Positions 1 through 64,000 of a stretch of DNA of 64,000 bases are shown here, piece after piece (within the stretch, counting starts at the first letter, position 1; every line of letters starts with the position of its first letter). The notes beneath the pieces were generated by a model, which was given only the letters and a program-made list of their open reading frames with translations, made no database searches and had not been told where the DNA came from. The position numbers and the translations under genes were made by a program. The DNA lies in NCBI RefSeq assembly GCF_902506375.1, contig NZ_LR733284.1, positions 1,453,147 to 1,517,146 of the forward strand, read 5' to 3'. Source of the DNA: Microbacterium sp. 8M (lineage in GTDB: Bacteria > Actinomycetota > Actinomycetes > Actinomycetales > Microbacteriaceae).

Positions 1-1
1 C

Positions 2-43
2 CTCGTGTGCGCCTGCCCGCCGGTGGAGGCGTTCGCGCTGTAA
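2..43 (+). CDS. 3' end of an unidentified gene (partial)
   Basis: An open frame enters from the left edge and stops at TAA (41-43). It encodes LVCACPPVEAFAL. All thirteen codons end in G or C, as expected for real coding sequence here, and a strong hairpin terminator follows at 66-101. Too short to identify; no function assigned. Confidence 0.5.
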   Translation, partial: LVCACPPVEAFAL

Positions 44-65
44 GCGAGGCGCGATCCGCCGCCGA

Positions 66-101
66 CGAAGCGCCCCGGGGAAGCTGTCCCGGGGCGCTTC
101 G
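66..101 (+). terminator. Hairpin terminator after the upstream gene
   Basis: A perfect 14-bp stem (66-79 with 88-101, core AAGCGCCCCGGG / CCCGGGGCGCTT) encloses an 8-nt loop, 22 bases after the stop of the partial gene. There is no long T-tract, as is common in high-GC actinobacteria. Confidence 0.75.
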
Positions 102-261
102 GCGTTCCAGCGGACCTGAGACCCGGTGTCAGGTCACCGGTGAATAACGGTTAACGTCGGCGATTCGCCCGATCCGCGTCGCTGCGGTTACCCTCAGATA
201 TCCCTACATGCTCGACGATGAGCGTGCAGATTGCTGTCAACTGTCCACAGGAGGACACAAC

Positions 262-1887
262 GTGAAGCGCAACAAGATCGCCCTCGCGGGCATCGGGCTG
301 CTTGCGGCGGGCGCACTCGCCCTCGCCGGCTGCTCGAGCAAGACCGGTGGAGACGCCACCCCCACCAAGGGCGGCGACTCCAAGGCCATCATCAAGGTCA
401 GCGGCTCCGAGCCGGAGAACCCGCTGATCCCGACCAACACCAACGAGGTCGGCGGCGGCAAGATCCTCGACTCGATCTTCGCGGGTCTCGCCTACTACGA
501 CGCCAAGGGCAAGCTCGTCAACGACATGGCCGAGTCAATCAAGGTCGACAGCGACTCCGAGCTGACCATCAAGGTCAAGCAGGGCAACACCTTCTCCAAC
601 GGCGAGAAGGTCACCGCGGACAGCTTCATCAACGCCTGGCAGTACGGCGCCAAGTTCTCGAACAAGCAGCTGAACTCGTCGTGGTTCGCTGACATCGAGG
701 GCTTCAACGCCGACGCCGACTCCGAGCTGACCGGCCTGAAGAAGGTGGACGACTACACGTTCAAGGTCACGCTGTCCAGCCCGGTCGCGGCCGACTGGTC
801 GCAGCGCCTCGGCTACTCGGCCTACTACCCGCTGCCCGAGGCCGCTCTCAAGGACATGGCCACGTTCGGTGAGAACCCGATCGGCAACGGCCCCTACAAG
901 CTCGCCAAGCAGGGCGCCTGGCAGCACTCCGTCGAGCTCGACCTGGTCAAGAACGACACCTACAAGGGCGCGCGTCAGGCCAAGAACGGCGGCGTGAACT
1001 TCATCTTCTACGCCACGGCAGACGCCGCGTACGCCGACCTGCAGAGCGACAAGGTCGACGTCATCGACCTGATCCCGGCGTCCGCCCAGCAGACGTTCGA
1101 GTCCGACCTGGGCGACCGTGCGGTCAACCAGCCGGCCGCGATCTTCCAGTCGTTCTCGCTCCCGGGCAACCTCGCGCACTTCACCGGCGAGGAGGGCAAG
1201 CTGCGTCGTCAGGCCATCTCGATGGCGATCGACCGCGCCGCGATCACGAAGACGATCTTCAACAACACCCGCACCCCGGCCAAGGACTTCACCTCGCCGG
1301 TCATCGCGGGCTGGTCCGACTCCATCAAGGGCTCGGACGTGCTGAAGTTCGACGCCAAGAAGGCGAAGGAGCTGTGGGCCGAGGCCGACAAGCTCTCGCC
1401 GTGGGAGGGCAAGTTCCAGATCGCGTACAACTCCGACTCCTCGCACCAGGCATGGGTCGACGCTGTCGCGAACCAGCTGAAGAACAACCTCGGCATCGAC
1501 GCCTCGGGCAACCCGTTCGTCGACTTCGCGGGTCTGCGCAAGGCCGTCAACGACCGCACCATCACGACCGCCTTCCGCACCGGTTGGCAGGCCGACTACC
1601 CGGCGCAGTACAACTTCCTGCAGCCGCTCTACGGCACCAAGGCCTCCTCGAACGACACCGACTACTCGAACCCGAAGTTCGATGAGCTTCTCGCGAAGGG
1701 CGCCTCGGCGACGGACCAGTCCGCGGCCACCAAGGAGTACGAGCAGGCGCAGGAGATCCTGTTCGAGGACCTCCCGGCGATCCCGCTGTGGTACTCCAAC
1801 GTGAACGGCGGCTACGCCAAGGGCGTGAACAACGTCCAGTTCGGTTGGAACTCGGTTCCGCTGTACTACGAGATCACCAAGGGCTGA
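262..1887 (+). CDS. Peptide ABC transporter substrate-binding lipoprotein
   Basis: Extracytoplasmic solute-binding protein of the family-5 (OppA/DppA) type, 541 aa, which captures oligo- or dipeptides for the permease and ATPase encoded just downstream. The GTG at 262 is chosen because AGGAGG (250-255) lies at good spacing and the protein then starts with a basic n-region, a hydrophobic stretch and the lipobox LALAGCSS, whose Cys would be lipidated. An earlier ATG at 208 would only put a non-signal extension in front. The mature protein has the family features: the EPENPLIPTN start, a GNGPYKL segment and a C-terminal PAIPLWYSN region. It is separated from the permease genes by a strong hairpin, so it is probably made in excess. 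The exact substrate cannot be told from sequence. Confidence 0.93.
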   Translation: MKRNKIALAGIGLLAAGALALAGCSSKTGGDATPTKGGDSKAIIKVSGSEPENPLIPTNTNEVGGGKILDSIFAGLAYYDAKGKLVNDMAESIKVDSDSELTIKVKQGNTFSNGEKVTADSFINAWQYGAKFSNKQLNSSWFADIEGFNADADSELTGLKKVDDYTFKVTLSSPVAADWSQRLGYSAYYPLPEAALKDMATFGENPIGNGPYKLAKQGAWQHSVELDLVKNDTYKGARQAKNGGVNFIFYATADAAYADLQSDKVDVIDLIPASAQQTFESDLGDRAVNQPAAIFQSFSLPGNLAHFTGEEGKLRRQAISMAIDRAAITKTIFNNTRTPAKDFTSPVIAGWSDSIKGSDVLKFDAKKAKELWAEADKLSPWEGKFQIAYNSDSSHQAWVDAVANQLKNNLGIDASGNPFVDFAGLRKAVNDRTITTAFRTGWQADYPAQYNFLQPLYGTKASSNDTDYSNPKFDELLAKGASATDQSAATKEYEQAQEILFEDLPAIPLWYSNVNGGYAKGVNNVQFGWNSVPLYYEITKG

Positions 1888-1906
1888 CCGCCCCGTACGA
1901 TCACAC

Positions 1907-1942
1907 CCGCGAGGCGGTGACGACCACGTCACCGCCTCGCGG
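1907..1942. terminator. Intercistronic hairpin between substrate-binding protein and permease genes
   Basis: A perfect 16-bp inverted repeat (CCGCGAGGCGGTGACG at 1907-1922, complement at 1927-1942) closes a 4-nt loop. It lies 20 bases after the lipoprotein stop and 118 bases before the permease start. It may act as a partial terminator or as a 3'-end protector of the lipoprotein mRNA, setting the binding-protein-to-permease ratio. Confidence 0.75.
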
Positions 1943-2059
1943 CCTGTCGAAACAGTGTCGTGCGCGTCGAACACGTGGCACGATGCTCTCAGCGAGGCGT
2001 CGCTCCCGCACAGACCGTGACGGGCACCCGGGACGCCTCCTCATCTGGAGGGAGGGCGA

Positions 2060-2986
2060 ATGGTCGGTTACATCCTCAAACGCCTCTTGCAGGTGATCCC
2101 CGTCTTCGTCGGGGCCACCCTGCTCATCTATTTCCTGGTGTTCGCCATGCCTGGCGACCCCATCGCGGCGCTCTTCGGCGACAAGCAGCCGAGCCCGCAG
2201 CTGCACGACGCGCTGGTGAAGCAGTATCACCTGGACCAGCCGTTCATCGTGCAGTACTGGTACTACCTCATCGGCATCTTCCAGGGGAACATGGGCACCA
2301 CGTTCTCCGGACAGTCGGTCAACGACGTGCTCGCCCGCACGCTGCCGGTCACCGGCCGCCTCGCGGTGATGGCGATCGCGATCGAGTTCGTCCTCGCGAT
2401 CATCATCGGAACGTTCTCGGCGCTGCGCAAGGGCAAGATCTTCGACAACTCGATGCTCGTCCTGTCGCTGATCTTCATCTCGCTGCCGATCTTCGTGATC
2501 GCCTTCCTGGCGCAGTACTTCCTCGCCGTGAAGCTGCAGTGGTTCAGCCCGACCGTGGGCGCGGACAACGACTGGGGCGACCTCTGGCTGCCGGCTCTGG
2601 TGCTGGGCGTCAGCCTCTACGCCACGAGCATGCGCCTGATGCGCGGCTCCGTCATCGACACGCTCAACCAGGACTGGGTGCGCACCGCGTACAGCAAGGG
2701 ACTGCCGCGACGGCGCGTCATCCCCGTGCACGTGCTGCGCAACTCGCTGATCCCCGTGATCACCAATTCGGCGACGAACTTCGGCGTCCTGCTGGTCGGC
2801 GCGACCGTCACTGAGGGCATCTTCAACGTCCCCGGCGTCGGCAACACGCTGTTCCACGCGACGCTGCAGCACGAGGGACCGACGATCGTCTCGTTCGTGA
2901 CGGTGTTCGTGATCATCTACGTGCTCGTCAACCTGGTCGTCGACCTGCTGTACGGCCTGCTCGACCCGAGGATCCGCTATGTCTGA
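2060..2986 (+). CDS. Peptide ABC transporter permease (DppB/OppB type)
   Basis: Integral membrane permease subunit, 308 aa, with six predicted helices: an N-terminal helix at about 9-31, a periplasmic loop, and five more from about residue 100. The cytoplasmic EAA coupling motif is visible around RTAYSKGLPRRRVIPVHVLR (about residues 209-228), followed by the NSLIPVITN helix. The start ATG at 2060 follows GGAGGGAGGG. Its stop overlaps the start of the second permease by 8 bp, so the two are translationally coupled. It forms the heterodimeric channel with the next gene. Confidence 0.95.
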   Translation: MVGYILKRLLQVIPVFVGATLLIYFLVFAMPGDPIAALFGDKQPSPQLHDALVKQYHLDQPFIVQYWYYLIGIFQGNMGTTFSGQSVNDVLARTLPVTGRLAVMAIAIEFVLAIIIGTFSALRKGKIFDNSMLVLSLIFISLPIFVIAFLAQYFLAVKLQWFSPTVGADNDWGDLWLPALVLGVSLYATSMRLMRGSVIDTLNQDWVRTAYSKGLPRRRVIPVHVLRNSLIPVITNSATNFGVLLVGATVTEGIFNVPGVGNTLFHATLQHEGPTIVSFVTVFVIIYVLVNLVVDLLYGLLDPRIRYV

Positions 2987-3920
2987 CTCCAGCGCGACGC
3001 ACTACGTCGCTCCCATCCCCGAGGGCACCGTCGCGGTCGACGCGGTCAAGATCGCCGAGAAGCCGTCCAACCTCTGGCGCGACGCCTGGGCGGACATCCG
3101 CAAGCGCCCGATGTTCTGGCTCTCGATGGTCATCGTCCTGGTCGTGCTGCTCATGGCGATCTGGCCCACCCTGTTCACGCAGACGCCGCCGAACAGCGAC
3201 TGCCAGCTGTCCAACTCCAACGGAGGACCCACGGCGGGTCATCCGCTCGGCTTCACCTTCCAGGGCTGCGACATCTACGCCCGCACCGTCTGGGGCGCGC
3301 GCACCTCGGTGTCCGTCGGTCTGCTGGCGACGCTGATCGGATCCGTCATCGGCCTGATCATGGGTGCACTGGCCGGCTTCTACGGCGGCTGGCTGGATGG
3401 TGTGCTGTCCCGTGTCGGCGACATCTTCTTCTCGATCCCCTACATCCTCGCCGCGGTCGTGGTGATGAGCGTGTTCGCGCAGTTCCGCAACGTGTTCACC
3501 CTCGCGTTCGCCATCGGCGGGTTCGCGTGGGCGTCCACCGCCCGCGTGGTCCGCGCGGAGGTGCTGAGGGTGCGGCAGGCGGACTTCGTGATGGCCTCGC
3601 GCGCACTGGGCAAGTCGAAGTTCGGCACCCTGGTGTCGCACGTCATCCCGAACGCGATCGCGCCGCTGCTCGTCGTCACCACGCTGAGCCTCGCCGCAGC
3701 GATCGTCGCCGAGGCGACGCTGTCGTTCCTCGGTGTCGGGCTCGGCAGCGACACCATGAGCTGGGGCAATGACATCAGCCAGGCGCAGGCCTCCCTGCGC
3801 GTGGCCCCGATGGCCCTGATCTACCCGTCGATCGCGCTGACCGTCACGGTGCTCGCGTTCATCATGCTGGGCGAGCTCGTGCGAGACGCCCTCGACCCGA
3901 GAGCGAGGGCCCGCCGATGA
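2979..3920 (+). CDS. Peptide ABC transporter permease (DppC/OppC type)
   Basis: Second channel subunit, 313 aa. An N-terminal cytoplasmic region and first helix (about 44-66, WLSMVIVLVVLLMAIWP) are followed by an extracellular segment and the five-helix BPD_transp domain. The EAA-type motif is in MASRALGKSKFGTLVSHVIP (about 205-224), followed by NAIAPLLVVT. It starts inside the previous gene, and its TGA overlaps the ATG of the ATPase gene by four bases (ATGA). This is a tight B-C-DF operon with fixed stoichiometry. Confidence 0.95.
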   Translation: MSDSSATHYVAPIPEGTVAVDAVKIAEKPSNLWRDAWADIRKRPMFWLSMVIVLVVLLMAIWPTLFTQTPPNSDCQLSNSNGGPTAGHPLGFTFQGCDIYARTVWGARTSVSVGLLATLIGSVIGLIMGALAGFYGGWLDGVLSRVGDIFFSIPYILAAVVVMSVFAQFRNVFTLAFAIGGFAWASTARVVRAEVLRVRQADFVMASRALGKSKFGTLVSHVIPNAIAPLLVVTTLSLAAAIVAEATLSFLGVGLGSDTMSWGNDISQAQASLRVAPMALIYPSIALTVTVLAFIMLGELVRDALDPRARARR

Positions 3921-5590
3921 GCGCGAACGCCGACACCCCGCTGCTGCGGATCCGTGACCTGCGGATCGCGTTCGACACGCAGAAGAGCTCGAAGGAGGTC
4001 GTGCACGGCGTCAGCTTCGACCTGTACGCCGGCGAGACCCTGGCCATCGTGGGCGAGTCCGGATCCGGCAAGTCCACGACCGCCTCGGCGATCATCAACC
4101 TCTTGCCCGGCACCGGCCACGTGACCGGCGGCAGCATCATGCTCGACGGTCAGGAGCTGACGGATCTCACCGAGGGTCAGATGGAGAAGATCCGCGGTCG
4201 CGAGATCGGCTACGTCCCGCAGGACCCGATGTCGAACCTCAACCCGGTGTGGTCGATCGGCTTCCAGGTCAAGGAGGCGATCCGTGCCAACGGACTCGCC
4301 CAGGGCCGCAAGGAGATCGAGGCGCGGACCATCGAGGTGTTGCAGCAGGCGGGTCTGGCCGACGCCGCCAAGCGTCTGCACCAGTACCCGCACCAGTTCT
4401 CGGGAGGCATGCGCCAGCGTGCGCTGATCGGGATCGGCCTCGCCGCCGACCCGAAGCTGCTCATCGCGGACGAGCCGACCTCGGCGCTGGACGTGACCGT
4501 GCAGCGCGTGATCCTGGATCACCTCGCCTCGCTGACGCGCGGGAAGGGCACCTCGGTGCTCCTGATCACGCATGACCTGGGCCTCGCGGCCGAGCGCGCC
4601 GAGAAGATCATCGTCATGCAGAACGGCGAGATCGTCGAGGCAGGTCCCAGCCGGGAGATCCTGGAGAACCCGCTGCACCCGTACACGAAGAAGCTGGTGG
4701 CCGCGGCCCCCAGCATCGCGTCGCAGCGCATCCAGGCCGTCCACGAGCGGCAGGGCATCGAGACCAGCGACGACATCGCCGGCATCCCGCCGACGGTCTC
4801 CGTGCGCGACCTGACCAAGGACTACAAGATCCGTCAGGGTCAGTTCCGCAGCATCCCGTTCCGCGCCGTCGACAACGTGTCGTTCGACATCCCGAAGGGC
4901 AAGACGCTGGCGCTGGTCGGCGAGTCCGGCTCGGGCAAGTCGACCGTCGCGAAGATGGTGCTCAAGCTCGAGGACGTGACGAGCGGCTCGATCAAGATCG
5001 ACGGCGTCGACACCGCCGGCCTGTCGAGCCGCGAGACGCTCGCGCTGCGGCGCCGGATGCAGCCGGTGTTCCAGGATCCCTACGGATCCATGGATCCGCT
5101 GCGCAACATCGGCAACACGATCTCGGAGCCGCTGGACATCCACGGCGTGGGGGACAAGACCTCGCGGCGCGAGCGCGTGCTCGAGCTGCTGGATCAGGTC
5201 TCGCTGCCGCGCGAGCTGGCCACGCGGTATCCGAACGAGCTGTCCGGCGGACAGCGTCAGCGCGTGGCGATCGCCCGCGCCCTGGCGCTCAAGCCCGACA
5301 TCGTCGTCCTCGACGAGGCGGTCTCCGCTCTCGACGTGCTGGTGCAGGATCAGATCCTGAAGCTGCTCGCCGAGCTGCAGAGCGAGCTCGACCTGACCTA
5401 CCTGTTCATCACGCACGACCTCGCGGTCGTGCGCGTCGCGGCCGACCTGGTCTGCGTGATGGAGAAGGGCAAGCTGGTCGAGCAGGGCACGGTGGACGAG
5501 ATCTTCGCCAACCCGCAGCAGGAGTACACGGAGCGGCTGCTCCAGGCCATCCCGGGCGTGTCGATCACCCTGGGTGGTCGCAGCGCGTGA
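3917..5590 (+). CDS. Peptide ABC transporter, fused double ATP-binding protein (DppD-DppF type)
   Basis: Two complete nucleotide-binding domains in one 557-aa chain. Domain 1 (about 10-255) has Walker A GESGSGKST, signature FSGGMRQR, and Walker B LLIADEPTSALDV. Domain 2 (about 290-545) has Walker A GESGSGKST, signature ELSGGQRQR, and Walker B IVVLDEAVSALDV. Both have the OppD/F-type extension after the NBD with an ENPLHPYTKKL or ANPQQEYTERL segment. Many bacteria encode these halves as separate DppD and DppF proteins; the fusion is common in actinobacteria. Start ATG overlaps the upstream stop, and the stop overlaps the next GTG. Confidence 0.95.
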   Translation: MSANADTPLLRIRDLRIAFDTQKSSKEVVHGVSFDLYAGETLAIVGESGSGKSTTASAIINLLPGTGHVTGGSIMLDGQELTDLTEGQMEKIRGREIGYVPQDPMSNLNPVWSIGFQVKEAIRANGLAQGRKEIEARTIEVLQQAGLADAAKRLHQYPHQFSGGMRQRALIGIGLAADPKLLIADEPTSALDVTVQRVILDHLASLTRGKGTSVLLITHDLGLAAERAEKIIVMQNGEIVEAGPSREILENPLHPYTKKLVAAAPSIASQRIQAVHERQGIETSDDIAGIPPTVSVRDLTKDYKIRQGQFRSIPFRAVDNVSFDIPKGKTLALVGESGSGKSTVAKMVLKLEDVTSGSIKIDGVDTAGLSSRETLALRRRMQPVFQDPYGSMDPLRNIGNTISEPLDIHGVGDKTSRRERVLELLDQVSLPRELATRYPNELSGGQRQRVAIARALALKPDIVVLDEAVSALDVLVQDQILKLLAELQSELDLTYLFITHDLAVVRVAADLVCVMEKGKLVEQGTVDEIFANPQQEYTERLLQAIPGVSITLGGRSA

Positions 5591-6168
5591 GCTCGATGGA
5601 TCAGATGCCCGTGGGGGCGCGGACGTACCGCGCCTCCACGGGCATCGCCGTTCTCGTGGTCTGCGCGGCGCTGTCGGTGTTCCTGCTCGGCGACGCCGTG
5701 GTGCGCGGCAGCTGGGGTCTCATGCTCCTGTTCGCCCCGTGGGTGCTGCTCGTGCTGTGGCTCATCTACGTGATCAGCGTGGCATCGATGGTGCACGTCG
5801 ACGAGGAGGGCGCGAAGGTGCAGAACCTCCTGCGTCGCACCCGGTTCGGCTGGCGCAGGGTCACCGAACTGGATCTGCGCTGGCAGCTGGACTTCACGCT
5901 GGACGACGGCCGCACCCTGCGCTGCTGGGGCGGCCCCGGGCGCATCCAGTCGCCGCGCATGAAGCGCTCCGGCGAGGTCACCGTGCCGCAGAGCCTGCAG
6001 GCGCTCACGGACGTCCGTGTCCGGTGGGAGAACGCCGTGGAGCGCCCGGCGGGCGCGGCCGGTGAGGGCGCGGACGCCCCGATCCGGCGCAGCTGGGACT
6101 GGCCGGCCCTCGGCGCGCTGCTCGTGATCGTGGTCTGGGCGGCCATCGCGGTCGCCGTCACGCGCTGA
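5587..6168 (+). CDS. PH-domain-like membrane protein
   Basis: 193-aa protein starting at GTG 5587, which overlaps the ABC ATPase stop (GTGA). Two N-terminal hydrophobic helices (about 17-38 and 43-66) precede a bacterial-PH-like beta-rich domain (VHVDEEGAKVQNLLRRTRFG and following), and a third helix is at the C-terminus (about 168-190). The layout resembles actinobacterial 'PH domain-containing protein' families of unknown function. Coupling to a peptide importer operon is a positional fact; a functional link is not shown. Confidence 0.7.
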   Translation: MSSMDQMPVGARTYRASTGIAVLVVCAALSVFLLGDAVVRGSWGLMLLFAPWVLLVLWLIYVISVASMVHVDEEGAKVQNLLRRTRFGWRRVTELDLRWQLDFTLDDGRTLRCWGGPGRIQSPRMKRSGEVTVPQSLQALTDVRVRWENAVERPAGAAGEGADAPIRRSWDWPALGALLVIVVWAAIAVAVTR

Positions 6169-6190
6169 CCCGGGTGCCTGCGGTGGCGCC

Positions 6191-6988
6191 TCAGTGGGCG
6201 GGGAGGCCGAAGAGCGCCGGCCACGTGGTCGCCGCCCACGGGTAGCCGACGAACGCGGAGGCGTCGATCAGGAAGTGCGCGACGAGGAAGGGCAGCAGCC
6301 GCCCGGAGCGCAGGTACAGGGCGCCGAACAGCAGCCCCATCCCGAGGTTGCCGATGAACGCTCCCGGCCCCTGGTAGAGGTGGTAGGTCGCGCGCAGCAC
6401 AGACGTGGCCAGCACGATGGCCCACGGTCCCCAGCCGAGCTGCCGCAGCCGCGCGAACAGGTAGCCGAGCACCACGAACTCCTCCTCCACGGCGGCGCGG
6501 GCGGCCGACAGCAGGAGCACCGGGATCGTCCACCAGTACGCGCTCTGGGCACCGGGATCCACGGCGACGAAGAGGCCCGCCAGCCGGCCCGCGATGTAGA
6601 GCCCCAGCCCGGGGACGCCGATGGCGAGCACCAGCACGGCGCCCCACCCGGTGTCGCGGCCGACGCGTCGTCCGTCCAGGCCGAGTGCGCCCAGGTGCGG
6701 CCGCGCCGGCAGCCACAGCAGGAAGCACACCAGCAGCACCGGAACCACGGAGAAGCCGATCCCGAGCAGCTGGTACACCAGGTCGAACGCCTGCCGGTCG
6801 GAGAGCGCGGGATTGAGCGTCGCGGTCTGCTGCGCGAGCGGCGTCGAGCGGGAGAACCGGTCCAGCAGCTGCACCACGGAGTAGACCGCCGACTGCCCGA
6901 GCCCGAGCGCGAGCACGATCGCGATCTCCCACCAGAGCCGCGTCCGCGACGGCGCATCCGGCGGGGACGGGGGCAGGGCGATCCTCAT
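6191..6988 (-). CDS. CPBP-family intramembrane metalloprotease
   Basis: 265-aa polytopic membrane protein with about eight hydrophobic segments. The CPBP (Abi/Rce1-like) motifs are recognisable: [14 protein letters not shown] carries the EE pair, RATYHLYQG the H of the second motif, and [11 protein letters not shown] the C-terminal H. The start at 6988 is six bases downstream of a TACGCT -10-like box (6995-7000) with no Shine-Dalgarno sequence, suggesting a leaderless mRNA. An in-frame extension antisense to typA was rejected because it has no membrane or family character. Substrate unknown; relatives process prenylated or secreted peptides. Confidence 0.88.
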
Positions 6989-6994
6989 GCGTCG

Positions 6995-7000
6995 AGCGTA
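6995..7000 (-). promoter_or_regulatory. -10 box of CPBP gene (leaderless)
   Basis: TACGCT on the minus strand, exactly six bases (6989-6994) before the ATG of the CPBP protease gene. Confidence 0.6.
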
Positions 7001-7051
7001 CGGCGGCGCCGTATGGATCCGCCGCGCAGAGGCCGTCCAGGTGCGGTGTTG

Positions 7052-7106
7052 TATCCTGAAGAGTCCGGAATCCCGGGCGAAACCCCATCTGCATTGGACT
7101 CCTTCA
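7052..7106 (+). promoter_or_regulatory. typA upstream region: -10-like box and start-codon-spanning inverted repeat
   Basis: TATCCT (7052-7057) is a -10 candidate. TGAAGAGTCC (7057-7066) is complementary to GGACTCCTTCA (7096-7106) over ten pairs with a single bulged C. The second arm ends on the A of the typA ATG, and no Shine-Dalgarno sequence is present. If RNA starts at about 7064, most of the left arm is not transcribed, so the repeat would act in DNA or only in longer transcripts. Confidence 0.4.
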
Positions 7107-9016
7107 TGGCGCACGCCCTCCGTTCCGATCTCCGCAACGTCGCCATCGTCGCGCACGTCGACCACGGCAAGACCACGCTCGTCGACGCCATGCTCCGCCA
7201 GACCGGATCCTTCGGCGAGCACGCGCACGTCGAGGAGCGCGCCATGGACTCCAACGACCTGGAGCGTGAGAAGGGCATCACGATCCTCGCCAAGAACACG
7301 GCGATCACCTACAACGGCAAGCACACCGGCACCCCCATCACGATCAACGTGATCGACACCCCGGGTCACGCCGACTTCGGCGGCGAGGTGGAGCGCGGTC
7401 TGTCCATGGTCGACGGCGTCGTGCTCCTCGTGGACGCGTCCGAGGGTCCGCTTCCGCAGACCCGCTTCGTGCTGCGCAAGGCGCTCGAGGCGAAGCTGCC
7501 GGTCATCCTGCTGGTGAACAAGACCGACCGTCCCGACGCGCGCATCGCCGAGGTCGAGGAGGAGGCGCACGACCTGCTGCTGGGCCTCGCGTCCGACCTG
7601 GTCGACGACGTGCCCGATCTCGACGTGGACGCGCTGCTCGACGTCCCCGTGGTGTACGCCTCGGGCCGCGCCGGCGCCGCCTCGCGCAACCGTCCCGACA
7701 ACGGCGCGCTGCCCGACAACGACGACCTGGAGCCCCTGTTCGAGGCCATCCTCGAGCACGTTCCGGCGCCGGCGTACGACGACGAGGCTCCGCTGCAGGC
7801 ATGGGTCACCAACCTCGACTCCTCGCCGTTCCTGGGCCGCCTCGCGCTGCTGCGCGTCTTCAACGGCACGCTGAAGAAGGGCCAGACCGTGGCGTGGGTG
7901 CGCGGCGACGGCTCGACCAGCAACGCGCGCATCACGGAGCTGCTCAAGACGAAGGCGCTCGATCGCTTCCCGGCGGAGTCGGCCGGTCCGGGCGACATCG
8001 TCGCCATCGCCGGCATCGAGAACATCACGATCGGCGAGACGATCGCGGATCCGGAGGACGTGCGTCCGCTGCCCGCCATCACCGTCGACGACCCGGCCAT
8101 CTCCATGACCATCGGCACCAACACCTCGCCGCTCATGGGCAAGGTCAAGGGCCACAAGCTCACCGCGCGCATGGTGAAGGACCGCCTCGACCGCGAGCTC
8201 ATCGGAAACGTGTCGATCAAGGTCGTCGACATCGGCCGCCCGGACGCCTGGGAGGTCCAGGGCCGCGGCGAGCTCGCGCTCGCGATCCTGGTCGAGAACA
8301 TGCGCCGCGAGGGCTTCGAGCTCACCGTGGGCAAGCCCCAGGTGGTGACGAAGAAGATCGACGGCAAGACCTACGAGCCGTTCGAGCACCTCACGATCGA
8401 CACGCCGGAGGAGTACCTCGGCGCGATCACCCAGCTCCTCGCGAACCGCAAGGGCCGCATGGAGAACATGACCAACCACGGCACCGGCTGGGTGCGCATG
8501 GAGTTCATCGTCCCGTCGCGCGGCCTCATCGGCTTCCGCAGCGAGTTCCTCACCACGACCCGCGGCACCGGCATCGCGAACGCCATCTCGCACGGCTACG
8601 AGCCGTGGGCCGGCCAGATCACGACCCGCCAGAACGGCTCCATCGTGGCCGACCGCGCGGGTGTCGTGACGCCGTTCGCGATGATCGCCCTGCAGGAGCG
8701 CATGTCGTTCTTCGTGCAGCCCACCGAAGAGGTCTACGAGGGCATGGTCATCGGTGAGAACTCGCGCGCCGACGACATGGACGTGAACATCACCAAGGAG
8801 AAGAAGCTCACCAACATGCGCTCCTCGACGGCCGACAACTTCGAGTCGATGACGCCGCCGCGCGTGCTGACGCTCGAGGAGAGCCTCGAGTTCGCGCGCG
8901 ACGACGAATGCGTCGAGGTCACGCCCGAGAAGGTCCGCATCCGCAAGGTCATCCTGGACGCGACGATCCGCGGTCGCGAGGCGTCGCGCCTGAAGCGCCA
9001 GGACGCGAACGCCTGA
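7106..9016 (+). CDS. typA: Ribosome-associated translational GTPase TypA/BipA
   Basis: 636 aa, the normal length for TypA. The G1 motif AHVDHGKT is at about 16-23, G2/switch regions follow ([10 protein letters not shown]), G3 is [10 protein letters not shown], and G4 is NKTD. EF-G-like domains II, III and V and the TypA-specific C-terminal domain follow ([34 protein letters not shown]). It is an EF-G-like GTPase that binds the 70S ribosome and acts in subunit assembly and stress or cold adaptation. The ATG at 7106 is chosen because [20 protein letters not shown] matches the family start; upstream in-frame sequence is not conserved in character. No Shine-Dalgarno sequence is seen. Confidence 0.97.
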
Positions 9017-9032
9017 TCGCATCCGTAGGACT

Positions 9033-9116
9033 CGTCGACGCCCCCTCTGAACATCGGTGCCCCCTCTGATCCGCGGATCTGAGAGGGGGCGCGGATGCGC
9101 GGAGGGGGCGTCGACG
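9033..9116. repeat. Nested double inverted repeat (terminator-like) between typA and the XRE regulator
   Basis: An outer perfect 15-bp stem (9033-9047 with 9102-9116, CGTCGACGCCCCCTC and complement) encloses an inner 9-bp stem (9059-9067 with 9082-9090, GCCCCCTCT / AGAGGGGGC). The inner stem in turn surrounds the palindrome GATCCGCGGATC (9068-9079). GCCCCCTCTGA is also directly repeated (9040-9050, 9059-9069). It lies between two convergent genes and probably terminates both. Confidence 0.7.
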
Positions 9117-9124
9117 TATGCGGG

Positions 9125-9673
9125 TCAGCGCAGTTCCGAGATGAGTACCGCCGAGGTGCCGGCCTCGAGGGCCTCGAAGACGTGGCCCGCATCGCCGGGG
9201 TAGGAGAGGTAGTCGCCGGGGTGCAGCTCCACGGCCTCCTCCGCGGGGCCGACCAGGGCGCGCCCGCCGATGAGCACCACATGCTCTGTAGTGCCGACGT
9301 GGTGCGGCTGCGAGCGGCGCGGCTCCCCGGGCTCCGCCTGGATGATGTAGATGTCGCGGCGGGCGCCCGGAGGACAGGCGGCGACGAGCGTCGCCACGTA
9401 GGGCGCGGCGGCGGACGGGACGCCGGCGTGCTCACCGGCGCGGATCAGGGTCGGCGCCGTGGTGCGCTCCTCGACGAACGCCGCGAAGGGGAGCCCCAGG
9501 GCGTCAGCGATCGCCCACAGCGTCTCCACGCTCGGGCCGGTGGATCCGCTCTCCAGCTGCGAGACGGTCGCCTTGGAGACGCCGGCGCGGCGCGCGAGCT
9601 CGGAGACCGAGATGCCCGCCGCCTCGCGCTCGCGCCGCAGGGACCGGGAGATGCGCTCGCGGAGATCGTCCAT
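9125..9673 (-). CDS. XRE-family transcriptional regulator with C-terminal cupin domain
   Basis: 182 aa. Residues about 8-62 are a helix-turn-helix of the Cro/C1 type (ISVSELARRAGVSKATVSQLESG), and about 110-180 are a cupin sensor barrel (QPHHVGTTEHVVLIGGRALV, ELHPGDYLSYPGDAGHVFEA). Relatives (SutR/PuuR-like) sense small metabolites such as amino acids. It is divergent from azlC with a 66-bp gap containing three GATCG cores and the palindrome AACGATCGTT, so it probably represses azlCD and itself. A GATACT box lies seven bases before its ATG, suggesting a leaderless mRNA. Confidence 0.93.
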   Translation of the reverse strand: MDDLRERISRSLRREREAAGISVSELARRAGVSKATVSQLESGSTGPSVETLWAIADALGLPFAAFVEERTTAPTLIRAGEHAGVPSAAAPYVATLVAACPPGARRDIYIIQAEPGEPRRSQPHHVGTTEHVVLIGGRALVGPAEEAVELHPGDYLSYPGDAGHVFEALEAGTSAVLISELR

Positions 9674-9680
9674 GCGGGTC

Positions 9681-9764
9681 AGTATCCCAAACGATCGTTC
9701 ACCTTGACAAACACTGCCCTTCTGTTCAGAATGATCGTCATGCGTTCAGAGGAACGAACGATCG
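9681..9764. promoter_or_regulatory. Divergent promoter/operator of the XRE regulator and azlCD
   Basis: azlC promoter: TTGACA (9704-9709), 17-bp spacer, CAGAAT (9727-9732). Regulator -10 candidate: GATACT on the minus strand (9681-9686). Operator candidates: palindrome AACGATCGTT (9690-9699), a second AACGATCG (9757-9764) and a central GATCG (9733-9737). GTTCA also occurs three times (9697, 9724, 9744). Confidence 0.7.
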
Positions 9765-10480
9765 GTGCGGACGACGTCGCCGCGCAGGTCCGCACCGCCC
9801 GCAAGGAAGCACTCGGCGTCGCGCTCGCGACCAGCGCCTACGGGATCTCCTTCGGTGCACTCGCCGTGGCCAGCGGCTTCGACGTCTGGCAGACCTGCGT
9901 GCTGAGCCTGCTCATGTTCACCGGCGGATCCCAGTTCGCCTTCGTGGGCGTCATCGGCGCGGGCGGGCTCGCCGCCGCACCGGCCGCGATCGCGTCCGCG
10001 CTCCTCCTCGGCGTGCGCAACGTGGCGTACGGGATGAGGATGTCGCCGGTGATCGGACGCGGTGCGCTGCGGCGCGCGGCGGCGGCGCCGTTCACGATCG
10101 ACGAGTCGACCGCGGTGTCGCTCGCGCAGGCATCGCCGCGGGCGCGCACCGTCGGCTTCTGGGTCACCGGCCTCGGCATCTACGCCGGCTGGAACCTCAC
10201 GACCCTGCTCGGGGCGCTGGTCGGCGACGTCCTCGGGGATCCGAAGACCTACGGCCTCGACGCCGCCGCAGCCGCCGCGTTCCTCGCCCTGCTGTGGCCG
10301 CGGCTGCGCCGGCGCCAGGCCATCGCCGTGGGGATCGCCGCCGCAGCCGTCGCCACCGTGCTGACCCCGGTGCTCATCCCGGGGCTCCCGGTGCTCGTCG
10401 CCGCGCTCGTCGCGATCATCGTCGGGTGGTTCAACTGGCTGGGGCGGAAGGATGCGCCCGTGGGGGAGGTGCCGGCGTGA
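9740..10480 (+). CDS. azlC: Branched-chain amino acid exporter subunit AzlC
   Basis: 246 aa, about seven hydrophobic segments, with AzlC-family sequence (ALGVALATSAYGISFGALAV, FTGGSQFAFVGV, LLGVRNVAYGM). It pairs with AzlD to export branched-chain or related amino acids. An ATG at 9731 is also in frame, but the strong promoter's -10 (9727-9732) covers it, so transcription should start near 9739-9740. The ATG at 9740 is therefore preferred and the mRNA is probably leaderless. The stop overlaps the azlD GTG (GTGA). Confidence 0.93.
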   Translation: MRSEERTIGADDVAAQVRTARKEALGVALATSAYGISFGALAVASGFDVWQTCVLSLLMFTGGSQFAFVGVIGAGGLAAAPAAIASALLLGVRNVAYGMRMSPVIGRGALRRAAAAPFTIDESTAVSLAQASPRARTVGFWVTGLGIYAGWNLTTLLGALVGDVLGDPKTYGLDAAAAAAFLALLWPRLRRRQAIAVGIAAAAVATVLTPVLIPGLPVLVAALVAIIVGWFNWLGRKDAPVGEVPA

Positions 10481-10791
10481 CGCTGTGGAACGCCGTGCTG
10501 CTCGCCGCGATCGGCTGCCTCGCGCTCAAGGGCGCAGGCTACCTCGTGCCCGCCTCGGTGCTGGAGGCGCCGCGCCCTGCGCGCATCACCGACCTGCTCA
10601 CCGTCGCCCTGCTCGCCGCGCTCGTGGCGGTGCAGAGCCTCGCCTCCGGCCAGCACATCGTCGTGGACGCGCGGGTGCCGGCGGTGCTGGTCGCGGCAGG
10701 GCTGCTGTGGCTGCGGCAGTCGTTCCTCGTCGTCGTGATCGCCGCGGCCGTCGTCGCCGCTCTCCTCCGGCTGCTGGGATGGGCCGCGTAA
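10477..10791 (+). CDS. azlD: Branched-chain amino acid exporter subunit AzlD
   Basis: 104-aa membrane protein with about four short helices (LWNAVLLAAIGCLALKGAGY; LLTVALLAALVAVQSLAS; VPAVLVAAGLLWLRQSF; VVVIAAAVVAALLRLLG). This is the usual small partner of AzlC. Starts at GTG 10477 inside the azlC stop, so it is translationally coupled. Its TAA stop is part of the TAAGCT box that may drive the next gene. Confidence 0.9.
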   Translation: MTLWNAVLLAAIGCLALKGAGYLVPASVLEAPRPARITDLLTVALLAALVAVQSLASGQHIVVDARVPAVLVAAGLLWLRQSFLVVVIAAAVVAALLRLLGWAA

Positions 10792-10794
10792 GCT
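10789..10794 (+). promoter_or_regulatory. -10 box of the small membrane protein gene (leaderless)
   Basis: TAAGCT, six bases before GTG 10801, overlapping the azlD stop codon. Confidence 0.55.
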
Positions 10795-10800
10795 CGAGAC

Positions 10801-11265
10801 GTGCGCGGAACATGGCTCAACCGAGTGCTCTCCTGGGTGGCGCTGTTCATCGTGGGCGCCGTCTTCGGCCTGGCCACGACGGTGACCCACGCCTCCTCCC
10901 TCTGGGGCGCGGGCTGGGCCGGTCTCGCGCTCGGCGTCGTCGCGTGCGGCGGGATGCTGCTCGCGGTGCGCCTGCTGCTGCATGACCGCTGGGGGGCCCT
11001 GCTCACCGGGCTCGGCATGCTGGCCGGCATGGTCGTGATCTCCGGGCGCGGTCCCGGCGGATCCGTCATCGTGCCGAACGACGTGCTGGGCGTGGTCTGG
11101 ACCTGGACGGTCGCCGGGATGGTGCTGCTCGTGGCCGCCTGGCCTGATTTCGGCCGTATCCGCCGCATCCAGCAGGAGCAGGCCGCCCGCGCCGCGCAGC
11201 AGCATGCGGCCGATGCCGCGCCGCAGCCGCAACGCGCGCGAGAGGGCTCCGCCGACGGGTCGTAG
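10801..11265 (+). CDS. Small integral membrane protein of unknown function
   Basis: 154 aa with four predicted helices (about 9-32, 37-58, 63-82, 92-112) and a charged, Ala/Gln-rich cytoplasmic tail (RIRRIQQEQAARAAQQHAAD). Starts at GTG 10801, preceded only by a TAAGCT box at six bases. Its stop codon TAG is the first half of the TAGACT box in front of fdxA. Position just before ferredoxin is seen in related actinobacteria, but no function can be given from sequence. Confidence 0.75.
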   Translation: MRGTWLNRVLSWVALFIVGAVFGLATTVTHASSLWGAGWAGLALGVVACGGMLLAVRLLLHDRWGALLTGLGMLAGMVVISGRGPGGSVIVPNDVLGVVWTWTVAGMVLLVAAWPDFGRIRRIQQEQAARAAQQHAADAAPQPQRAREGSADGS

Positions 11266-11268
11266 ACT
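11263..11268 (+). promoter_or_regulatory. -10 box of fdxA (leaderless)
   Basis: TAGACT, six bases before GTG 11275; its TAG doubles as the stop codon of the upstream gene. Confidence 0.6.
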
Positions 11269-11274
11269 GGATCC

Positions 11275-11595
11275 GTGACCTACGTGATCGCTCTTCCCTG
11301 TGTCGACGTGAAGGACCGCGCCTGCGTCGACGAGTGCCCCGTGGACTGCATCTACGAGGGTGAGCGCTCCTTGTACATCCACCCGGACGAGTGCGTGGAC
11401 TGCGGCGCCTGCGAGCCGGTCTGCCCGGTCGAGGCGATCTACTACGAGGACGATCTCCCCGAGGAGTGGGCCGACTACTACAAGGCCAACGTCGAGTTCT
11501 TCGACGAGATCGGCTCTCCTGGCGGTGCCGCCAAGGTGGGCGTGATCCACCACGACCACGCGATCATCGCCGCGCTGCCGCCGCAGGGCGAATAA
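11275..11595 (+). CDS. fdxA: 7Fe/8Fe ferredoxin FdxA
   Basis: 106-aa ferredoxin. The first cluster region is [17 protein letters not shown], in which C-x7-C-x3-CP spacing is typical of the [3Fe-4S] site of 7Fe ferredoxins. The second is [12 protein letters not shown] for a [4Fe-4S] cluster. The C-terminal extension ([13 protein letters not shown]) matches FdxA of actinobacteria. It is a soluble low-potential electron carrier; the partner is not identifiable here. The gene sits five bases upstream of dapC, an order also known from mycobacteria (fdxC-dapC). Confidence 0.95.
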
Positions 11596-11600
11596 CCGGC

Positions 11601-12713
11601 ATGTCCGTCCGCGACCTCGCCGACTACCCCTGGGACGCGGTCACCCCGTTCCGCGAGCGCGCCGCCGCCCACCCGGACGGCATCGTGGACCTCGCCATCG
11701 GATCCCCGGTGGATCCGACGCCCGAGATCATCCGCCGGGCGCTCTCCGAGGCGACCGACGCGCACTCCTACCCGCAGACGGTCGGCACTCCGGCACTGCG
11801 CGAGGCGATCGTGGAGTGGTACGCGCGGCGTCGCGGCGTGCCCGACCTGCGCGTGGACAACGTGATGCCGACGATCGGCTCTAAGGAGCTCGTCGCGCTG
11901 CTGCCGACGCTGCTCGGTCTCGGCCAGGGCGACATCGTGGTGCAGCCCCGGGTCGCCTATCCGACGTACGCCGTGGGCGCCCAGGTCTCCGGCGCGACCG
12001 TGGTCAGCGAGGATGACCCGGCGCGCTGGCCTGAGGGTGCGAAGCTCATCTGGATCAACACCCCGGGCAACCCGGACGGACGCACCTGGACGGTCGACGA
12101 GCTGGCTGCGGCCGTGCATCGCGCGCGCGAGCTCGGCGCGATCCTGGCGAGCGACGAGTGCTACGCCGAGCTCGGGTGGGACGGGCCGTGGGCCACGGAA
12201 CCGGTGCCCAGCGTGCTGGATCCGCGCGTCACCGGCGGCACCCGTGCGAACCTGCTGAGCGTCTACTCGCTGAGCAAGCAGTCGAATCTCGCCGGGTACC
12301 GCGCCGCGTTCGTCGCCGGGTGCGCCCGTGTGGTCGGCGAGATCCTCACGGCGCGCAAGCACCTCGGGCTGATGCCGCCTGCCCCGGTCCAGCACGCGAT
12401 GGAGGTGGCGCTGCGCGACGACGAGCACGTGGCCGCGCAGAAGGAGCTCTACCGCCGGCGCCGAGAGGTGCTGCGCCCGGCGCTCGTCGAGGCGGGCTTC
12501 CGCATCGACGGCTCCGAGGCGGGTCTGTACCTGTGGGCGACCGAGGGGCGCGACGCCTGGGAGTCCATGGGGCGGCTCGCCGACCTCGGGATCCTGGCCG
12601 GCCCCGGACCGTTCTACGGCGAGCATTCGGACGAGCACGTGCGGCTGTCGCTCACGGCGCCGCTGGAGCGCATCCAGGCGGCGGCGGGCCGGCTCCGCGC
12701 CAGCGTTTCGTAG
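11601..12713 (+). CDS. dapC: N-succinyldiaminopimelate aminotransferase DapC
   Basis: 370-aa fold-type I PLP enzyme. It converts N-succinyl-2-amino-6-ketopimelate to N-succinyl-LL-2,6-diaminopimelate in the lysine/meso-DAP pathway. Visible features are the substrate-side IGSPVDPTP, the NTPGNPDGRTW motif, DECYAELGW and the PLP lysine in YSLSKQSNLAGYR. The assignment to DapC rests on family similarity plus the fdxA-dapC order and on dapD and dapE a few kilobases away. Start ATG at 11601, five bases after the fdxA stop. Confidence 0.9.
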   Translation: MSVRDLADYPWDAVTPFRERAAAHPDGIVDLAIGSPVDPTPEIIRRALSEATDAHSYPQTVGTPALREAIVEWYARRRGVPDLRVDNVMPTIGSKELVALLPTLLGLGQGDIVVQPRVAYPTYAVGAQVSGATVVSEDDPARWPEGAKLIWINTPGNPDGRTWTVDELAAAVHRARELGAILASDECYAELGWDGPWATEPVPSVLDPRVTGGTRANLLSVYSLSKQSNLAGYRAAFVAGCARVVGEILTARKHLGLMPPAPVQHAMEVALRDDEHVAAQKELYRRRREVLRPALVEAGFRIDGSEAGLYLWATEGRDAWESMGRLADLGILAGPGPFYGEHSDEHVRLSLTAPLERIQAAAGRLRASVS

Positions 12714-12853
12714 GTTTCCGAACCCGTTCCGGCCGCAGTCTTGGTCGTTTTCACAGTAGGTGCAGACGGGGGATAGGCTGTACCAGCGTCGCGATCCGCG
12801 CCCACCGGCACGATCGCACATCCCCCAATTGACAGACGCATGAGGAGGTCTGC

Positions 12854-14149
12854 GTGAGCGCAGCGGGCGAGCGGCCTACGAAGGCGACGCTGACAGTAGG
12901 CGAGACGACCGCGGAGTTCCCGGTCCTGCACGGCACGGACGGGCACGCCAGCATCGACTTCTCCACCCTCACCCGGCAGACGGGCCACACCGGTCTGGAC
13001 TACGGGTTCGTGAACACGGCGTCGACGAAGTCGGCGATCACCTTCATCGACGGAGACCAGGGGATCCTGCGCTACCGGGGGTATCCGATCGAGCAGATCG
13101 CGAACGCCTGCAGCTACCTCGAGGTCGCCTGGCTGCTCATCTACGGCGAGCTTCCCACGCCCGCCGAGCTGGCCGAGTTCGACGAGAAGATCCGCCGGCA
13201 CACGCTGCTGCACGAGGACCTGAAGCACTTCTTCCAGGCGCTGCCCGACAACGCGCACCCGATGGCCGTGCTCTCCTCGGCGGTCGCGGCTCTCTCGACC
13301 TATTACGAGAACGAGTCGGATCCGCACAACCCCGAGCACGTCGAACTGAACACGATCCGCATGCTCGCCAAGCTCCCGGTGATCGCGGCCTACGCGCACA
13401 AGAAGAGCATCGGTCAGGCGTTCCTGTACCCGGACAACTCGCTGAGCTTCGTGGACAACTTCCTCAAGCTGAACTTCGGCGTGCACAGCGAGCCGTACGA
13501 GATCAACCCGGTGATGTCGAAGGCGCTCGAGCTGCTGCTCATCCTGCACGAGGACCACGAGCAGAACGCGTCCACGTCGACCGTGCGCCTCGTCGGCTCC
13601 ACGGGGGCGAACCAGTTCGCCTCCGTCTCCGCGGGCATCCAGGCGCTCTCCGGCCCGCTGCACGGCGGCGCGAACGAGGCCGTGCTCACGATGCTCGGGC
13701 AGATCCGCGACTCGGGCCAGAGCATGCAGCGCTTCGTGGAGCGCGTGAAGAACAAGGAAGACGGCGTGAAGCTCATGGGCTTCGGGCACCGGGTCTACAA
13801 GAACTACGACCCGCGCGCCAAGCTCGTCAAGGCCGCCGCGGACCAGGTGCTCGCCGAGCTCGGCGTCACCGATCCGCTCCTCGACCTGGCGAAGGAGCTC
13901 GAGGAGATCGCGCTCGCCGACGACTACTTCCGGGAGCGCCGCCTCTACCCGAACGTCGACTTCTACACCGGCGTGATCTACAAGGCCATGGGCTTCCCCA
14001 CCCGGATGTTCACCGTGCTGTTCGCGATCGGCCGCCTGCCCGGCTGGCTGGCGCAGTGGCGCGAGCTCAACCTCGACCCGCAGACCAAGATCGGCCGCCC
14101 GCAGCAGCTCTACACGGGCTCGCCGGAGCGCGAGTTCCGCCGGAACTGA
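12854..14149 (+). CDS. gltA: Citrate synthase
   Basis: 431 aa, type II (hexameric, GltA-like) citrate synthase, which condenses oxaloacetate and acetyl-CoA to citrate. An N-terminal beta-rich domain (LTVGETTAEFPVLHG) precedes the large domain. The catalytic histidine regions are visible in SGPLHGGANEAVL and MGFGHRVYKNYDPRAK, and the aspartate lies in RLYPNVDFYTGVIYKAMG. Start GTG 12854 follows an AGGAGG (12843-12848) at good spacing. Confidence 0.97.
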   Translation: MSAAGERPTKATLTVGETTAEFPVLHGTDGHASIDFSTLTRQTGHTGLDYGFVNTASTKSAITFIDGDQGILRYRGYPIEQIANACSYLEVAWLLIYGELPTPAELAEFDEKIRRHTLLHEDLKHFFQALPDNAHPMAVLSSAVAALSTYYENESDPHNPEHVELNTIRMLAKLPVIAAYAHKKSIGQAFLYPDNSLSFVDNFLKLNFGVHSEPYEINPVMSKALELLLILHEDHEQNASTSTVRLVGSTGANQFASVSAGIQALSGPLHGGANEAVLTMLGQIRDSGQSMQRFVERVKNKEDGVKLMGFGHRVYKNYDPRAKLVKAAADQVLAELGVTDPLLDLAKELEEIALADDYFRERRLYPNVDFYTGVIYKAMGFPTRMFTVLFAIGRLPGWLAQWRELNLDPQTKIGRPQQLYTGSPEREFRRN

Positions 14150-14456
14150 GCCCGGCGCGGGTGACGGGCGGCCGGGGCACATCCACCGCGCGCCACGTCG
14201 CGCATCCGCCGCCTCTTGACGCCGTTCGGCGGCGGGTGTAGGACACAGGTGACTGGGGGCGGCAAGGGACGGTCGAGCTCGATCTGACGACGCCGCAGGG
14301 CGGGGCAGGACGTGGCGGCGCCACGATCCGCGACTCCGCACACGACGATCATCGCCGGGCGGCACGGGCGCGCTCGGCCGCGTCCGTCGCGGCATCATGA
14401 GCGTCCCGGGTGAGCGCTGCCGGTGCCGTCCACCCGATCACCCGCGGGAGGTTCTC
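14150..14456. other. 307-base region without a gene (leader of the cupin gene)
   Basis: No open frame here has coding character. It holds a sigma70-type promoter (TTGACG 14216-14221, 17-bp spacer, TAGGAC 14239-14244) with the small hairpin GCCGTTCGGC in its spacer. About 200 bases of leader then run to the cupin start. I see no recognised riboswitch or small RNA. Confidence 0.5.
14216..14244 (+). promoter_or_regulatory. Promoter of the cupin gene
   Basis: TTGACG at 14216-14221 and TAGGAC at 14239-14244 with an ideal 17-bp spacer. Confidence 0.55.
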
Positions 14457-14810
14457 ATGTCTGACAAGCACAACATCGAGACGCCGCACGAGCGGCGCCC
14501 CTTCCAGGACCACGGTCACATGGACGTCGTCACCCTGGGCGACTTCACGATGGGACGGGGTGTGTTCGAGCCCGGCTGGCGCTGGTCGAACGACGTCAAG
14601 CCGATCGCCGGCACCGAGTCGTGCCAGACCCACCACACCGGGATCTGCCTCGAGGGGCGGATGACCGTGCGGTTCGATGACGGCACGGAGCTGGATATGG
14701 GACCGGGCGACGTGGTCGACCTCAGCCCGGGCCACGATGCGTGGACCGTCGGCGACACGGCCTGCGTGTTCCTCGACACCGGCGTGAAGGGCTACGCGAA
14801 GCCGGCCTGA
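14457..14810 (+). CDS. Cupin-domain protein of unknown function
   Basis: 117-aa single-domain cupin. Motif 1 is around QTHHTGICLEGRMTVRFDDG and motif 2 around ELDMGPGDVVDLSPGHDAW, giving His ligands for a possible metal. Start ATG 14457 follows GGGAGG (14446-14451); an upstream in-frame ATG at 14397 was rejected because the added residues are Arg/Pro-rich and have no cupin character. Single gene with its own promoter and a bidirectional terminator. Function not assignable. Confidence 0.85.
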   Translation: MSDKHNIETPHERRPFQDHGHMDVVTLGDFTMGRGVFEPGWRWSNDVKPIAGTESCQTHHTGICLEGRMTVRFDDGTELDMGPGDVVDLSPGHDAWTVGDTACVFLDTGVKGYAKPA

Positions 14811-14825
14811 GCCCGACGATGCAAG

Positions 14826-14862
14826 ACGACGGCCGCGAGACCTGAGGTCCCGCGGCCGTCGT
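14826..14862. terminator. Bidirectional terminator between the cupin and DEAD-box genes
   Basis: Stem ACGACGGCCGCG/CGCGGCCGTCGT (14826-14837 with 14851-14862) extended inward by GACC/GGTC (14839-14842, 14846-14849), with one mismatch and a TGA loop. It separates two convergent genes. Confidence 0.8.
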
Positions 14863-14877
14863 GCGCTCAGAGGGTCG

Positions 14878-16257
14878 TCAGCGCGCGGTCGGCGTCCCCT
14901 GCGGGCGCGACGACCGGCGACGGCGCCGCCGAGCGGGTGCAGGAGCGGCGACGTCCCCGGACGCGTTCGCGCGGTGCGGGGAGCCCTGTCCCTGGCGCTG
15001 CTGGTTCTGCCGCGGCGCCCCGGCGTTCGCGGCCGGCTTCTTCTTGGCCGGCTGCTGCTGCACGGGCTTGGGCGCCGGCTTGACGTACGCGGCCTTCTCG
15101 CCGATGAGCTCGATGACGGCGGGGGAGGCTGCGGACACCTGCTCGATGCCCGCGCTGATCTGCGCCTTGCGGAGCAGGTCCTTCACGTCGCGCCGCTGCT
15201 CCGGCAGCAGCACGGTCACCACCGTGCCGGCGGCGCCCGCGCGTGCGGTGCGGCCGGAGCGGTGCAGGTACGCCTTGTGCTCGGCGGGCGGGTCGACGTG
15301 CACGACCAGGTCGACGTCGTCCACGTGCACGCCGCGCGCTGCCACGTCGGTCGCGACGAGGACGCGCACGCCGCCGTCCGCGGGATCCGCGGAGAACGCG
15401 GCGAGGTTGCGCTCGCGGGCGTTCTGGCCGAGGTTGCCGTGCAGGTCGACGGCGGGGATCCCGGCCGTCGTCAGCACCTTGGCGAGCTTCTTCGCCTGGT
15501 GCTTGGTGCGCGTGAACAGGATCCGGCGTCCGCTGCCCGAGGCGAGCGCGCTGACGAGCGTCTTCTTCGCGTCGGCGTCGGCGACCTCGAGCACGCGGTG
15601 CGTCATCTCGCCCACAGGCACGCTGGCCTCGTCGACCTCGTGGCTGACCGCGTTCGACAGGAAGCGGCGGGCCAGGACGTCGATGCCGTTGTCCAGCGTC
15701 GCGCTGAACAGCAGGCGCTGACCGCCCTGCGGCGTGGCGGCGAGGATGCGGGTGACCCCGGGCAGGAAGCCGAGGTCGGCCATGTGGTCGGCCTCGTCGA
15801 GCACCGTGATGCGCACCTCGTCGAGGCGCACCACGCCCTGCTTCATGAGGTCCTCGAGGCGGCCGGGGCAGGCCACGACGATGTCGACGCCGCGGCGCAG
15901 CGCCTCCTCCTGGGGGCGCTGGCTGACGCCGCCGAACACGGTCGTGACGCGCAGCCCTGCGGCCTTGGCGAGGGGAGCGATGGTCGCCGCGATCTGCGTG
16001 GCGAGCTCGCGCGTCGGTGCGAGCACGAGGCCGCGCGGGTGCTGCGGCCGCGACGTCGCCCCGGTGAGGCGCGCGACGAGCGGGATCGAGAACGCGAGAG
16101 TCTTGCCGCTTCCCGTGCGGCCGCGACCGAGCAGGTCACGGCCGGCGAGCGAGTCGGGCAGGGTGCCCTGCTGGATGGGGAAGGCTTCGGTCTTGCCGTC
16201 GCCGGCGAGCACCGCGGCCAGAGGCGCGGGCACGCCGAGATCGAGGAAGGAAGGCAT
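14878..16257 (-). CDS. DEAD/DEAH-box RNA helicase
   Basis: 459 aa. Q motif AAVLAGDGKTEAFPIQQGTL; motif I GRTGSGKT; Ia PTRELATQ; II LDEADHM; III SATLD; V VATDVAARGVHV; VI HRSGRTARAG. The C-terminal about 80 residues are low-complexity and basic, ending in a run of eight Arg/Ala residues (ARRRRRRSS), a likely RNA-binding tail. Start ATG 16257 follows AGGAG at seven bases. It probably remodels structured RNA or assists ribosome assembly; which E. coli paralogue it matches cannot be decided. Confidence 0.93.
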   Translation of the reverse strand: MPSFLDLGVPAPLAAVLAGDGKTEAFPIQQGTLPDSLAGRDLLGRGRTGSGKTLAFSIPLVARLTGATSRPQHPRGLVLAPTRELATQIAATIAPLAKAAGLRVTTVFGGVSQRPQEEALRRGVDIVVACPGRLEDLMKQGVVRLDEVRITVLDEADHMADLGFLPGVTRILAATPQGGQRLLFSATLDNGIDVLARRFLSNAVSHEVDEASVPVGEMTHRVLEVADADAKKTLVSALASGSGRRILFTRTKHQAKKLAKVLTTAGIPAVDLHGNLGQNARERNLAAFSADPADGGVRVLVATDVAARGVHVDDVDLVVHVDPPAEHKAYLHRSGRTARAGAAGTVVTVLLPEQRRDVKDLLRKAQISAGIEQVSAASPAVIELIGEKAAYVKPAPKPVQQQPAKKKPAANAGAPRQNQQRQGQGSPHRANASGDVAAPAPARRRRRRSSRPQGTPTAR

Positions 16258-16475
16258 GGATATCTCCTGGACCGGGTGTGCCGGTCGCATACGGGCGTCT
16301 GCGTGACGCGAAAGGTCGCCGCTCGAGAACCGGATCACGAGGGGGAGCGGTGCTCCGCTGCCGTGGAGAAGAACTCTGTCCGTTCCGAGGGGGAACGGGA
16401 GGATCCGGGAAGGCGACGAGAAGCCGGATGATCCGACATCCCATCCATCCTATCCCGGATCCCGGGCCCCGCGGT

Positions 16476-17879
16476 TCAGGCCGCGTCGGCGAGCACCGGG
16501 ACGGCCATGGAGCCAGTGGTCTCCGGAACCCTGCGCGTGCGCACGGCCCACACGATCACGCCGGCCAGCAGCGTGCTGACCGCGACCAGCGCCCAGGCGG
16601 CGGCGAAGCCGGAGGCCGTGCCGTGCGCGGAGGAGCCGAACACGATGGCGCCGGTCGCGGCGGATCCGATCGCGGATCCGATCGTGCGCAGGTTCGCGTT
16701 CACGCCCGTCGCGACCCCGGTGACCTGGGCCGGCACGCTCTGCACGACGATCCCCGCCGAGGCCGCGTAGGCGAGCCCGCAGCCGATGCCGAAGCCGGCG
16801 CCGGCGAGGGCGAGCTGCCATGGTGCGGAGTGCGCGAGCGCGGCGGCGGCCCCGGACGCGGCCATCAGGCCCGCGCCGATCACGAGCAGCGTGCGCAGGG
16901 AGAGCACTCGGTTCAGGGCGCCCGTCGCGAAGCCGATCCCGCTCATGCCGATGAGCATGGGCACCAGCATGAGGCCGGCATCCCGGACGGAGAGCCCGGT
17001 GCCGCCCGCCGCGGAGGCGAGCTCGAGGAACTGCGGCAGGTAGCCCCAGAACGCGAACACCCCGGCGCCGATCAGCAGCGAGGCGGCGTTCACCGGCCAG
17101 ATCGCCGGAGAGGCGAGCAGCCGCAGGTCGACGAGAGGCTCTGCGGCGCGCAGCTCGGACACGATCCAGCCCGCGAAGGCGAGGGCGGCGACCACGAAGA
17201 GTCCGAGCACGGCAGGCGAGGTCCAGCCCCAGCGTGCGCCGGTGCTGAGCGGCACGAGCAGCGCCACCAGCCACAGCGACAGCAGCACGGAGGAGCGCGT
17301 GTTGACGCGGCCCTGCGCGCGCACCCCGGTGTCGCGGACCGCGGTGAGGGTGAGGAATGCGCCGAGCGCGGCGACCAGGAACGGCACCGCGAACGTGCCG
17401 CGCCAGCCCACGAGGTCGGCGAGCGGGCCCGCGAGCACGGTGCCCGCGGCTCCGCCGATGCCGATGACGGCGCTCACGATGCCGATCGCCCCGGTCACGC
17501 GCTCGCGGGGGAGGGCGTCGCGGAGCAGCCCGTAGGCCAGCGGGAACAGGGCGCCGCCGATGCCCTGCAGCACGCGGGCGGCGATGAGCACCTCGAGGGA
17601 CGGCGCGACGGCGGCGAGCACGTCGCCGGCCGCGGTGACGCCGAGCGTGGCCAGGAACGTGGTGCGGCGGCCGCGCAGGTCCCCGACGCGGCCGAGGGTG
17701 GGAGTGGCGACGGCGGCGGCGATGAGCCAGGCGGTCATCGTCCAGCTGGCCGCGTCGGCGGTGACGCCGAACTCGGCCTGCACCAGGGGGACGAGGGGGA
17801 TGACGAGGTTCTGCAGAAGTGCGATGGAGGAGACCGCCACGGCGATGGCGACCAGGATCGAAGTGGATGAGCGGGACAT
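16476..17879 (-). CDS. MFS drug-efflux-type transporter (DHA2/EmrB-like)
   Basis: 467-aa membrane protein with about 14 hydrophobic helices, as in the DHA2 family. The conserved cytoplasmic loop motif is seen in TLGRVGDLRGRRTTFLATLG (about residues 67-86), and an antiporter-like motif in RVLQGIGGALFPLAYGLLRD. ATG 17879 follows GGAAGGGA. Divergent from a tetR gene across a region with five operator half-sites, so this is a classic TetR-controlled efflux pump. Substrate unknown. Confidence 0.92.
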   Translation of the reverse strand: MSRSSTSILVAIAVAVSSIALLQNLVIPLVPLVQAEFGVTADAASWTMTAWLIAAAVATPTLGRVGDLRGRRTTFLATLGVTAAGDVLAAVAPSLEVLIAARVLQGIGGALFPLAYGLLRDALPRERVTGAIGIVSAVIGIGGAAGTVLAGPLADLVGWRGTFAVPFLVAALGAFLTLTAVRDTGVRAQGRVNTRSSVLLSLWLVALLVPLSTGARWGWTSPAVLGLFVVAALAFAGWIVSELRAAEPLVDLRLLASPAIWPVNAASLLIGAGVFAFWGYLPQFLELASAAGGTGLSVRDAGLMLVPMLIGMSGIGFATGALNRVLSLRTLLVIGAGLMAASGAAAALAHSAPWQLALAGAGFGIGCGLAYAASAGIVVQSVPAQVTGVATGVNANLRTIGSAIGSAATGAIVFGSSAHGTASGFAAAWALVAVSTLLAGVIVWAVRTRRVPETTGSMAVPVLADAA

Positions 17880-17925
17880 GAGTTCCCTTCCGGAGCCTGG
17901 AGAAGAGGGGTAAAGTGGGAGGAGA

Positions 17926-17983
17926 CCTCCGAACGGAGGGTGCCTCCGGATTGAGATTAACGGAGGGTGCCTCCGCTTCGCAA
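17926..17983. promoter_or_regulatory. TetR operator cluster and MFS promoter
   Basis: CGGAGGGTGCCTCCG, a 6-3-6 palindrome, occurs twice exactly (17934-17948 and 17961-17975), with another CCTCCG half-site at 17926-17931. The MFS promoter on the minus strand is TTGCGA (17978-17983), 17 bp, TTAATC (17955-17960). The second operator fills its spacer and the first covers the predicted RNA start at about 17948. A bound TetR dimer would block the polymerase at both places. Confidence 0.85.
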
Positions 17984-18018
17984 GAGGTTCCCGAGACTTT
18001 TCTGGAAGGGACGGCACG

Positions 18019-18588
18019 ATGGGCGGTCAGAACCGCGCGACGACCACGCTGGAGGAGCGGCGGCCGCGCCGTGCCGACGCGGCGCGGAACTTCGACGCCC
18101 TCGTCGCCGCGGGCCGGGAGGCGTTCGCCGAGGACGGATCCGGGGCATCCCTGGAGGACATCGCCCGTCGCGCCGGCGTCGGCATCGGAACGCTGTACCG
18201 CAACTTCCCGACGCGGGACGACCTCATCGAGACGCTGTACCTGCGCGAGGTCGCCGCGCTCGCGGATGCCGCCGACGAGGTGGCGGACCTCGAGCCCTGG
18301 GCCGCGCTGGAGGCGTGGCTGAGCCGGTTCGTCGAGTACGTGGGCACCAAGCACGTGCTGCTGGACGGACTCAATCGCGAGTCGTCGGTGTTCGCGGAAT
18401 GCCGTGGCGTGATGCTCGGCGCGGGGGAGCCCCTGCTGGTCCGCGCTCAGGCGGCGGGTGCCGCCAAGAAGGACGTCGCGATCGCCGACGTCGTCAAGCT
18501 CATCGCGGGCGTGAGCGCGGTCGCGTACGACGACGAGGAGCAGCGCCGCCGCGTGCTGTCACTCGCGATCGGGTCGCTCCGGGCCTGA
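18019..18588 (+). CDS. TetR-family transcriptional repressor
   Basis: 189 aa. The N-terminal TetR HTH is clear (NFDALVAAGREAFAEDG; SLEDIARRAGVGIGTLYRNF, residues about 23-66), followed by an all-helical ligand domain with a SBP-type C-terminal half (YVGTKHVLLDGLNRE). It very likely represses the divergent MFS pump through the CGGAGG-N3-CCTCCG sites. ATG 18019 follows GGAAGGGA. Ends 4 bp before the convergent dapD stop. Confidence 0.92.
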   Translation: MGGQNRATTTLEERRPRRADAARNFDALVAAGREAFAEDGSGASLEDIARRAGVGIGTLYRNFPTRDDLIETLYLREVAALADAADEVADLEPWAALEAWLSRFVEYVGTKHVLLDGLNRESSVFAECRGVMLGAGEPLLVRAQAAGAAKKDVAIADVVKLIAGVSAVAYDDEEQRRRVLSLAIGSLRA

Positions 18589-18592
18589 CGGC

Positions 18593-19546
18593 TCAGGCGT
18601 GCAGCGCCTCGTTCAGCGTCACCCCGACGCCGGCGCGGCGGACCGCCTCGACCGCGCCCGAGAGAGAGTTGCGGCGGAACAGGATCCCGTTCTCGCCGCT
18701 GAGCTCGGCGCCCTTGACGACCGGGCGTGCGCCGTCGGCCGTCGGAGCGGCGTCGGCGAGCACGATCTTCGTGCCGGCGGTGACGTAGAGGCCGGCCTCG
18801 ACGATGCAGTCGTCGCCGAGCGAGATGCCGATGCCGGCGTTCGCGCCGAGCAGGGTGCGTGCGCCGATCGAGACGCGGTGGGTGCCGCCGCCGGACAGCG
18901 TGCCCATGATCGAGGAGCCGCCGCCGATGTCGGATCCGTCTCCCACCACGACGCCCTGCGAGATCCGGCCCTCGACCATCGAGGCGCCGAGCGTGCCCGC
19001 GTTGAAGTTCACGAACCCCTCGTGCATGACGGTGGTGCCCGGGGCGAGGTGCGCGCCCAGCCGCACGCGCGAGGCATCGGCGATGCGAACGCCCTGGGGG
19101 AGGACGTAGTCGGTGAGCCGGGGGAACTTGTCCACGCCGGAGATCTGGATCCCGGCGCGCTGCAGCAGCGGGCGCAGGCGGGCGGCGTCGGCCGGCAGCA
19201 TCGGGCCTGCGTTCGTCCAGGCGACGTTCGGCAGGTGGGCGAAGATGCCGTCGAGGTTCAGCTCGTTCGGGCGCACCAGCAGGTGCGAGAGCGCGTGCAG
19301 GCGCAGGTAGGCGTCGGCGGTGGATGCCGGCGCCTGGTCCAGATCGATCGTCAGCTGCACGGCCTCGACCGTGACGTTGCGGCGCTCGTCGGGGCCGGCC
19401 AGCGCCTCGAAGGTCGCGGCAGAGGCGGCGCGGTCGCCGGCCGAAGGCGCACCGGTGCCGATCTCGGCGAACCAGGCGTCCAGGACGGTGCCGTCTCCGG
19501 CGATGGTGGTCAGTCCGGAGCCGTGGATCGTGCGCGCGTCGGTCAT
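18593..19546 (-). CDS. dapD: Tetrahydrodipicolinate N-succinyltransferase DapD
   Basis: 317 aa, the length of the actinobacterial DapD form. It transfers succinyl from succinyl-CoA to tetrahydrodipicolinate. A central left-handed beta-helix of hexapeptide repeats is visible from about residue 165 ([60 protein letters not shown]). The acidic N-terminal region carries DQAP and LNLDGIF segments typical of this subgroup. Leaderless start: TAGCGT six bases before the ATG. Divergent from dapE, the other lysine gene. Confidence 0.95.
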
Positions 19547-19552
19547 GCGTCC

Positions 19553-19558
19553 ACGCTA
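19553..19558 (-). promoter_or_regulatory. -10 box of dapD (leaderless)
   Basis: TAGCGT on the minus strand, six bases (GGACGC) before the ATG at 19546. Confidence 0.65.
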
Positions 19559-19598
19559 CCGAAACCTGCCGTCCAGCTTGGCCTTCATGACGCGGCGC

Positions 19599-19604
19599 TA
19601 GGGT
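19599..19604 (+). promoter_or_regulatory. -10 box of dapE (leaderless or short leader)
   Basis: TAGGGT ends seven bases before ATG 19612. The GGGAGG in the gap could be a Shine-Dalgarno sequence only if transcription starts upstream. Confidence 0.5.
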
Positions 19605-19611
19605 GGGAGGC

Positions 19612-20685
19612 ATGCCGCTCGATCTCACCGCCTCCGCGGCGGACATCACCCGCGCGATCTGCGACATCCCCAGCGAATCGGGATCCGAGGCACACCTCGC
19701 CGACCTGATCGAGGACGCGATCCGCGACCTGGGCCATCTCGAGGTGATCCGCGAGGGCAACACGATCGTCGCCCGCACGAACCTCGGGCGGGCGCAGCGC
19801 GTCGCGATCGCGGGCCACATCGACACGGTTCCCATCAACGGCAACGTGCCGACGCGCGACGTCGAGATCGACGGCGAGCCGATGATCTGGGGCCGCGGGA
19901 CGGTCGACATGAAGGCCGGGGTGGCGGTGCAGCTCAAGCTCGCCGCCGAGCTCACGGAGCCCGCGGTGGACATCACCTGGATGTGGTACGACAACGAGGA
20001 GGTCGAGGCCGCACGCAACGGGCTGAGGCTCCTCGCCGAGAGCCGTCCCGATCTGTTCCAGGCCGACTTCGCGATCCTCGGCGAGCCGTCCAACGGCGAG
20101 GTCGAGGGCGGGTGCAACGGCACCCTGCGCGCCGTGGTGCGCACCACGGGCGTCCGCGCGCACTCCGCGCGTGCATGGATCGGCGAGAACGCGATCCACC
20201 GCGCAGCGCCGATCCTCGCCCGCCTGGCCGAGTACCGGCCGCGGGAGATCGCGGTGGACGGCCTGGTGTACCGCGAAGGGCTCAACGCCGTGCGGATCAG
20301 CGGCGGCATCGCCGGCAACGTCATCCCCGACCTGTGCGAGATCGAGGTGAACTACCGGTTCGCGCCGAGCAAGTCCGCCGCCGACGCCGAGGCGCACGTG
20401 CGCAACGTGTTCGCCGGGTTCGCGGTCGAGATCACCGATGTCGCGGAGGGGGCGCGCCCCGGGCTGGACGCGCCGATCGCGCAGCAGTTCGTCGCGGCGG
20501 TCGGTGCGACGCCGAAGCCGAAGTACGGCTGGACGGACGTGGCGCGCTTCTCCGCGCTCGGCATCCCCGCCGTCAACTACGGACCGGGGGATCCGCATCT
20601 CGCACACCATGACGAGGAGAGGGTCCCGGTCGCGCAGATCACGGCCACCGAGCAGGGGCTGCGCTCCTGGCTCCGCGGTGTCTGA
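19612..20685 (+). CDS. dapE: Succinyl-diaminopimelate desuccinylase DapE
   Basis: 357-aa M20-family metallohydrolase that frees LL-diaminopimelate and succinate. Metal ligands: H in AGHIDTVP, bridging D in WGRGTVDMKAG, catalytic E pair in YDNEEVEAARNG, E in ILGEPSNGEVEGGCNG, and H near the end in LAHHDEERV. The dimerisation lid lies between about residues 180 and 290. ATG 19612 is preferred over the in-frame GTG 19603 because the latter lies within the promoter/SD-like sequence. The next gene starts 8 bases before its stop. Confidence 0.95.
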   Translation: MPLDLTASAADITRAICDIPSESGSEAHLADLIEDAIRDLGHLEVIREGNTIVARTNLGRAQRVAIAGHIDTVPINGNVPTRDVEIDGEPMIWGRGTVDMKAGVAVQLKLAAELTEPAVDITWMWYDNEEVEAARNGLRLLAESRPDLFQADFAILGEPSNGEVEGGCNGTLRAVVRTTGVRAHSARAWIGENAIHRAAPILARLAEYRPREIAVDGLVYREGLNAVRISGGIAGNVIPDLCEIEVNYRFAPSKSAADAEAHVRNVFAGFAVEITDVAEGARPGLDAPIAQQFVAAVGATPKPKYGWTDVARFSALGIPAVNYGPGDPHLAHHDEERVPVAQITATEQGLRSWLRGV

Positions 20686-21916
20686 GCGCGCCGCCCTGCC
20701 GCGCGGCGCGGCACGGCTCTACGCCCGCACCCCTGCCTGGGCCGGCATCCTCGGGATCTACCTGGGCGCGCGGCTGATCACCACGGTCCTGCTGCTGATC
20801 GCGACCGGGCTCTCCGGCGCTCCCGGATCCCGGTTCGGGCCCCACGCCACGATCGCCTCGTTCGTGAGCGGCTGGGACGCGCAGTGGTACTGGTACATCG
20901 CGGTGTACGGCTATCCGACCACGCTGCCGCTCGGCCCGGACGGGCACGTCACGCAGAACTCCTGGGCGTTCCTGCCGCTGTACGCATGGGTGTCCCAGGT
21001 CGTCGGGCTGCCGTTCGGCGCGGGCGGCTGGCCCATCGGCGCCGCGATCGTCTCGCTCGTGGCGGGCTACCTCGCCTGCCTCGTGCTGTTCCGCATGATG
21101 CGGGGCAGGATCGGGCGGATGGCGGCCGTCTGGACCGTGGTGTTCTTCGCGGCAGGCCCCCTCGGCGCCCTGTTCCAGGTCGGCTACGCCGAGGTGCTGA
21201 ACATGCTGTTCCTGCTGCTCGCGCTGGACGGGCTGATGCGCCGCCGCTACGTGCGGCTCTATCCCCTCATGGTTCTCATGGGATTCACCCGCCCGGGCGT
21301 GCTGGCGTTCGCTCTCATGCTCGGACTCATGCTCGTGCTGCGCTGGTTCCGCCGTCGCACGGATCCGCTGGCCGGGCGCGAGATCGCGCACTACCTCGGG
21401 CTCGGCGCCCTCGGGGTCGTGGTCGGCTTCGCGTGGCAGGTGATCGCGGGGATCGCCACCGGCGTGCCGAATGCGTATCTGGAGACAGAGCTCAGCTGGC
21501 GCGGGTTCTGGATGCCGCAGACCGGGAAGCCGTCGTTCGCGCCGTTCGAGGGCTGGCTGTCGGCGATGCCGTACTGGGCGAAGCTCCTCGGGCTGCCCGG
21601 ATGGGTCGGCCTGGCCGTGCTCGGCCTGCTCGTCGTGCTCTTCGCGGCGGCACTGATCGCGGGACCCGGCGTGCGGCGGCTGGGCCCGGAGATCCGTCTC
21701 TATGCGGCCAGTTACACGCTGTACCTGCTCGCGGTGTTCTTCCCGCAGTCCAGCACGCTGCGGCTGCTGTTCCCGCTCGCGCCGCTGTGGGGCGCGGTGG
21801 GCTGGCGTCGTTCGTGGTGGCTGCGGGGGACGGTGCTCGTGCTGTGCCTGTGGCTGCAATGGGTGTGGATCGCGAACGTGTACGGATACGCCGACACCTT
21901 CTGGCGCGTGCCCTGA
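20678..21916 (+). CDS. Polytopic membrane glycosyltransferase (PIG-V/GT39-like mannosyltransferase candidate)
   Basis: 412 aa with about ten hydrophobic helices. After the first helix comes an extracytoplasmic loop with the acidic pair region VSGWDAQWYWYIAVYGYP. The WD-x-QWY pattern resembles the PIG-V/dolichol-phosphate-mannose-dependent GT-C enzymes of actinobacteria. GTG 20678 overlaps the dapE stop by 8 bp, so it is coupled to it, although no link in function to lysine synthesis is evident. Likely acts in cell-envelope glycan or glycolipid synthesis; donor and acceptor unknown. Confidence 0.75.
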   Translation: MSERAALPRGAARLYARTPAWAGILGIYLGARLITTVLLLIATGLSGAPGSRFGPHATIASFVSGWDAQWYWYIAVYGYPTTLPLGPDGHVTQNSWAFLPLYAWVSQVVGLPFGAGGWPIGAAIVSLVAGYLACLVLFRMMRGRIGRMAAVWTVVFFAAGPLGALFQVGYAEVLNMLFLLLALDGLMRRRYVRLYPLMVLMGFTRPGVLAFALMLGLMLVLRWFRRRTDPLAGREIAHYLGLGALGVVVGFAWQVIAGIATGVPNAYLETELSWRGFWMPQTGKPSFAPFEGWLSAMPYWAKLLGLPGWVGLAVLGLLVVLFAAALIAGPGVRRLGPEIRLYAASYTLYLLAVFFPQSSTLRLLFPLAPLWGAVGWRRSWWLRGTVLVLCLWLQWVWIANVYGYADTFWRVP

Positions 21917-21953
21917 CCGGCGTCGGCGCGGTAAGCGGTGTCCGGGCACCCAC

Positions 21954-21959
21954 TAATAT
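21954..21959 (+). promoter_or_regulatory. -10 box of the DUF3117 gene
   Basis: TAATAT, the closest match to the sigma70 -10 consensus in this window, 36 bases upstream of ATG 21996. It gives a leader of about 30 nt that contains AAGGGAG. Confidence 0.6.
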
Positions 21960-21995
21960 GGAAGCTGTAGACCACCGAGGAAAGGGAGCACCGCG

Positions 21996-22169
21996 ATGGC
22001 AGCGATGAAGCCGAGGACCGGCGACGGACCGATGGAGGCCGTGAAGGAGGGCCGGCTGATCATCGTGCGCGTCCCGCTCGAGGGCGGCGGACGTCTGGTC
22101 GTCTCCGTCAACGACGCCGAGGCGAAGGAGCTTCACGACGTGCTCAGCAGCGTCGTCTCAGCAGCCTGA
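21996..22169 (+). CDS. DUF3117-family small protein
   Basis: 57-aa protein beginning MAAMKPRTGDGPMEAVKEGR, then IIVRVPLEGGGRLVVSVND and AEAKELHDVL. It is a hallmark small actinobacterial family (DUF3117) of unknown function. Strong Shine-Dalgarno (AAGGGAG, seven bases before ATG), a near-consensus -10 and a perfect 17-bp terminator make a compact monocistronic unit, which suggests high expression. I recall that the mycobacterial homologue region (Rv1211) has been described as calmodulin-like; the sequence here shows no EF-hand. Confidence 0.92.
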   Translation: MAAMKPRTGDGPMEAVKEGRLIIVRVPLEGGGRLVVSVNDAEAKELHDVLSSVVSAA

Positions 22170-22192
22170 CGACTCGCACGATTCCACGAATC

Positions 22193-22228
22193 AGAAGAGG
22201 GACCGCCGATCTCGGCGGTCCCTCTTCT
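22193..22228. terminator. Perfect 17-bp bidirectional terminator
   Basis: AGAAGAGGGACCGCCGA (22193-22209) pairs fully with 22212-22228. The right arm carries CCCTCTTCT, giving a weak U-rich end. It serves DUF3117 and the convergent methyltransferase. Confidence 0.85.
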
Positions 22229-22255
22229 CGTGTCTTCGCTCCGCGCGCCCGCGCG

Positions 22256-22891
22256 TCAGCTCTCCGCCACGCTGGTCAGCTGCAGCAGGCCCTCGCCCAC
22301 GGTGCTCAGCGCGGCCAGCACGGCGGGGGACTGCTGGGTCTCCTGGATGAGCGAGCGGTAGGCGACCGTCACGTCGTCGCGCTGCACCGGATCCGCGACC
22401 CGTCCGCCGGCGAGCACCCGCGGCACCAGAACCGATCCGCCCGCGCGGACCAGGCGCAGACCGTGCTCGACGTACTCGATCACGTTCTCCGGATCCGCAT
22501 CGACCAGCACGATGTCGTAGGCGGCCTCGTTCATGCGCGGCAGGACGTCGGCGGCCCGGCCGGCGATGAAGCGCGCCCGGGTGGGGGCGATCCGCGCGTC
22601 CTGGAAGGCGGCGCGCGCCGCCGCGAGGTGCTCCGGCTCGTTGTCGATGGAGGTGAGCACGGCCTTCGGCGCGCCGCGCATCAGCCACAGCCCGGAGACG
22701 CCCGCCCCGGTCCCGATCTCGACGATCGAGCGAGCTCCGGTGGCGGCGGTCAGCACCGCGATCTGCGCGCCCACGGCCGCGCTGATCGGCTGCGCGCCGA
22801 GCTCGATCGCGTGCGCCCTGGCACGGGCGATCTCGTCCGGTTCGACGATGGCTTCGCGGACGTACCGCGCGTTCGCGTCCTGCTCGCTCAC
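22256..22891 (-). CDS. SAM-dependent O-methyltransferase (family 3 type)
   Basis: 211 aa. SAM-binding motif I is SIVEIGTGAGVSG (about 55-67), the motif with the acidic ribose ligand follows (VLTSIDNEPEH), and the metal/catalytic region is YDIVLVDADPENVIEYVEHG. The architecture matches the catechol-O-methyltransferase-like family found in actinobacteria. GTG 22891 is chosen because GGGAG lies seven bases upstream; an in-frame ATG at 23101 would add a basic non-conserved extension. In mycobacteria this gene is next to sigE; here sigE is missing (see findings). Confidence 0.88.
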   Translation of the reverse strand: MSEQDANARYVREAIVEPDEIARARAHAIELGAQPISAAVGAQIAVLTAATGARSIVEIGTGAGVSGLWLMRGAPKAVLTSIDNEPEHLAAARAAFQDARIAPTRARFIAGRAADVLPRMNEAAYDIVLVDADPENVIEYVEHGLRLVRAGGSVLVPRVLAGGRVADPVQRDDVTVAYRSLIQETQQSPAVLAALSTVGEGLLQLTSVAES

Positions 22892-22976
22892 TTCGACTCC
22901 CTGGCGGCCCGATGGATGCGCCGCATGCTTTCTCAGCGTAGGCGCAGAGCGTGCGCGATGCGGCCAGGCACGGCGG

Positions 22977-22982
22977 TACCCT
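22977..22982 (+). promoter_or_regulatory. -10 box of tatB (leaderless)
   Basis: TACCCT, six bases (TGTGAC) before ATG 22989; no Shine-Dalgarno sequence. Confidence 0.6.
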
Positions 22983-22988
22983 TGTGAC

Positions 22989-23459
22989 ATGTTCTTCGGC
23001 ATCACCATCGAGAAGCTGCTCGTGATCGGCGTGATCGCGGCGCTGATCGTGGGTCCCGAGCGGCTCCCGCGGTACGCGGAGTCGTTCGCGCGCCTGGTCA
23101 AGAAGGCGGGCGACTATCTGCGCGGCGCGAAGGAGCGCATGCGCGAAGAGGTCGGCCCGGAGATCGACGAGCTGGACTGGCGCAAGCTCGACCCGCGCCA
23201 GTACGACCCGCGGCGCATCATCCGCGACGCCCTGCTGGACGACACCCCGGTCGCCCCCCGGCCGGCAGCCCCGGCGACGCCTGCGGAGCCGGGTCCCGCC
23301 GCTGCGGCCACCGGTTCGGCGGCCTCCCTGCTGGCGACCGCCACCGCCATGAACGCCGCATCGGCAGGTGCCGAGCCGGCAGCGGCCGCTCCCGCATCCC
23401 GGGCGCCGAAGGTCTTCTCCGCCGAAGAGCTGCCGCCGTACGACAGCGAAGCCACCTGA
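22989..23459 (+). CDS. tatB: Sec-independent (Tat) translocase subunit TatB
   Basis: 156 aa. One N-terminal transmembrane helix (about 5-20, TIEKLLVIGVIAALIV) is followed by the GPERLPRY hinge and an amphipathic helix (AESFARLVKKAGDYLRGAK). A long, Ala/Pro-rich cytoplasmic tail follows. The E at residue 8 within the helix and the GPxxLP hinge are TatA/B hallmarks; length and the ELDWRKLDPRQYDP segment after the helix favour TatB. It receives folded twin-arginine precursors with TatC. Stands alone and leaderless, with no tatC nearby. Confidence 0.9.
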   Translation: MFFGITIEKLLVIGVIAALIVGPERLPRYAESFARLVKKAGDYLRGAKERMREEVGPEIDELDWRKLDPRQYDPRRIIRDALLDDTPVAPRPAAPATPAEPGPAAAATGSAASLLATATAMNAASAGAEPAAAAPASRAPKVFSAEELPPYDSEAT

Positions 23460-23504
23460 CCCTCCGCCGCGTCGTCGTCTCGCTCGAGTACCCGAGGGGA
23501 CGCC

Positions 23505-24632
23505 TCAGCGGGGGCTGAAGGGCAGCGGGCGGCCGGACAGCCCGCGGCCGGCGCGGTCCACGGCGTCGGCGACGGCCAGGATCGCTCGTGCCGCGGGGTC
23601 GGCCGGGTCGGACAGAACCACGGGAACGCCCGCGTCCCCGCCCGTGCGCAGCGCGGGGCTCAGCGGCACCGAAGCGATCAGCGGAACCGGATCCGCGTCC
23701 TGCGACAGCGCATCGGCCACCGCCTGCCCGCCGCCCGCGCCGAACAGGTCGAGCGCCGTGCCGTCGGGCAGCGTGAGCGCGGACATGTTCTCCACGACGC
23801 CGATCACGCGCTGCCCGGTCTGCCGCGCCACCAGACCGCTGCGGATCGCCACCTCGGCGGCCGCCTCCTGCGGGGTGGTGACCACGAGCACTTCGGCGTG
23901 CGGCAGCAGCTGGCCCAGAGTGATCGCGATGTCACCGGTGCCGGGCGGCATGTCGATGAGGAGCACGTCGAGATCCCCGAAGAACACATCGGTGAGGAAC
24001 TGCTGCACGGTGCGGTGCAGCATGGGCCCTCGCCAGGCCACGACCGACTCGCCCTCGCGCAGGAACATGCCGATCGAGATCGTCTTCACGTCGTGCGCGA
24101 CCGGGGGCAGCATCAGGTCGTCGATGCGGGTGGGCTGGGTGCCCGGTGCGATGCCGAGCAGCCCCGGGATGGAGAAGCCGTGCACGTCGGCGTCGATCAG
24201 CCCGACCCGGCGCCCGCGCGCGGCGAGCGCCACCGCGAGGTTGGCGGTCAGCGACGACTTGCCGACGCCGCCCTTGCCGCTGGTGACGGCGATCACGCGC
24301 GTGAGCGCGTCCGGGCCGAACGGCATCTGCCGCGGCGCCCGGCCGTCGCGCAGCCGCTCGGTGAGGGCGCGCCGTTCCTCCGGCGTCATCACCCCCACCG
24401 CGACCTGGACGGCGTCGACGCCGGCCACCGCCGCTGCGGCCGCGTGCACGTCCGCTTCGATCCGGGTCGCCGCGGGGCAGCCCACGATCGTCAGCGCGAT
24501 GCCGACATGCGCCACGCCGTCGGTCACCGTGATCTCGCGGAGCATGTCGAGGTCCGCGAGGGGACGACGCAGCTCCGGATCGGTCACTGCTCCGACGGCA
24601 CGGCGAACCGCATCGGCGAGCGCATCCGTCAC
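23505..24632 (-). CDS. Mrp/NBP35-family P-loop ATPase with N-terminal MIP18 (DUF59) domain
   Basis: 375 aa. Residues about 1-90 are a MIP18-like domain (VTDPELRRPL, LTIVGCPAATRIEADV). From about 110 it is a ParA-like ATPase with deviant Walker A VTSGKGGVGKSS, switch region DADVHGFSIPG and MPPGTGD. It is thought to carry or insert Fe-S clusters. The CxxC cluster-binding pair usual after GVVENMS in E. coli Mrp is absent: the sequence reads ENMSALTLPDGTALDLFG. I believe other actinobacterial Mrp proteins share this. Its ATG overlaps the DUF1003 stop (4 bp), so it is the last gene of a three-gene operon. Confidence 0.93.
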   Translation of the reverse strand: MTDALADAVRRAVGAVTDPELRRPLADLDMLREITVTDGVAHVGIALTIVGCPAATRIEADVHAAAAAVAGVDAVQVAVGVMTPEERRALTERLRDGRAPRQMPFGPDALTRVIAVTSGKGGVGKSSLTANLAVALAARGRRVGLIDADVHGFSIPGLLGIAPGTQPTRIDDLMLPPVAHDVKTISIGMFLREGESVVAWRGPMLHRTVQQFLTDVFFGDLDVLLIDMPPGTGDIAITLGQLLPHAEVLVVTTPQEAAAEVAIRSGLVARQTGQRVIGVVENMSALTLPDGTALDLFGAGGGQAVADALSQDADPVPLIASVPLSPALRTGGDAGVPVVLSDPADPAARAILAVADAVDRAGRGLSGRPLPFSPR

Positions 24633-25153
24633 GGTGTCTGCTCCGCCGGATCCTCGTCGCGCAGCTCTGCCAGCATCGCCTTGAGCTCGGCGCGCAGCAC
24701 CTCACGGGTGACGCCCTGCGACGACCGCTCCTCGAGCGCCATCCGCAGCGCGACGATCTCGCGCGCCAGGTACTCGGTGTCCGCGAGGTTGCGCTCCGCA
24801 CGCTGGCGATCCTGCTCGATCTGCACCCGGTCACGGTCGTCCTGCCGGTTCTGCGCGAGCAGGATCAGGGGAGCGGCGTAGGACGCCTGCAGCGACAGGA
24901 TCAGCGTGAGCAGGGTGAAGTTCGTGGCGGCAGGGTCGAACTGCAGCTCCTTCGGCATGGCGATGTTCCACCACAGCCACACCGCGACGAACGCGGTCAT
25001 CCCGATGAGGAACCCGGAAGTGCCCATCGCACGTGCGAAGGCCTCGGAGAAGCGCCCGAACCGATCGCTCGACTGCTGTGCACCGCCGCGGCCGAGCATG
25101 CCGCTGCGCCCGCGCGGTGCGTCCAGACCCTGACGGCGCGCGCGCGCCATCAT
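24629..25153 (-). CDS. DUF1003-family membrane protein
   Basis: 174 aa. Two hydrophobic helices (about 44-65 GFLIGMTAFVAVWLWWN; about 78-101 LLTLILSLQASYAAPLILLA) are followed by NRQDDRDR and a long charged coiled-coil region to the C-terminus (ERNLADTEYLAREIVALRMA). This matches the DUF1003 family. It begins inside the stop of the CBS gene (ATGATG/TGA) and ends overlapping mrp; the three are one operon. In mycobacteria the same three families are neighbours (as recalled). Confidence 0.92.
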   Translation of the reverse strand: MMARARRQGLDAPRGRSGMLGRGGAQQSSDRFGRFSEAFARAMGTSGFLIGMTAFVAVWLWWNIAMPKELQFDPAATNFTLLTLILSLQASYAAPLILLAQNRQDDRDRVQIEQDRQRAERNLADTEYLAREIVALRMALEERSSQGVTREVLRAELKAMLAELRDEDPAEQTP

Positions 25154-26421
25154 CCTGCCGCTCCCTGCGCGCGAGCCGGCTGCTCATCCGCGTCGTGCGA
25201 GCGCCAGTCGTCCGGCAGCAGGTAGTCGAGCACGTCGTCGACGCTGATCGCGCCGACGAGACGGTGCGCCTGATCCACGACCGGCAGCGACACGAGGTCG
25301 TAGCTGGCGAGCATGCGCGCCACCTCCGCCGCGGACGCCGTCGCGGGCACCGGTTCGAGGGTGTCGTCGACGATCGCGCCGAGCCGTTCGTGCGGGGGAT
25401 AGCGCAGCATGCGCTGGAAGTGCACGACCCCCAGCAGGCGTCCGGTGGGGGTCTCGAACGGCGGGAGCGTGATGAACACGGCCGCCGCGAGGGCGGGGTG
25501 CAGCTCGTGCCGGCGGATCAGCGCCAGCGCCTCCGCCACCGTGGCGTCGGCGGACAGGATGATCGGCTCGGGGGTCATCAGACCGCCGGCGGTGTCGGGG
25601 CTGTAGCGCAGCAGCATGCGCACGTCCTCCGCTTCCTCCGGCTCCATGAGCTCGAGGAGGTGCTCCAGCCGGCCCTGGGGGAGCTGCGCGAGGAGGTCGG
25701 CCGCGTCGTCCGGCTCCATCTGGTCGAGGATATCCGCCGCGCGCTCGTCGCCGAGGCGGTCCAGGATGTCCATCTGATCGTCCTCGGGCATCTCCTCGAG
25801 GGCGTCGGCGAGGCGCTCGTCGGGCAGCTCCTCGGCGACCTCGATGCGGCGCTGCTGCGGCAGATCCAGCAGGGTGTTCGCCAGATCGGCGGGATGCATC
25901 TCCGCGTAGGTCGCGACGAGCTGCTCGGCCGACTGCGCCTCGCCGGGGTGGTGGTGCTCACGCACCTCGTTCCAAGTCGCGAACGTGGTGGGACCCTTCG
26001 CGAACGGGGAAGCGCTCGTCTTCGGCTTGCGCAGGAACAGCTGGCTCACCGACCACTCGCCGAGCCGGTTCGGCTCGATCGCGACGTCCTCGATCACGGC
26101 CGTGCCGGAGGCGTCCGCGAAGTCGACCCGGCGGCCGATCAGCTCGGCCATGATGCGCACCTCTCCGTTGCGCGGCTTGAAGCGGCGCACGTTCATCAGC
26201 CCCGAGGTGATGACCTGCCCCGTGCTGATCGAGCCGACGCGTCCGATGGAGAGGAAGACCTGCCGGCGGCCGGGGATCTCGCACACCAGCCCGATCACCC
26301 GCGGGGCCGCGCTACTTCGGTACACGACGACGACATCTCGGACTTTGCCGATCCGGTCGCCGGCGGGGTCGAACACGGCGCACCCGGCCAGGCGCGCGAC
26401 GAAAACCCGCTGTGTGCTCAT
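25150..26421 (-). CDS. MgtE N-terminal-domain and CBS-pair protein (no transport domain)
   Basis: 423 aa. A PRC-barrel-like region is at about 15-120 (DPAGDRIGKVRDVVVVYR). The MgtE intracellular N domain is at about 165-290, with its helical LPQQRRIEVAEELPDERLAD and MEPDDAADLL repeats. Two CBS motifs follow at about 295-410 (MTPEPIILSADATVAEAL; LVSLPVVDQAHRLVGAISVD). The membrane channel domain of MgtE is absent, so this is a cytosolic Mg- or nucleotide-sensing relative rather than a transporter. Leaderless start with TACGCT six bases upstream. Confidence 0.92.
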   Translation of the reverse strand: MSTQRVFVARLAGCAVFDPAGDRIGKVRDVVVVYRSSAAPRVIGLVCEIPGRRQVFLSIGRVGSISTGQVITSGLMNVRRFKPRNGEVRIMAELIGRRVDFADASGTAVIEDVAIEPNRLGEWSVSQLFLRKPKTSASPFAKGPTTFATWNEVREHHHPGEAQSAEQLVATYAEMHPADLANTLLDLPQQRRIEVAEELPDERLADALEEMPEDDQMDILDRLGDERAADILDQMEPDDAADLLAQLPQGRLEHLLELMEPEEAEDVRMLLRYSPDTAGGLMTPEPIILSADATVAEALALIRRHELHPALAAAVFITLPPFETPTGRLLGVVHFQRMLRYPPHERLGAIVDDTLEPVPATASAAEVARMLASYDLVSLPVVDQAHRLVGAISVDDVLDYLLPDDWRSHDADEQPARAQGAAG

Positions 26422-26427
26422 GCTTCC

Positions 26428-26433
26428 AGCGTA
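26428..26433 (-). promoter_or_regulatory. -10 box of the MgtE-N/CBS-DUF1003-mrp operon (leaderless)
   Basis: TACGCT on the minus strand, six bases (GGAAGC) before ATG 26421. Confidence 0.6.
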
Positions 26434-26509
26434 CTGTCCTGCACCTTGGGATCCGGGGCGGGTGACGGCATCCGGTGGAGTCGGAGCGGCCGCGTGGAAC
26501 AATGGTCGG

Positions 26510-27277
26510 ATGAGCATGCTGAACGCGTCGGGCCCCGCGGGCGAGATCGGGGAGACGGTCGCCACCGTGACCGAGTACGAGGCGGCGCAGAAGCTCGTCT
26601 CGCAGCTGATCGCCGGGGAGATCCCCGCACGGGCGATCGCGATCGTCGGCGTCGGCGTGCAGACCGTCGAACGGGTCACCGGGCGCCTGGGCTACGCGAA
26701 CGCGGCGCGCTCCGGCGCTGTCAACGGCCTGCTCATCGGCCTGTTCCTGTCCGCGATCTTCGTGCTCGGCAACCCTGCGGTCCCCATGCAGGCCTTCATC
26801 GGGATCCTGTTCGTCGGCGTCGCGATCGGCATGATCCTCAGCCTCATCACTTACTCGATCGTGCGCCGCCGCCGCGACTACGCGAGCGTGATGCAGCTGC
26901 GGGCCGACCACTACGAGGTGACGGTGCTCCCGGCCTCGGTCGGCAAGGCGCGACAGGTGCTCGGCCGCTCGGTGACCCCGATCCCGCGCCCTGCTCCCGG
27001 CACCGCCGCCGAGCCTCCGCAGTACGGCGAGCGCATCGAGGAGCCGCCGCGCTACGGGGAGCGCGTGATCCCCGAGCGCCCGCCGATGCCGCCCGCGGCC
27101 CGGATGCCCGCCGAGGAGACGGCCGCGCCCGCCGCGCCCCCTCAGGAGGCGACGCCCGAAGCGGCCCCGGAGGCGCGCGGCGCGGAGGAGGCGGCTCCGG
27201 ACGCCCCCGCCGGGCCGGCCGACGGCGAGAAGCCCGCCGACGGCGAGAACGCGGCGGGCGACGGCTCGTCCCGATGA
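26510..27277 (+). CDS. General-stress-protein-17M-like membrane protein
   Basis: 255 aa. An N-terminal alpha/beta segment of the GSP17M family (VTEYEAAQKLVSQLIAGEIP, IVGVGVQTVERVTG) precedes two helices (about 73-92 and 97-117). About 110 residues of Pro/Ala/Glu-rich, probably disordered tail follow, including two PPxYGER motifs. Start ATG 26510 is six bases after AACAAT. Its stop overlaps the hydrolase ATG (ATGA). Function unknown; relatives are stress-induced. Confidence 0.8.
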   Translation: MSMLNASGPAGEIGETVATVTEYEAAQKLVSQLIAGEIPARAIAIVGVGVQTVERVTGRLGYANAARSGAVNGLLIGLFLSAIFVLGNPAVPMQAFIGILFVGVAIGMILSLITYSIVRRRRDYASVMQLRADHYEVTVLPASVGKARQVLGRSVTPIPRPAPGTAAEPPQYGERIEEPPRYGERVIPERPPMPPAARMPAEETAAPAAPPQEATPEAAPEARGAEEAAPDAPAGPADGEKPADGENAAGDGSSR

Positions 27278-27984
27278 CTGTCGCGGCCGAGGAGCGGTTC
27301 CGGGTTCCGGTGCCGCTGCCCGCCGGATCCGTCGAGGTGTCCGCAGCCTACGGCGTTCCGCCCGCGGAGTCGTCGGACGGCGCTCCGACCGTCGTCATCG
27401 CGCACGGCGCCGGCGCCGGCATGGACCACCCGTTCCTGCTCGGACTCGCCGCGGAGCTGCGGGTCGCCGGGCTGAGGACCCTGCGCTTCACCTTCCCGTA
27501 CCTCGAGGCCGGCCGCCGCATGCCGGGCCCGGCTGCGCACGCGATGCTGACCTGGCGCGCCGTGGTCGCCGCTGCGCGGCAGCGCGGGAGCGGATCCGTG
27601 TACGCCTGCGGCAAGTCCTACGGCGGGCGGATGGCGTCGATGGCCGCGGCGGAGGAGCCGGGGCTCGATGTCGAAGGGCTCGTCTACCTCGGCTACCCGC
27701 TGCATCCGCCGGGCCGCCCGGACAAGCCCCGCGTCGAGCACCTGCCGGCGGTGCGGCAGCACCAGCTGTTCGTGGAGGGCACGAACGACCCCTTCGTCCA
27801 GCCGCTCGCGCAGCTAGAGGAGGCCGTCGCGTCGTGCCGGCACGCGACCATCGCCTGGGTCGAGGGCGGCGGCCATTCCTTCGAGGTGAAGGGGCTGAAG
27901 CGCCCGCCGGCGGCCGTCGGCGCGGCTCTGGCGCCGGTCGTGAGCGAGTTCGTCAGCAAGAGAGAGGCAGGAGCAGGCGCATGA
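27274..27984 (+). CDS. Alpha/beta-hydrolase (KANL3/Tex30-like)
   Basis: 236 aa. The oxyanion loop is VVIAHGAGAGMDHPF (about 40-54), the nucleophile elbow is CGKSYGGRMAS (about 110-120, Ser in GKSYGG), an acid lies in FVEGTNDPFVQ, and the His is in EGGGHSFEV. This fits the small KANL3/Tex30 dienelactone-hydrolase-like group. Substrate unknown. Coupled at both ends by 4-bp overlaps, to the stress protein upstream and the PLP enzyme downstream. Confidence 0.88.
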   Translation: MTVAAEERFRVPVPLPAGSVEVSAAYGVPPAESSDGAPTVVIAHGAGAGMDHPFLLGLAAELRVAGLRTLRFTFPYLEAGRRMPGPAAHAMLTWRAVVAAARQRGSGSVYACGKSYGGRMASMAAAEEPGLDVEGLVYLGYPLHPPGRPDKPRVEHLPAVRQHQLFVEGTNDPFVQPLAQLEEAVASCRHATIAWVEGGGHSFEVKGLKRPPAAVGAALAPVVSEFVSKREAGAGA

Positions 27985-29159
27985 GCACCGCGGAGGAGCT
28001 GGACGCGATCGGGGTCGACCGGCTGCGTGCGGCCGGAAGCCTGAAGTGGTCGGTGTTCCCCGATGCTATCGGCGCGTTCGTCGCCGAGATGGACTTCCCG
28101 CTCGCGCCCGCGGTCGCCGACGCGGTGAAGGGCGCGGTCGACCGGGGTCTGACCGGCTATCTGCCGTCCGCGGTGCGCGAGCGGATGTCGGAGGCCGCGG
28201 CGCGCTGGCAGCGGGACCGCTACGGCTGGGACGTCACCGCGGATCAGATCCGCCCCGTGCCGGACGTGCTGACCGCTCTGCGCGCCACGATCGACTTCTT
28301 CACCGCCCCCGGCTCGAAGATCGTGCTGCCCACTCCGGCGTACATGCCGTTCCTGACCATCCCGGCGATGCACGACCGCGAGATCGTCGAAGTCCCGATG
28401 CTCGTCAAGGACGGCCGCCACGTCTACGACCTGGACGGCATCGACCGGGCGCTCGCCGACGGCGGCGGCCTCCTGATCCTGTGCAACCCGTACAACCCGC
28501 TCGGCCGCGTGTTCGAGCGCGCCGAGCTGGAGGCGGTCGCCGAGGTCGTGGAACGGCACGGCGCGCGGGTGTTCTCGGACGAGATCCACGCGCCGCTGGT
28601 CTTCGCACCGCACCGGCACGTGCCCTACGCGAGCATCAGCCCCGCGACCGCCGCCCACACCATCACCGCGGCCAGCGCATCCAAGGCGTGGAACCTGCCC
28701 GGGCTCAAGGCGGCTCTGGTGATCCTGACGAACGACGCCGATGTGCAGACGTGGGCGCGACCGGAGGTCGCCTGGGCGGAGCACGGCACCGCGAACCTCG
28801 GAGTGGTCGCCACGACGGCCGCGTTCGACGAGGGACGCGAGTGGCTCGCCGGGACCCTCGACTACCTCGACGGCAACCGCCGGCTGCTCGGCGAACTCCT
28901 CGCCGAGCACATCCCCGCGATGGGCTATCGCGCCCCGGAGGGCACGTACATCGCCTGGCTGGACGCGCGCGACTTGGGCATCGACGGATCGCCCGCCGAC
29001 TTCTTCCGCGAGCATGCCGGTGTCGCCATGACGGACGGGATCGCCTGCGGCGCGGCGGGGGAGGGCTTCCTGCGCTTCATCCTCGCCACGCCGCGCCCGA
29101 TCATCGAGCAGGCGGTCCGGCAGATGGCCGCGGCGCTGCGCGAGCACGCCGCCGGCTGA
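27981..29159 (+). CDS. MalY/PatB-like PLP enzyme (aminotransferase or C-S lyase)
   Basis: 392 aa, fold-type I. Early KWSVFPDAIGAFVAEMDFP is typical of the MalY/PatB cystathionine beta-lyase-like group. LCNPYNPLGRVF and SDEIHAPLVF carry the PLP-contact Asp, and the PLP lysine is in ASASKAWNLPGLK. Likely cleaves or transaminates sulfur amino acids; the exact reaction cannot be settled by sequence. Last gene of the three-gene operon starting at 26510. Confidence 0.88.
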   Translation: MSTAEELDAIGVDRLRAAGSLKWSVFPDAIGAFVAEMDFPLAPAVADAVKGAVDRGLTGYLPSAVRERMSEAAARWQRDRYGWDVTADQIRPVPDVLTALRATIDFFTAPGSKIVLPTPAYMPFLTIPAMHDREIVEVPMLVKDGRHVYDLDGIDRALADGGGLLILCNPYNPLGRVFERAELEAVAEVVERHGARVFSDEIHAPLVFAPHRHVPYASISPATAAHTITAASASKAWNLPGLKAALVILTNDADVQTWARPEVAWAEHGTANLGVVATTAAFDEGREWLAGTLDYLDGNRRLLGELLAEHIPAMGYRAPEGTYIAWLDARDLGIDGSPADFFREHAGVAMTDGIACGAAGEGFLRFILATPRPIIEQAVRQMAAALREHAAG

Positions 29160-29214
29160 CCGCGAGCACGCCGACGGCGGCGCGTGGCGTTCATGTCCTG
29201 CCGCTGCGGGACGG

Positions 29215-30120
29215 TCAGCCGGCCAGATCCGGATCCGCCAGCAGCCGGCGCACGGTGCGCACGCCGAGGGCGGCCATGACGGGGTTGGAGCTCTCGTAGT
29301 ACCAGCCGAGCCCCATCGCCTGCTGCAACGCCCATGCCGCCCCACGCCGCCATTCCGCTTCGTCGGCGCCGAGCGCGGTCCGGAGCCGTCGCCGGGCGTC
29401 CAGATCGAGCAGGTGCCACGCCACCACGAGGTCGAGCGAGGGGTCCGCAGGGCCGAAGGAACCGCCGTCGAGCACGCCCGCCAGCCGGCCGCCCTCCGAG
29501 AGCAGCAGGTTCGGCGGGATCAGATCCCGGTGAGACATGACGTCCGCGCCGGGATGGGGAATATGCGACAGCCGCTCCCAGAGTGCGCGCGCAGCGTCGA
29601 CGTCGAGCAGATGCGCGCTCTTCTCGAAGCAGAGCGTCATCCACGTCTCATGCGCGCGGAGATCGCCGCCCCTGCCTCGTCCGTCGAAGCTGCGCCCGCG
29701 CAGCGGGGCGGCCCGGAGGGCGAGGATCAGGCGCGCCAGGTCGTCCGCGAGTCCCGAGGGCGGGGCGGCAGCGCCCTCATCCGGGAACGCCTCCGCCGCG
29801 GTCCGGCCAGGGAGCCAGGTCTGCACCGCCCACGCCGAGGGGTACCGGTCATCGCCGTCGGCCACCCCGAGCACCGTGGGAGCGGGGAACGGCGAGACCG
29901 CGGCGAACTCGTCCAGTGCGGCCGCTTCAGCGGCGACCTCGGTGAACGCGGCGCGCTGGAGCGGGAAGCGCGCGACGTGCGCATCCCCGATCCGGAACAG
30001 CGCATTCACCGTGCCCGGTGTCTCCACCGCGCGCACCGGGAGCCCGGCCAGGCCGGGAAAGGCCGCCGCGATCCTGCTGGCCACGGCGGCCTCGTCCACC
30101 CGGAGCTGCCCGGGGTGCAT
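29215..30120 (-). CDS. Aminoglycoside-phosphotransferase-family kinase, substrate unknown
   Basis: 301-aa APH-fold protein with an intact catalytic loop SHRDLIPPNLL (His197-Arg-Asp199, Asn204) and the metal-binding Asp218 in VLDGGSFGPADPSLDL. It is therefore a plausible active small-molecule kinase. ATG 30120 is eight bases after the pepP-like stop and follows GAGG; no start lies further upstream without entering that gene. No resistance phenotype should be assumed, since most chromosomal relatives in actinobacteria are uncharacterised. Confidence 0.85.
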   Translation of the reverse strand: MHPGQLRVDEAAVASRIAAAFPGLAGLPVRAVETPGTVNALFRIGDAHVARFPLQRAAFTEVAAEAAALDEFAAVSPFPAPTVLGVADGDDRYPSAWAVQTWLPGRTAAEAFPDEGAAAPPSGLADDLARLILALRAAPLRGRSFDGRGRGGDLRAHETWMTLCFEKSAHLLDVDAARALWERLSHIPHPGADVMSHRDLIPPNLLLSEGGRLAGVLDGGSFGPADPSLDLVVAWHLLDLDARRRLRTALGADEAEWRRGAAWALQQAMGLGWYYESSNPVMAALGVRTVRRLLADPDLAG

Positions 30121-30128
30121 GTCCTCGG

Positions 30129-31562
30129 TCAGGACGCGGATCCCTGTACGCGGGCGATCCAAGCCTCGACCTCGGCGGAGGTGCGCGGGATCCCCGCCGA
30201 CAGGTTCACCGGGCCGTCGGCGGTCATGAGGATGTCGTCCTCGATGCGCACGCCGATGCCGCGGTATTCCTCGGGAACGGTGACGTCGTCGATCTGGAAG
30301 TACAGGCCGGGCTCGATGGTGAACACCATGCCCTCCTGGATCAGACCGTCGTAGTACATCTCTCGACGCGCCTGGGCGCAGTCGTGCACGTCGATGCCGA
30401 GATGGTGGCTCGTGCCGTGCACCATGTAGCGGCGGTGCTGCCCGCCCTTGTCGGCATCGAGCGCCTCCTCCGCGGTGACGGGGAGCAGACCCCACTCGGC
30501 GGTGCGGCGCGCGATCACGTCCATCGCCGCCGCGTGCACCTCGCGGAACGGCACGCCGATCTTCGCCGCGGCGAAGGCGGCGTCGGCGGCCTCCACGACG
30601 GTGTCGTAGATGCGGCGCTGCACGTCGGTGAAGGTGCCGCTCACCGGCAGGGTGCGCGTGATGTCGGCGGTGTAGAGGCTGTCGGCCTCCGCCCCTGCGT
30701 CGATGAGGATGAGGTCGCCCGGCAGCACCGCGCCGTCGTTGCGGGTCCAGTGCAGGTAGCAGGCGTGCGGGCCGGACGCGGCGATGGTGTCGTAGCCCTC
30801 CCAATTGCCGTCGCTGCGGGCGCGCTGGTGGAACACGCCCTCGACGATGCGCTCTCCGCGGGGGTGCGCGATCGCGCGCGGCAGGTCGCGGATGATGTCG
30901 TCGAAGCCGTTCGCGGTGATCTCCACGGCGCGGCGCATCTCGGCGATCTCGTATTCGTCCTTGACCAGACGCAGCTCGGAGACGAACCGGGTGAGCTCGG
31001 GATCCTCGTCGACGACGAGGTCGTCGTCGCCCGCGGCGAAGTCGTCGAGGTGCGCCGTGGCGAGCCCCAGGTCGGCGGCGACGCCGGCGAGCGCCGGGCG
31101 GGGGCCGATCCAGAACTCGCCGATCGTCGCGTCCGAATAGAACTCGCTCGTCGTGCGGTCGGCGCGCTCGCGGAAGTACAGGGTGACGTCGTGGCCGTCG
31201 GCGGTGGGCTCGAAGACGAGCAGCGAGTCGGGCTCGGCGTCGGCGGCCCAGCCGGTGAGATGGGCGAACGCCGAGTGGGCCCGGAACGGGTAGTCCGTGT
31301 CGTTGCTGCGCTGCTTGAGGGATCCGGCGGGGATCACCAGGCGCTTGCCGGGGAACGCCGCGGACACCGCGGCCCGTCGTGCGGCGGCGTAGGGGGCCTG
31401 TGCGCGCGGGGCGGGAAGGGCCTCGGGCCGTTCGGCCCAGCCCGTGGAGATCGTGTCGAGGAAGCCCTGCGGGAAAGGCTGGCGGCGGTTGTTGCTCGTC
31501 GAGGGGGTCGCGGTGGCGGCGTCGCCTGACTGCTGCTCGATCGTGTCGTGCTCGGAGGTCAT
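30129..31562 (-). CDS. Xaa-Pro aminopeptidase (M24B, PepP family)
   Basis: 477 aa. An N-terminal creatinase-like domain (AFPGKRLVIPAGSLKQRSND; AFAHLTGW) precedes the pita-bread domain. Dinuclear metal ligands: D in LIDAGAEAD, D in YTADITRTLP, H in HGTSHHLGIDVHD, E in FTIEPGLYF, E in GVRIEDDILMT. It removes N-terminal residues preceding proline. ATG 31562 has GAGGAT six bases upstream. Confidence 0.95.
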   Translation of the reverse strand: MTSEHDTIEQQSGDAATATPSTSNNRRQPFPQGFLDTISTGWAERPEALPAPRAQAPYAAARRAAVSAAFPGKRLVIPAGSLKQRSNDTDYPFRAHSAFAHLTGWAADAEPDSLLVFEPTADGHDVTLYFRERADRTTSEFYSDATIGEFWIGPRPALAGVAADLGLATAHLDDFAAGDDDLVVDEDPELTRFVSELRLVKDEYEIAEMRRAVEITANGFDDIIRDLPRAIAHPRGERIVEGVFHQRARSDGNWEGYDTIAASGPHACYLHWTRNDGAVLPGDLILIDAGAEADSLYTADITRTLPVSGTFTDVQRRIYDTVVEAADAAFAAAKIGVPFREVHAAAMDVIARRTAEWGLLPVTAEEALDADKGGQHRRYMVHGTSHHLGIDVHDCAQARREMYYDGLIQEGMVFTIEPGLYFQIDDVTVPEEYRGIGVRIEDDILMTADGPVNLSAGIPRTSAEVEAWIARVQGSAS

Positions 31563-31568
31563 GGATCC

Positions 31569-31574
31569 ATCCTC
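31569..31574 (-). promoter_or_regulatory. -10-like box of the Xaa-Pro aminopeptidase gene
   Basis: GAGGAT on the minus strand, six bases (GGATCC) before ATG 31562. Matches only the A2/T6 positions of the -10 motif. Confidence 0.4.
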
Positions 31575-31641
31575 TCACCGTGCGATGAAGCCCGGATCCG
31601 CGCGTGGAACGCAGAAGGATCCGCGCCGGGAACGCAGAAAA

Positions 31642-31677
31642 GGGGCCCGGCCCGCCACGATCGGCGGACCGGACCCC
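31642..31677. terminator. Hairpin terminator after the subtilase gene
   Basis: Imperfect 15-bp stem: GGGGCCCGGCCCGCC (31642-31656) with GGCGGACCGGACCCC (31663-31677), two mismatches and a 6-nt loop. Lies just past the stop of the minus-strand subtilase. Confidence 0.7.
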
Positions 31678-31695
31678 TGCACGCTCCGCCTCAGC

Positions 31696-33204
31696 TCACT
31701 GCACGGCCTTGAGCGCGTTCACGATGCCGTGGCCGTAGTAGCTGTTCAACTCGGGCGTTCCGACGCACGCGGGCGCGGGGATCCCCGGCACCACCTGCGG
31801 CGCCGAGCACGGGGTCGGGGTCGCGTCGTCCTCGAGCTTCTGCACCAGCTGCGCCGGGGTCAGCTCAGGATGGGCGGACTTCATCAGCGCGAGCACGCCG
31901 GCGACGTGCGGGGACGCCATCGAGGTGCCGCTCTTGAGCCCGTAGCCGCCGGGGATCGTGGAGAGGATCCGGGATCCGGGCGCGGCGACGTCGATCTCGC
32001 CGAGACCACGGTTGGAGAAGTAGGACAGATCGCCCGTCTGGCGGATCGAGGAGACCGTCACGACGCCGGGCACCTGCGCCGGGATGTCCTTGCAGCCGGC
32101 GTTGATCGTGCGCGGGGTCGGGGTCGCCGCATCGTCGGGGCTGCCCAGGTCCTCGGTGTTCACCGTGAGGTCGACGTGCGAGTTGCCGGCAGCGGCCGCG
32201 CTCACGACGCCCTTCTCGGACGACCAGTTCACCGCGCGGGCGACCGCCTCGCGGACGGCGGCCTGGTCGGGCTGGTCGTCGCACCAGAACTCGAACGGGT
32301 CGATGTAGTAGCTGTTGTTGGTCACATCCATTCCGCGCTGCGCGGCCCACATGAAGCCGCAGACGGCGTACTCGGGGTAGATGAAGCCGTCGTCGTTCAC
32401 GACCTTGACCGAGGCCAGTCGCACGTTGGGGGCGACGCCGACCACGCCGACGCCGTTGCGCACGCCGGCGATCGTTCCGGCGACGTGGGTGCCGTGATCG
32501 GAGGTGGTCGGGTACCAGCCGCCCTCGCTCTGGTCCGGGCGTCCGCCGGCCGTGCAGTTCACCGAATCGGCGACGTCGATGTTCGCCTGCAGATCCGGGT
32601 GGGTCGGGTCGATGCCCGAGTCGAGCACGCCGACGAGCACGTTGCGGCTGCCGTCCGTGACCTGGTGCGCCTGATCCGCCTGGATCATCGTCAGGTCCCA
32701 CTGCTGGCCCTCGAGGGAGTCGGATCCGGTCGCGGGCACCGGCTCGGTGGGCTCGTCGCCGTTCAGCGGCTTGTTCTTGCCCTGGTTCCAGCCGGAGGAG
32801 CCGGGACCCCAGGGCGCCTGCGGACCGGTGACCTTGTCCTTCACCTCGACCGTGCGGGTCGCGCCCACCGACGCCACGGCGCCCCGGCCCTTGGCCTTCA
32901 CGGTGTCGCGGAAAGCGGCCCGGTCGGACTGAGCGATCACCACGCCGATCTCGGGCCAGCTCTGCACGACGACGCCGCCGGCGTCGGTCACCGCTTTCTC
33001 CGCCTTGCGGGTCTGGCCCGGGTTGGCCTGGCCGGTGTTGACGACGTAGCTCATCACGGTGCCGTCCGGCGGGTTGATCGGGACGGGGGTGGAGGCTTCG
33101 CTCGTCGCCGCGGTGGCGCTGACGGATCCGGCCAGAACCAGGCCCATCGCTGCGACGGTGCAGGCGATGGTGCGGAACGAGCGCGGGGATTTCGACATCC
33201 TCAT
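31696..33204 (-). CDS. Secreted subtilisin-like serine protease (S8)
   Basis: 502 aa. Signal peptide (basic start, hydrophobic ACTVAAMGLVLAGSVSATAA), then an I9-like propeptide (about 50-125). The S8 domain has catalytic Asp in VGVLDSGIDPTHPDL, His in TSDHGTHVAGTIAG and Ser in LKSGTSMASPHVAGVLAL. The protease should be exported by Sec and activated by propeptide cleavage. ATG 33204 is favoured over ATG 33198 since AGAGGA is nine bases upstream of the former. Monocistronic with its own terminator. Confidence 0.95.
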   Translation of the reverse strand: MRMSKSPRSFRTIACTVAAMGLVLAGSVSATAATSEASTPVPINPPDGTVMSYVVNTGQANPGQTRKAEKAVTDAGGVVVQSWPEIGVVIAQSDRAAFRDTVKAKGRGAVASVGATRTVEVKDKVTGPQAPWGPGSSGWNQGKNKPLNGDEPTEPVPATGSDSLEGQQWDLTMIQADQAHQVTDGSRNVLVGVLDSGIDPTHPDLQANIDVADSVNCTAGGRPDQSEGGWYPTTSDHGTHVAGTIAGVRNGVGVVGVAPNVRLASVKVVNDDGFIYPEYAVCGFMWAAQRGMDVTNNSYYIDPFEFWCDDQPDQAAVREAVARAVNWSSEKGVVSAAAAGNSHVDLTVNTEDLGSPDDAATPTPRTINAGCKDIPAQVPGVVTVSSIRQTGDLSYFSNRGLGEIDVAAPGSRILSTIPGGYGLKSGTSMASPHVAGVLALMKSAHPELTPAQLVQKLEDDATPTPCSAPQVVPGIPAPACVGTPELNSYYGHGIVNALKAVQ

Positions 33205-33377
33205 CGGTGAGGGTCCTCTCGTGGGGGTGGATGCCGGTTCGGCGACCGGCGGGGGCGGATGGCCCTGCCAACGTTTCTAGCGGGCGCTCCCAGCCATTTC
33301 AACGCTTGCTGATAGACCGCGCTCAGGGTATGGGGGGGCGAGACTCCAGGCGGGCGGGGCGCCACAGGTTCGGCGTC

Positions 33378-33383
33378 TAGCGT
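33378..33383 (+). promoter_or_regulatory. -10 box of the DUF3054 gene (leaderless)
   Basis: TAGCGT, six bases (GGAGGC) before ATG 33390. Confidence 0.6.
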
Positions 33384-33389
33384 GGAGGC

Positions 33390-33785
33390 ATGACCGATTC
33401 CGCAGCCGTCCGCCGCCGTGTCCTGTCCTGGCCGTGGGCGGTGGGCATCGACGCGGTGCTCGTCGTGGTCTTCGCCGCGATCGGGCGGGCAAGCCACGAG
33501 CACTCCCTGAGCGTCCTCGGCGTGCTGGAGACGGCGTGGCCGTTCCTCGCGGGGCTCGTCGCGGGCTGGATGCTGCTGCGGGCGTGGAAGGCGCCGACCG
33601 CGCCGCTGCGCACCGGGGCGCTGCTCGTCGTGGTCACCGTGGCACTGGGGATGGTCCTGCGCGTGGTCAGCGGCGGCACGACCGCGGTCGCCTTCATCAT
33701 CGTCGCCACGGTCACCCTGCTGGCGTTCCTCGTCGGCTGGCGCGGGATCGCGGTGCTCGTGGCGCGCCTGCGCGCTCGCCGCTGA
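33390..33785 (+). CDS. DUF3054-family membrane protein
   Basis: 131 aa with four helices (about 16-32, 42-63, 73-92, 98-118) and few charged residues inside them. The pattern IDAVLVVVFAAIGRASHEHS, ETAWPFLAGLVAGW and VTLLAFLVGWRG matches DUF3054. Function unknown. Single leaderless gene with a convergent neighbour. Confidence 0.85.
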   Translation: MTDSAAVRRRVLSWPWAVGIDAVLVVVFAAIGRASHEHSLSVLGVLETAWPFLAGLVAGWMLLRAWKAPTAPLRTGALLVVVTVALGMVLRVVSGGTTAVAFIIVATVTLLAFLVGWRGIAVLVARLRARR

Positions 33786-33806
33786 GCTGCGCGCCCACCC
33801 CTCGGC

Positions 33807-33827
33807 CCGGACCGGACCTCGGTCCGG
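33807..33827. terminator. Short bidirectional hairpin between convergent genes
   Basis: CCGGACC (33807-33813) pairs with GGTCCGG (33821-33827) around a 7-nt loop, in the 49-base gap between the DUF3054 and EEP genes. Confidence 0.55.
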
Positions 33828-33834
33828 AGCGGAG

Positions 33835-34869
33835 CTACGGCGCCACGCGCTCCAGCTGCGCGATGAGGGCACGGTGATCGCTGCCCTCGGATCCCGCCGG
33901 CAGCACGGCAGCCCCCGCGGGACGCCACTGCTCGGTCGCCATGACGTGGTCGATCGGTGCGCCCAGCAGCGCGGGCACCGACGTCGGCCAGGTGCCGACG
34001 GCGCCGGAACCCGCGCGTGACGCCGCATCGCGGCAGGCGCCGAGATCTCCCCCGGCGGTGCCCAGCGCCGCCATGTGGTCGAGCGTGGCGTTGAAGTCGC
34101 CGGCGAGGATGACGTTCTTCCCGGCCGGGCACTGATCGGCGACCCAGCGCAGATCCTGCGCCCAACCCTCCATCTCGTCCTGGCGCGGGGCCACGGTGTG
34201 GACGGCGACGACGATCGGCCCGTCACCGCTCACGGGCATGACCACGGCGCTGGGCACGGAGGACGTGTTGCTCGTGCCGTCCGCCGACGACGGGATCACG
34301 GAATAGTCGCCCAGCGCGGGCGAGATGAGCACGGTCGTCTGCCAGGAGTCCGGGCCCTGGGTCACCTCGGGCCGGTACTGCACGTGGTGCACCCACATCG
34401 GATGCCCGGCGTCGCGCAGCTTCAGCGCGATCTCCTCGCCCACCGTCTCGGTGGTCTCCGGCAGCGCGACGATGTCGGCCTGCTGGGCGACGACGGTCCG
34501 CGCGATCTCGTCCGCGGAGACGGCCTCTCCGGCCGTGTTCCAGGCGAGCACCCGTACGCTCGATGCGGTCTTCGCCGGCAGGGCGTCGGCGGTGTCGATC
34601 CCGCGCAGGGCGAGCACGGCCGCAGAGGCGCCGCCGCCGAGCAGGGCGACGATCGCGATCGAGGCGGCGAAGCCGCGCAGCGGCCGGGCCAGCATCAGCA
34701 GCAGGGCGAGCACCAGGATCCCGGCGAACGCGAGCACGAGCACCGCCCGGGAGGCGACGATCTGCGTGAGGGGGAACGTCCGCTCGAGGTGGAAGAACTG
34801 CGGCCAGGTCACGATCGCGGTGGCGATCGCGAAGAGGACGGTGAGCAGGATCCCGATCAGTCGAAGCAT
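33835..34869 (-). CDS. Membrane-anchored endonuclease/exonuclease/phosphatase-family protein
   Basis: 344 aa. Three N-terminal helices (about 3-24, 35-58, 64-88) anchor an extracytoplasmic EEP domain (about 105-340). Its motifs are LAWNTAGE, ALPETTETV (metal Glu), VHTVAPRQDEM, GDFNATLDHM, PIDHVMA and GSDHRALIAQ. Topology suggests an extracellular phosphodiesterase. The ATG at 34869 gives the membrane start and has TAGGCT (34878-34883) eight bases upstream; a longer ORF start at 34914 was not chosen. Confidence 0.87.
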   Translation of the reverse strand: MLRLIGILLTVLFAIATAIVTWPQFFHLERTFPLTQIVASRAVLVLAFAGILVLALLLMLARPLRGFAASIAIVALLGGGASAAVLALRGIDTADALPAKTASSVRVLAWNTAGEAVSADEIARTVVAQQADIVALPETTETVGEEIALKLRDAGHPMWVHHVQYRPEVTQGPDSWQTTVLISPALGDYSVIPSSADGTSNTSSVPSAVVMPVSGDGPIVVAVHTVAPRQDEMEGWAQDLRWVADQCPAGKNVILAGDFNATLDHMAALGTAGGDLGACRDAASRAGSGAVGTWPTSVPALLGAPIDHVMATEQWRPAGAAVLPAGSEGSDHRALIAQLERVAP

Positions 34870-34988
34870 CGTCTTCGAGCCTAGGCGAGCCGATCTGTGA
34901 GCCGTCTGGTGCACGCCGCAGGATCCGCCGTGCGCAGCTGCTGCGGTGTCGGAGGACGGGGGCGACGGCCGGAGGCCCGTGGGATCGC

Positions 34989-34994
34989 TACGCT
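34989..34994 (+). promoter_or_regulatory. -10 box of the PHP gene (leaderless)
   Basis: TACGCT, six bases (CGGAGG) before ATG 35001. The GGAGG touches the ATG, too close to act as a Shine-Dalgarno sequence. Confidence 0.6.
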
Positions 34995-35000
34995 CGGAGG

Positions 35001-35891
35001 ATGACCGATGCCGATCCGACGCCGCGACCCGCCCTCTTCGCAGGCCCGATCGATCTGCATCTGCATTCCAACCGCTCGGACGGCACGGAGGATCCCGCCG
35101 TGCTCGTGGGCCGCGCCGCGGAGCAGGGCCTGGGAACGATCGCGCTCACCGATCACGACACCACGGCCGGGTGGGCGGAGGCGGCAGGCGCCGCGGCGGA
35201 GCACGGGATGACCTTCATCCCCGGGATGGAGCTGTCCTCGAAGGACGGCTGGCGCAGCGTGCACGTGCTCGCGTACCTGTTCGATCCGGAGGACCCGGAT
35301 CTCGTGGCGGAGACCGCGCGGATCCGCGACGACAGGATCGGGCGCGCCGAGCGGATCGCGCGGAACATCGCCCGCGACTACCCGCTGCGCTGGGAGGACG
35401 TGCTGGCGCAGACCGACCCCGATGCCACGGTGGGGCGCCCGCACATCGCGGATGCGCTCGTGGCCCGGGGGATCGTGCGCGATCGCGGCGAGGCGTTCGA
35501 CGGGATCCTTCATCCGCGCGAGGGCTACTACGAGGGGCACTACGCACCGGATCCGCTCACCGCGATCGAGCTGATCACCGCCGCCGGCGGGGTGGCCGTG
35601 ATCGCGCACCCCGCGGGCCGGGAGCGGATGTCCGACGCCACGCTGCGGCGCCTCATCGACGCGGGCCTCGGCGGCCTGGAGATCGACCACCGCGAGAACA
35701 CGCCGGAGGGCCGCGCCTGGCTGCACCGGATCGCGGCCGAGCACGACCTCATCATCACCGGATCCAGCGACTACCACGGAGCGGGCAAGCCCAACGTGCC
35801 GGGGGAGAACACCACGACTCCGGCGATGCTGCAGCGCATCATCGACCGCGGTTCGGGCTCAGCCCCGGTGTACCCCGTGAAGGCTCACTGA
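35001..35891 (+). CDS. PHP-domain phosphatase/nuclease
   Basis: 296 aa. PHP metal-binding motifs in order: DLHLHSNRSDGTEDP, LTDHDTTAGW, IPGMELSS, VIAHPAGRERMSD and GSSDYHGAGKPN. The arrangement matches 3',5'-nucleoside bisphosphate phosphatase/RNase AM-type enzymes (YciV group), which recycle pAp and trim RNA 5' ends. Substrate is inferred from family, not proven. Leaderless gene, convergent with the downstream helicase. Confidence 0.88.
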   Translation: MTDADPTPRPALFAGPIDLHLHSNRSDGTEDPAVLVGRAAEQGLGTIALTDHDTTAGWAEAAGAAAEHGMTFIPGMELSSKDGWRSVHVLAYLFDPEDPDLVAETARIRDDRIGRAERIARNIARDYPLRWEDVLAQTDPDATVGRPHIADALVARGIVRDRGEAFDGILHPREGYYEGHYAPDPLTAIELITAAGGVAVIAHPAGRERMSDATLRRLIDAGLGGLEIDHRENTPEGRAWLHRIAAEHDLIITGSSDYHGAGKPNVPGENTTTPAMLQRIIDRGSGSAPVYPVKAH

Positions 35892-35927
35892 GCCCGTCCC
35901 GGGCCTCGGCGTGGCCGAGAGGGCGCT

Positions 35928-37448
35928 TCAGGCGCCGGTCTGCGGGGCGCTGCCCGCCGCGGCACCGCCGGACGGACGGCGACGACGGCGACGACGCTGC
36001 GGCGCTGGCTTGCCGTCGTGGTGCTCGGGACCCTGGCCGTCGTGCGTGCCGGAGCCCTCGGCGCCACGGTCGGCGTCGCCGGCCGGCGCGTCCTTGGCGG
36101 CCCGGGCCTCGGCGCCCTCGGTGAAGGTGGATCCCACGCCCTCCGCGGCACGACGGCGACGCCGGCGACGGCGGGTGGTGCCCTCGCTCGTGCCCTCGGC
36201 GGCGGCCTCGGTCGCGCGCTGCGGCTCGCGCTGCTTGCGCGCCGGCTTCTCCGACACGGGGGCGGTGACCAGGCGGCCCTTCGTGCCCGCGGGGATGTTG
36301 AGGTCCTCGTACAGGTGGGGGCTGGAGGAGTAGGTCTCGATCGGCTCCGGCTGGCCGAACTCGAGGGCGCGGTTGATCAGGGCCCACTTGTGCAGGTCCT
36401 CCCAGTCCACGAACGTGACCGCGATGCCGGTGCGCCCGGCACGACCGGTGCGTCCGGCGCGGTGCAGGTACGTCTTGTCCTCGTCCGGGATGGTGTGGTT
36501 GATCACGTGGGTGACGTCGTCCACGTCGATCCCGCGGGCGGCGACGTCGGTCGCGACGAGCACGTCCTTCTTGCCGGCCTTGAACGCGGCCATCGAGCGC
36601 TCGCGCTGGTCCTGGCCCATGTCGCCGTGCACGCCGCCGACGTTGAAGCCGCGGTCGCTGAGCTCGTCGACGAGGCGCTGGGCGGCGCGCTTGGTGCGCG
36701 TGAAGATGACGGTCTTGCCGCGGCCCTCGGCCTGCAGGATGCGCGCGATCACCTCGTCCTTGTCCAGCGAGTGCGCGCGGTAGACGAGGTGGCGGATGTT
36801 CGCCTGGGTGAGGCCCTCGTCGGGGTCGTTCGCGCGGATGTGGATCGGGTTCGACATGAACCGCCGGGCGAGGGCGACGATCGGGCCGGGCATGGTCGCC
36901 GAGAACAGCTGGGTGTGCCGCACCGGCGGCACCTTCTGGAAGATCTTCTCGATGTCGGCGAGGAAGCCGAGGTCCAGCATCTTGTCCGCCTCGTCGAGCA
37001 CCACCTCGGTCGCGTGCGAGAGGTCGAGCAGGCGCTGGTTGGCGAGGTCGATGAGGCGGCCGGGCGTGCCCACCACGATCTGCGCGCCCGCCTTGAGCTG
37101 CTCGATCTGGCCCTCGTAGGCCTTGCCGCCGTAGATCGCCACGACGCTCGTCGAGCGCCCCGAGGTGAGCAGGTCGATGTCCTCGTAGACCTGCACCGCG
37201 AGCTCGCGCGTCGGCACCACGATGAGCGCCTTGACGCCCGGCTCCGGGTCCAGGCCGAGGCGCTGCACCACGGGGATGCCGAAGCCGAAGGTCTTGCCGG
37301 TGCCCGTCTTGGCCTGGCCGATGATGTCCTGGCCGGGAAGGCCCAGCGGGATCGTCTGCTCCTGGATGGGGAACGCGTCCACGATGCCCTTGGCCGCGAG
37401 CGCGTCCACGATGTCCTGATCGATACCGAGATCGGCGAAAGTCGTCAC
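35928..37448 (-). CDS. DEAD-box RNA helicase with long basic tail
   Basis: 506 aa. Q motif KGIVDAFPIQEQTIPLGLPG, motif I AKTGTGKT, Ia PTRELAVQ, II VLDEADKMLD, III SATMP, V VATDVAARGIDV, VI HRAGRTGRAGRTG. After about residue 390 the protein is low-complexity: Glu/Ala/Thr-rich segments broken by Arg clusters, ending in RRRRRRRPSGG. That resembles the RhlE/CsdA-like actinobacterial helicases (mycobacterial Rv3211 position). Start codon is GTG at 37448; the Shine-Dalgarno sequence is weak. Confidence 0.93.
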   Translation of the reverse strand: MTTFADLGIDQDIVDALAAKGIVDAFPIQEQTIPLGLPGQDIIGQAKTGTGKTFGFGIPVVQRLGLDPEPGVKALIVVPTRELAVQVYEDIDLLTSGRSTSVVAIYGGKAYEGQIEQLKAGAQIVVGTPGRLIDLANQRLLDLSHATEVVLDEADKMLDLGFLADIEKIFQKVPPVRHTQLFSATMPGPIVALARRFMSNPIHIRANDPDEGLTQANIRHLVYRAHSLDKDEVIARILQAEGRGKTVIFTRTKRAAQRLVDELSDRGFNVGGVHGDMGQDQRERSMAAFKAGKKDVLVATDVAARGIDVDDVTHVINHTIPDEDKTYLHRAGRTGRAGRTGIAVTFVDWEDLHKWALINRALEFGQPEPIETYSSSPHLYEDLNIPAGTKGRLVTAPVSEKPARKQREPQRATEAAAEGTSEGTTRRRRRRRRAAEGVGSTFTEGAEARAAKDAPAGDADRGAEGSGTHDGQGPEHHDGKPAPQRRRRRRRPSGGAAAGSAPQTGA

Positions 37449-37635
37449 TGTCTTGTGTTGCCTGTCCGGCGGGCCCTGCGATCGCGGCGCCGCCTCGTTG
37501 ATGGGTCCACGCCGAATCCGATATGCACAGGCGCGGGGCTCCGATCCGTCGCCGGAGCGGGATCCAGCCTACCGGAGCGACCCCGATCCGCCGGAGCGCC
37601 GATCTTGGATCCCGGTCCGGATGCCGTCGCTCCAC

Positions 37636-37641
37636 TAGGCT
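37636..37641 (+). promoter_or_regulatory. -10 box of the ferritin-like gene (leaderless)
   Basis: TAGGCT, six bases (GGCCGC) before GTG 37648. Confidence 0.6.
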
Positions 37642-37647
37642 GGCCGC

Positions 37648-38361
37648 GTGGTGAGGTGGTTCTGGCAGCGCGACAAGGCGCCCCGACGCACCCTCGTGCT
37701 GCGCTCCCGGGGCGAGGCGGGCGATGCGACCCGCGTCGACTTCGCCGAGCTGGCGCCCGAGCTGAACACCTTCTTGGGTCAGGCGGCGTACCTGCAGTTG
37801 GGCTATTTCGAGACTCTGACCCGTCTCATCCGCGCCACCAGCGACCTGTCGGAGAAGGAGATCCTCTCCCGCGCCGCCGGCGCAGCGCTCGCCAAGCATC
37901 GCGGCATCGTCGACATCATCACCGCGCACGGCGACGACCCGACGGAGGTCATGCTGCCGTTCCGCGAGCAGCTCGACGCCTTCCGCCGCAAGACACTGGG
38001 GCCGCGCATCGCCGAGACGATGCTCGCCGTGTACCTCACCGCCGGCATGCTCGACGACTTCTACGTCGCGCTGGCGTCGAGCTACGGCGAGACCGGCACG
38101 AAGGTCGCGAAGATCCTGTCCGAGGCCGACGACCGCGGCGAGATCATCGGGATCATCGCCGCCACCATCGCGAGCGATGAGCAGTGGCGCTCCCTGCTGT
38201 CGATGTGGGGACGGCGCCTCGTCGGCGACACGATCCTCGTGGCGCGCGCGGCGCTGCGTCCGCACCTGCCGGGGGCCGAGGACGACAAGCTCGAGCCGGT
38301 GTTCACCGAGCTCATGGCCGCGCACGCCCGGCGCATGGACGCGATGGGGCTCGCCTCCTAG
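37648..38361 (+). CDS. Ferritin-like-fold protein (MiaE-like), function unknown
   Basis: 237 aa, all-helical. Helical pairs around LQLGYFETLTRLIRATSD, LAKHRGIVDIITAHGDD, ETMLAVYLTAGMLDDFYV and MWGRRLVGDTILVARAAL fit the ferritin-like/MiaE fold. Possible iron ligands are E in YFETL and the H in AKHRG, but the full E-x2-H set is not obvious, so catalytic status is open. It holds the same place next to a DEAD-box helicase as in mycobacteria (Rv3210c/Rv3211, as recalled). Confidence 0.82.
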   Translation: MVRWFWQRDKAPRRTLVLRSRGEAGDATRVDFAELAPELNTFLGQAAYLQLGYFETLTRLIRATSDLSEKEILSRAAGAALAKHRGIVDIITAHGDDPTEVMLPFREQLDAFRRKTLGPRIAETMLAVYLTAGMLDDFYVALASSYGETGTKVAKILSEADDRGEIIGIIAATIASDEQWRSLLSMWGRRLVGDTILVARAALRPHLPGAEDDKLEPVFTELMAAHARRMDAMGLAS

Positions 38362-38379
38362 CCGAACAGCCTCGCCCGG

Positions 38380-38667
38380 TCAGATGCCGAGGGCGGTGCG
38401 GCGCGCGGAGTCGTGCCGCACCCGCACGCGGGTGACGACGACGCCCGCGACGGCCGAGACGACGACCGCTCCGCCGAGGGCGATCAGCCACAGCCAGACG
38501 TTGGACTCGGGCAGGCCCGCCCACTGCCCGAGCGTGTAGGAGGCAGCGGCGACAGCGGTCGCGATCGCGGGGACGAGGGCGACGCCGCGCACCGGGCGAT
38601 GCGGGAGCGCGAAGTGCACGATCACGCCCAGTGCGCAGGCGGCGATGAGCGCGAGCAGGATGTACAT
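38380..38667 (-). CDS. Small membrane protein of unknown function
   Basis: 95 aa with three hydrophobic helices (about 2-20, 26-45, 56-77) and a basic C-terminal end (RVRVRHDSARRTALG). ATG 38667 follows GGAGG at seven bases. Lies 16 bases after the DUF3107 stop, so likely in one operon with it. No recognised family. Confidence 0.75.
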   Translation of the reverse strand: MYILLALIAACALGVIVHFALPHRPVRGVALVPAIATAVAAASYTLGQWAGLPESNVWLWLIALGGAVVVSAVAGVVVTRVRVRHDSARRTALGI

Positions 38668-38683
38668 GCCCGGGCCTCCGGCG

Positions 38684-38908
38684 TCAGGCCACGAAGCCGA
38701 CGCGACGGGACTCCTCGGTCCCGAGCTCGACGTAGCCGAGGTTGGCGGTCGGAACGATGTAGGAGTTGCCCTTGGTGTCGGAGAGGGACACGTGGCTCGC
38801 ACCCTGATCCAGGGCGCCGGCGATCTGCGTCCGCACCTCGTCGGCGGATGCCGACGTCTCGAAGCTGAGCTCGCGGCCGGTGTTGATGATGCCGATGCGG
38901 ATCTCCAC
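38684..38908 (-). CDS. DUF3107-family small protein
   Basis: 74 aa, starting VEIRIGIINTGRELSFETSA, then DEVRTQIAGALDQGASHVSL and the C-terminal YVELGTEESRRVGFVA. The GTG at 38908 is chosen over the upstream ATG because AAGGAG lies six bases before it and the family starts MExxIGI. Conserved in actinobacteria (mycobacterial TB9.4-like); predicted to form a small beta-alpha fold. Function unknown. Confidence 0.9.
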   Translation of the reverse strand: MEIRIGIINTGRELSFETSASADEVRTQIAGALDQGASHVSLSDTKGNSYIVPTANLGYVELGTEESRRVGFVA

Positions 38909-39076
38909 GGAATGCTCCTTGAAAGTCATGCTCTGCGAAAGCGGGGTGTCCGGTCACTCTATCGCGGGCCCGGCGGGCCGGGATCGCGCGCGGGGCGGTG
39001 TTCGCCGAGGGCGATTCGCGGCGGCCAGGGCGCGGGAACGGGTCCCGGCGCCGGGACCGATGTCCGCCGCGGCCGA

Positions 39077-39082
39077 TAGCGT
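39077..39082 (+). promoter_or_regulatory. -10 box of adnA (leaderless)
   Basis: TAGCGT, six bases (GGAAGC) before ATG 39089. Confidence 0.65.
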
Positions 39083-39088
39083 GGAAGC

Positions 39089-42000
39089 ATGCCCGACGCC
39101 CCCGCCCCGCCGCCTGCGCAGGCGGCAGTGATCGACGCACCGGTCACCGCCGTCGGCACGGTGATCGGCGGCCCGGGCACCGGCAAGACGCACACGCTCG
39201 TGGAGCGCACCGCCGCCCTGCTCGCCGGCGGGCTCGGCCCTGAGCAGGTGCTCGCGCTCACGCCCAGCCGGCAGGCCGCCACCGCCCTGCGCGACCGGAT
39301 CGGCGTGCGCGTCCGGGTCGCCACGCCGGGCCCGCTGGCGCGCTCTCTCGGCTCGTTCGCATTCCAGCTCGTGCGCGGCACGATGGTGCACGCCGGGCTC
39401 GAGCCTCCGGCGCTGCTGACGGGCGCCGACCAGGACCGGATCATCGCCGACCTGCTCGACGGCGACGCCGAGGACGAGCGCGAGGGGATGCCGAGCCGCT
39501 GGCCCGAGCACCTCGGCGCCACGGTGCGGTCCTCTCGGGCGTTCCGGTCGGAGCTGCGCGCCTTCCTCGCCGAATGCACCGAGCTCGGGGTGACGCCGGG
39601 CGAACTCGAGGCCTCGGAGCGTCCGGCGTGGCGCGCGGTGGGATCCTTCGCCCGGTCGTACCGGCGGGTGCTGGACCGCGCCCGCTCGGCGCACCGCGAC
39701 GCCGCCGACCTGCTCGCCGAGGCCGCGACGATCCTGCGCACCGCCGAGCCGGAGATGCTGGGTGCGCTCAGCCGGCTGGCCGTGGTGCTCATCGACGACG
39801 CGCAGGAGCTGACCGCCGGCGGCGTGGCCCTGGTCGCCGCGCTTCGCGACCGCGGCATCGCCGTGCTGGCGTTCGGGGATCCGGACATCTCGTCCGGCGC
39901 GTTCCGCGGGGCGGGCCCGGAGCTGTTCGCCGACGTGGTGCGCCTGCTCGGCGACGTGCACGTGCTCGACGAGCCGCACCGCCAGGATCCGCCGCTGACC
40001 GCGCTCACCCGCACCGTGGTGCAGACCATCGGCGCCTCAGGCCGGGTGGAGCACCGGCGCGCGCCGGTCACCGCCGACGCTCCGACGGATCCGGAGGCCG
40101 TGCAGGCCTTCATCGCCCCGTCGCCGCACGAGGAGCACGACATCATCGCCCGCACCCTCCGGGAGTGGCATCTGCTGCACGGCGTCCCGTGGGAGCGCAT
40201 GGCTGTGATCGCGCACGACACCCGGCAGGTGGCCGCGCTCGAGGCCGAGCTGGCGGCCCGGGAGGTGCCCACGCGGGCCGCCGGCGTGCAGCGCCCGCTC
40301 GGCAGCGAGCCCGTGGTGCGCGACATCGTGGGCATCGTGCGGCTCGCGCTCACCGAACCGGCGGAGCGGGATCCGCAGCTGCTCGCCGAGGCGCTGCGCA
40401 CGCCGTTCGGCGGGCTGGACGGGGTGGGCCTGCGCCGCCTGCGCGCACGGCTGCGGCACCTGGAGCTCGAAGCGGGCGGATCCGCCCCTGCGCGGCTGCT
40501 GCTGCGCGACGGCATCGCCGAGCCGGCGCTGCTCGCCCGGGTCGACACCGCCGAGGCCCGCACCGCGGACCGGTTCGGCACCATGCTCCGCGAGGTGCGC
40601 GAGGCGTGGCTGCGGGGCGAGACGATCCACGAGCTGCTGTGGCGGGTGTGGGACGCCTCGCGCGCCCCGGACGGACGCCGTCTCGCCGTCGCCTGGCAGG
40701 AGATCGCCGAGGCCTCAGGGCCGGGCGGGGCGAGGGCGACCGGGACGGAGATCGCCCGCGCGCTGGACGCCCTCGTGGCGCTCTTCGATGCGGCCAAGCG
40801 CTCGGTCGAACGCGCGCCGGAGAAGGGGCCGGAGGCGTTCATCCACGACATCCTCGACACCGAGGTCCCCGAGGATTCGCTGTCCGCCCCGGAGCGCCCC
40901 GGCACCGTCACCCTGATGACGCCGGCGACCGCGCTCGGCACGGAGTTCGACGCCGTCGTGATCGCGGGCGTGCAGGACGGCGTCTGGCCGAACGTGCGTC
41001 TCCGCGGGGGCCTGCTGGAGACCTGGCGCCTCGGCGAGGCGGTGGCGGCGGCGCGTTCCGGCGAGCCCGAGCACGTGCACTCCACGCTCGACCGGCGCCG
41101 CGCCGCGCTCCACGACGAGCTGCGCCTGTTCGTGCGGGCGATCTCGCGCGCCCGTCACCGGCTGCTCGTCACGGCCGTGGACGACGACGACCAGAGCCCG
41201 AGCGCGTTCTTCGGCTTCCTGCCGGATCCGCTTCCGGTCGACGAGCGTCACGCGCACCCGCTCACCCTGCGCGGCCTGGTGGCCCGGCACCGCCGGGTGC
41301 TCACCACGTCGGCGGATCCCGCGGCGCGGGCGGAGGCCGCAGGGCAGCTGCGCCTGCTGGCCGAGGCGGAGGTTCCCGGGGCGGATCCGGACGGCTGGTT
41401 CGGCGTGCGTCCGCCCTCCGACGACCGCCCTCTGCGCGACCTCGGGATCGGATCCGTGCCGGTGTCGCCGTCGCGCCTGGAGGCGTTCGAGGAGTGCGGG
41501 GTGAACTGGGCGGTCGCCGCGCTCGGCGGCGACACGGTCGCGCCGCCCTCGGCGGGCATCGGCACGATCGTGCACGCCGCCATGGAGCTCGTGCCCGACG
41601 GCGACCTCGAGGAGATGCGCCGCATCCTCGACGAGCGCTGGGGCGAGCTCGACTTCGAGACCCCGTGGATCGACGCCAAGGAGCGACGTCGTGCGGATCT
41701 CTACCTGCAGCGCCTGCACGGCTACCTCGCCGAGGTGCGCCGGCAGGGCGGCCGCGTGGTCGCCGCGGAGGGCGGCTTCCGGTTCGCCGTGGATCTCGGG
41801 CCGGAGCCTGCGGCGCACCCGATCGATCCGGACAATCCGGCCCAGCAGGCGGTCGTGAGCGGCTACATCGACCGGGTCGAGGCGTATCCGGCCGGCTCCG
41901 GAGAGCACGAGGCCGCGCGCGGCCGCACCTGGAACGCGATGACGGCCGCTGCGGAGGGGGAGCGCGTGGTCGTGGTCGACCTGAAGACGGGCAAGTACGA

Positions 42001-42334
42001 GCCAGAGACGGAGGCGAAGGTGGTGGAGCACGCGCAGCTCGCCGCCTACCAGCTCGCCGTCGAGCAGGGGCAGGTGCCCGGCGCGGATCCCGCGGCTCTC
42101 GCGGGGGCCCGGCTGGTGCTCGTCGCCCAGACCATCGGGCAGAGCCCCTACCGGGTGGCGCACCAGCACCGCCTGGGCGACGAGGCGCGCGCCGCGTTCC
42201 TCGCACGCGTGGCCGAGGCCGGGCGCGGCATGGCCGCCTCCAGCTTCACCGCCCAGGTGGAGGCGCACTGCGCAGACACCCAGGTGCGGATCAGTCCCTG
42301 CCGGATCCACTCCATCCCGGCGGTGAGCGCATGA
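39089..42334 (+). CDS. adnA: AdnA-like helicase-nuclease subunit (UvrD motor plus PD-(D/E)XK nuclease)
   Basis: 1081 aa. SF1A motor at about 20-690: Walker A GGPGTGKT (27-34), PSRQAATALRDR, and Walker B LIDDAQELT (about 234-242), which differs from the usual DEYQD. Motif III-like FGDPDISSGAFRG and the late TLMTPATALGTEFDAVVIAG follow. A C-terminal RecB-like nuclease at about 800-1050 carries VVVVDLKTGKYEP and EHAQLAAYQLA. It forms the AdnAB complex that resects double-strand breaks in actinobacteria. Stop overlaps the adnB ATG by 4 bp. Confidence 0.92.
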   Translation: MPDAPAPPPAQAAVIDAPVTAVGTVIGGPGTGKTHTLVERTAALLAGGLGPEQVLALTPSRQAATALRDRIGVRVRVATPGPLARSLGSFAFQLVRGTMVHAGLEPPALLTGADQDRIIADLLDGDAEDEREGMPSRWPEHLGATVRSSRAFRSELRAFLAECTELGVTPGELEASERPAWRAVGSFARSYRRVLDRARSAHRDAADLLAEAATILRTAEPEMLGALSRLAVVLIDDAQELTAGGVALVAALRDRGIAVLAFGDPDISSGAFRGAGPELFADVVRLLGDVHVLDEPHRQDPPLTALTRTVVQTIGASGRVEHRRAPVTADAPTDPEAVQAFIAPSPHEEHDIIARTLREWHLLHGVPWERMAVIAHDTRQVAALEAELAAREVPTRAAGVQRPLGSEPVVRDIVGIVRLALTEPAERDPQLLAEALRTPFGGLDGVGLRRLRARLRHLELEAGGSAPARLLLRDGIAEPALLARVDTAEARTADRFGTMLREVREAWLRGETIHELLWRVWDASRAPDGRRLAVAWQEIAEASGPGGARATGTEIARALDALVALFDAAKRSVERAPEKGPEAFIHDILDTEVPEDSLSAPERPGTVTLMTPATALGTEFDAVVIAGVQDGVWPNVRLRGGLLETWRLGEAVAAARSGEPEHVHSTLDRRRAALHDELRLFVRAISRARHRLLVTAVDDDDQSPSAFFGFLPDPLPVDERHAHPLTLRGLVARHRRVLTTSADPAARAEAAGQLRLLAEAEVPGADPDGWFGVRPPSDDRPLRDLGIGSVPVSPSRLEAFEECGVNWAVAALGGDTVAPPSAGIGTIVHAAMELVPDGDLEEMRRILDERWGELDFETPWIDAKERRRADLYLQRLHGYLAEVRRQGGRVVAAEGGFRFAVDLGPEPAAHPIDPDNPAQQAVVSGYIDRVEAYPAGSGEHEAARGRTWNAMTAAAEGERVVVVDLKTGKYEPETEAKVVEHAQLAAYQLAVEQGQVPGADPAALAGARLVLVAQTIGQSPYRVAHQHRLGDEARAAFLARVAEAGRGMAASSFTAQVEAHCADTQVRISPCRIHSIPAVSA

Positions 42335-45300
42335 GCGTCACGACCGACCTGGCTCCGGCGGCCGTCGCGAGCGGGGGCGCCTGGGAGGGCGGCCACGGCA
42401 TCGCGGCGACCGACATCTCCGCCGCGCTCGGGCTGCCCACCCCGACGGAGGCGCAGCAGCGCGTCATCGAGGCCCCTCCCGGGCCCGCGCTCGTGGTCGC
42501 CGGTGCCGGCAGCGGCAAGACCGAGACCATGTCCGGACGTGTGGTCTGGCTCGTCGCCAACGGCTTCGTCGAGCGCGACGAGATCCTCGGCCTCACGTTC
42601 ACCCGCAAGGCCGCAGGGGAGCTCGCCGAGCGGATCTCTCTGCGCCTCGACCGCATCGACGAGTACGGCCGGCGCGGGCTGCTGCCGCACCTGCCGGAGA
42701 TCGTGCGCAGCGGCGCCCTGGAGCGCATCGGCGCAGCCGGATCCGCCGCGCAGCGGGCTGCGGTGCAGCGCGAGGTGCTGGACGGTCTCGCGGAGCGGTA
42801 CGGGACGGGCTGGGATCCGACGGCTCCGCGGGATGCCGCGGATCTGATCATCCGACCGCGGGTATCGACGTACAACGCGTTCGCGGACGGCATCGTGCGC
42901 GAGCACGCCGCGCACATCGGCCGCGATCCGGACGCCGCCATGCTCAGCCAGTCGGCCTCCTGGCTCATCGCCCGTGCGGTCGTGCTGCGGGCGGAGATCC
43001 CGGGGCTGGAGGAGGTCGACCGCTCGGTCAACGGCGTGATCGACGCCGTGCAGCGCCTCGCCGGCGACGTCCTGGACCACCGCGTGGACCTCGACGCGAT
43101 GGTCCGCATCGCCGTACGGCAGGCCGACGAGTTCGAGCCCTACCGCGGCAACGCCGACGTGGCGAAGGCCGTGGAGAACCTCCGCGCGATGCCGATCCTC
43201 GCGGACCTCGTGCGCGAGTACATCGCGGAGAAGTCGCGCCGCGGCGTGCTCGACTTCGCCGACCAGGTCGGCGGTGCCTTCGACATCGTGCAGGCGTCGC
43301 CCGAGGTCCGCGCAGAGCTGCGCGCCCAGCACCGGGTCGTGCTGCTCGACGAGTACCAGGACACGTCCGTGATCCAGACCCGGTTCCTCGCGGCGCTGTT
43401 CCGCGACGGCGCGGTGATGGCGGTGGGCGATCCGCACCAGTCCATCTACGGCTGGCGCGGCGCCAGCGCCGACAACCTCTACGCGTTCGGGCGCACGTTC
43501 GCCGAGGAGCAGACGGCGCGCACCTACAGCCTGATGACGAGCTGGCGCAACGACGAGCGCATCCTCGACGTCGCGAATCGAGTGCTGCAGCCGCTGCAGC
43601 GACCCGGGCTGGACGTGCCCGCGCTGGAGCCGCGGCCGGGATCGGGGCGGGGATCGGTGCAGGTGCGCTACACCGACACCGTCGACGACGAGGCCGCGGA
43701 GGTCGCCGCGTGGTTCGCGGAGCGCCGTGCCGCGCACGACGAGCAGGCGGCGGGGCGCCCGCACACGGGGGCGATCCTGTTCCGCTCCAAGCGGCACATG
43801 CAGACGTTCGCCGGTGCGCTTGCCGCCCGGGGGATCCCGCACCGGATCCTGGGGCTCGGCGGACTGCTCGCCACCCCCGAGGTGGTCGACGTGGTCTCGG
43901 CGCTGCGGGTGATCCACGACCCCACCGCCGGTTCGGCGCTGATCCGGCTGCTGGTCGGGCCGCGGTTCGCGGTCGGCGTGGCCGACATGGCGGCGCTGTA
44001 CGACCTCGCTCGCGAGCTCGCCGTGCGCGACGGCTCGCTCGCCCCGCTCACCGACGAGCTGAAGCAGCGTCTGCGCTCCTCCCGCGGAGCCGACGAGGCG
44101 GTCTCGATCGTCGACGCGGTCGACTTCGTCCGCACCGCGCGGGACGACTACCGGCTGCTCGAGGGCATCAGCCCCGCCGGCCGGGCGCGTCTGCGCGAAG
44201 CGGGGGAGATGCTGGAGCGGCTGCGGCGCGCCGCCGGGCAGCCGATCCTCGAGCTCATCCGCACGATCGAGACCGAGCTGCGCCTGGACATCGAGCTCGC
44301 GGTGAACGAGACCCGCGGCCCCGCCCGCGTCGCCGCGACCCAGCTGCGTGCATTCGGCGATGAGGTGCGCGCGTTCCTCACCGCGGACGACCGCGGGACG
44401 ATCTCCAGCCTGCTGGCATGGCTGGACAAGGCGGAGATGACGGACGAGCTGATGCCGCGCACCGAGCCGCCCGAGCCCGGCGTGGTGCAGCTGCTCACGA
44501 TCCACGGCTCGAAGGGGCTGGAGTGGGACGCGGTCGCCGTGGTGCGGCTGGTCGAGGACGAGCTGCCAGGCCGGATCGCCGACGCGCAGGGCTGGTTCGG
44601 GTTCGGGGTGGTGCCCTTCGCGCTGCGCGGTGACAGCGACGCCCTGCCGCGGTTCCGGTGGGATCCGGAGGCGGCGAAGGATGCGGCAGGTGACGACCCG
44701 CGCAAGCGCGAGAAGGCCGCCCTGGACTCGCTGGCCGCGGGCATCACGAAGGCGTATCCGCACGGTGGCGCACTGCGGCGGTTCAAGGACGAGTACCGCG
44801 AGTACCAGCGCGCCGAGGAGCGCCGCCTCGCCTACGTCGCGGTGACCCGCGCCCGGACCGACCTGCTGTTGACCGGCTCGCACTGGTCGGGGCAGAAGAA
44901 CATGCGCAAGCCCAGCCCCTACCTGCTCGAGGCGATCGACGAGCTCGGGCTCGACCCCGTGCCCGCGGCGGCGAGCGAGGAGAACCCCTACGAGGGCACG
45001 GCGCGCACGAGCGTGTGGCCCATGGATCCCCTCGGCGGGCGCCGTGCCCGCGTGACGGCGGCGGCCGAGGACGTGCGCCGGGCGATGGCGGATCCGCAGC
45101 CCGCTCAGCCCACCGAGGAGCTCGCGCGCCTGCTCGCCGAGCGCGCGGCCCGGCAGCGCGGGACGGTCGCCGACGCGCCCACCCGCGTGCCCGCGTCGCG
45201 GTTCAAGGACTACGTCGCCGACTACCGCGGCACGATCCGCACGCTCACCCGACCGATGCCGGAGCGGCCCTACCGGCAGACCCGCCTGGGCACGCTGTTC

Positions 45301-45873
45301 CACGCCTGGGTGGAGCACCGCTCCGGGTCCGTCGGCGTGGGCACCTCGCTCGACGACGCGCTCTGGGACCTCGACGACGACCTCGCCGCACCGGAAGGCC
45401 CCGGCACGGCGGGTTCGCCCGGAGACGGCTCGGCGGCGGACGAGATCGCGCGCGCCGACGCCGAGGACCTCGCGCGCCTGCGGGAGATCTTCGAGCGCAG
45501 CGAGTGGGCGCCGCTCAAGCCCATCGCGGTGGAGACCGAGATCGACTTCGCCCTGCCCGTGGGGGAGGGCGAGCCCGCGCGCATCGTCATCTGCAAGCTG
45601 GACGCGGTGTACCGTCGCGAGGACCGCGGCGGCCGGATCGAGATCGTGGACTGGAAGACCGGCCGCCCGCCGGCGACCGCGGCCGAACGCGAGGAGCGCA
45701 TGCTGCAGCTCGCGCTGTACCGGCTCGCCTACCACCGCCGGTACGGGGTTCCGCTGGACGAGATCGACGTGGCGCTGTTCTACGTCGCCGACGATCTGGT
45801 GCTGCGGGGCGACACGGTCTACTCGGAGGAGGCGCTGGTCCAGCGCTGGAACGCGGCACGCGCCGCGCGGTGA
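42331..45873 (+). CDS. adnB: AdnB-like helicase-nuclease subunit (UvrD motor plus PD-(D/E)XK nuclease)
   Basis: 1180 aa. Full UvrD/Rep motor: Q-motif PTEAQQRVIEAPPG, Walker A GAGSGKT (58-64), Ia LTFTRKAAGELAER, Walker B LLDEYQDTS, III GDPHQSIYGWRGA, IV SWRNDERIL, V IHGSKGLEWDAV, VI YVAVTRARTDLLL. The RecB nuclease domain at about 1020-1170 has a Glu in AVETEIDFAL, Asp-x-Lys in IEIVDWKTG, and QLALYRLAYH. It is expected to be the lead motor of the break-resection complex with AdnA. Its last 55 bases overlap the convergent pseudokinase gene. Confidence 0.93.
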   Translation: MSVTTDLAPAAVASGGAWEGGHGIAATDISAALGLPTPTEAQQRVIEAPPGPALVVAGAGSGKTETMSGRVVWLVANGFVERDEILGLTFTRKAAGELAERISLRLDRIDEYGRRGLLPHLPEIVRSGALERIGAAGSAAQRAAVQREVLDGLAERYGTGWDPTAPRDAADLIIRPRVSTYNAFADGIVREHAAHIGRDPDAAMLSQSASWLIARAVVLRAEIPGLEEVDRSVNGVIDAVQRLAGDVLDHRVDLDAMVRIAVRQADEFEPYRGNADVAKAVENLRAMPILADLVREYIAEKSRRGVLDFADQVGGAFDIVQASPEVRAELRAQHRVVLLDEYQDTSVIQTRFLAALFRDGAVMAVGDPHQSIYGWRGASADNLYAFGRTFAEEQTARTYSLMTSWRNDERILDVANRVLQPLQRPGLDVPALEPRPGSGRGSVQVRYTDTVDDEAAEVAAWFAERRAAHDEQAAGRPHTGAILFRSKRHMQTFAGALAARGIPHRILGLGGLLATPEVVDVVSALRVIHDPTAGSALIRLLVGPRFAVGVADMAALYDLARELAVRDGSLAPLTDELKQRLRSSRGADEAVSIVDAVDFVRTARDDYRLLEGISPAGRARLREAGEMLERLRRAAGQPILELIRTIETELRLDIELAVNETRGPARVAATQLRAFGDEVRAFLTADDRGTISSLLAWLDKAEMTDELMPRTEPPEPGVVQLLTIHGSKGLEWDAVAVVRLVEDELPGRIADAQGWFGFGVVPFALRGDSDALPRFRWDPEAAKDAAGDDPRKREKAALDSLAAGITKAYPHGGALRRFKDEYREYQRAEERRLAYVAVTRARTDLLLTGSHWSGQKNMRKPSPYLLEAIDELGLDPVPAAASEENPYEGTARTSVWPMDPLGGRRARVTAAAEDVRRAMADPQPAQPTEELARLLAERAARQRGTVADAPTRVPASRFKDYVADYRGTIRTLTRPMPERPYRQTRLGTLFHAWVEHRSGSVGVGTSLDDALWDLDDDLAAPEGPGTAGSPGDGSAADEIARADAEDLARLREIFERSEWAPLKPIAVETEIDFALPVGEGEPARIVICKLDAVYRREDRGGRIEIVDWKTGRPPATAAEREERMLQLALYRLAYHRRYGVPLDEIDVALFYVADDLVLRGDTVYSEEALVQRWNAARAAR

Positions 45874-47252
45874 GCGTCGGCGACGTCGGCTTCGGAGCCC
45901 GCGATCCCGCCTTCGCTGGGCAGCAGCGTGCCGGGCCGCCCTGGGCGCTCGTCGCCCTCGGCGCCCGTTCCCGGCTCCCCGTCGTCCGCCGCGGGGTCGC
46001 GCAGGTCGCCGAGGTCCTGCGTGGCGTTCGGATCCAGGTCCTCGAGGGCGCCGGTCGCGGTGAGGTCCTGTGCGTGCGCGGCGTCCCCGATGCCCGGGCC
46101 CTGCTCCTGTGCGTCCTCGTCCGGGGCGTCGGTCGTCGTCGCGAGCTGCGCGGCACCGCCTCGCGGGCCGAACGCGGAGGTGTCGTCCATGGCGATCCCC
46201 GCGAACTCGCTCGCGTCGTACGTGTCGGTCCGCATGGAGGTGTCGATGCGGTTCGCGCCGGTCGCCGGCACCCGCTCCAGAGCGGACATCGCCTCGTCCA
46301 CGCCCGCTCCGGCACTCGCGCGCGGGGCGAGATCGTCGTGGATGCCGTCCGCCAGCGCATCCAGCAGCTGGGCCGCGTCGTCGACGATGTCGGGGCGGTG
46401 GGTGTCGTGGCCGTGCAGCAGCCAGCGCGCGAGCTCCAGCTCGGCGAGCAGCCGGGCGCGGATCCCCAGTCCGGCGTCGGGCGCGCGCAGCGTGGCGGAC
46501 GCGTAGGCGTCCAGCACGTCGTCGCGGGCCTCCGCCGCCATCGTCAGCCACGCCAGGTCGACGGCGGGGTCGCCGATCGACAGCCCGTGCCAGCCCAGCA
46601 CGCCGGTCACCCGGGGACCGCGCTCGTCGTCGTCGGAGAACAGGAACGACTCCGCGTGGGCGCCGCCGAGCGTGACGGCCGACTCGAAGCGCCAGAGCTC
46701 GTCCGCCTCCGCGGCCTCGCGCCAGCGCACGGTGAGCCGCGCCGATACGCGCCCGGTCGCCGCCGCGCGATCGATGAGCACGCGCACGTCGTCGCGCGCC
46801 TCCGCCGGGGTGCGCTCGGCGAGCCCCGCTCCGCGCACGACGGAGGCGGGCAGCGCGTGCACCCCGGCGATCGCCTTGCCGATCGCGACCGCCGCGCCGG
46901 GTCCGGGCGGGATGTCGGCGGCGTCGATCTGGAATCCCGGCAGCAGCGTGGTGACCAGGGTGCGGGCGTCGCCCACGCGACCGTCGCCGAGGTGCTGGGG
47001 CGCGTCGAAGCGGAGCATCGAGCGGGCGCCGGGGGTGAGTGCGCGCAGCGCCAGGCTCTCCTTCGCGAGCTCGGCCGCCGTGTCGTCGTCGCTCGACGCG
47101 CGGATCGCGACCTCCGTGCCGTCGGCGAGCGTCGCCACGGCCGAGTCGAAGCGGGCGTCGCCGTCCGACGACAGGGCGCGGGCGCCGACGACATCGGCTC
47201 CGGGCACCGCCGCCGTGACCGCCGCGGCTAGAGTGAAGGGTGAGCGAGCCAT
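45819..47252 (-). CDS. Phosphotransferase-fold protein, probable pseudokinase
   Basis: 477 aa. APH-like N-lobe (GTEVAIRASS) and C-lobe, with the ending of the family's metal motif well kept (GDPAVDLAWL, about 227-236). The catalytic loop expected as HGDxHxxN reads TLGGAHAESFLF (194-205), and the metal-binding IDW reads LGWHG (219-223). The catalytic Asp, Mg-binding Asn and Mg-binding Asp are therefore all missing. About 170 residues of acidic low-complexity tail follow and run into the antisense of the adnB end. Leaderless start: TACCCT six bases before ATG 47252. Probably a regulatory or binding protein. Confidence 0.8.
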   Translation of the reverse strand: MARSPFTLAAAVTAAVPGADVVGARALSSDGDARFDSAVATLADGTEVAIRASSDDDTAAELAKESLALRALTPGARSMLRFDAPQHLGDGRVGDARTLVTTLLPGFQIDAADIPPGPGAAVAIGKAIAGVHALPASVVRGAGLAERTPAEARDDVRVLIDRAAATGRVSARLTVRWREAAEADELWRFESAVTLGGAHAESFLFSDDDERGPRVTGVLGWHGLSIGDPAVDLAWLTMAAEARDDVLDAYASATLRAPDAGLGIRARLLAELELARWLLHGHDTHRPDIVDDAAQLLDALADGIHDDLAPRASAGAGVDEAMSALERVPATGANRIDTSMRTDTYDASEFAGIAMDDTSAFGPRGGAAQLATTTDAPDEDAQEQGPGIGDAAHAQDLTATGALEDLDPNATQDLGDLRDPAADDGEPGTGAEGDERPGRPGTLLPSEGGIAGSEADVADAHRAARAAFQRWTSASSE

Positions 47253-47258
47253 GTCACC

Positions 47259-47264
47259 AGGGTA
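47259..47264 (-). promoter_or_regulatory. -10 box of the pseudokinase gene (leaderless)
   Basis: TACCCT on the minus strand, six bases (GGTGAC) before ATG 47252; the divergent nudC starts 69 bases away. Confidence 0.6.
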
Positions 47265-47320
47265 GGTCGAGCCTCGTCCGCACAGGGCCCGCCACGCCTG
47301 TGAGAAGGGGAGTCGTGACC

Positions 47321-48277
47321 GTGCCGGAGACCGTTCCCGAACCACTCGCCGATGACGCCACCGCGCTCGACACGGCCGTGCTCGACGGGGTCGTGCCGGA
47401 GGGTGCGTCCCTCGACAGGGCCGGCGAATGGCGCGACGACCCCGGCGTGATCCCGCGTCTGCGCGCGGATCCGCGCACCGGCGTGCTGGTCGTCCGCGAG
47501 CGTCGCGTGCCTCTCGGCGACGACGGCCTCATCCTCGTGCCCGCGGGCGATGCCGTGCTGGCGCGCACGCGGGAGTGGGCGCTGCTGGGGCGCCGCCCGG
47601 ACGGCTCCGGCCTCCTGCTCGCGCTGCAGGATCCGGACGACGACACCGATGCCGACGGCTCCTGGGCGCCGCAGTGGAGCGACCTGCGTGAAGCGCTCCC
47701 GGTGGTCGGCGCCGCCGACGGCGAGCTCGTGGTCGCCGCGATCGCGCTGGCCGGATGGCTGCGCGACGCGGCCTTCTGCCCGGCCTGCGGGCATGCCGCC
47801 GAACTGCGTCAGAACGGATGGTCGCGCCACTGCCCCTCCTGCGGTCGCGAGCACTTCCCGCGCACCGACCCCGCGGTCATCGTCGCGGTGCAGAGCGCAG
47901 ACGGCGAGCGGCTCCTGCTCGGCGCGAACGCGCAGTGGAAGGGGCGCTTCTACTCCTGCTTCGCCGGATTCGTGGAGGCGGGTGAGTCGCTGGAGACCAC
48001 GGTGCACCGGGAGCTGTTCGAGGAGTCCGGGGTACGTGTGCGCGACGTGCGCTACTTCTCCTCGCAGCCGTGGCCGTTCCCGCGCTCGCTCATGGTGGGA
48101 TTCCACGCCACCGCGATCGACGAGCAGACGGCCCACGGCGACGGCGAGGAGATCATCGACGTGCGCTGGCTGACGCGAGAGGAGATCGGATCCGCGCTCG
48201 CCGGCTCCGGTCCTGTGGGGCTTCCCGGCGCGGCGTCGATCGCGCACCGTCTCATCGCGGACTGGTATCGGCGGTGA
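47321..48277 (+). CDS. nudC: NADH pyrophosphatase NudC (Nudix)
   Basis: 318 aa. Zinc ribbon CPACG...CPSCG (about 154-174), then the Nudix box GFVEAGESLETTVHRELFEE with the following SG, and the NudC-specific SQPWPFPRSLM. It hydrolyses NAD(H) to NMN(H) and AMP, and in E. coli removes NAD caps from RNA. GTG 47321 is preferred (GGGGAG eight bases upstream); GTG 47315 is possible, and an ATG at 47240 would overlap the divergent gene. Stop overlaps the uvrD2 GTG. Confidence 0.93.
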   Translation: MPETVPEPLADDATALDTAVLDGVVPEGASLDRAGEWRDDPGVIPRLRADPRTGVLVVRERRVPLGDDGLILVPAGDAVLARTREWALLGRRPDGSGLLLALQDPDDDTDADGSWAPQWSDLREALPVVGAADGELVVAAIALAGWLRDAAFCPACGHAAELRQNGWSRHCPSCGREHFPRTDPAVIVAVQSADGERLLLGANAQWKGRFYSCFAGFVEAGESLETTVHRELFEESGVRVRDVRYFSSQPWPFPRSLMVGFHATAIDEQTAHGDGEEIIDVRWLTREEIGSALAGSGPVGLPGAASIAHRLIADWYRR

Positions 48278-50025
48278 GTGCGCTCGACGGTCTCGACGAA
48301 CGCCAGCGGGAGGCCGCATCCGTGCTGCGCGGACCGGTCGCGGTGCTGGCAGGCGCCGGCACCGGCAAGACGCGGGTGATCACGCACCGCATCGCGCACG
48401 GGGTGGAGACCGGCGCGTACTCGCCGGCGCGCGTGATGGCGGTGACGTTCACCGCGAAGGCAGCGGGAGAGCTCCGCGGCCGGCTGCGGGCTCTGGGCGT
48501 ACAGGGAGTCGCCGCCCGGACGTTCCATGCCGCGGCGCTCGCCCAGCTCGGCTTCTTCTGGCCGCAGCTGGCCGGGGCGCCGGCACCGGCGATCGTGGAC
48601 AACAAGGTGCGCCTGCTGGCCCAGGCCGCGGACATGCTGCGGCTGCGCCCCGACACGGCGACCCTGCGGGATCTGGCCTCGGCGATCGAATGGCGCAAGG
48701 TCTCGATGCTCTCCATCGACGAGGTCGCCGCGCGCGGCCGCTCGATCGGACGGTTCGACGCACAGCAGGTCGCCGACCTGTCGCGCGCGTACGAGACCCT
48801 CAAGGACGATCGTCACCAGCTCGACTTCGAGGATGTGCTGCTCGCGTGCGCCGGGATGCTCGAGGCGGAGCCGCGCGTCGCCGCCGCGGTGCACGAGCAG
48901 TACCGGCACTTCACCGTCGACGAGTATCAGGACGTGTCCCCGCTGCAGCAGCGGCTGCTGGAGCTGTGGCTCGGCGACCGCGGGGATCTGTGCGTCGTGG
49001 GCGATGCATCGCAGACCATCTACTCGTTCGCCGGCGCCGATCAGAACTACCTCCTCGACTTCGCCCGACGCCACGCCGACGCCACGGTCGTGCGGCTCGA
49101 GACCAATTACCGGTCCGCCGGCAGCGTGCTCGATGTCGCGAACGCGCTCATGAAGGGTCGCCCTGGCGCGCTCGAGCTCGTCCCGGCGCCGGAGCGGCGG
49201 ACGGCCACCGCCGCGTCAGCGCAAGCCACCGCGCCCGCCGTGGCGGACAGCGCCGTCGTGGTCGCGTTCGACGACGACGCAGAGGAGGCCCGCGGCGTGG
49301 CGGCCGCGATCGCCGCGCGCATCGCGGCCGGCGTGCCGCCCGAGGAGATCGCCGTGCTGTACCGCGCGCACTCCCAGTCTGCGATCCTGCTGCAGGCGCT
49401 GGCCGCCGCGGGCGTGGCGGCGACCGTGCTGGGCGGCAAGCGCTTCTTCGACCTGCCCGAGGTGCGCCAAGCCGTGCAGGCGCTGCGGGCGGCGGCGGTG
49501 GCGCCGCAGCAGCACTCCTTCCTGGCCGCGGTGCGCGACGTGCTGCGCGGTCTCGGTTTCAGCGACGATCCGCCCGAGGCGGGCGGTGCGCTGCGCGATG
49601 CCTGGGAGGCGCGCCGCGCCGTGCTGCGCCTCGCTGAGGACGCTCCGGCCGGCACCACGATGCGCGAGTTCGCCGACGATCTGTTCGCGCGCGCCAAGGA
49701 CCAGCACGACCCGGTCATGCGCACGGTGACCCTGTCCACACTGCATGCGGCGAAGGGCCTGGAGTGGCCCGAGGTGTACCTCGTGGGCTGCTCGGAGGGG
49801 CTGCTGCCCATCTCGTACGCGACCGGGTTCGAGGCGATCGACGAGGAGCGTCGCCTCGCCTATGTCGGCGTCACGCGGGCCGCGCGAGCGCTGACGCTGA
49901 CCTGGTCCCGCGACGCGGATCGGGCAGGACGGCGGCCGTCGCGCTTCCTTGCGGAGATCGGCAGAGGCAGTCTGCGTGAAATCCGGCCGTCTGAGATGAT
50001 CGGACGCCGCCGCGGCGGATCCTGA
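48274..50025 (+). CDS. uvrD2: UvrD2-type DNA helicase lacking the HRDC/tetracysteine tail
   Basis: 583 aa, SF1A. Walker A AGAGTGKT (26-33), Ia VTFTAKAAGELRGR, Walker B FTVDEYQDVSP (about 212-222), III GDASQTIYSFAGA, IV TNYRSAGSVLDVANAL, V STLHAAKGLEWPEV, VI RRLAYVGVTRAARALTL. Mycobacterial UvrD2 is about 700 aa with HRDC and Cys4 modules at the C-terminus; here only about 45 residues follow motif VI. Coupled to nudC (GTGA). The last 155 bases are antisense to the next gene. Confidence 0.9.
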   Translation: MSALDGLDERQREAASVLRGPVAVLAGAGTGKTRVITHRIAHGVETGAYSPARVMAVTFTAKAAGELRGRLRALGVQGVAARTFHAAALAQLGFFWPQLAGAPAPAIVDNKVRLLAQAADMLRLRPDTATLRDLASAIEWRKVSMLSIDEVAARGRSIGRFDAQQVADLSRAYETLKDDRHQLDFEDVLLACAGMLEAEPRVAAAVHEQYRHFTVDEYQDVSPLQQRLLELWLGDRGDLCVVGDASQTIYSFAGADQNYLLDFARRHADATVVRLETNYRSAGSVLDVANALMKGRPGALELVPAPERRTATAASAQATAPAVADSAVVVAFDDDAEEARGVAAAIAARIAAGVPPEEIAVLYRAHSQSAILLQALAAAGVAATVLGGKRFFDLPEVRQAVQALRAAAVAPQQHSFLAAVRDVLRGLGFSDDPPEAGGALRDAWEARRAVLRLAEDAPAGTTMREFADDLFARAKDQHDPVMRTVTLSTLHAAKGLEWPEVYLVGCSEGLLPISYATGFEAIDEERRLAYVGVTRAARALTLTWSRDADRAGRRPSRFLAEIGRGSLREIRPSEMIGRRRGGS

Positions 50026-50710
50026 TCCGGCGACCGGATCCGCTCCGCTCCGCCTCCTCCTGCCCGGCGAGCAGATCGGCCACGGCGTCCGCAGCGGAGG
50101 CGATGAGGGCGAGCGGCACCGGGCCGGGATCGCGCTCCAGCAGCTGCACGTGCAGGGCCGCCCACGCGGGATCCCGATCGCGGTCGTGCGAGTCGCGGCA
50201 CGACAGGCACGGCGTGCGCCCCGGCACGACCAAGGGCCCGATCGTGGCTCCGCCGGCGTCGAACGCGAGGGCGAGGTGCGCCCGGTCCTCGGCCAGGAGA
50301 TGCGCGGCCTCGCGCGCGGGCACCGCGCCGTGACGGACGAGCAGGGTCACCGCGCCGGGCGACTCGGTGAGATCGACGCCGGCGTCGGCGAGCGCCTCCT
50401 CCAGGCGCAGCATCGTACGGACGCCGACCGCAGGGGCGGCCGCGAGCGCCACGGCAGGGCGGGGGACGTCGTCGCGCAGCACGGGGCCGAGCAGCGCGCG
50501 GAGCCGCCGCGCGTCGGACAGCGGCGCGCCGGCGCTGTGCGCGACGACCTCGAACGCCCGCTCGTCGATCCCCTGCGCCAGCTCGTGCAGCAGACGCGGG
50601 ATCCAGGGCCCGTCGACCGGGAGGGTCAGGGCGGCGTCCACGCCGAGCTGCACCGTGTCGGCGTCGCGCCAGAGCACGGGGTGGGCGGGGTCGAGCCGGA
50701 TCCTGGGCAT
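49871..50710 (-). CDS. E1-like/cyclodehydratase-domain protein (TOMM leader-binding type)
   Basis: 279 aa. The N-terminal half (DPAHPVLWRDADTVQLGVD; WIPRLLHELAQG) resembles the winged-helix leader-peptide-binding region of TOMM cyclodehydratase/ThiF-like proteins. A Rossmann-like part follows, and a GPLVVPGRTPCLSCRD motif (Cys168, Cys171) plus HADCLC (His245, Cys248, Cys250) make a likely structural zinc site. No YcaO partner or precursor peptide is visible here. The same position is held by mycobacterial Rv3196 (as recalled). ATG 50710 has CATGAT six bases upstream. Residues about 229-279 are encoded antisense to uvrD2. Confidence 0.72.
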   Translation of the reverse strand: MPRIRLDPAHPVLWRDADTVQLGVDAALTLPVDGPWIPRLLHELAQGIDERAFEVVAHSAGAPLSDARRLRALLGPVLRDDVPRPAVALAAAPAVGVRTMLRLEEALADAGVDLTESPGAVTLLVRHGAVPAREAAHLLAEDRAHLALAFDAGGATIGPLVVPGRTPCLSCRDSHDRDRDPAWAALHVQLLERDPGPVPLALIASAADAVADLLAGQEEAERSGSGRRIRIRRGGVRSSQTAGFHADCLCRSPQGSATAAVLPDPRRGTRSASALARPA

Positions 50711-50716
50711 GCCCCG

Positions 50717-50722
50717 ATCATG
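50717..50722 (-). promoter_or_regulatory. -10-like box of the cyclodehydratase-like gene
   Basis: CATGAT on the minus strand, six bases before ATG 50710. Weak match (A2 and T6 only). Confidence 0.35.
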
Positions 50723-50775
50723 ACCGCACCCGCGTCGCCGCCGGAGGCGGGATCCGGAATCGGTGGAGAACTCGG

Positions 50776-52272
50776 TCAGACCGGCTTCTCGCCGGATCCA
50801 TCCTGGCCCGGATCCGGCCGCTCGGTGCCGGAGTTCGGCTGGTCCGTTCCCGTGGCCGGCCCGTCCGAGCCCGAGTCCGTTCCCGCGGCCGGCCCGTCCG
50901 CACTCGACTCCGCCCGGTCGGTGCCGGAGTCCGGTCCGTCCGCACCGGCGCCGGGCCGGCCGAAGTCCTCGCCGCGGAGCAGCCGCTCCAGCGCCTCGTC
51001 CATCTCGTCCGGTGCCGGCTCCTCGCCGCGGGCGCGCGCCTGGAGCCGCGCCACCAGGGCCGCGGGGTCGTCGATGTCCGAGGCGTCGGGCATCAGGTCC
51101 GGGTAGTCCCAGAGCGCGTCGCGGGCCTCGATGCCGACCGCGTCGGTGACCGCGCGCCACATCGCGGCGGCCTCGCGCAGCCGGCGGGGACGGAGCTTCA
51201 GCCCGACGAGGGCGCCGAGGGCGTCCTCCGCGGGTCCGCCCGCGGCGCGGCGCCGGCGCGCGGCCTCGGCGATGCGCACGCTGTCGGGCAGCCGGGAGGT
51301 CGCCTGCTCGGTGACCACGTCGACCCACCCGTCGATCGTCGCGATGAGGTTCTCCAGGCGCTCGAGGGCCTCGCGCTGCACGTCGGAGAGCTCCGGCAGG
51401 AGGGCACCGCCCTCGATCGCGGCACGCAGCTCCTCGGGGTTCGAGGGGTCGAGGCGCCCCGCCACGTCTTCCAGCTTGGCGACGTCGACCGTCACGCCCT
51501 TCGCGAACTCGGTGATCTGCGTCATCACGTGCAGGTGCAGCCACCGGGCGTGCCGGTACAGCCGCGCATACGCGATCTCCCGTGCCGCGAGGTACAGCGC
51601 GATCTGGTCCTCGGGGATCTCCAGACCCTCACCGAACGCGGCCAGATTCTGCGGGACGACGGCCGCGGTGCCCGGGGGCAGCACGGGGATCCCGACATCG
51701 CCGCCGGAGACCACCTCGAGTGACAGGTTGCCGAGCACCTGGCCGAACTGCATGGCGAAGACCGAGCCGCCGATGCCGCGCATGAGGCGGCCGGCACCCT
51801 GCACCGCGCCCTGCATCTCCTCGGGCACCTGCCCCTCGAGCGCGCTGGTGAGCGCATCGGCGATGCTGGTGGAGACCGGCGTGGCGACCTCCTTCCACAC
51901 CGGGAGCGTCTGCTCCACCCACTCGCCGCGGGTGAGCGCGCGCGGGGCGGATCCGAGTTCGGAGATCGTGGTCGCCTCGCCGACCCACAGGTCAGCGAGG
52001 GCGAAGGCATCGGCGATCGAGGAGCGCGCCCCGGAGTCGATGCCGAGACCGTCGCGGTTCGCGATGTGCAGCGCCTGGCGCAGTGCGGTCTCCCACGGGT
52101 CGCCGCTCATCGCGTGCTGCATCTGCTGCATGATCTGCTGCATCATCGCGGGATCGAGGTTGAGCCCCTCCATGCCCTGCAGCGCGCTCAGGTCGAAGTC
52201 CTCGGCGGATCCGCCGAGCATGCGGCGCAGGAACTGCAGGAAGTCCTCGGAGTTCGGGTCGTTCTCAGCCAT
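50776..52272 (-). CDS. DUF2342 'zinc-dependent metalloprotease' family protein
   Basis: 498 aa. A Met/Gln-rich N-terminus (MMQQIMQQMQHAM) is followed by the DUF2342 core at about 85-400, including PLLP-type IPVLPPGTAAVVPQNLAAF, REIAYARLYRHARWLHLHV and FEGSRRP-region helices. No HExxH motif can be found, so protease activity is doubtful despite the usual family name. The last about 75 residues are a repetitive Asp/Gly/Thr/Pro/Ser tail with GTD and DGP units. ATG 52272 follows AGAGGG at six bases. Expressed from the symmetric divergent promoter at 52306-52320. Confidence 0.85.
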   Translation of the reverse strand: MAENDPNSEDFLQFLRRMLGGSAEDFDLSALQGMEGLNLDPAMMQQIMQQMQHAMSGDPWETALRQALHIANRDGLGIDSGARSSIADAFALADLWVGEATTISELGSAPRALTRGEWVEQTLPVWKEVATPVSTSIADALTSALEGQVPEEMQGAVQGAGRLMRGIGGSVFAMQFGQVLGNLSLEVVSGGDVGIPVLPPGTAAVVPQNLAAFGEGLEIPEDQIALYLAAREIAYARLYRHARWLHLHVMTQITEFAKGVTVDVAKLEDVAGRLDPSNPEELRAAIEGGALLPELSDVQREALERLENLIATIDGWVDVVTEQATSRLPDSVRIAEAARRRRAAGGPAEDALGALVGLKLRPRRLREAAAMWRAVTDAVGIEARDALWDYPDLMPDASDIDDPAALVARLQARARGEEPAPDEMDEALERLLRGEDFGRPGAGADGPDSGTDRAESSADGPAAGTDSGSDGPATGTDQPNSGTERPDPGQDGSGEKPV

Positions 52273-52305
52273 CGGAAGCCCTCTCAGCACGTGTAAAGCC
52301 CGTGC

Positions 52306-52320
52306 TGACTACGCTAGTCA
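52306..52320. promoter_or_regulatory. Symmetric divergent -10 element
   Basis: TGACTACGCTAGTCA is a perfect 6-3-6 palindrome. It contains TACGCT on the plus strand (52310-52315) and TAGCGT on the minus strand (52311-52316), so one element could serve as -10 for both the Lon-like and the DUF2342 genes, or as an operator for both. Confidence 0.55.
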
Positions 52321-52402
52321 CACGACCAGTGCGAGTGCTCCGAACCCGGCCGCTCCGCTGTACGCCGCTCGCGAACGAGCATCGAGCATCCCTGGGAGAC
52401 AC

Positions 52403-53506
52403 ATGACGAGCATCCGCTCCGGCCGCGGCACCCGGATCGGTCTCATCGCGTTCATCGCCTCGCTCGCGGCGCTGCTGGTGCTCACGTTCCTGCCGCTGCC
52501 GTACGTGATCGAGCAGCCGGGACCCGTGTTCAACACGCTCGGCGAGGTGAAGGACGCGAAGGGCGAGAGCGTTCCGCTGATCTCCGTCACCGGCGCCGAG
52601 ACGCATCCCACCAAGGGCGCGCTGGACCTCACCACCGTGCAGGTCGTCGGCAATCGGGAGGCGCCGCCGTCGTGGATGCAGATCGTGCTGGCCTGGTTCG
52701 ATCCGGCCAAGGCCGTGGTGCCGGTCGACGCGGTGTTCCCGCAGGGCGTCAGCCCCACGCAGCGGGACCAGGCGAACCAGCTGATGATGGTCGATTCGCA
52801 GCAGGAGGCGACCGCCGCGGCGCTGCGCGAACTCGGGCACACCGTCCCCGTCACGATCCAGGTGGCCTCGGTCACGGATGACGGCGCGGCGCACGGCATC
52901 CTGCGGAAGGGCGACACGGTCATCGCCGTGAACGGCACCAATCCGGCCGACTCCGACGCCCTTCGTGCGGAGATCCAGGACTCGCAGGGAGCGCCGGTGA
53001 CCCTCACGATCGAGCGCGGCGGGCAGCGCCAGGACGTCTCGGTCACGCCGCGTCGGCAGACCGTCGACGGCGCGAGCCGGTGGCTGCTCGGGATCACCCT
53101 GCAGCAGAAGTACACCTTCCCGGTCGACGTGAAGCTGCAGCTGGACAACGTGGGCGGGCCGAGCGCCGGCATGATGTTCGCGCTGGGCATCATCGACACG
53201 CTGACGCCGGGCGCACTCAACGGCGGCAAGCAGGTGGCCGGCACCGGCACGATCACCGCCGACGGCACGGTCGGGCCGATCGGCGGCATCCGGCAGAAGC
53301 TGTACGGGGCGCGCTCCGCCGGGGCGCGCTACTTCCTGGCCCCCGGATCGAACTGCGACGAGGTGTACGGGCATGTCCCCGCGGGGCTCACGGTGGTCCG
53401 CACCGACAGCCTGGAGCAGTCGCTGGACGCGCTGAAGGTCATCGCCGACGGGGGAGACGTGGCTGAGCTGCCCACGTGCACCGCCGCCGACGTCAAGAAG
53501 CAGTGA
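52403..53506 (+). CDS. Membrane-anchored PDZ/Lon-like serine protease (S16)
   Basis: 367 aa. One N-terminal helix (about 12-33), an extracytoplasmic region, a PDZ domain (about 150-215; GILRKGDTVIAVNGTNPADS), and a Lon-like proteolytic domain. The Ser-Lys dyad is Ser254 in VGGPSAGMMFALG and Lys299 in GGIRQKLYGA. The family (Rv3194c-like, YlbL) cleaves membrane or secreted substrates. ATG 52403 has a weak GGGAG upstream. The 3' end carries a 16-bp tandem duplication that includes the stop codon. Confidence 0.93.
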   Translation: MTSIRSGRGTRIGLIAFIASLAALLVLTFLPLPYVIEQPGPVFNTLGEVKDAKGESVPLISVTGAETHPTKGALDLTTVQVVGNREAPPSWMQIVLAWFDPAKAVVPVDAVFPQGVSPTQRDQANQLMMVDSQQEATAAALRELGHTVPVTIQVASVTDDGAAHGILRKGDTVIAVNGTNPADSDALRAEIQDSQGAPVTLTIERGGQRQDVSVTPRRQTVDGASRWLLGITLQQKYTFPVDVKLQLDNVGGPSAGMMFALGIIDTLTPGALNGGKQVAGTGTITADGTVGPIGGIRQKLYGARSAGARYFLAPGSNCDEVYGHVPAGLTVVRTDSLEQSLDALKVIADGGDVAELPTCTAADVKKQ

Positions 53507-53520
53507 CGTCAAGAAGCAGT
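53489..53520. repeat. 16-bp perfect tandem duplication at the stop of the Lon-like protease gene
   Basis: GACGTCAAGAAGCAGT occurs twice in a row (53489-53504 and 53505-53520). Copy 1 encodes DVKKQ and, with the first bases of copy 2, creates TGA. Copy 2 is followed by AG and would read DVKKQ-TAG. The encoded end is the same with one or two copies. Confidence 0.95.
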
Positions 53521-53592
53521 AGCGGGGCGCGCGCGTTCGCGACGGGCGAAGCCGAGGCTCCCGCGCCTCAGGATCCCGGGATTCCGCCGACC

Positions 53593-53598
53593 TAGGAT
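53593..53598 (+). promoter_or_regulatory. -10 box of the UPF0182 gene (leaderless)
   Basis: TAGGAT, six bases (GGGACC) before GTG 53605. Confidence 0.6.
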
Positions 53599-53604
53599 GG
53601 GACC

Positions 53605-56505
53605 GTGACCTCACCCGCACCGGCCGCGCCCCGAACTGCCCGACGCATCGTCCTCGCGACGGTGGTGATCCTCGCTGTGCTCATCGCCGCGTTCTTCGTG
53701 TTCGCGACGATGTACACCGACTTCCTCTGGTACGACCAGCTGAGGTTCGCCCAGGTGCTCACCACGCGATGGATCGCCACAGCCACGATGTTCGTGGTCG
53801 GCTTCCTCGGCATGGCTGTGCCGATGTTCATCGCGATCCAGCTCGCGTACCGCCTGCGCCCCGTGTACGTGCGGCTGAGCTCGCAGCTGGACCGCTACCA
53901 GGAGGTCGTGGAGCCCCTGCGCCGCCTGGCGATGTGGGGGATGCCGGTGTTCTTCGGCCTGTTCGCGGGCTTCGCCGCGGCGGGGCAGTGGGAGACCGTG
54001 TGGCAGTGGGCCAACGGCACCGCCACCGGCAAGACCGATGCGCAGTTCCACCTCGACACCGGGTTCTACCTGTTCGACCTGCCGTTCTACGAGGCGCTGC
54101 TCGGATTCGTCTCCGCCGTGCTGATCCTGAGCCTGCTGGTTTCGGCGCTCGTGCTGTACCTCTACGGCTCGGTGCGCGTGGGACAGGGCGAGCTCCGCAT
54201 CTCCAAGGCTGCGCGCGTGCAGCTGGCCGTGATCGCCGGCGTGTACCTCCTCGTCCAGGCGGCGAGCCTGTGGGTGGATCGCTACAAGACCCTGACCGCG
54301 ACCGAGGACAAGATCACGGGTGCCGCCTTCACCGGTGTGAACGCGACGATCCCCGGTCTGTCCATCCTCGCGATCATCGCGGCGCTGGTGGCCGTGTTGT
54401 TCTTCGTCACCGCGGTGATCGGGCACTGGCGCTTCCCGCTCGCGGCCACCGCGCTGCTCATCGTCGCCGCGCTCGTGCTCGGCATCGGCTACCCCTGGGC
54501 GGTGAACACCTTCCAGGTGAAGCCGAACCAGAACCAGCTGCAGGCCCAGTACTACGAGCGCAATCTCAAGGCGACCAAGGCCGCCTACGGCATCGACGAC
54601 GTCGACACCACGCCGTTCAAGGCGCAGACCACGGCCGAGTCCGGTCAGCTCCGCAGCGACGCCGACACCACGGCCTCTATCCGGATCATGGATCCGAACG
54701 TCATCGGCCCGACGTTCCAGCAGCTCGAGCAGTACCGCAGCTACTACAAGTTCCCGCAGAAGCTCGACGTCGACCGTTACAAGATCGACGGCAAGAACCA
54801 GGACGCACTGGTCGCCGTCCGCGAGATCGACACCAGCCGGATCCCCAGTCAGACCTGGAACAACAGCACCCTGGTGTACACCCACGGCTACGGCCTCGTC
54901 GCCGCGGCGGGAAACCAGCGCACCGACGACGGCGAGCCGGTGTTCCTCGAGCGGGGCATCCCGACGTCGGGCACCCTGACCGACAGCCAGAAGTTCGAGC
55001 CGCGCGTGTACTTCGGAGAGAACTCGCCGGCCTACTCGATCGTGGGCGCGCCCAAGGGCACCGCACCCGTCGAGATCGACTACCCGCGCGGCAAGGACTC
55101 GAGCGAGAACCAGACCAAGACCACGTTCACGGGTGACGGCGGCCCGCGCATCGGCAATTTCTTCACGAAGCTTCTGTACGCGCTGAAGTTCCAGTCCGAG
55201 CAGATCCTCTTCTCCGACAGCGTGAACCAGGACTCCCAGATCCTGTACGACCGCGACCCGGCGGATCGCGTGCAGAAGGCCGCGCCGTACCTGACCCTCG
55301 ACAGCGACCCGTACCCGAGCATCGTCGACGGACGGATCGTGTGGATCGTGGACGGCTACACCACGAGCTCGAACTACCCGTACTCGACGACGGTGAACCT
55401 GCCGAAGGCGATCAGCGACTCGGTGAACACCCAGCCCGGGTTCGTCACGGATGACATCAACTACATCCGCAACTCGGTCAAGGCGACCGTCGACGCCTAC
55501 GACGGCAAGGTCACGCTGTACGCCTGGGATCCGACGGACCCGGTGCTGAAGACGTGGCAGAAGATCTACCCTGGCACGCTCAAGCCGATCAGCGACATGT
55601 CGTCGCAGCTGATGAGCCATGTGCGCTACCCGACCGATCTGTTCAAGGTGCAGCGCGCCATGCTCGGCACGTACCACGTGTCCGACGCCGCCTCGTTCGC
55701 CCGCCAGGACAACCTCTGGGAGACCCCGAACGATCCGCAGAGCGACTCCGCCAACCCGGAGCTGCAGCCGCCCTACTACCTGAGCATGAAGATGCCGGGC
55801 CAGGACCAGTCGCAGTTCTCGATGTACACCACCTTCATCCCCGCGTCGCAGGGCTCGAACAGCCGCAACGTGCTGTTCGGGTACCTGGCGGTGGATGCGG
55901 ATGCGGGCTCGACGGCGGGCAAGAAGTCCGACTCGTACGGCAAGCTGCGCATGCTGGAGATCGACGCCGACACGACCGTGCCCGGCCCCGGTCAGGTGCA
56001 GAACTCGTTCGACTCGGATCCAACCGTCGGTCAGCAGCTCAACCTGCTGAAGCAGGGGCAGTCCAAGGTCACCCACGGCAACCTGCTGACGCTGCCGGTC
56101 GGCGGCGGCTTCCTGTACGTGCAGCCCGTGTTCGTGCAGTCCTCGGGTGGCACGCAGGTGCCGCGCCTGCAGAAGATCCTCGTCGCGTTCGGCGACAAGA
56201 TCGCCTTCGCGGACACGCTCACGGAGGCGCTCGACCAGCTCTTCGGAGGCAACTCCGGCGCGGCGGGCGGCGACAACAACGTGAACCCCACGCCCACCCC
56301 GACCCCGGGAGATGGCGGCACCACGCCCCCGACCGGCGACGCGGCCTTCCAGGCGGCGCTGTCCGATGCGAAGGCGGCGATGCTGGCCCGGGACGCGGCC
56401 CTGAAGGCCGGAGACCTCTCGGAGTTCGCGGTGCAGGACAAGAAGCTGACCGACGCCGTGAACCGGCTGATCGCGCTCGAGGGGAGCGGCAGCGCCACGA
56501 AGTAG
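53605..56505 (+). CDS. UPF0182-family large membrane protein
   Basis: 966 aa. Seven hydrophobic helices occupy about 1-310 (ILAVLIAAFFVFATMYTDF; FVVGFLGMAVPMFIAIQLAY; and five more). A large extracytoplasmic domain of about 550 residues follows with the family's YPRGKDSSENQTKT-type and DGYTTSSNYPYS segments. A Pro/Thr/Gly linker (TPTPTPGDGGTTPPTGD) and a C-terminal helical part end the chain. Conserved across actinobacteria next to the Lon-like protease; function unknown. Leaderless GTG start. Confidence 0.93.
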   Translation: MTSPAPAAPRTARRIVLATVVILAVLIAAFFVFATMYTDFLWYDQLRFAQVLTTRWIATATMFVVGFLGMAVPMFIAIQLAYRLRPVYVRLSSQLDRYQEVVEPLRRLAMWGMPVFFGLFAGFAAAGQWETVWQWANGTATGKTDAQFHLDTGFYLFDLPFYEALLGFVSAVLILSLLVSALVLYLYGSVRVGQGELRISKAARVQLAVIAGVYLLVQAASLWVDRYKTLTATEDKITGAAFTGVNATIPGLSILAIIAALVAVLFFVTAVIGHWRFPLAATALLIVAALVLGIGYPWAVNTFQVKPNQNQLQAQYYERNLKATKAAYGIDDVDTTPFKAQTTAESGQLRSDADTTASIRIMDPNVIGPTFQQLEQYRSYYKFPQKLDVDRYKIDGKNQDALVAVREIDTSRIPSQTWNNSTLVYTHGYGLVAAAGNQRTDDGEPVFLERGIPTSGTLTDSQKFEPRVYFGENSPAYSIVGAPKGTAPVEIDYPRGKDSSENQTKTTFTGDGGPRIGNFFTKLLYALKFQSEQILFSDSVNQDSQILYDRDPADRVQKAAPYLTLDSDPYPSIVDGRIVWIVDGYTTSSNYPYSTTVNLPKAISDSVNTQPGFVTDDINYIRNSVKATVDAYDGKVTLYAWDPTDPVLKTWQKIYPGTLKPISDMSSQLMSHVRYPTDLFKVQRAMLGTYHVSDAASFARQDNLWETPNDPQSDSANPELQPPYYLSMKMPGQDQSQFSMYTTFIPASQGSNSRNVLFGYLAVDADAGSTAGKKSDSYGKLRMLEIDADTTVPGPGQVQNSFDSDPTVGQQLNLLKQGQSKVTHGNLLTLPVGGGFLYVQPVFVQSSGGTQVPRLQKILVAFGDKIAFADTLTEALDQLFGGNSGAAGGDNNVNPTPTPTPGDGGTTPPTGDAAFQAALSDAKAAMLARDAALKAGDLSEFAVQDKKLTDAVNRLIALEGSGSATK

Positions 56506-56523
56506 CGCCGATCTCCACCCCGA

Positions 56524-56553
56524 TTGGCGCTTCGCCGAATCCCGTGCTAAGCT
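56524..56553 (+). promoter_or_regulatory. Promoter of tRNA-fMet
   Basis: TTGGCG (56524-56529), 18-bp spacer, TAAGCT (56548-56553). RNA would start about five bases before the mature tRNA. Confidence 0.55.
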
Positions 56554-56565
56554 CATTTCTTGTGC

Positions 56566-56639
56566 CGCGGGGTGGAGCAGTTCGGTAGCTCGCCGGGCTC
56601 ATAACCCGGAGGTCGCAGGTTCAAATCCTGTCCCCGCAA
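56566..56639 (+). tRNA. Initiator tRNA-fMet (CAT)
   Basis: 74-nt cloverleaf without an encoded CCA. The acceptor strand CGCGGGG faces CCCCGCA, leaving the C1-A72 mismatch diagnostic of bacterial initiator tRNA. The anticodon stem-loop is CCGGGCTCATAACCCGG, with the three G-C pairs needed for P-site entry and a CAT anticodon. T-arm is GCAGGTTCAAATCCTGT. Confidence 0.97.
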
Positions 56640-56644
56640 CAAGA

Positions 56645-56686
56645 GAAGGCCCCCTGATCAGGAGAAATCCAGATCAGGGGGCCTTC
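56645..56686 (+). terminator. Hairpin terminator after tRNA-fMet
   Basis: Perfect 15-bp stem GAAGGCCCCCTGATC (56645-56659) with 56672-56686 around a 12-nt loop, six bases after the tRNA. Confidence 0.85.
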
Positions 56687-56730
56687 GTCATCTGCTCCTC
56701 CGGGCACGGCAGGCGGCGAAATACCGCTAT

Positions 56731-56793
56731 TCGACAGATCTTTCTGTCGACCTTCACAAATCTTTCACTGTCTGTTGCAGCGTCGGATAGCTT
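56731..56793 (+). promoter_or_regulatory. lsr2 promoter with palindromic operator
   Basis: TCGACAG (56731-56737) and CTGTCGA (56744-56750) form a 7-6-7 palindrome. ATCTTTC is repeated at 56738 and 56760, 22 bp apart. TAGCTT (56788-56793) is a -10 box seven bases before ATG 56801, and no Shine-Dalgarno sequence is present. The block is clearly more AT-rich than its surroundings. Confidence 0.55.
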
Positions 56794-56800
56794 CTATAGC

Positions 56801-57178
56801 ATGGCGAAGCGAAGCATCATCGAATCCGACCTCAGCGGCAAGCCCGATGCCGACACGGTCACGTTCGGCTGGGGTGGTGCCTGGTACGACATCGATCTGA
56901 CCGCCGAAGAGCAGCAGGAGTTCGAGGCGACGTTGGCTCCCTACCTGGAGGCGGGGCGCGAGTCCGAGCGCTTCGGTCTCGACGACGGCGTCGGTCGACG
57001 CCAGGTTCCGGTGACCACGGCGGCAGAGCGGGTGCAGATCCGGGAGTGGGCCAAAGCGCACTACGGGGGAGCAGTGCCGGAGTTCGGTCAGATCCCCAAG
57101 GGCATCATCGAGGCGTACGATCAGGCGCACGGCCTGACGAGGCCGACCCGACCCGCCGAGCCGCGCAGTCGGCGTTGA
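56801..57178 (+). CDS. lsr2: Lsr2-family nucleoid-associated protein, variant without the RGR motif
   Basis: 125 aa. The N-terminal dimerisation domain is at about 1-55 (VTFGWGGAWYDIDLTAEEQQ matches the Lsr2 strand-helix pattern). A variable linker follows, and the C-terminal DNA-binding domain is at about 75-112 (ERVQIREWAKAHYG; IPKGIIEAYDQAH). In Lsr2 an RGR tripeptide before IP inserts into the AT-rich minor groove; here it reads PEFGQIPKG (residues 93-101), so both arginines are gone. It is an H-NS-like silencer homologue by fold, but binding may differ. Leaderless ATG. Confidence 0.85.
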   Translation: MAKRSIIESDLSGKPDADTVTFGWGGAWYDIDLTAEEQQEFEATLAPYLEAGRESERFGLDDGVGRRQVPVTTAAERVQIREWAKAHYGGAVPEFGQIPKGIIEAYDQAHGLTRPTRPAEPRSRR

Positions 57179-57183
57179 GCGAG

Positions 57184-57221
57184 GCATCCCCGCCCCGGGC
57201 GTGTGCTCGGGGCGGGGATGC
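57184..57221. terminator. Bidirectional terminator between lsr2 and the secreted-protein gene
   Basis: Perfect 14-bp stem GCATCCCCGCCCCG (57184-57197) with 57208-57221, 10-nt loop, five bases after the lsr2 stop; convergent gene ends 32 bases further. Confidence 0.85.
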
Positions 57222-57252
57222 TGTCAGGCACGCCTGTCCCGTGGGCGAACCG

Positions 57253-58584
57253 TCAGCGCTTGCCGCCGGTGGAGGTGCTGCTGCCGGGCAGGGTCAGCTT
57301 GTAGATGTTCGCCTTCGACGATCCGATGTAGGCGATGCCGTTGGAGACCGCGATGCTCTTGGCGTCGTAATAGGCGGGCATGATCGCATCGGCGAGCTTC
57401 GTCCAGGTGCTGCCGTCGGTCGACGAGTAGATGCTCGGCGCGACCGGGTTGTTGGCGAGGATGTAGCTGGTCGGGCCGTCCTGATAGGTGTCGAGGACCG
57501 AGTACACGCCGGGTGCGTTCAGCGAACCGTAGGTGTTCGTCGTGGTGTCGAAGACCGGCACCGCCGTGGTCTGGCCGTTCACCGTCACCGATCCGGTGAC
57601 ACCGCGGAAGCCGCTCATCGCGAAGATGATCTTCGAGCCGACCGCATCCACGTGATAGGGGTGGGGCAGGGTGGCGATGGTCGGACCCGCGTCGATCGCG
57701 CTCCAGCCGCTTCCCGGCGTGTAGACGTCCAGCCCGGGGGTGTTGTACGCCGTGTGCTCCACGCCGTCCTTGCCCGGGTAGGTGAACGCGAGTGACGGGT
57801 CGCCCGTCGAACTCATCGTGCTGGCCCGGGTGTACAGTTTCCCGCCGGCCACGGCGAGCCAGTAGTAGCGTGCGTACTCGCCGTCGCCGGGATAGGTCGA
57901 CAGGACCACGGGGTCGTCCGCCGCCGTGCGATCGATCGTCCAGGTCGCACCCCCGTCGACGGACTTCTTGATCGCCGCCAGCGTGTTCGTCGGACCGTAC
58001 GCCGTCTTGTCCGGGTTGACGATGGAACCCGCCATGAACAGTTCGTCGCCGAGCTTGGCGACGTCGAACACGTGGATGAAAGGCGTGTTGGCGATGTAGC
58101 TGCCCGCGTGGGTGGCCGAGTCGTAGCTGCCGTAGTTCGCCGCCGACGTCCAGCTGACGCGGGGATCGACGTTCGGCGCGTACAGGGTGCCGTCCAGGAG
58201 CTTCAGCTTGCCGAGCTCCTCAGCGGGGATGCCCGTGACCTCGTGCTTCTCCGCGCCCGTCGCGATCGAGTACGAGTTCAGGTTCACCGGTCCGGTGTTG
58301 GCGTTGTAGTCGCCGTAGCCCGCGAACAGCTTGCCGTCGACGATGGCGAGGTCGTGGATGCTGGAGTGGAACGAGTTCGCACCGGCGGACGCGGGGACGT
58401 TCTGCGCATCGGTGTTGGTCGCGAACAGGGACACCTTCACTCCGCTGGGGGCGGACTTGCCGGTGATGACGGCGCTGGGGACGCCGGCCGAGGCAGGCGC
58501 TGCGACCGCGACGGCGAGAGCCGCACTGGCAGACAGAGCCGAGAGCGCGATCCAGACGCGCTTGCCGGGCTTCGATGACTTCAT
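57253..58584 (-). CDS. Secreted Asp-box beta-propeller-like protein, function unknown
   Basis: 443 aa. Clear Sec signal peptide (KRVWIALSALSASAALAVAVAAPASA, quoted here only by its AxA end: PASA). The mature part shows regular beta-rich blocks with recurring KLFAGYGD, TLYAPNVD, ELFMAGS and KLYTRAS strands. Two Asp-box motifs, SVDGGATW and SSTDGSTW, are typical of BNR/sialidase-like propellers. No catalytic Tyr/Glu pair of a sialidase is evident, so it may be a ligand-binding propeller. AAGGAG lies 12 bases before the ATG. Own terminator; upstream region has tandem repeats. Confidence 0.8.
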   Translation of the reverse strand: MKSSKPGKRVWIALSALSASAALAVAVAAPASAGVPSAVITGKSAPSGVKVSLFATNTDAQNVPASAGANSFHSSIHDLAIVDGKLFAGYGDYNANTGPVNLNSYSIATGAEKHEVTGIPAEELGKLKLLDGTLYAPNVDPRVSWTSAANYGSYDSATHAGSYIANTPFIHVFDVAKLGDELFMAGSIVNPDKTAYGPTNTLAAIKKSVDGGATWTIDRTAADDPVVLSTYPGDGEYARYYWLAVAGGKLYTRASTMSSTGDPSLAFTYPGKDGVEHTAYNTPGLDVYTPGSGWSAIDAGPTIATLPHPYHVDAVGSKIIFAMSGFRGVTGSVTVNGQTTAVPVFDTTTNTYGSLNAPGVYSVLDTYQDGPTSYILANNPVAPSIYSSTDGSTWTKLADAIMPAYYDAKSIAVSNGIAYIGSSKANIYKLTLPGSSTSTGGKR

Positions 58585-58696
58585 GGGGATTCCGTCTCCT
58601 TATGGATCTGGAGTTCTGGGGAACTGGGGATGGGAGTGAGCGGGCCTTGCAGAGCCGAAAGCTCTCTGAAAGGCCCGGTCGACGTCTTGTCACAGA

Positions 58697-58784
58697 TCCT
58701 CGGTTCTGCAGACACGTCCTCGGGTCTGCGACGAAACGTCATCGAGACAGTTGTATCGAATGGGCCGAGCCTATCCGTATCGAA
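58697..58784. promoter_or_regulatory. Repeat-rich control region of the secreted propeller gene
   Basis: TCCTCGGTTCTGC (58697-58709) and TCCTCGGGTCTGC (58717-58729) are tandem near-copies 20 bp apart. GTATCGAA occurs at 58753-58760 and 58777-58784, 24 bp apart. The region lies 113-200 bases upstream of the gene on the minus strand and has no coding character. Candidate activator or repressor sites; no clear -35/-10 pair found. Confidence 0.45.
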
Positions 58785-58815
58785 AGACTGCTGAATAGAT
58801 CCTTTCGACACGAAG

Positions 58816-58846
58816 AGACCCCCCGCGGTTTCCGCAGGGGGTCTCG
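58816..58846. terminator. Hairpin terminator of the MFS gene
   Basis: GAGACCCCC (58816-58824) pairs with GGGGGTCTC (58838-58846), with an inner GCGG/CCGC and a TTT loop. Lies 16 bases past the minus-strand MFS stop. Confidence 0.75.
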
Positions 58847-58862
58847 GGGCGCGTCGAGCGGG

Positions 58863-60140
58863 TCAGGACCTCATCAGCCGCAGCACGGTGATCAACCCGG
58901 CGAGCGCGAGCACGTTGGCGATCAGCACGGCGGCGACCACGACGCCGGTGCCCTGATCGTAGGCGGCGCCGAGCACGCCGCCCGCGACGAGGAGCCCCAC
59001 GCCGCGCACGAACGCGAGCCACCCGAAGGCGATGGCGCGGGAGGCGGCCGGCACCAGCTCGGTGACCACCGCCTTGACCGTGGAGTCGAGGATCCCGTTC
59101 ACGATGCCCCAGATCGCGACGCCGGCCCAGATCAGCGCCGCGCTCTCGGAGAACGCGATCACCGATGCCGACGCGGCGACGGGCACGAGCAGCAGGGTTC
59201 GCGGGCCGAAGCGGTCGTAGGCGCGCCCCATCACGAGTCCGCTCGCGCCGTCCACCAGCATCGCCACCGCGAACAGGATCGGGATCTGGGCGTCGGTGAG
59301 CAGCGAGCGGGTCTGCGCGTGGAACGCGAGCAGCGGGAACGACGCCACGCCGGCGGACAGCACGGCGATCGCCGCGGCGTAGAGCCAGAACCGCCCGGGA
59401 AGCCGACGGTGCGTGCGTGCGGGCGCCGAGGCGGTGTCATCGGCGGCGTCCGCGGCGGCGCTCGCAGCGCTGGCGGTGATGCCTGCCGCAGGTTCCGCCG
59501 GGAGCGCGGCCGGTTCCTCGTAGACGAGCGGATCCGGCACCCGGTGGCGCAGCCAGAACAGCAGGCCGAGCACCAGGATCCCCGGCACGATGAGCACACC
59601 GAAGGCGAGGGCGTAGTCGCCGTCGCGCCAGCCCAGCACCGCCGCCAGCAGCAGCGGACCGAGCACGGCGCCGGTCTGGTCGAGCGCCTGGTGCACGCCG
59701 AAGGCGCTGCCGCGCCCCGTGCGCGCCGAGGCGTACGAGAGCAGCGTGTCCTTCGCGGGGGAGCGCACCGCCTTGCCGAGGCGCTCGGTGCCGTAGAGCA
59801 GGAGCGCGGGCGCGAGCACCCCGGTGACGCCGATGAGCGGCACGCTCAGCACGGTGAGCGCGTAGCCGAGGATCGTCCAGGTCCAGTAGTGGCGGGTGCG
59901 CACCACCGCGTACCCGGTGACGACGCGCAGGCCGTAGCCGATGAACTCGCCGGCGCCGGCCACGATGCCGACGACCGTCGCCGAGGCGCCCAGCGTGGCG
60001 AGATAGGGGCCGATGATGCTGCGCGCCCCCTCGTACACCATGTCGGCGAGCAGGCTCACGATGCCGAACGCGAGGATGAAGTGCCAGGGGCGCAGCTGCC
60101 GCGCGACGCCGGGCTGCGCGGAGGGGGTGGGTGCGTTCAT
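58863..60140 (-). CDS. MFS transporter
   Basis: 425 aa with about twelve helices in two halves joined by a charged loop of about 50 residues (VPDPLVYEEPAALPAEPAAG). The A-like motif between helices 8 and 9 is seen in MGRAYDRFGPRTLLLVPVAA. The first-half signature is GARSIIGPYLATLGASATV. It resembles uncharacterised actinobacterial MFS permeases near YdhP/YajR types. Substrate unknown. ATG 60140; no strong Shine-Dalgarno sequence seen. Confidence 0.88.
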   Translation of the reverse strand: MNAPTPSAQPGVARQLRPWHFILAFGIVSLLADMVYEGARSIIGPYLATLGASATVVGIVAGAGEFIGYGLRVVTGYAVVRTRHYWTWTILGYALTVLSVPLIGVTGVLAPALLLYGTERLGKAVRSPAKDTLLSYASARTGRGSAFGVHQALDQTGAVLGPLLLAAVLGWRDGDYALAFGVLIVPGILVLGLLFWLRHRVPDPLVYEEPAALPAEPAAGITASAASAAADAADDTASAPARTHRRLPGRFWLYAAAIAVLSAGVASFPLLAFHAQTRSLLTDAQIPILFAVAMLVDGASGLVMGRAYDRFGPRTLLLVPVAASASVIAFSESAALIWAGVAIWGIVNGILDSTVKAVVTELVPAASRAIAFGWLAFVRGVGLLVAGGVLGAAYDQGTGVVVAAVLIANVLALAGLITVLRLMRS

Positions 60141-60244
60141 GCCTCGCCTGTCGGTCGGGGATCGTCGGATCGATCATCCACCGGACCGCATCGAGGCGCC
60201 AACCGGCGCACGGGAACGCACCGGTTCACGCCGGTGGCGGGCCG

Positions 60245-60260
60245 GCCGGCGCGAGCCGGC
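60245..60260 (-). terminator. Short hairpin after the slipin gene
   Basis: GCCGGC (60245-60250), GCGA tetraloop, GCCGGC (60255-60260), directly past the minus-strand slipin stop. Confidence 0.4.
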
Positions 60261-60262
60261 GG

Positions 60263-61051
60263 TCAGTGGGCGCGCATCTGCGCGACCGCCGCCTCCCGGT
60301 CGATCAGGTTCACCACGTCGCCGATCGAGCTGACCAGCGGCGCCGGGGCGATCACGAGGGTGTTCTTGTCCACGCCGATCTCCACGAGCGTCTGCAGGGT
60401 GCGCAGCTGCAGCGCGAGCGGATGGGACATCATCGTGTCGGACGCCGAGCCCAGCTGGGCTGCGGCGAGCGCCTCGCCCTCCGCGGCGATGATCTTCGCC
60501 CTCTTCTCGCGCTCCGCCTCGGCCTGCTTCGCCATGGCGCGCTTCATGGTGTCCGGCAGCAGGATGTCCTTGAGCTCGACGAGCGTCACCTCCACGCCCC
60601 AGTCGACCGTGATGACGTCGAGGATCTCCCGGATGTTCGCGTTCAGCGCCGCGGTATCGGACAGGATCTCGTCGAGGTGGTGCTGGCCCACGACCCGGCG
60701 CAGGGTCGTCTGCGCGATCTGGTCGATCGCGGCGCGCACGTTCTCGATCGCGATCACCGACTTCACCGGATCCTGGATCCGGTAGTACGCCACGGCCGAG
60801 ACCCCGACGGTGACGTTGTCCTTCGTGATGATGCCCTGTGACTGGATCGGCATCGTCACGATCCGCAGCGAGACCGGGATGAGCACGTCGACGACCGGGA
60901 AGATGAACCGGATCCCCGGCTCGCGCACGTTGTGCAGGCGGCCGAAGCGCAGCACCACGCCCCGCTCGTACTGCCGCACGATCCGCGCCGACAGGAAGAA
61001 CACGATGATCGCGAGGACCACCACGACGCTGAGGATGATGAGCGGGGTCAT
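60263..61051 (-). CDS. Slipin/SPFH (band 7) membrane protein
   Basis: 262 aa. One N-terminal membrane helix (about 3-22, LIILSVVVVLAIIVFFLSA) is followed by the SPFH domain (RIVRQYERGVVLRFGRL; PGIRFIFPVVDVLIPVSLR; DNVTVGVSAVAYYRI). Next comes a coiled-coil rich in Glu/Ala (AMAKQAEAEREKRAKIIAAE) and a hydrophobic C-terminal stretch. Stomatin-like scaffolds organise membrane microdomains; here no NfeD partner gene is adjacent. ATG 61051 follows GGAGGA. Confidence 0.92.
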   Translation of the reverse strand: MTPLIILSVVVVLAIIVFFLSARIVRQYERGVVLRFGRLHNVREPGIRFIFPVVDVLIPVSLRIVTMPIQSQGIITKDNVTVGVSAVAYYRIQDPVKSVIAIENVRAAIDQIAQTTLRRVVGQHHLDEILSDTAALNANIREILDVITVDWGVEVTLVELKDILLPDTMKRAMAKQAEAEREKRAKIIAAEGEALAAAQLGSASDTMMSHPLALQLRTLQTLVEIGVDKNTLVIAPAPLVSSIGDVVNLIDREAAVAQMRAH

Positions 61052-61211
61052 GGGGACCGCCTCCTCCGGCTCCGGTGACGTGCCGCGGGCCGTGCCTCCA
61101 TTGTCCTCCTCGCCGCCCCGGCCGTCGCAGAAACCGCGGGAATCGTGGACCCCGCCGCTAGTCGGCTCGCCGGAGGAAGTCAATGCCGTGTCGGGCGGCT
61201 CCGCTCGCACG

Positions 61212-61217
61212 TAGCGT
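61212..61217 (+). promoter_or_regulatory. -10 box of the FAD-Rieske gene
   Basis: TAGCGT, giving a leader of about 36 nt that contains GAGGAAGG (61241-61248) in front of ATG 61260. Confidence 0.5.
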
Positions 61218-61259
61218 TCCGGTGTCCCTCGTCGACGGGGGAGGAAGGCCGGGCTGCTC

Positions 61260-62741
61260 ATGGACTCTCTCTGGATGGACGGCCGCACGTTCCCGGCCCT
61301 CGATCGCTGGGAATCGGGCGCGCACGCCGATTCCGTGGTGGTGGGAGCGGGTCTCACGGGCCTCGTCACCGCGCTCCTGCTCGCGCGTGCGGGCATGAGC
61401 GTGACGGTGCTCGAGGCGCACCACGTCGGGGCGCTGACCACGGGCCGCAGCACCGCCAAGCTCAGCCTGCTTCAGGGCGGAGTCCTCTCCAGCATCCGCC
61501 GGCACTTCTCCGCACGCGTGGCGGATGCCTATGTGGCGGCCAACCGCGAGGGGCAGGCATGGATGCTGCGCTACCTCGCCGAGAACGACGTGCCGGTGCA
61601 GCGGAGGGACGCGTTCACGTTCGCGCGCACCGCGGAGGGCGTCGCCGACCTGGACCGGGAGTTCGAGGTCGCGCGCGCCGCGGGCCTGGACGTGGAGCGC
61701 ACCGACGAACCGGGTCTTCCGTTCCGCACCCACGGCGCCCTGCGCCTGGCGGACCAGGCCCAGCTCGACCCGATCGGCGTGGTGCTGGCCCTCACCGCCG
61801 ATCTGCGGGCACGCGGGGTCCGGATCGTGGAGCGCACCCGGGTGCGCGATGTGAACGACGAGGCGCCCGCTACCGTCGTCACTGACCGGGGAGAGATGAC
61901 GGCGGATCAGATCGTGCTCGCGACCGGCACCCCGATCCTCGATCGGGGCCTGTACTTCGCCAAGCTCGTGCCGCTGCGCTCCTACGCGGCCGCCTACCGG
62001 GTGCCCGGAGACGCCGTCCCGCGCGGCATGTACCTGTCGATCGACGCGCCCACCCGCTCGCTGCGCACGGCGGAGGCCGACGGGCGCACCTGCCTGCTCG
62101 TCGGTGGCAACGGGCACATCGTGGGCAGGGCCGAGTCGGCGAAGGCCCGGCTCGACGAGCTCGATGCCTGGACGCGGGAGAGCTTCCCCGGAGCGGAGCG
62201 GACGCACTGGTGGTCGGCTCAGGACTACCGGTCGGTGAACAGGGTGCCGTTCGTGGGATCCCTGCCGCGAGGCCGCGGCAGGATCTTCGTGGCCACGGGC
62301 TACGGGAAGTGGGGCATGACGAACGCCGTGGCCGCGGCGCTCACCCTCTCCGCGGAGATCCTCGGCGGCCAGCTGCCCTGGGCGGACACGCTCCACCACC
62401 GGGTCACGCATCCGGCGACGGTCGGCGCCGGCGCCCGCTTCAACGCCGGCGTGGTGCGCGAGGACCTCAAGGGCTGGGTGCATGCGGAGACGGCGCGGCC
62501 CGAGGAACCGGCGGAGGGCCAGGGGACGATCCGCCGCCGGAGCACCGGGCCGGTCGCCGTGTCCCGCGTCGACGGCGCCTGCCGCGCGGTCTCGGCCGTG
62601 TGCACGCACCTCGGCGGGATCGTGACGTGGAACGACGCGGAGCGCACGTGGGACTGCCCGCTGCACGGTTCGCGCTTCCGCCCGGACGGCGCGCGGATCG
62701 AGGGCCCGGCCACGGAGGACCTCGCCGCAGAGCCCGGATGA
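61260..62741 (+). CDS. FAD-dependent oxidoreductase with C-terminal Rieske domain
   Basis: 493 aa. The N-terminal DAO/glycine-oxidase-like domain has dinucleotide motif VVVGAGLTGLVTALLLARAG, GRSTAKLSLLQGG and, near its end, FVATGYGKWGMTNAVAAAL. Residues about 405-485 are a Rieske [2Fe-2S] domain with CTHLGG and CPLHGSRF (ligands C-x-H and C-x2-H). Such fusions are known in actinobacteria and Bacillus (YhfW-like); the flavin substrate is not known. ATG 61260 follows GAGGAAGG at eleven bases. Confidence 0.92.
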   Translation: MDSLWMDGRTFPALDRWESGAHADSVVVGAGLTGLVTALLLARAGMSVTVLEAHHVGALTTGRSTAKLSLLQGGVLSSIRRHFSARVADAYVAANREGQAWMLRYLAENDVPVQRRDAFTFARTAEGVADLDREFEVARAAGLDVERTDEPGLPFRTHGALRLADQAQLDPIGVVLALTADLRARGVRIVERTRVRDVNDEAPATVVTDRGEMTADQIVLATGTPILDRGLYFAKLVPLRSYAAAYRVPGDAVPRGMYLSIDAPTRSLRTAEADGRTCLLVGGNGHIVGRAESAKARLDELDAWTRESFPGAERTHWWSAQDYRSVNRVPFVGSLPRGRGRIFVATGYGKWGMTNAVAAALTLSAEILGGQLPWADTLHHRVTHPATVGAGARFNAGVVREDLKGWVHAETARPEEPAEGQGTIRRRSTGPVAVSRVDGACRAVSAVCTHLGGIVTWNDAERTWDCPLHGSRFRPDGARIEGPATEDLAAEPG

Positions 62742-62818
62742 TGACGGGCGCGGGCGCGGGTGCCCTCGGGGTGTGCGCGTGATCACCGCGTGCGGATGCC
62801 GCCGCCGTGCGCGTACGC

Positions 62819-62824
62819 GATGAT
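62819..62824 (+). promoter_or_regulatory. -10-like box of the Nit-type amidase gene
   Basis: GATGAT, six bases (GGATCC) before ATG 62831. Partial match to the -10 motif. Confidence 0.4.
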
Positions 62825-62830
62825 GGATCC

Positions 62831-63634
62831 ATGACCGCCGGATCCGTCACCGTCGCCGTCTGCCAGTTCGCGCCCGTCGCCGATCGCGCGGCGAACCGCG
62901 CACGCATCGGCGAGCTGGTCGCGCGTGCGGCGGGCCGCGGGGCGCGGCTGGTCGTGCTGCCCGAGTACTCGAGCTACTTCGTGGATCCTCTGGACGAGAC
63001 CCTGGCCGCGAACGCCGAGCAGCTGGACGACGTCTTCACGGCGGAGCTGCGCCGTCTCGCCGCCTGGCACGACGCCGTTGTCGTCGCCGGGCTCGTGGAG
63101 CGCGCGGACGCCGGACGCATCCGCAACGCCGTCGTCGCCGTCGATGCCACAGGGATCCTGGCGGTCTACCGCAAGCAGCACCTGTACGACGCGTTCGGGC
63201 AGACCGAGTCGACCTGGATCGAGCCGGGCGACCTCGGGGACGCGGCCACGTTCGTCGTCGACGGCCTGACGTTCGGGCTGATGACCTGCTACGACCTGCG
63301 GTTCCCGGAGGTCGCGCGCACCCTCGTCGACGCCGGCGCGGACGCGCTCGTCGTTCCGGCGGAGTGGGTGCGCGGTCCGCTCAAGGAGCACCACTGGACC
63401 ACCCTCCTCGCAGCGCGGGCGATCGAGAGCACGAGCTACGTCGTCGCGGCCGACCATCCCGCGCCGGTGGGCGTCGGCCATTCCGCGGTGGTCGATCCGC
63501 AGGGCGTGCTCATCGCCGGGGTCGGCACGGGGGAGGGGATCGCGGTCGCCGAGCTGGACGCCGCTGCCGTGGCGCGCGTGCGCGAGGTCAACCCCGTGCT
63601 GCGGCTGCGCCGCTACCGCGTCGTGCCGCGCTGA
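62831..63634 (+). CDS. Carbon-nitrogen hydrolase (Nit family amidase)
   Basis: 267 aa. The nitrilase-fold catalytic triad is complete: Glu in VVLPEYSSYF, Lys in VYRKQHLYDAF, Cys in LMTCYDLRFPE. A further conserved Glu-Trp segment is VPAEWVRGPLKEHHW. The motifs fit the omega-amidase/Nit group that hydrolyses alpha-ketoglutaramate or deaminated glutathione. Convergent with a transaminase gene that may generate its substrate. The in-frame ATG-like start at 62807 was rejected. Confidence 0.9.
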   Translation: MTAGSVTVAVCQFAPVADRAANRARIGELVARAAGRGARLVVLPEYSSYFVDPLDETLAANAEQLDDVFTAELRRLAAWHDAVVVAGLVERADAGRIRNAVVAVDATGILAVYRKQHLYDAFGQTESTWIEPGDLGDAATFVVDGLTFGLMTCYDLRFPEVARTLVDAGADALVVPAEWVRGPLKEHHWTTLLAARAIESTSYVVAADHPAPVGVGHSAVVDPQGVLIAGVGTGEGIAVAELDAAAVARVREVNPVLRLRRYRVVPR

Positions 63635-63683
63635 CCGCATCGACCGCCCCCGCGGACGACGGCACGACCGGCTCGTCTCGGCG

Positions 63684-64000
63684 TCAGCGCCCGCCGCGCA
63701 GGCCCGCCAGGCGCTCGGCGGCCTCGGCGATCACCTCGGGGCGCTTGCAGGCGGCGAAGCGCACCAGGCCGCGGTAGGCGTCGCGGTGCTCCGGCCGCAC
63801 GAACGCGGTCAGCGGGATCGCCGCCACGCCGATCCGCGCCGGCAGCGCGCGGCAGAACGCATCCGCGTCGGCGCCGCCGATCGCCGTGGCGTCGGCGACC
63901 GTGAAGTAGCCGCCGTCGGGGCGGTGCACCTCGAACCCGGCCGCGGCGAGCCCCTCCGCGAGCAGGTCGTGCTTGGCGCGCAGTCGCTCCGCCGCGTCCG
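63684..64000 (-). CDS. PLP-dependent aminotransferase, C-terminal part (runs off the window)
   Basis: The last about 105 residues of a class I/II aminotransferase, open to the right edge. It reads AERLRAKHDLLAEGLAAAGF then VHRPDGGYFTVADATAIGG, followed by IGVAAIPLTAFVRPEH, the conserved Arg in LVRFAACKRPEVI and a terminal helix. The pattern resembles glutamine/kynurenine or methionine transaminases (YbdL/KAT type). PLP lysine and N-terminus lie outside. Confidence 0.85.
   Translation of the reverse strand, partial: DAAERLRAKHDLLAEGLAAAGFEVHRPDGGYFTVADATAIGGADADAFCRALPARIGVAAIPLTAFVRPEHRDAYRGLVRFAACKRPEVIAEAAERLAGLRGGR

Follow-up and report, generated by a model that had tools for sequence, protein, structure and literature searches.

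A probable binding-type pseudokinase of macrolide-phosphotransferase descent in Microbacteriaceae

The window that we analysed, a stretch of 64,000 nucleotides from Microbacterium sp. 8M, carries a gene (called X here) for a putative pseudokinase of the macrolide (Mph) and aminoglycoside (APH) phosphotransferase type, set between adnB and nudC and close to a gene for a UvrD2-type helicase (Table 1). The reading frame is intact, as expected from the initial annotation, which had called the gene full-length; it is read on the minus strand from 47252 to 45819, and the plus strand of this interval is not the gene. The Pfam APH model matches residues 48-258 with 45.2 bits against a cut-off of 23.2. 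We saw no active close paralogue in the same genome, where the sole match at E<=0.001 is X itself.

Table 1. Gene X, its sequence elements and its neighbours, in window coordinates.
Feature	Position	Strand	Remark
X, Mph/APH-type pseudokinase gene	45819..47252	-	477 aa; stop codon 45819-45821
X conserved domain, residues 1-310	46323..47252	-	used for identity and dN/dS against L002 and L003
X N-terminal element MARSPFTLAAAV...PG, majority consensus MARSPLTLAALA	47199..47252	-	mostly ahead of the Mph-alignable stretch
X beta-3 Arg51	47100..47102	-	67/67 Microbacteriaceae rows outside the small-genome set
X RW...LWRF element, residues 173-189, near-invariant	46686..46736	-	
X degenerate catalytic loop TLGGAHAESFLF (H195L, D197G, H/N202S)	46638..46673	-	
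X LGWHG: metal Asp220 to Gly; Trp221 retained	46584..46598	-	
X GDPAVDLAWL	46545..46574	-	Asp228 and Asp232 in 163/163 rows
X domain C-terminal part, past the Mph-alignable stretch	46353..46478	-	D259, R265, E271, L278, L300 near-invariant
X acidic low-complexity tail	45822..46322	-	computed pI 4.05; 57-59% identity to nearest relatives
X/adnB convergent 3'-end overlap, 55 bp	45819..45873	.	
-10-like element TACCCT of X	47259..47264	-	6 nt upstream of ATG
adnB, convergent neighbour of X	42331..45873	+	
nudC, divergent neighbour of X	47240..48277	+	start uncertain: GTG at 47240 or 47315
uvrD2-type SF1 helicase	48265..50025	+	start inferred

In the catalytic loop of X, His195-Gly196-Asp197 is replaced by Leu-Gly-Gly, position 202 (D+5) is Ser, and position 220 is Gly. 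Functional Mph enzymes carry an HGD/HGE-x4-H loop with a catalytic acid and the metal Asp of an (I/L)DW motif; X has LGG-x4-S and Gly220 instead. These substitutions bear out the earlier description of a protein that lacks the catalytic Asp and the metal Asp (LGWHG) while GDPAVDLAWL is intact. The same description listed a lost Mg-binding Asn. Position 202 is indeed changed, but the D+5 residue of Mph enzymes is His, as in the nearest solved relative (5igh, HGDLYVGH), so an Asn was perhaps never present in the X lineage. Classical APH enzymes have Asn at this loop metal position. The gene at 29215-30120 (minus strand), proposed earlier as an internal contrast, serves as one: it retains HRD-x4-N (SHRDLIPPN) and the Asp (VLDGG). 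For MphH, the catalytic residues are given as Glu196, His201, and Asp214 (PMC5760710).

Across the aligned Microbacteriaceae, almost all sequences have lost the catalytic Asp and the loop metal ligand, and most have lost the metal Asp. The catalytic Asp is absent from 82 of 83 rows and from 76 of the 77 distinct ones, so its loss is no quirk of one gene. With the small-genome set left aside, 67 rows remain; 65 of them have Gly, Ser, Ala, or Thr at position 197 and 65 have Ser at position 202, indicating that the loop has been remodelled yet remains constrained, and position 220 is Gly in 51, Asp in 7, and Glu in 7. Several features of the aligned domain are retained: the beta-3 Arg, E or D at position 65 (65/67), Gly106 (67/67), and invariant non-catalytic residues. 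Arg51 is less uniform elsewhere (60/80 rows outside Microbacteriaceae, 5/10 small-genome Microbacteriaceae rows), so nucleotide binding by X may not be general.

Among solved structures, the best matches to X are Mph enzymes. With the X profile, Mph(2')-I (5igh), MphH (5uxb-5uxd), and Mph(2')-II (5igu, 5ih0) score 117.9, 113.9, and 89 bits; they resemble X over most of the domain and share the Arg in beta-3. Their HGD-x4-H loop and (I/L)DW motif are also found in intact members of X within the order, whereas in X of Microbacteriaceae the catalytic Asp and the His are missing, and in most cases the metal Asp too. X also differs from Mph in being chromosomal and order-wide, and both its N-terminal and its C-terminal part carry conserved stretches outside the profile alignment with Mph. 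With the NCBIfam Mph models, X of the window reaches 14-38 bits (maximum 37.7), where the cut-offs are 500-650. By descent X belongs to the Mph/APH superfamily, with a Pfam APH match in 37/37 members of set A1. The APH(3') and APH(2'') aminoglycoside kinases share the Pfam APH superfamily with X and lie farther from it than Mph: chains named APH(2'') reach no more than 37.3 bits, and a single chain with the name gentamicin resistance protein reaches 47.2. A kinase-like fold with lost catalytic motifs is also seen in bacterial Ser/Thr pseudokinases, whose families include ActPs1-3 and DYD; they are conserved in actinobacteria, and some have Arg for the beta-3 Lys, but unlike X they are protein-kinase families. 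The main text of the review describing them does not contain the term 'APH', and the aminoglycoside kinases that we found mentioned there are active drug targets (PMC12599244). An AlphaFold2 model built on the X domain of the window together with L002 and L003 had a mean pLDDT of 35.8 and a pTM of 0.19 and was discarded.

X is present in 58/59 Microbacterium genomes, in 119/120 Microbacteriaceae genomes (109/109 near-complete ones), and in 197/198 genomes of the order Actinomycetales at E<=0.001, 191 of them at E<=4e-29; genomes of only 0.8-1.7 Mb retain it too. When 246 genomes of the class were searched with the X profile, 21 order members matched at 166 bits or more. Matches in 36 other class genomes at E<=1e-12 did not exceed 99.6 bits, and we took these to be other APH/Mph proteins. 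X appears to be vertically inherited within the order and Mph-like by descent.

As judged from these alignments, the loss of catalytic motifs is a property of Microbacteriaceae and not of the order as a whole. Among the 80 distinct order rows outside the family, Asp197 is kept in 67, Asp220 in 32, and the complete Mph-type set in 20, so catalysis may still matter there. All 157 distinct rows taken together include 68 with Asp197 and 20 with the full H-G-D/x4-H or N/D set, none of the 20 from the family. The initial annotation held that orthologues with intact motifs would overturn its reading; such orthologues do exist (20/157 distinct sequences), only outside Microbacteriaceae. They do not refute a pseudokinase in this family, and their occurrence marks the catalytic loss as derived. 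A tree of 116 rows built with the motif columns excluded requires no fewer than 9 changes at Asp197, 15 at Asp220, and 11 at H/N202; small genomes have long branches. In a conservation ranking, the Asp197 column is 167th of 304 over the 157 distinct rows and 79th of 310 over the non-family rows, where it is not low. The catalytic positions of X are less constrained than many other columns.

The domain itself is under strong purifying selection, with dN/dS of 0.007-0.19 over Microbacteriaceae pairs above 80% identity and of 0.13-0.14 against L002 and L003. Its identity to L002/L003 is 89.0/88.7%, compared to 89/85% for adnB, 90/81% for adnA, and 74/80% for nudC. A TANNNT element ends 6-7 nt upstream of the start codon in 66/66 Microbacteriaceae orthologues with an identified start (68 loci, L001-L068, minus L019, where the start was not found, and L021, which has no X by tblastn), compared to 1.6% in shuffles and 0/54 at an offset. 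As a statement on promoter architecture, the earlier suggestion that X is leaderless is therefore well supported. With a median computed pI of 4.84 (163 rows), the domain is acidic, a predicted charge not suggestive of DNA binding.

The conserved tail peptide EAQRAARAALQRWKSSSSE resembled a binding motif. In 21/21 members of the clade that carries it, the last 55 bp of X are antisense to the 3' end of adnB; given this overlap we dropped the peptide as a binding motif, since AdnB may be what conserves part of it, including part of the C-terminal QRW motif. Eight sister-clade loci (L024, L025, L027, L029-L031, L063, L064) have a similar tail and an AdnB that ends ~20 codons earlier, with no overlap, so some constraint of the tail itself is possible.

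By its profile, X has a kinase-like fold with motif loss conserved in Microbacteriaceae, and identity and dN/dS show that it is retained under selection. On this evidence, X in Microbacteriaceae is very likely a derived, functional pseudokinase, because strong purifying selection and, outside the small-genome set, the invariant Arg51 persist despite the lost catalytic residues. It probably acts by binding and not by phosphorylating, since selection stays strong where catalysis has gone, and its selected function would no longer be tied to phosphoryl transfer. The earlier idea of a protein kept for binding or regulation gains support for Microbacteriaceae from the near-universal presence of the gene, the purifying selection, and the weaker constraint on the catalytic columns; we consider an Mph-derived pseudokinase with a binding role in this family very likely. 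The lost residues, the fast-evolving tail, and the long branches in small genomes might also be read as decay, but the dN/dS values contradict this, and the near-universal retention of X, small genomes included, and the uniform promoter spacing speak against it; a non-functional leftover is extremely improbable. Adenylyl transfer is known for some pseudokinases, and some proteins so called have proved to be enzymes. X could likewise still be an enzyme that uses other residues, such as the universal Asp228 and Asp232. However, active Mph has both (VDDPAID in 5igh), so they are ordinary family residues, and no new invariant acid specific to the family stood out close to the loop in the conservation ranking, as far as closeness can be judged from sequence; we regard an enzyme of this kind as improbable. 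A receptor with an Mph-derived pocket for a small molecule (macrolide-like or other) or for a nucleotide, bound but left unmodified, would fit the kinship with Mph, the retained Arg51, acidic residue 65, and Gly106, and the constrained loop. The loss of Arg51 in part of the other families speaks against it, and we hold it as a tentative possibility.

The gene neighbourhood bears on what X might bind. Over 110 loci, adnB lies within 2.5 kb of X in 80 and uvrD2 within 6 kb in 95, and at least one of the two is near X in 106; nudC lies within 1.5 kb in 76 and is not near in 34. X and nudC are divergent, and a nudC start at the GTG at 47240 would make their 5' ends overlap, an arrangement that would suit regulation of NudC or of the NAD(H)/RNA-cap pool by X. 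Yet nudC has no match in 10/198 order genomes, and 6 of these have a clear X (G446, G459, G474, G490, G510, G576); the other four are fragmented assemblies in which X too matches weakly. Because X is kept even in genomes that lack nudC or have it in another place, we rejected NudC as its main partner; a NudC role is very unlikely, and the nucleotide-pool role suggested earlier is disfavoured as far as it would run through NudC. In family f46, X lies 72-207 bp from uvrD2 (8/8) with no adnB in the region and an adnB match elsewhere; in six small-genome Microbacteriaceae loci with no nudC in the region, it lies 57-86 bp from uvrD2; and ten f45 loci keep adnB near X and no other neighbour of the set. 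Partial correlations of distance matrices over 58 loci, which set adnB, uvrD2, and nudC only against one another and not against unrelated core genes, are 0.44 (0.22 to 0.57) for adnB, 0.28 (0.12 to 0.46) for uvrD2, and -0.01 (-0.21 to 0.24) for nudC, a value that greater noise or mobility of nudC might also explain. X could be an adaptor, loader, or brake that partners AdnAB and/or UvrD2 without catalysis, and there is a precedent in the mycobacterial dUTPase that binds AdnA and stimulates AdnAB (PMC13309787). Against this, neither helicase is constant near X, and one uncut locus (L273) has neither within ~6 kb. Co-occurrence is uninformative, since nearly every genome of the order has adnB and uvrD2 (198/198 at E<=0.001, 193/198 at E<=1e-60), and adjacency could reflect conserved chromosome order, so that the synteny may be inertia. 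The AdnAB link proposed initially is compatible with the frequent proximity of adnB but unproven, given that X of f46 stays with uvrD2 while adnB is elsewhere. A helicase partnership is possible, short of an even chance; as a best guess, X would work with the repair helicases in a non-catalytic role.

For this binding role, the N-lobe pocket, which is retained, would probably hold a nucleotide or a comparable ligand with no metal-dependent catalysis, and the conserved elements of X (RW/LWRF, N-terminal, and C-terminal) would probably contact a protein partner. That partner may, with perhaps a one-in-three prospect at best, come from the AdnAB/UvrD2 set of repair helicases, in which case X would modulate their activity or recruitment. 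A bolder version, which we consider doubtful, is that X serves the break-repair and UvrD2 helicases across the order as a core subunit or regulator, derived from a macrolide-kinase-like enzyme, with catalysis discarded independently in several lineages because only a nucleotide-gated binding surface matters.

In open-access PMC we found no paper joining pseudokinase, aminoglycoside phosphotransferase, and actinobacteria, and none joining macrolide phosphotransferase and pseudokinase; in titles and the starts of abstracts, gene X is not described among the matches listed on AdnAB, UvrD2, nudC, Mph, and bacterial pseudokinases. Because only the general APH family matches them, proteins like X could be mistaken for antibiotic phosphotransferases, a label that would mislead for X of Microbacteriaceae. 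X also amounts to a natural experiment, in which the catalytic Asp of one orthologous gene has changed at least nine times on the tree and the gene is almost never missing; intact and dead orthologues could be exchanged to probe what the kinase fold does without catalysis. The regulation of AdnAB has been called largely unexplored in the work on the mycobacterial dUTPase (PMC13309787), and if the partner is AdnAB or UvrD2, X would offer a way to study the control of these helicases.

X, the Mph/APH-type gene beside adnB, encodes a 310-residue kinase-like domain followed by a 167-residue tail that is acidic and of low complexity; residues 48-258 match the Pfam APH family at 45.2 bits. The closest solved structures to the single protein are macrolide 2'-phosphotransferases (Mph; 41.3 bits), and for A1, a profile of 37 members, the nearest are Mph(2')-I (117.9 bits) and MphH (113.9 bits), in an alignment that leaves out X residues 1-13 and the stretch beyond residue 251. 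Active Mph enzymes carry HGD-x4-His and IDW, which in the window protein are replaced by LGG-x4-Ser and LGW at the sites aligned by profile. One MphH study gives the catalytic residues of that enzyme as Glu196, His201, and Asp214 (PMC5760710). With the Mph alignment as the reference, the loss of three catalytic positions claimed in the initial annotation is real; the second loss, however, is His to Ser relative to this nearest family, and not Asn to Ser. The other APH-family gene in the window has APH(3') as its nearest NCBIfam model, with a score far under that model's cut-off.

Coordinates of the two APH-type genes in the window
Gene	Position	Strand	Description
Second APH-family gene	29215-30120	minus	86 bits to Pfam APH; HRD-x4-N and LDGG
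X	47252 to 45819	minus	477 aa

Within the genus, 58 of 59 genomes carry X (52/52 near-complete ones), as do 119 of 120 Microbacteriaceae (109/109 near-complete); genomes of 0.8-1.7 Mb have kept it too. Across Actinomycetales it was matched in 197 of 198 genomes at E<=0.001; six of these matches (genomes G441, G457, G528, G538, G547, and G581) are weak, at E 1e-15 or worse, and come from assemblies broken into 250-1,060 contigs, which leaves 191 of 198 genomes with a clear X (E<=4e-29). In the class sample, 21 members of the order score at least 166 bits and all other genomes at most 99.6 bits. At one locus (L021, genome G010), the genome search gave an X with one internal TGA, and tblastn on the same locus found no X.

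Of 157 distinct X sequences, 68 have Asp197 of the HGD loop, 46 have His or Asn at position 202, 40 have the metal ligand Asp220, and 20 carry the complete set; no sequence joins the classical Asn type to both Asp and Asp220. Orthologues with intact motifs, named beforehand as the case that would speak against a pseudokinase, do exist outside the family, with complete sets in groups f3 (1/1), f5 (3/3), f51 (2/2), f52 (6/8), f55 (1/1), f57 (6/6), and f48 (1/8); within the family, however, Asp197 appears in just 1 of 77 distinct rows, and that row comes from a small genome. Elsewhere in the order, 67 of 80 rows have Asp197, 45 have His or Asn at 202, and 32 have Asp220. Because some orthologues have an intact site and may be active, the claim that X would be a pseudokinase throughout the order is weaker than the family-wide one. 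Asp197 is also present in six later-added f45 loci, and Gly occupies this position in all seven sequences read from eight later-added f46 loci. L260-L266 of f46, where X is divergent and adjoins uvrD2 only, carry HGG for HGD and form an additional Asp-less group outside the tree.

That tree, a quick one of 116 X rows with the motif columns excluded, places the window's family on one side of one branch with support of 99, and most groups likewise fall on one side of one branch, with f47, f48, and f52 requiring two changes apiece. The minimum number of changes is 9 for Asp197, 11 for position 202, and 15 for Asp220; these counts are independent of the root and alone cannot separate loss from gain. 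Six family rows are long-branched and two of these join directly, making fine placement uncertain there. Since Mph has Asp197, this residue is ancestral, and the loss of catalytic residues in X is, judged by sequence comparison, derived.

Domain dN/dS is 0.007-0.19 in family pairs more than 80% identical. The identity of the window to its two nearest relatives (L002 and L003) is 89/89% for the X domain, 89/85% for adnB, 90/81% for adnA, 74/80% for nudC, and 59/57% for the X tail; against L003, the best tblastn segment of X is 78% identical, compared to 89% across the domain. In the 157 rows, A10, H132, W177, D228, A230, D232, and R265 are invariant or nearly so, followed by G106, E271, L278, W187, R176, Y250, and L300, and the column of the catalytic Asp ranks 167th of 304 (199th of 310 in family rows, 79th of 310 in the rest of the order). 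H132, the RW pair, D228, and D232 are common to Mph and may be fold residues. With the small-genome set left out, Arg51 in beta-3 and Gly106 are invariant in 67 family rows, and 65 of the 67 have Glu or Asp at position 65, 65 have Gly, Ser, Ala, or Thr at 197, and 65 have Ser at 202; Arg51 is present in 5 of the 10 small-genome rows. The kept N-lobe residues, together with a loop that is altered yet constrained, point to a pocket that would bind without transferring phosphate.

All 66 family orthologues whose start was identified have a TANNNT element ending 6-7 nt upstream of the X start codon. In the window, X (ATG at 47252, minus strand) and nudC (GTG at 47240, plus strand, an uncertain start) may overlap head to head within the stretch 47229-47264, where TACCCT and TAGAGT are -10-like; given this overlap and an element near each start, the promoters would interlock. 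A G-rich stretch, which may mark an operator or the place where nudC starts, is conserved about 28-35 nt upstream of the X -10 element in 54 aligned family sequences. At the other end, X and adnB overlap tail to tail by 55 bp (45819-45873), exactly the length seen in 21 of 21 members of the window's clade in the genus, and both proteins, on opposite strands, end in QRW. In a sister clade of the genus (L024, L025, L027, L029-L031, L063, and L064), AdnB is shorter by about 20 codons at its end and the overlap is absent; X retains an ERASEAALRRW-type C-terminus there.

The gene neighborhood, which reports synteny within a conserved gene order, was read at 110 X loci: 80 have adnB within 2.5 kb of X, 76 have nudC within 1.5 kb, and 95 have uvrD2 within 6 kb. 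X is convergent to adnB in 82 of 83 loci and divergent to nudC in 75 of 76 and to uvrD2 in 94 of 95, L179 being the sole exception for all three. Any one of the neighbors can be absent. In f46, uvrD2 is 72-207 bp from X in 8 of 8 loci, and the best AdnB match in the six genomes searched is either on a different contig or some 85-115 kb distant; in ten f45 loci, adnB is the only remaining neighbor. Six small-genome family loci have uvrD2 57-86 bp from X and no nudC within the fetched region. L224 (genome G073), from the same family and on a single contig of 927,303 bases, has X adjoining adnB and uvrD2, with nudC not nearby.

The initial annotation had tentatively proposed a role with AdnAB or in nucleotide pools, and these data are compatible with a helicase role: at least one of adnB and uvrD2 is near X in 106 of 110 loci. 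The four exceptions are a 4-kb contig (L156), a locus that is cut short toward adnB and has uvrD2 about 6.2 kb away, just beyond the fetched stretch (L173), one with both genes about 9 kb from X (L216), and one with neither within about 6 kb (L273). NudC is the least likely partner, since X persists without it: 10 genomes of the order lack any nudC match, and 6 of these carry a clear X. Distance-matrix partial correlations with X across 58 loci, calculated with no unrelated control gene, are 0.44 for adnB, 0.28 for uvrD2, and -0.01 for nudC. There is a mycobacterial precedent for a metabolic protein at AdnAB, dUTPase, which binds AdnA (PMC13309787). In the window's family, X is probably a true pseudokinase that derives from an Mph-like enzyme and has been kept for binding; as to its partner, a role with the repair helicases AdnAB/UvrD2 is our leading guess, though a tentative one.
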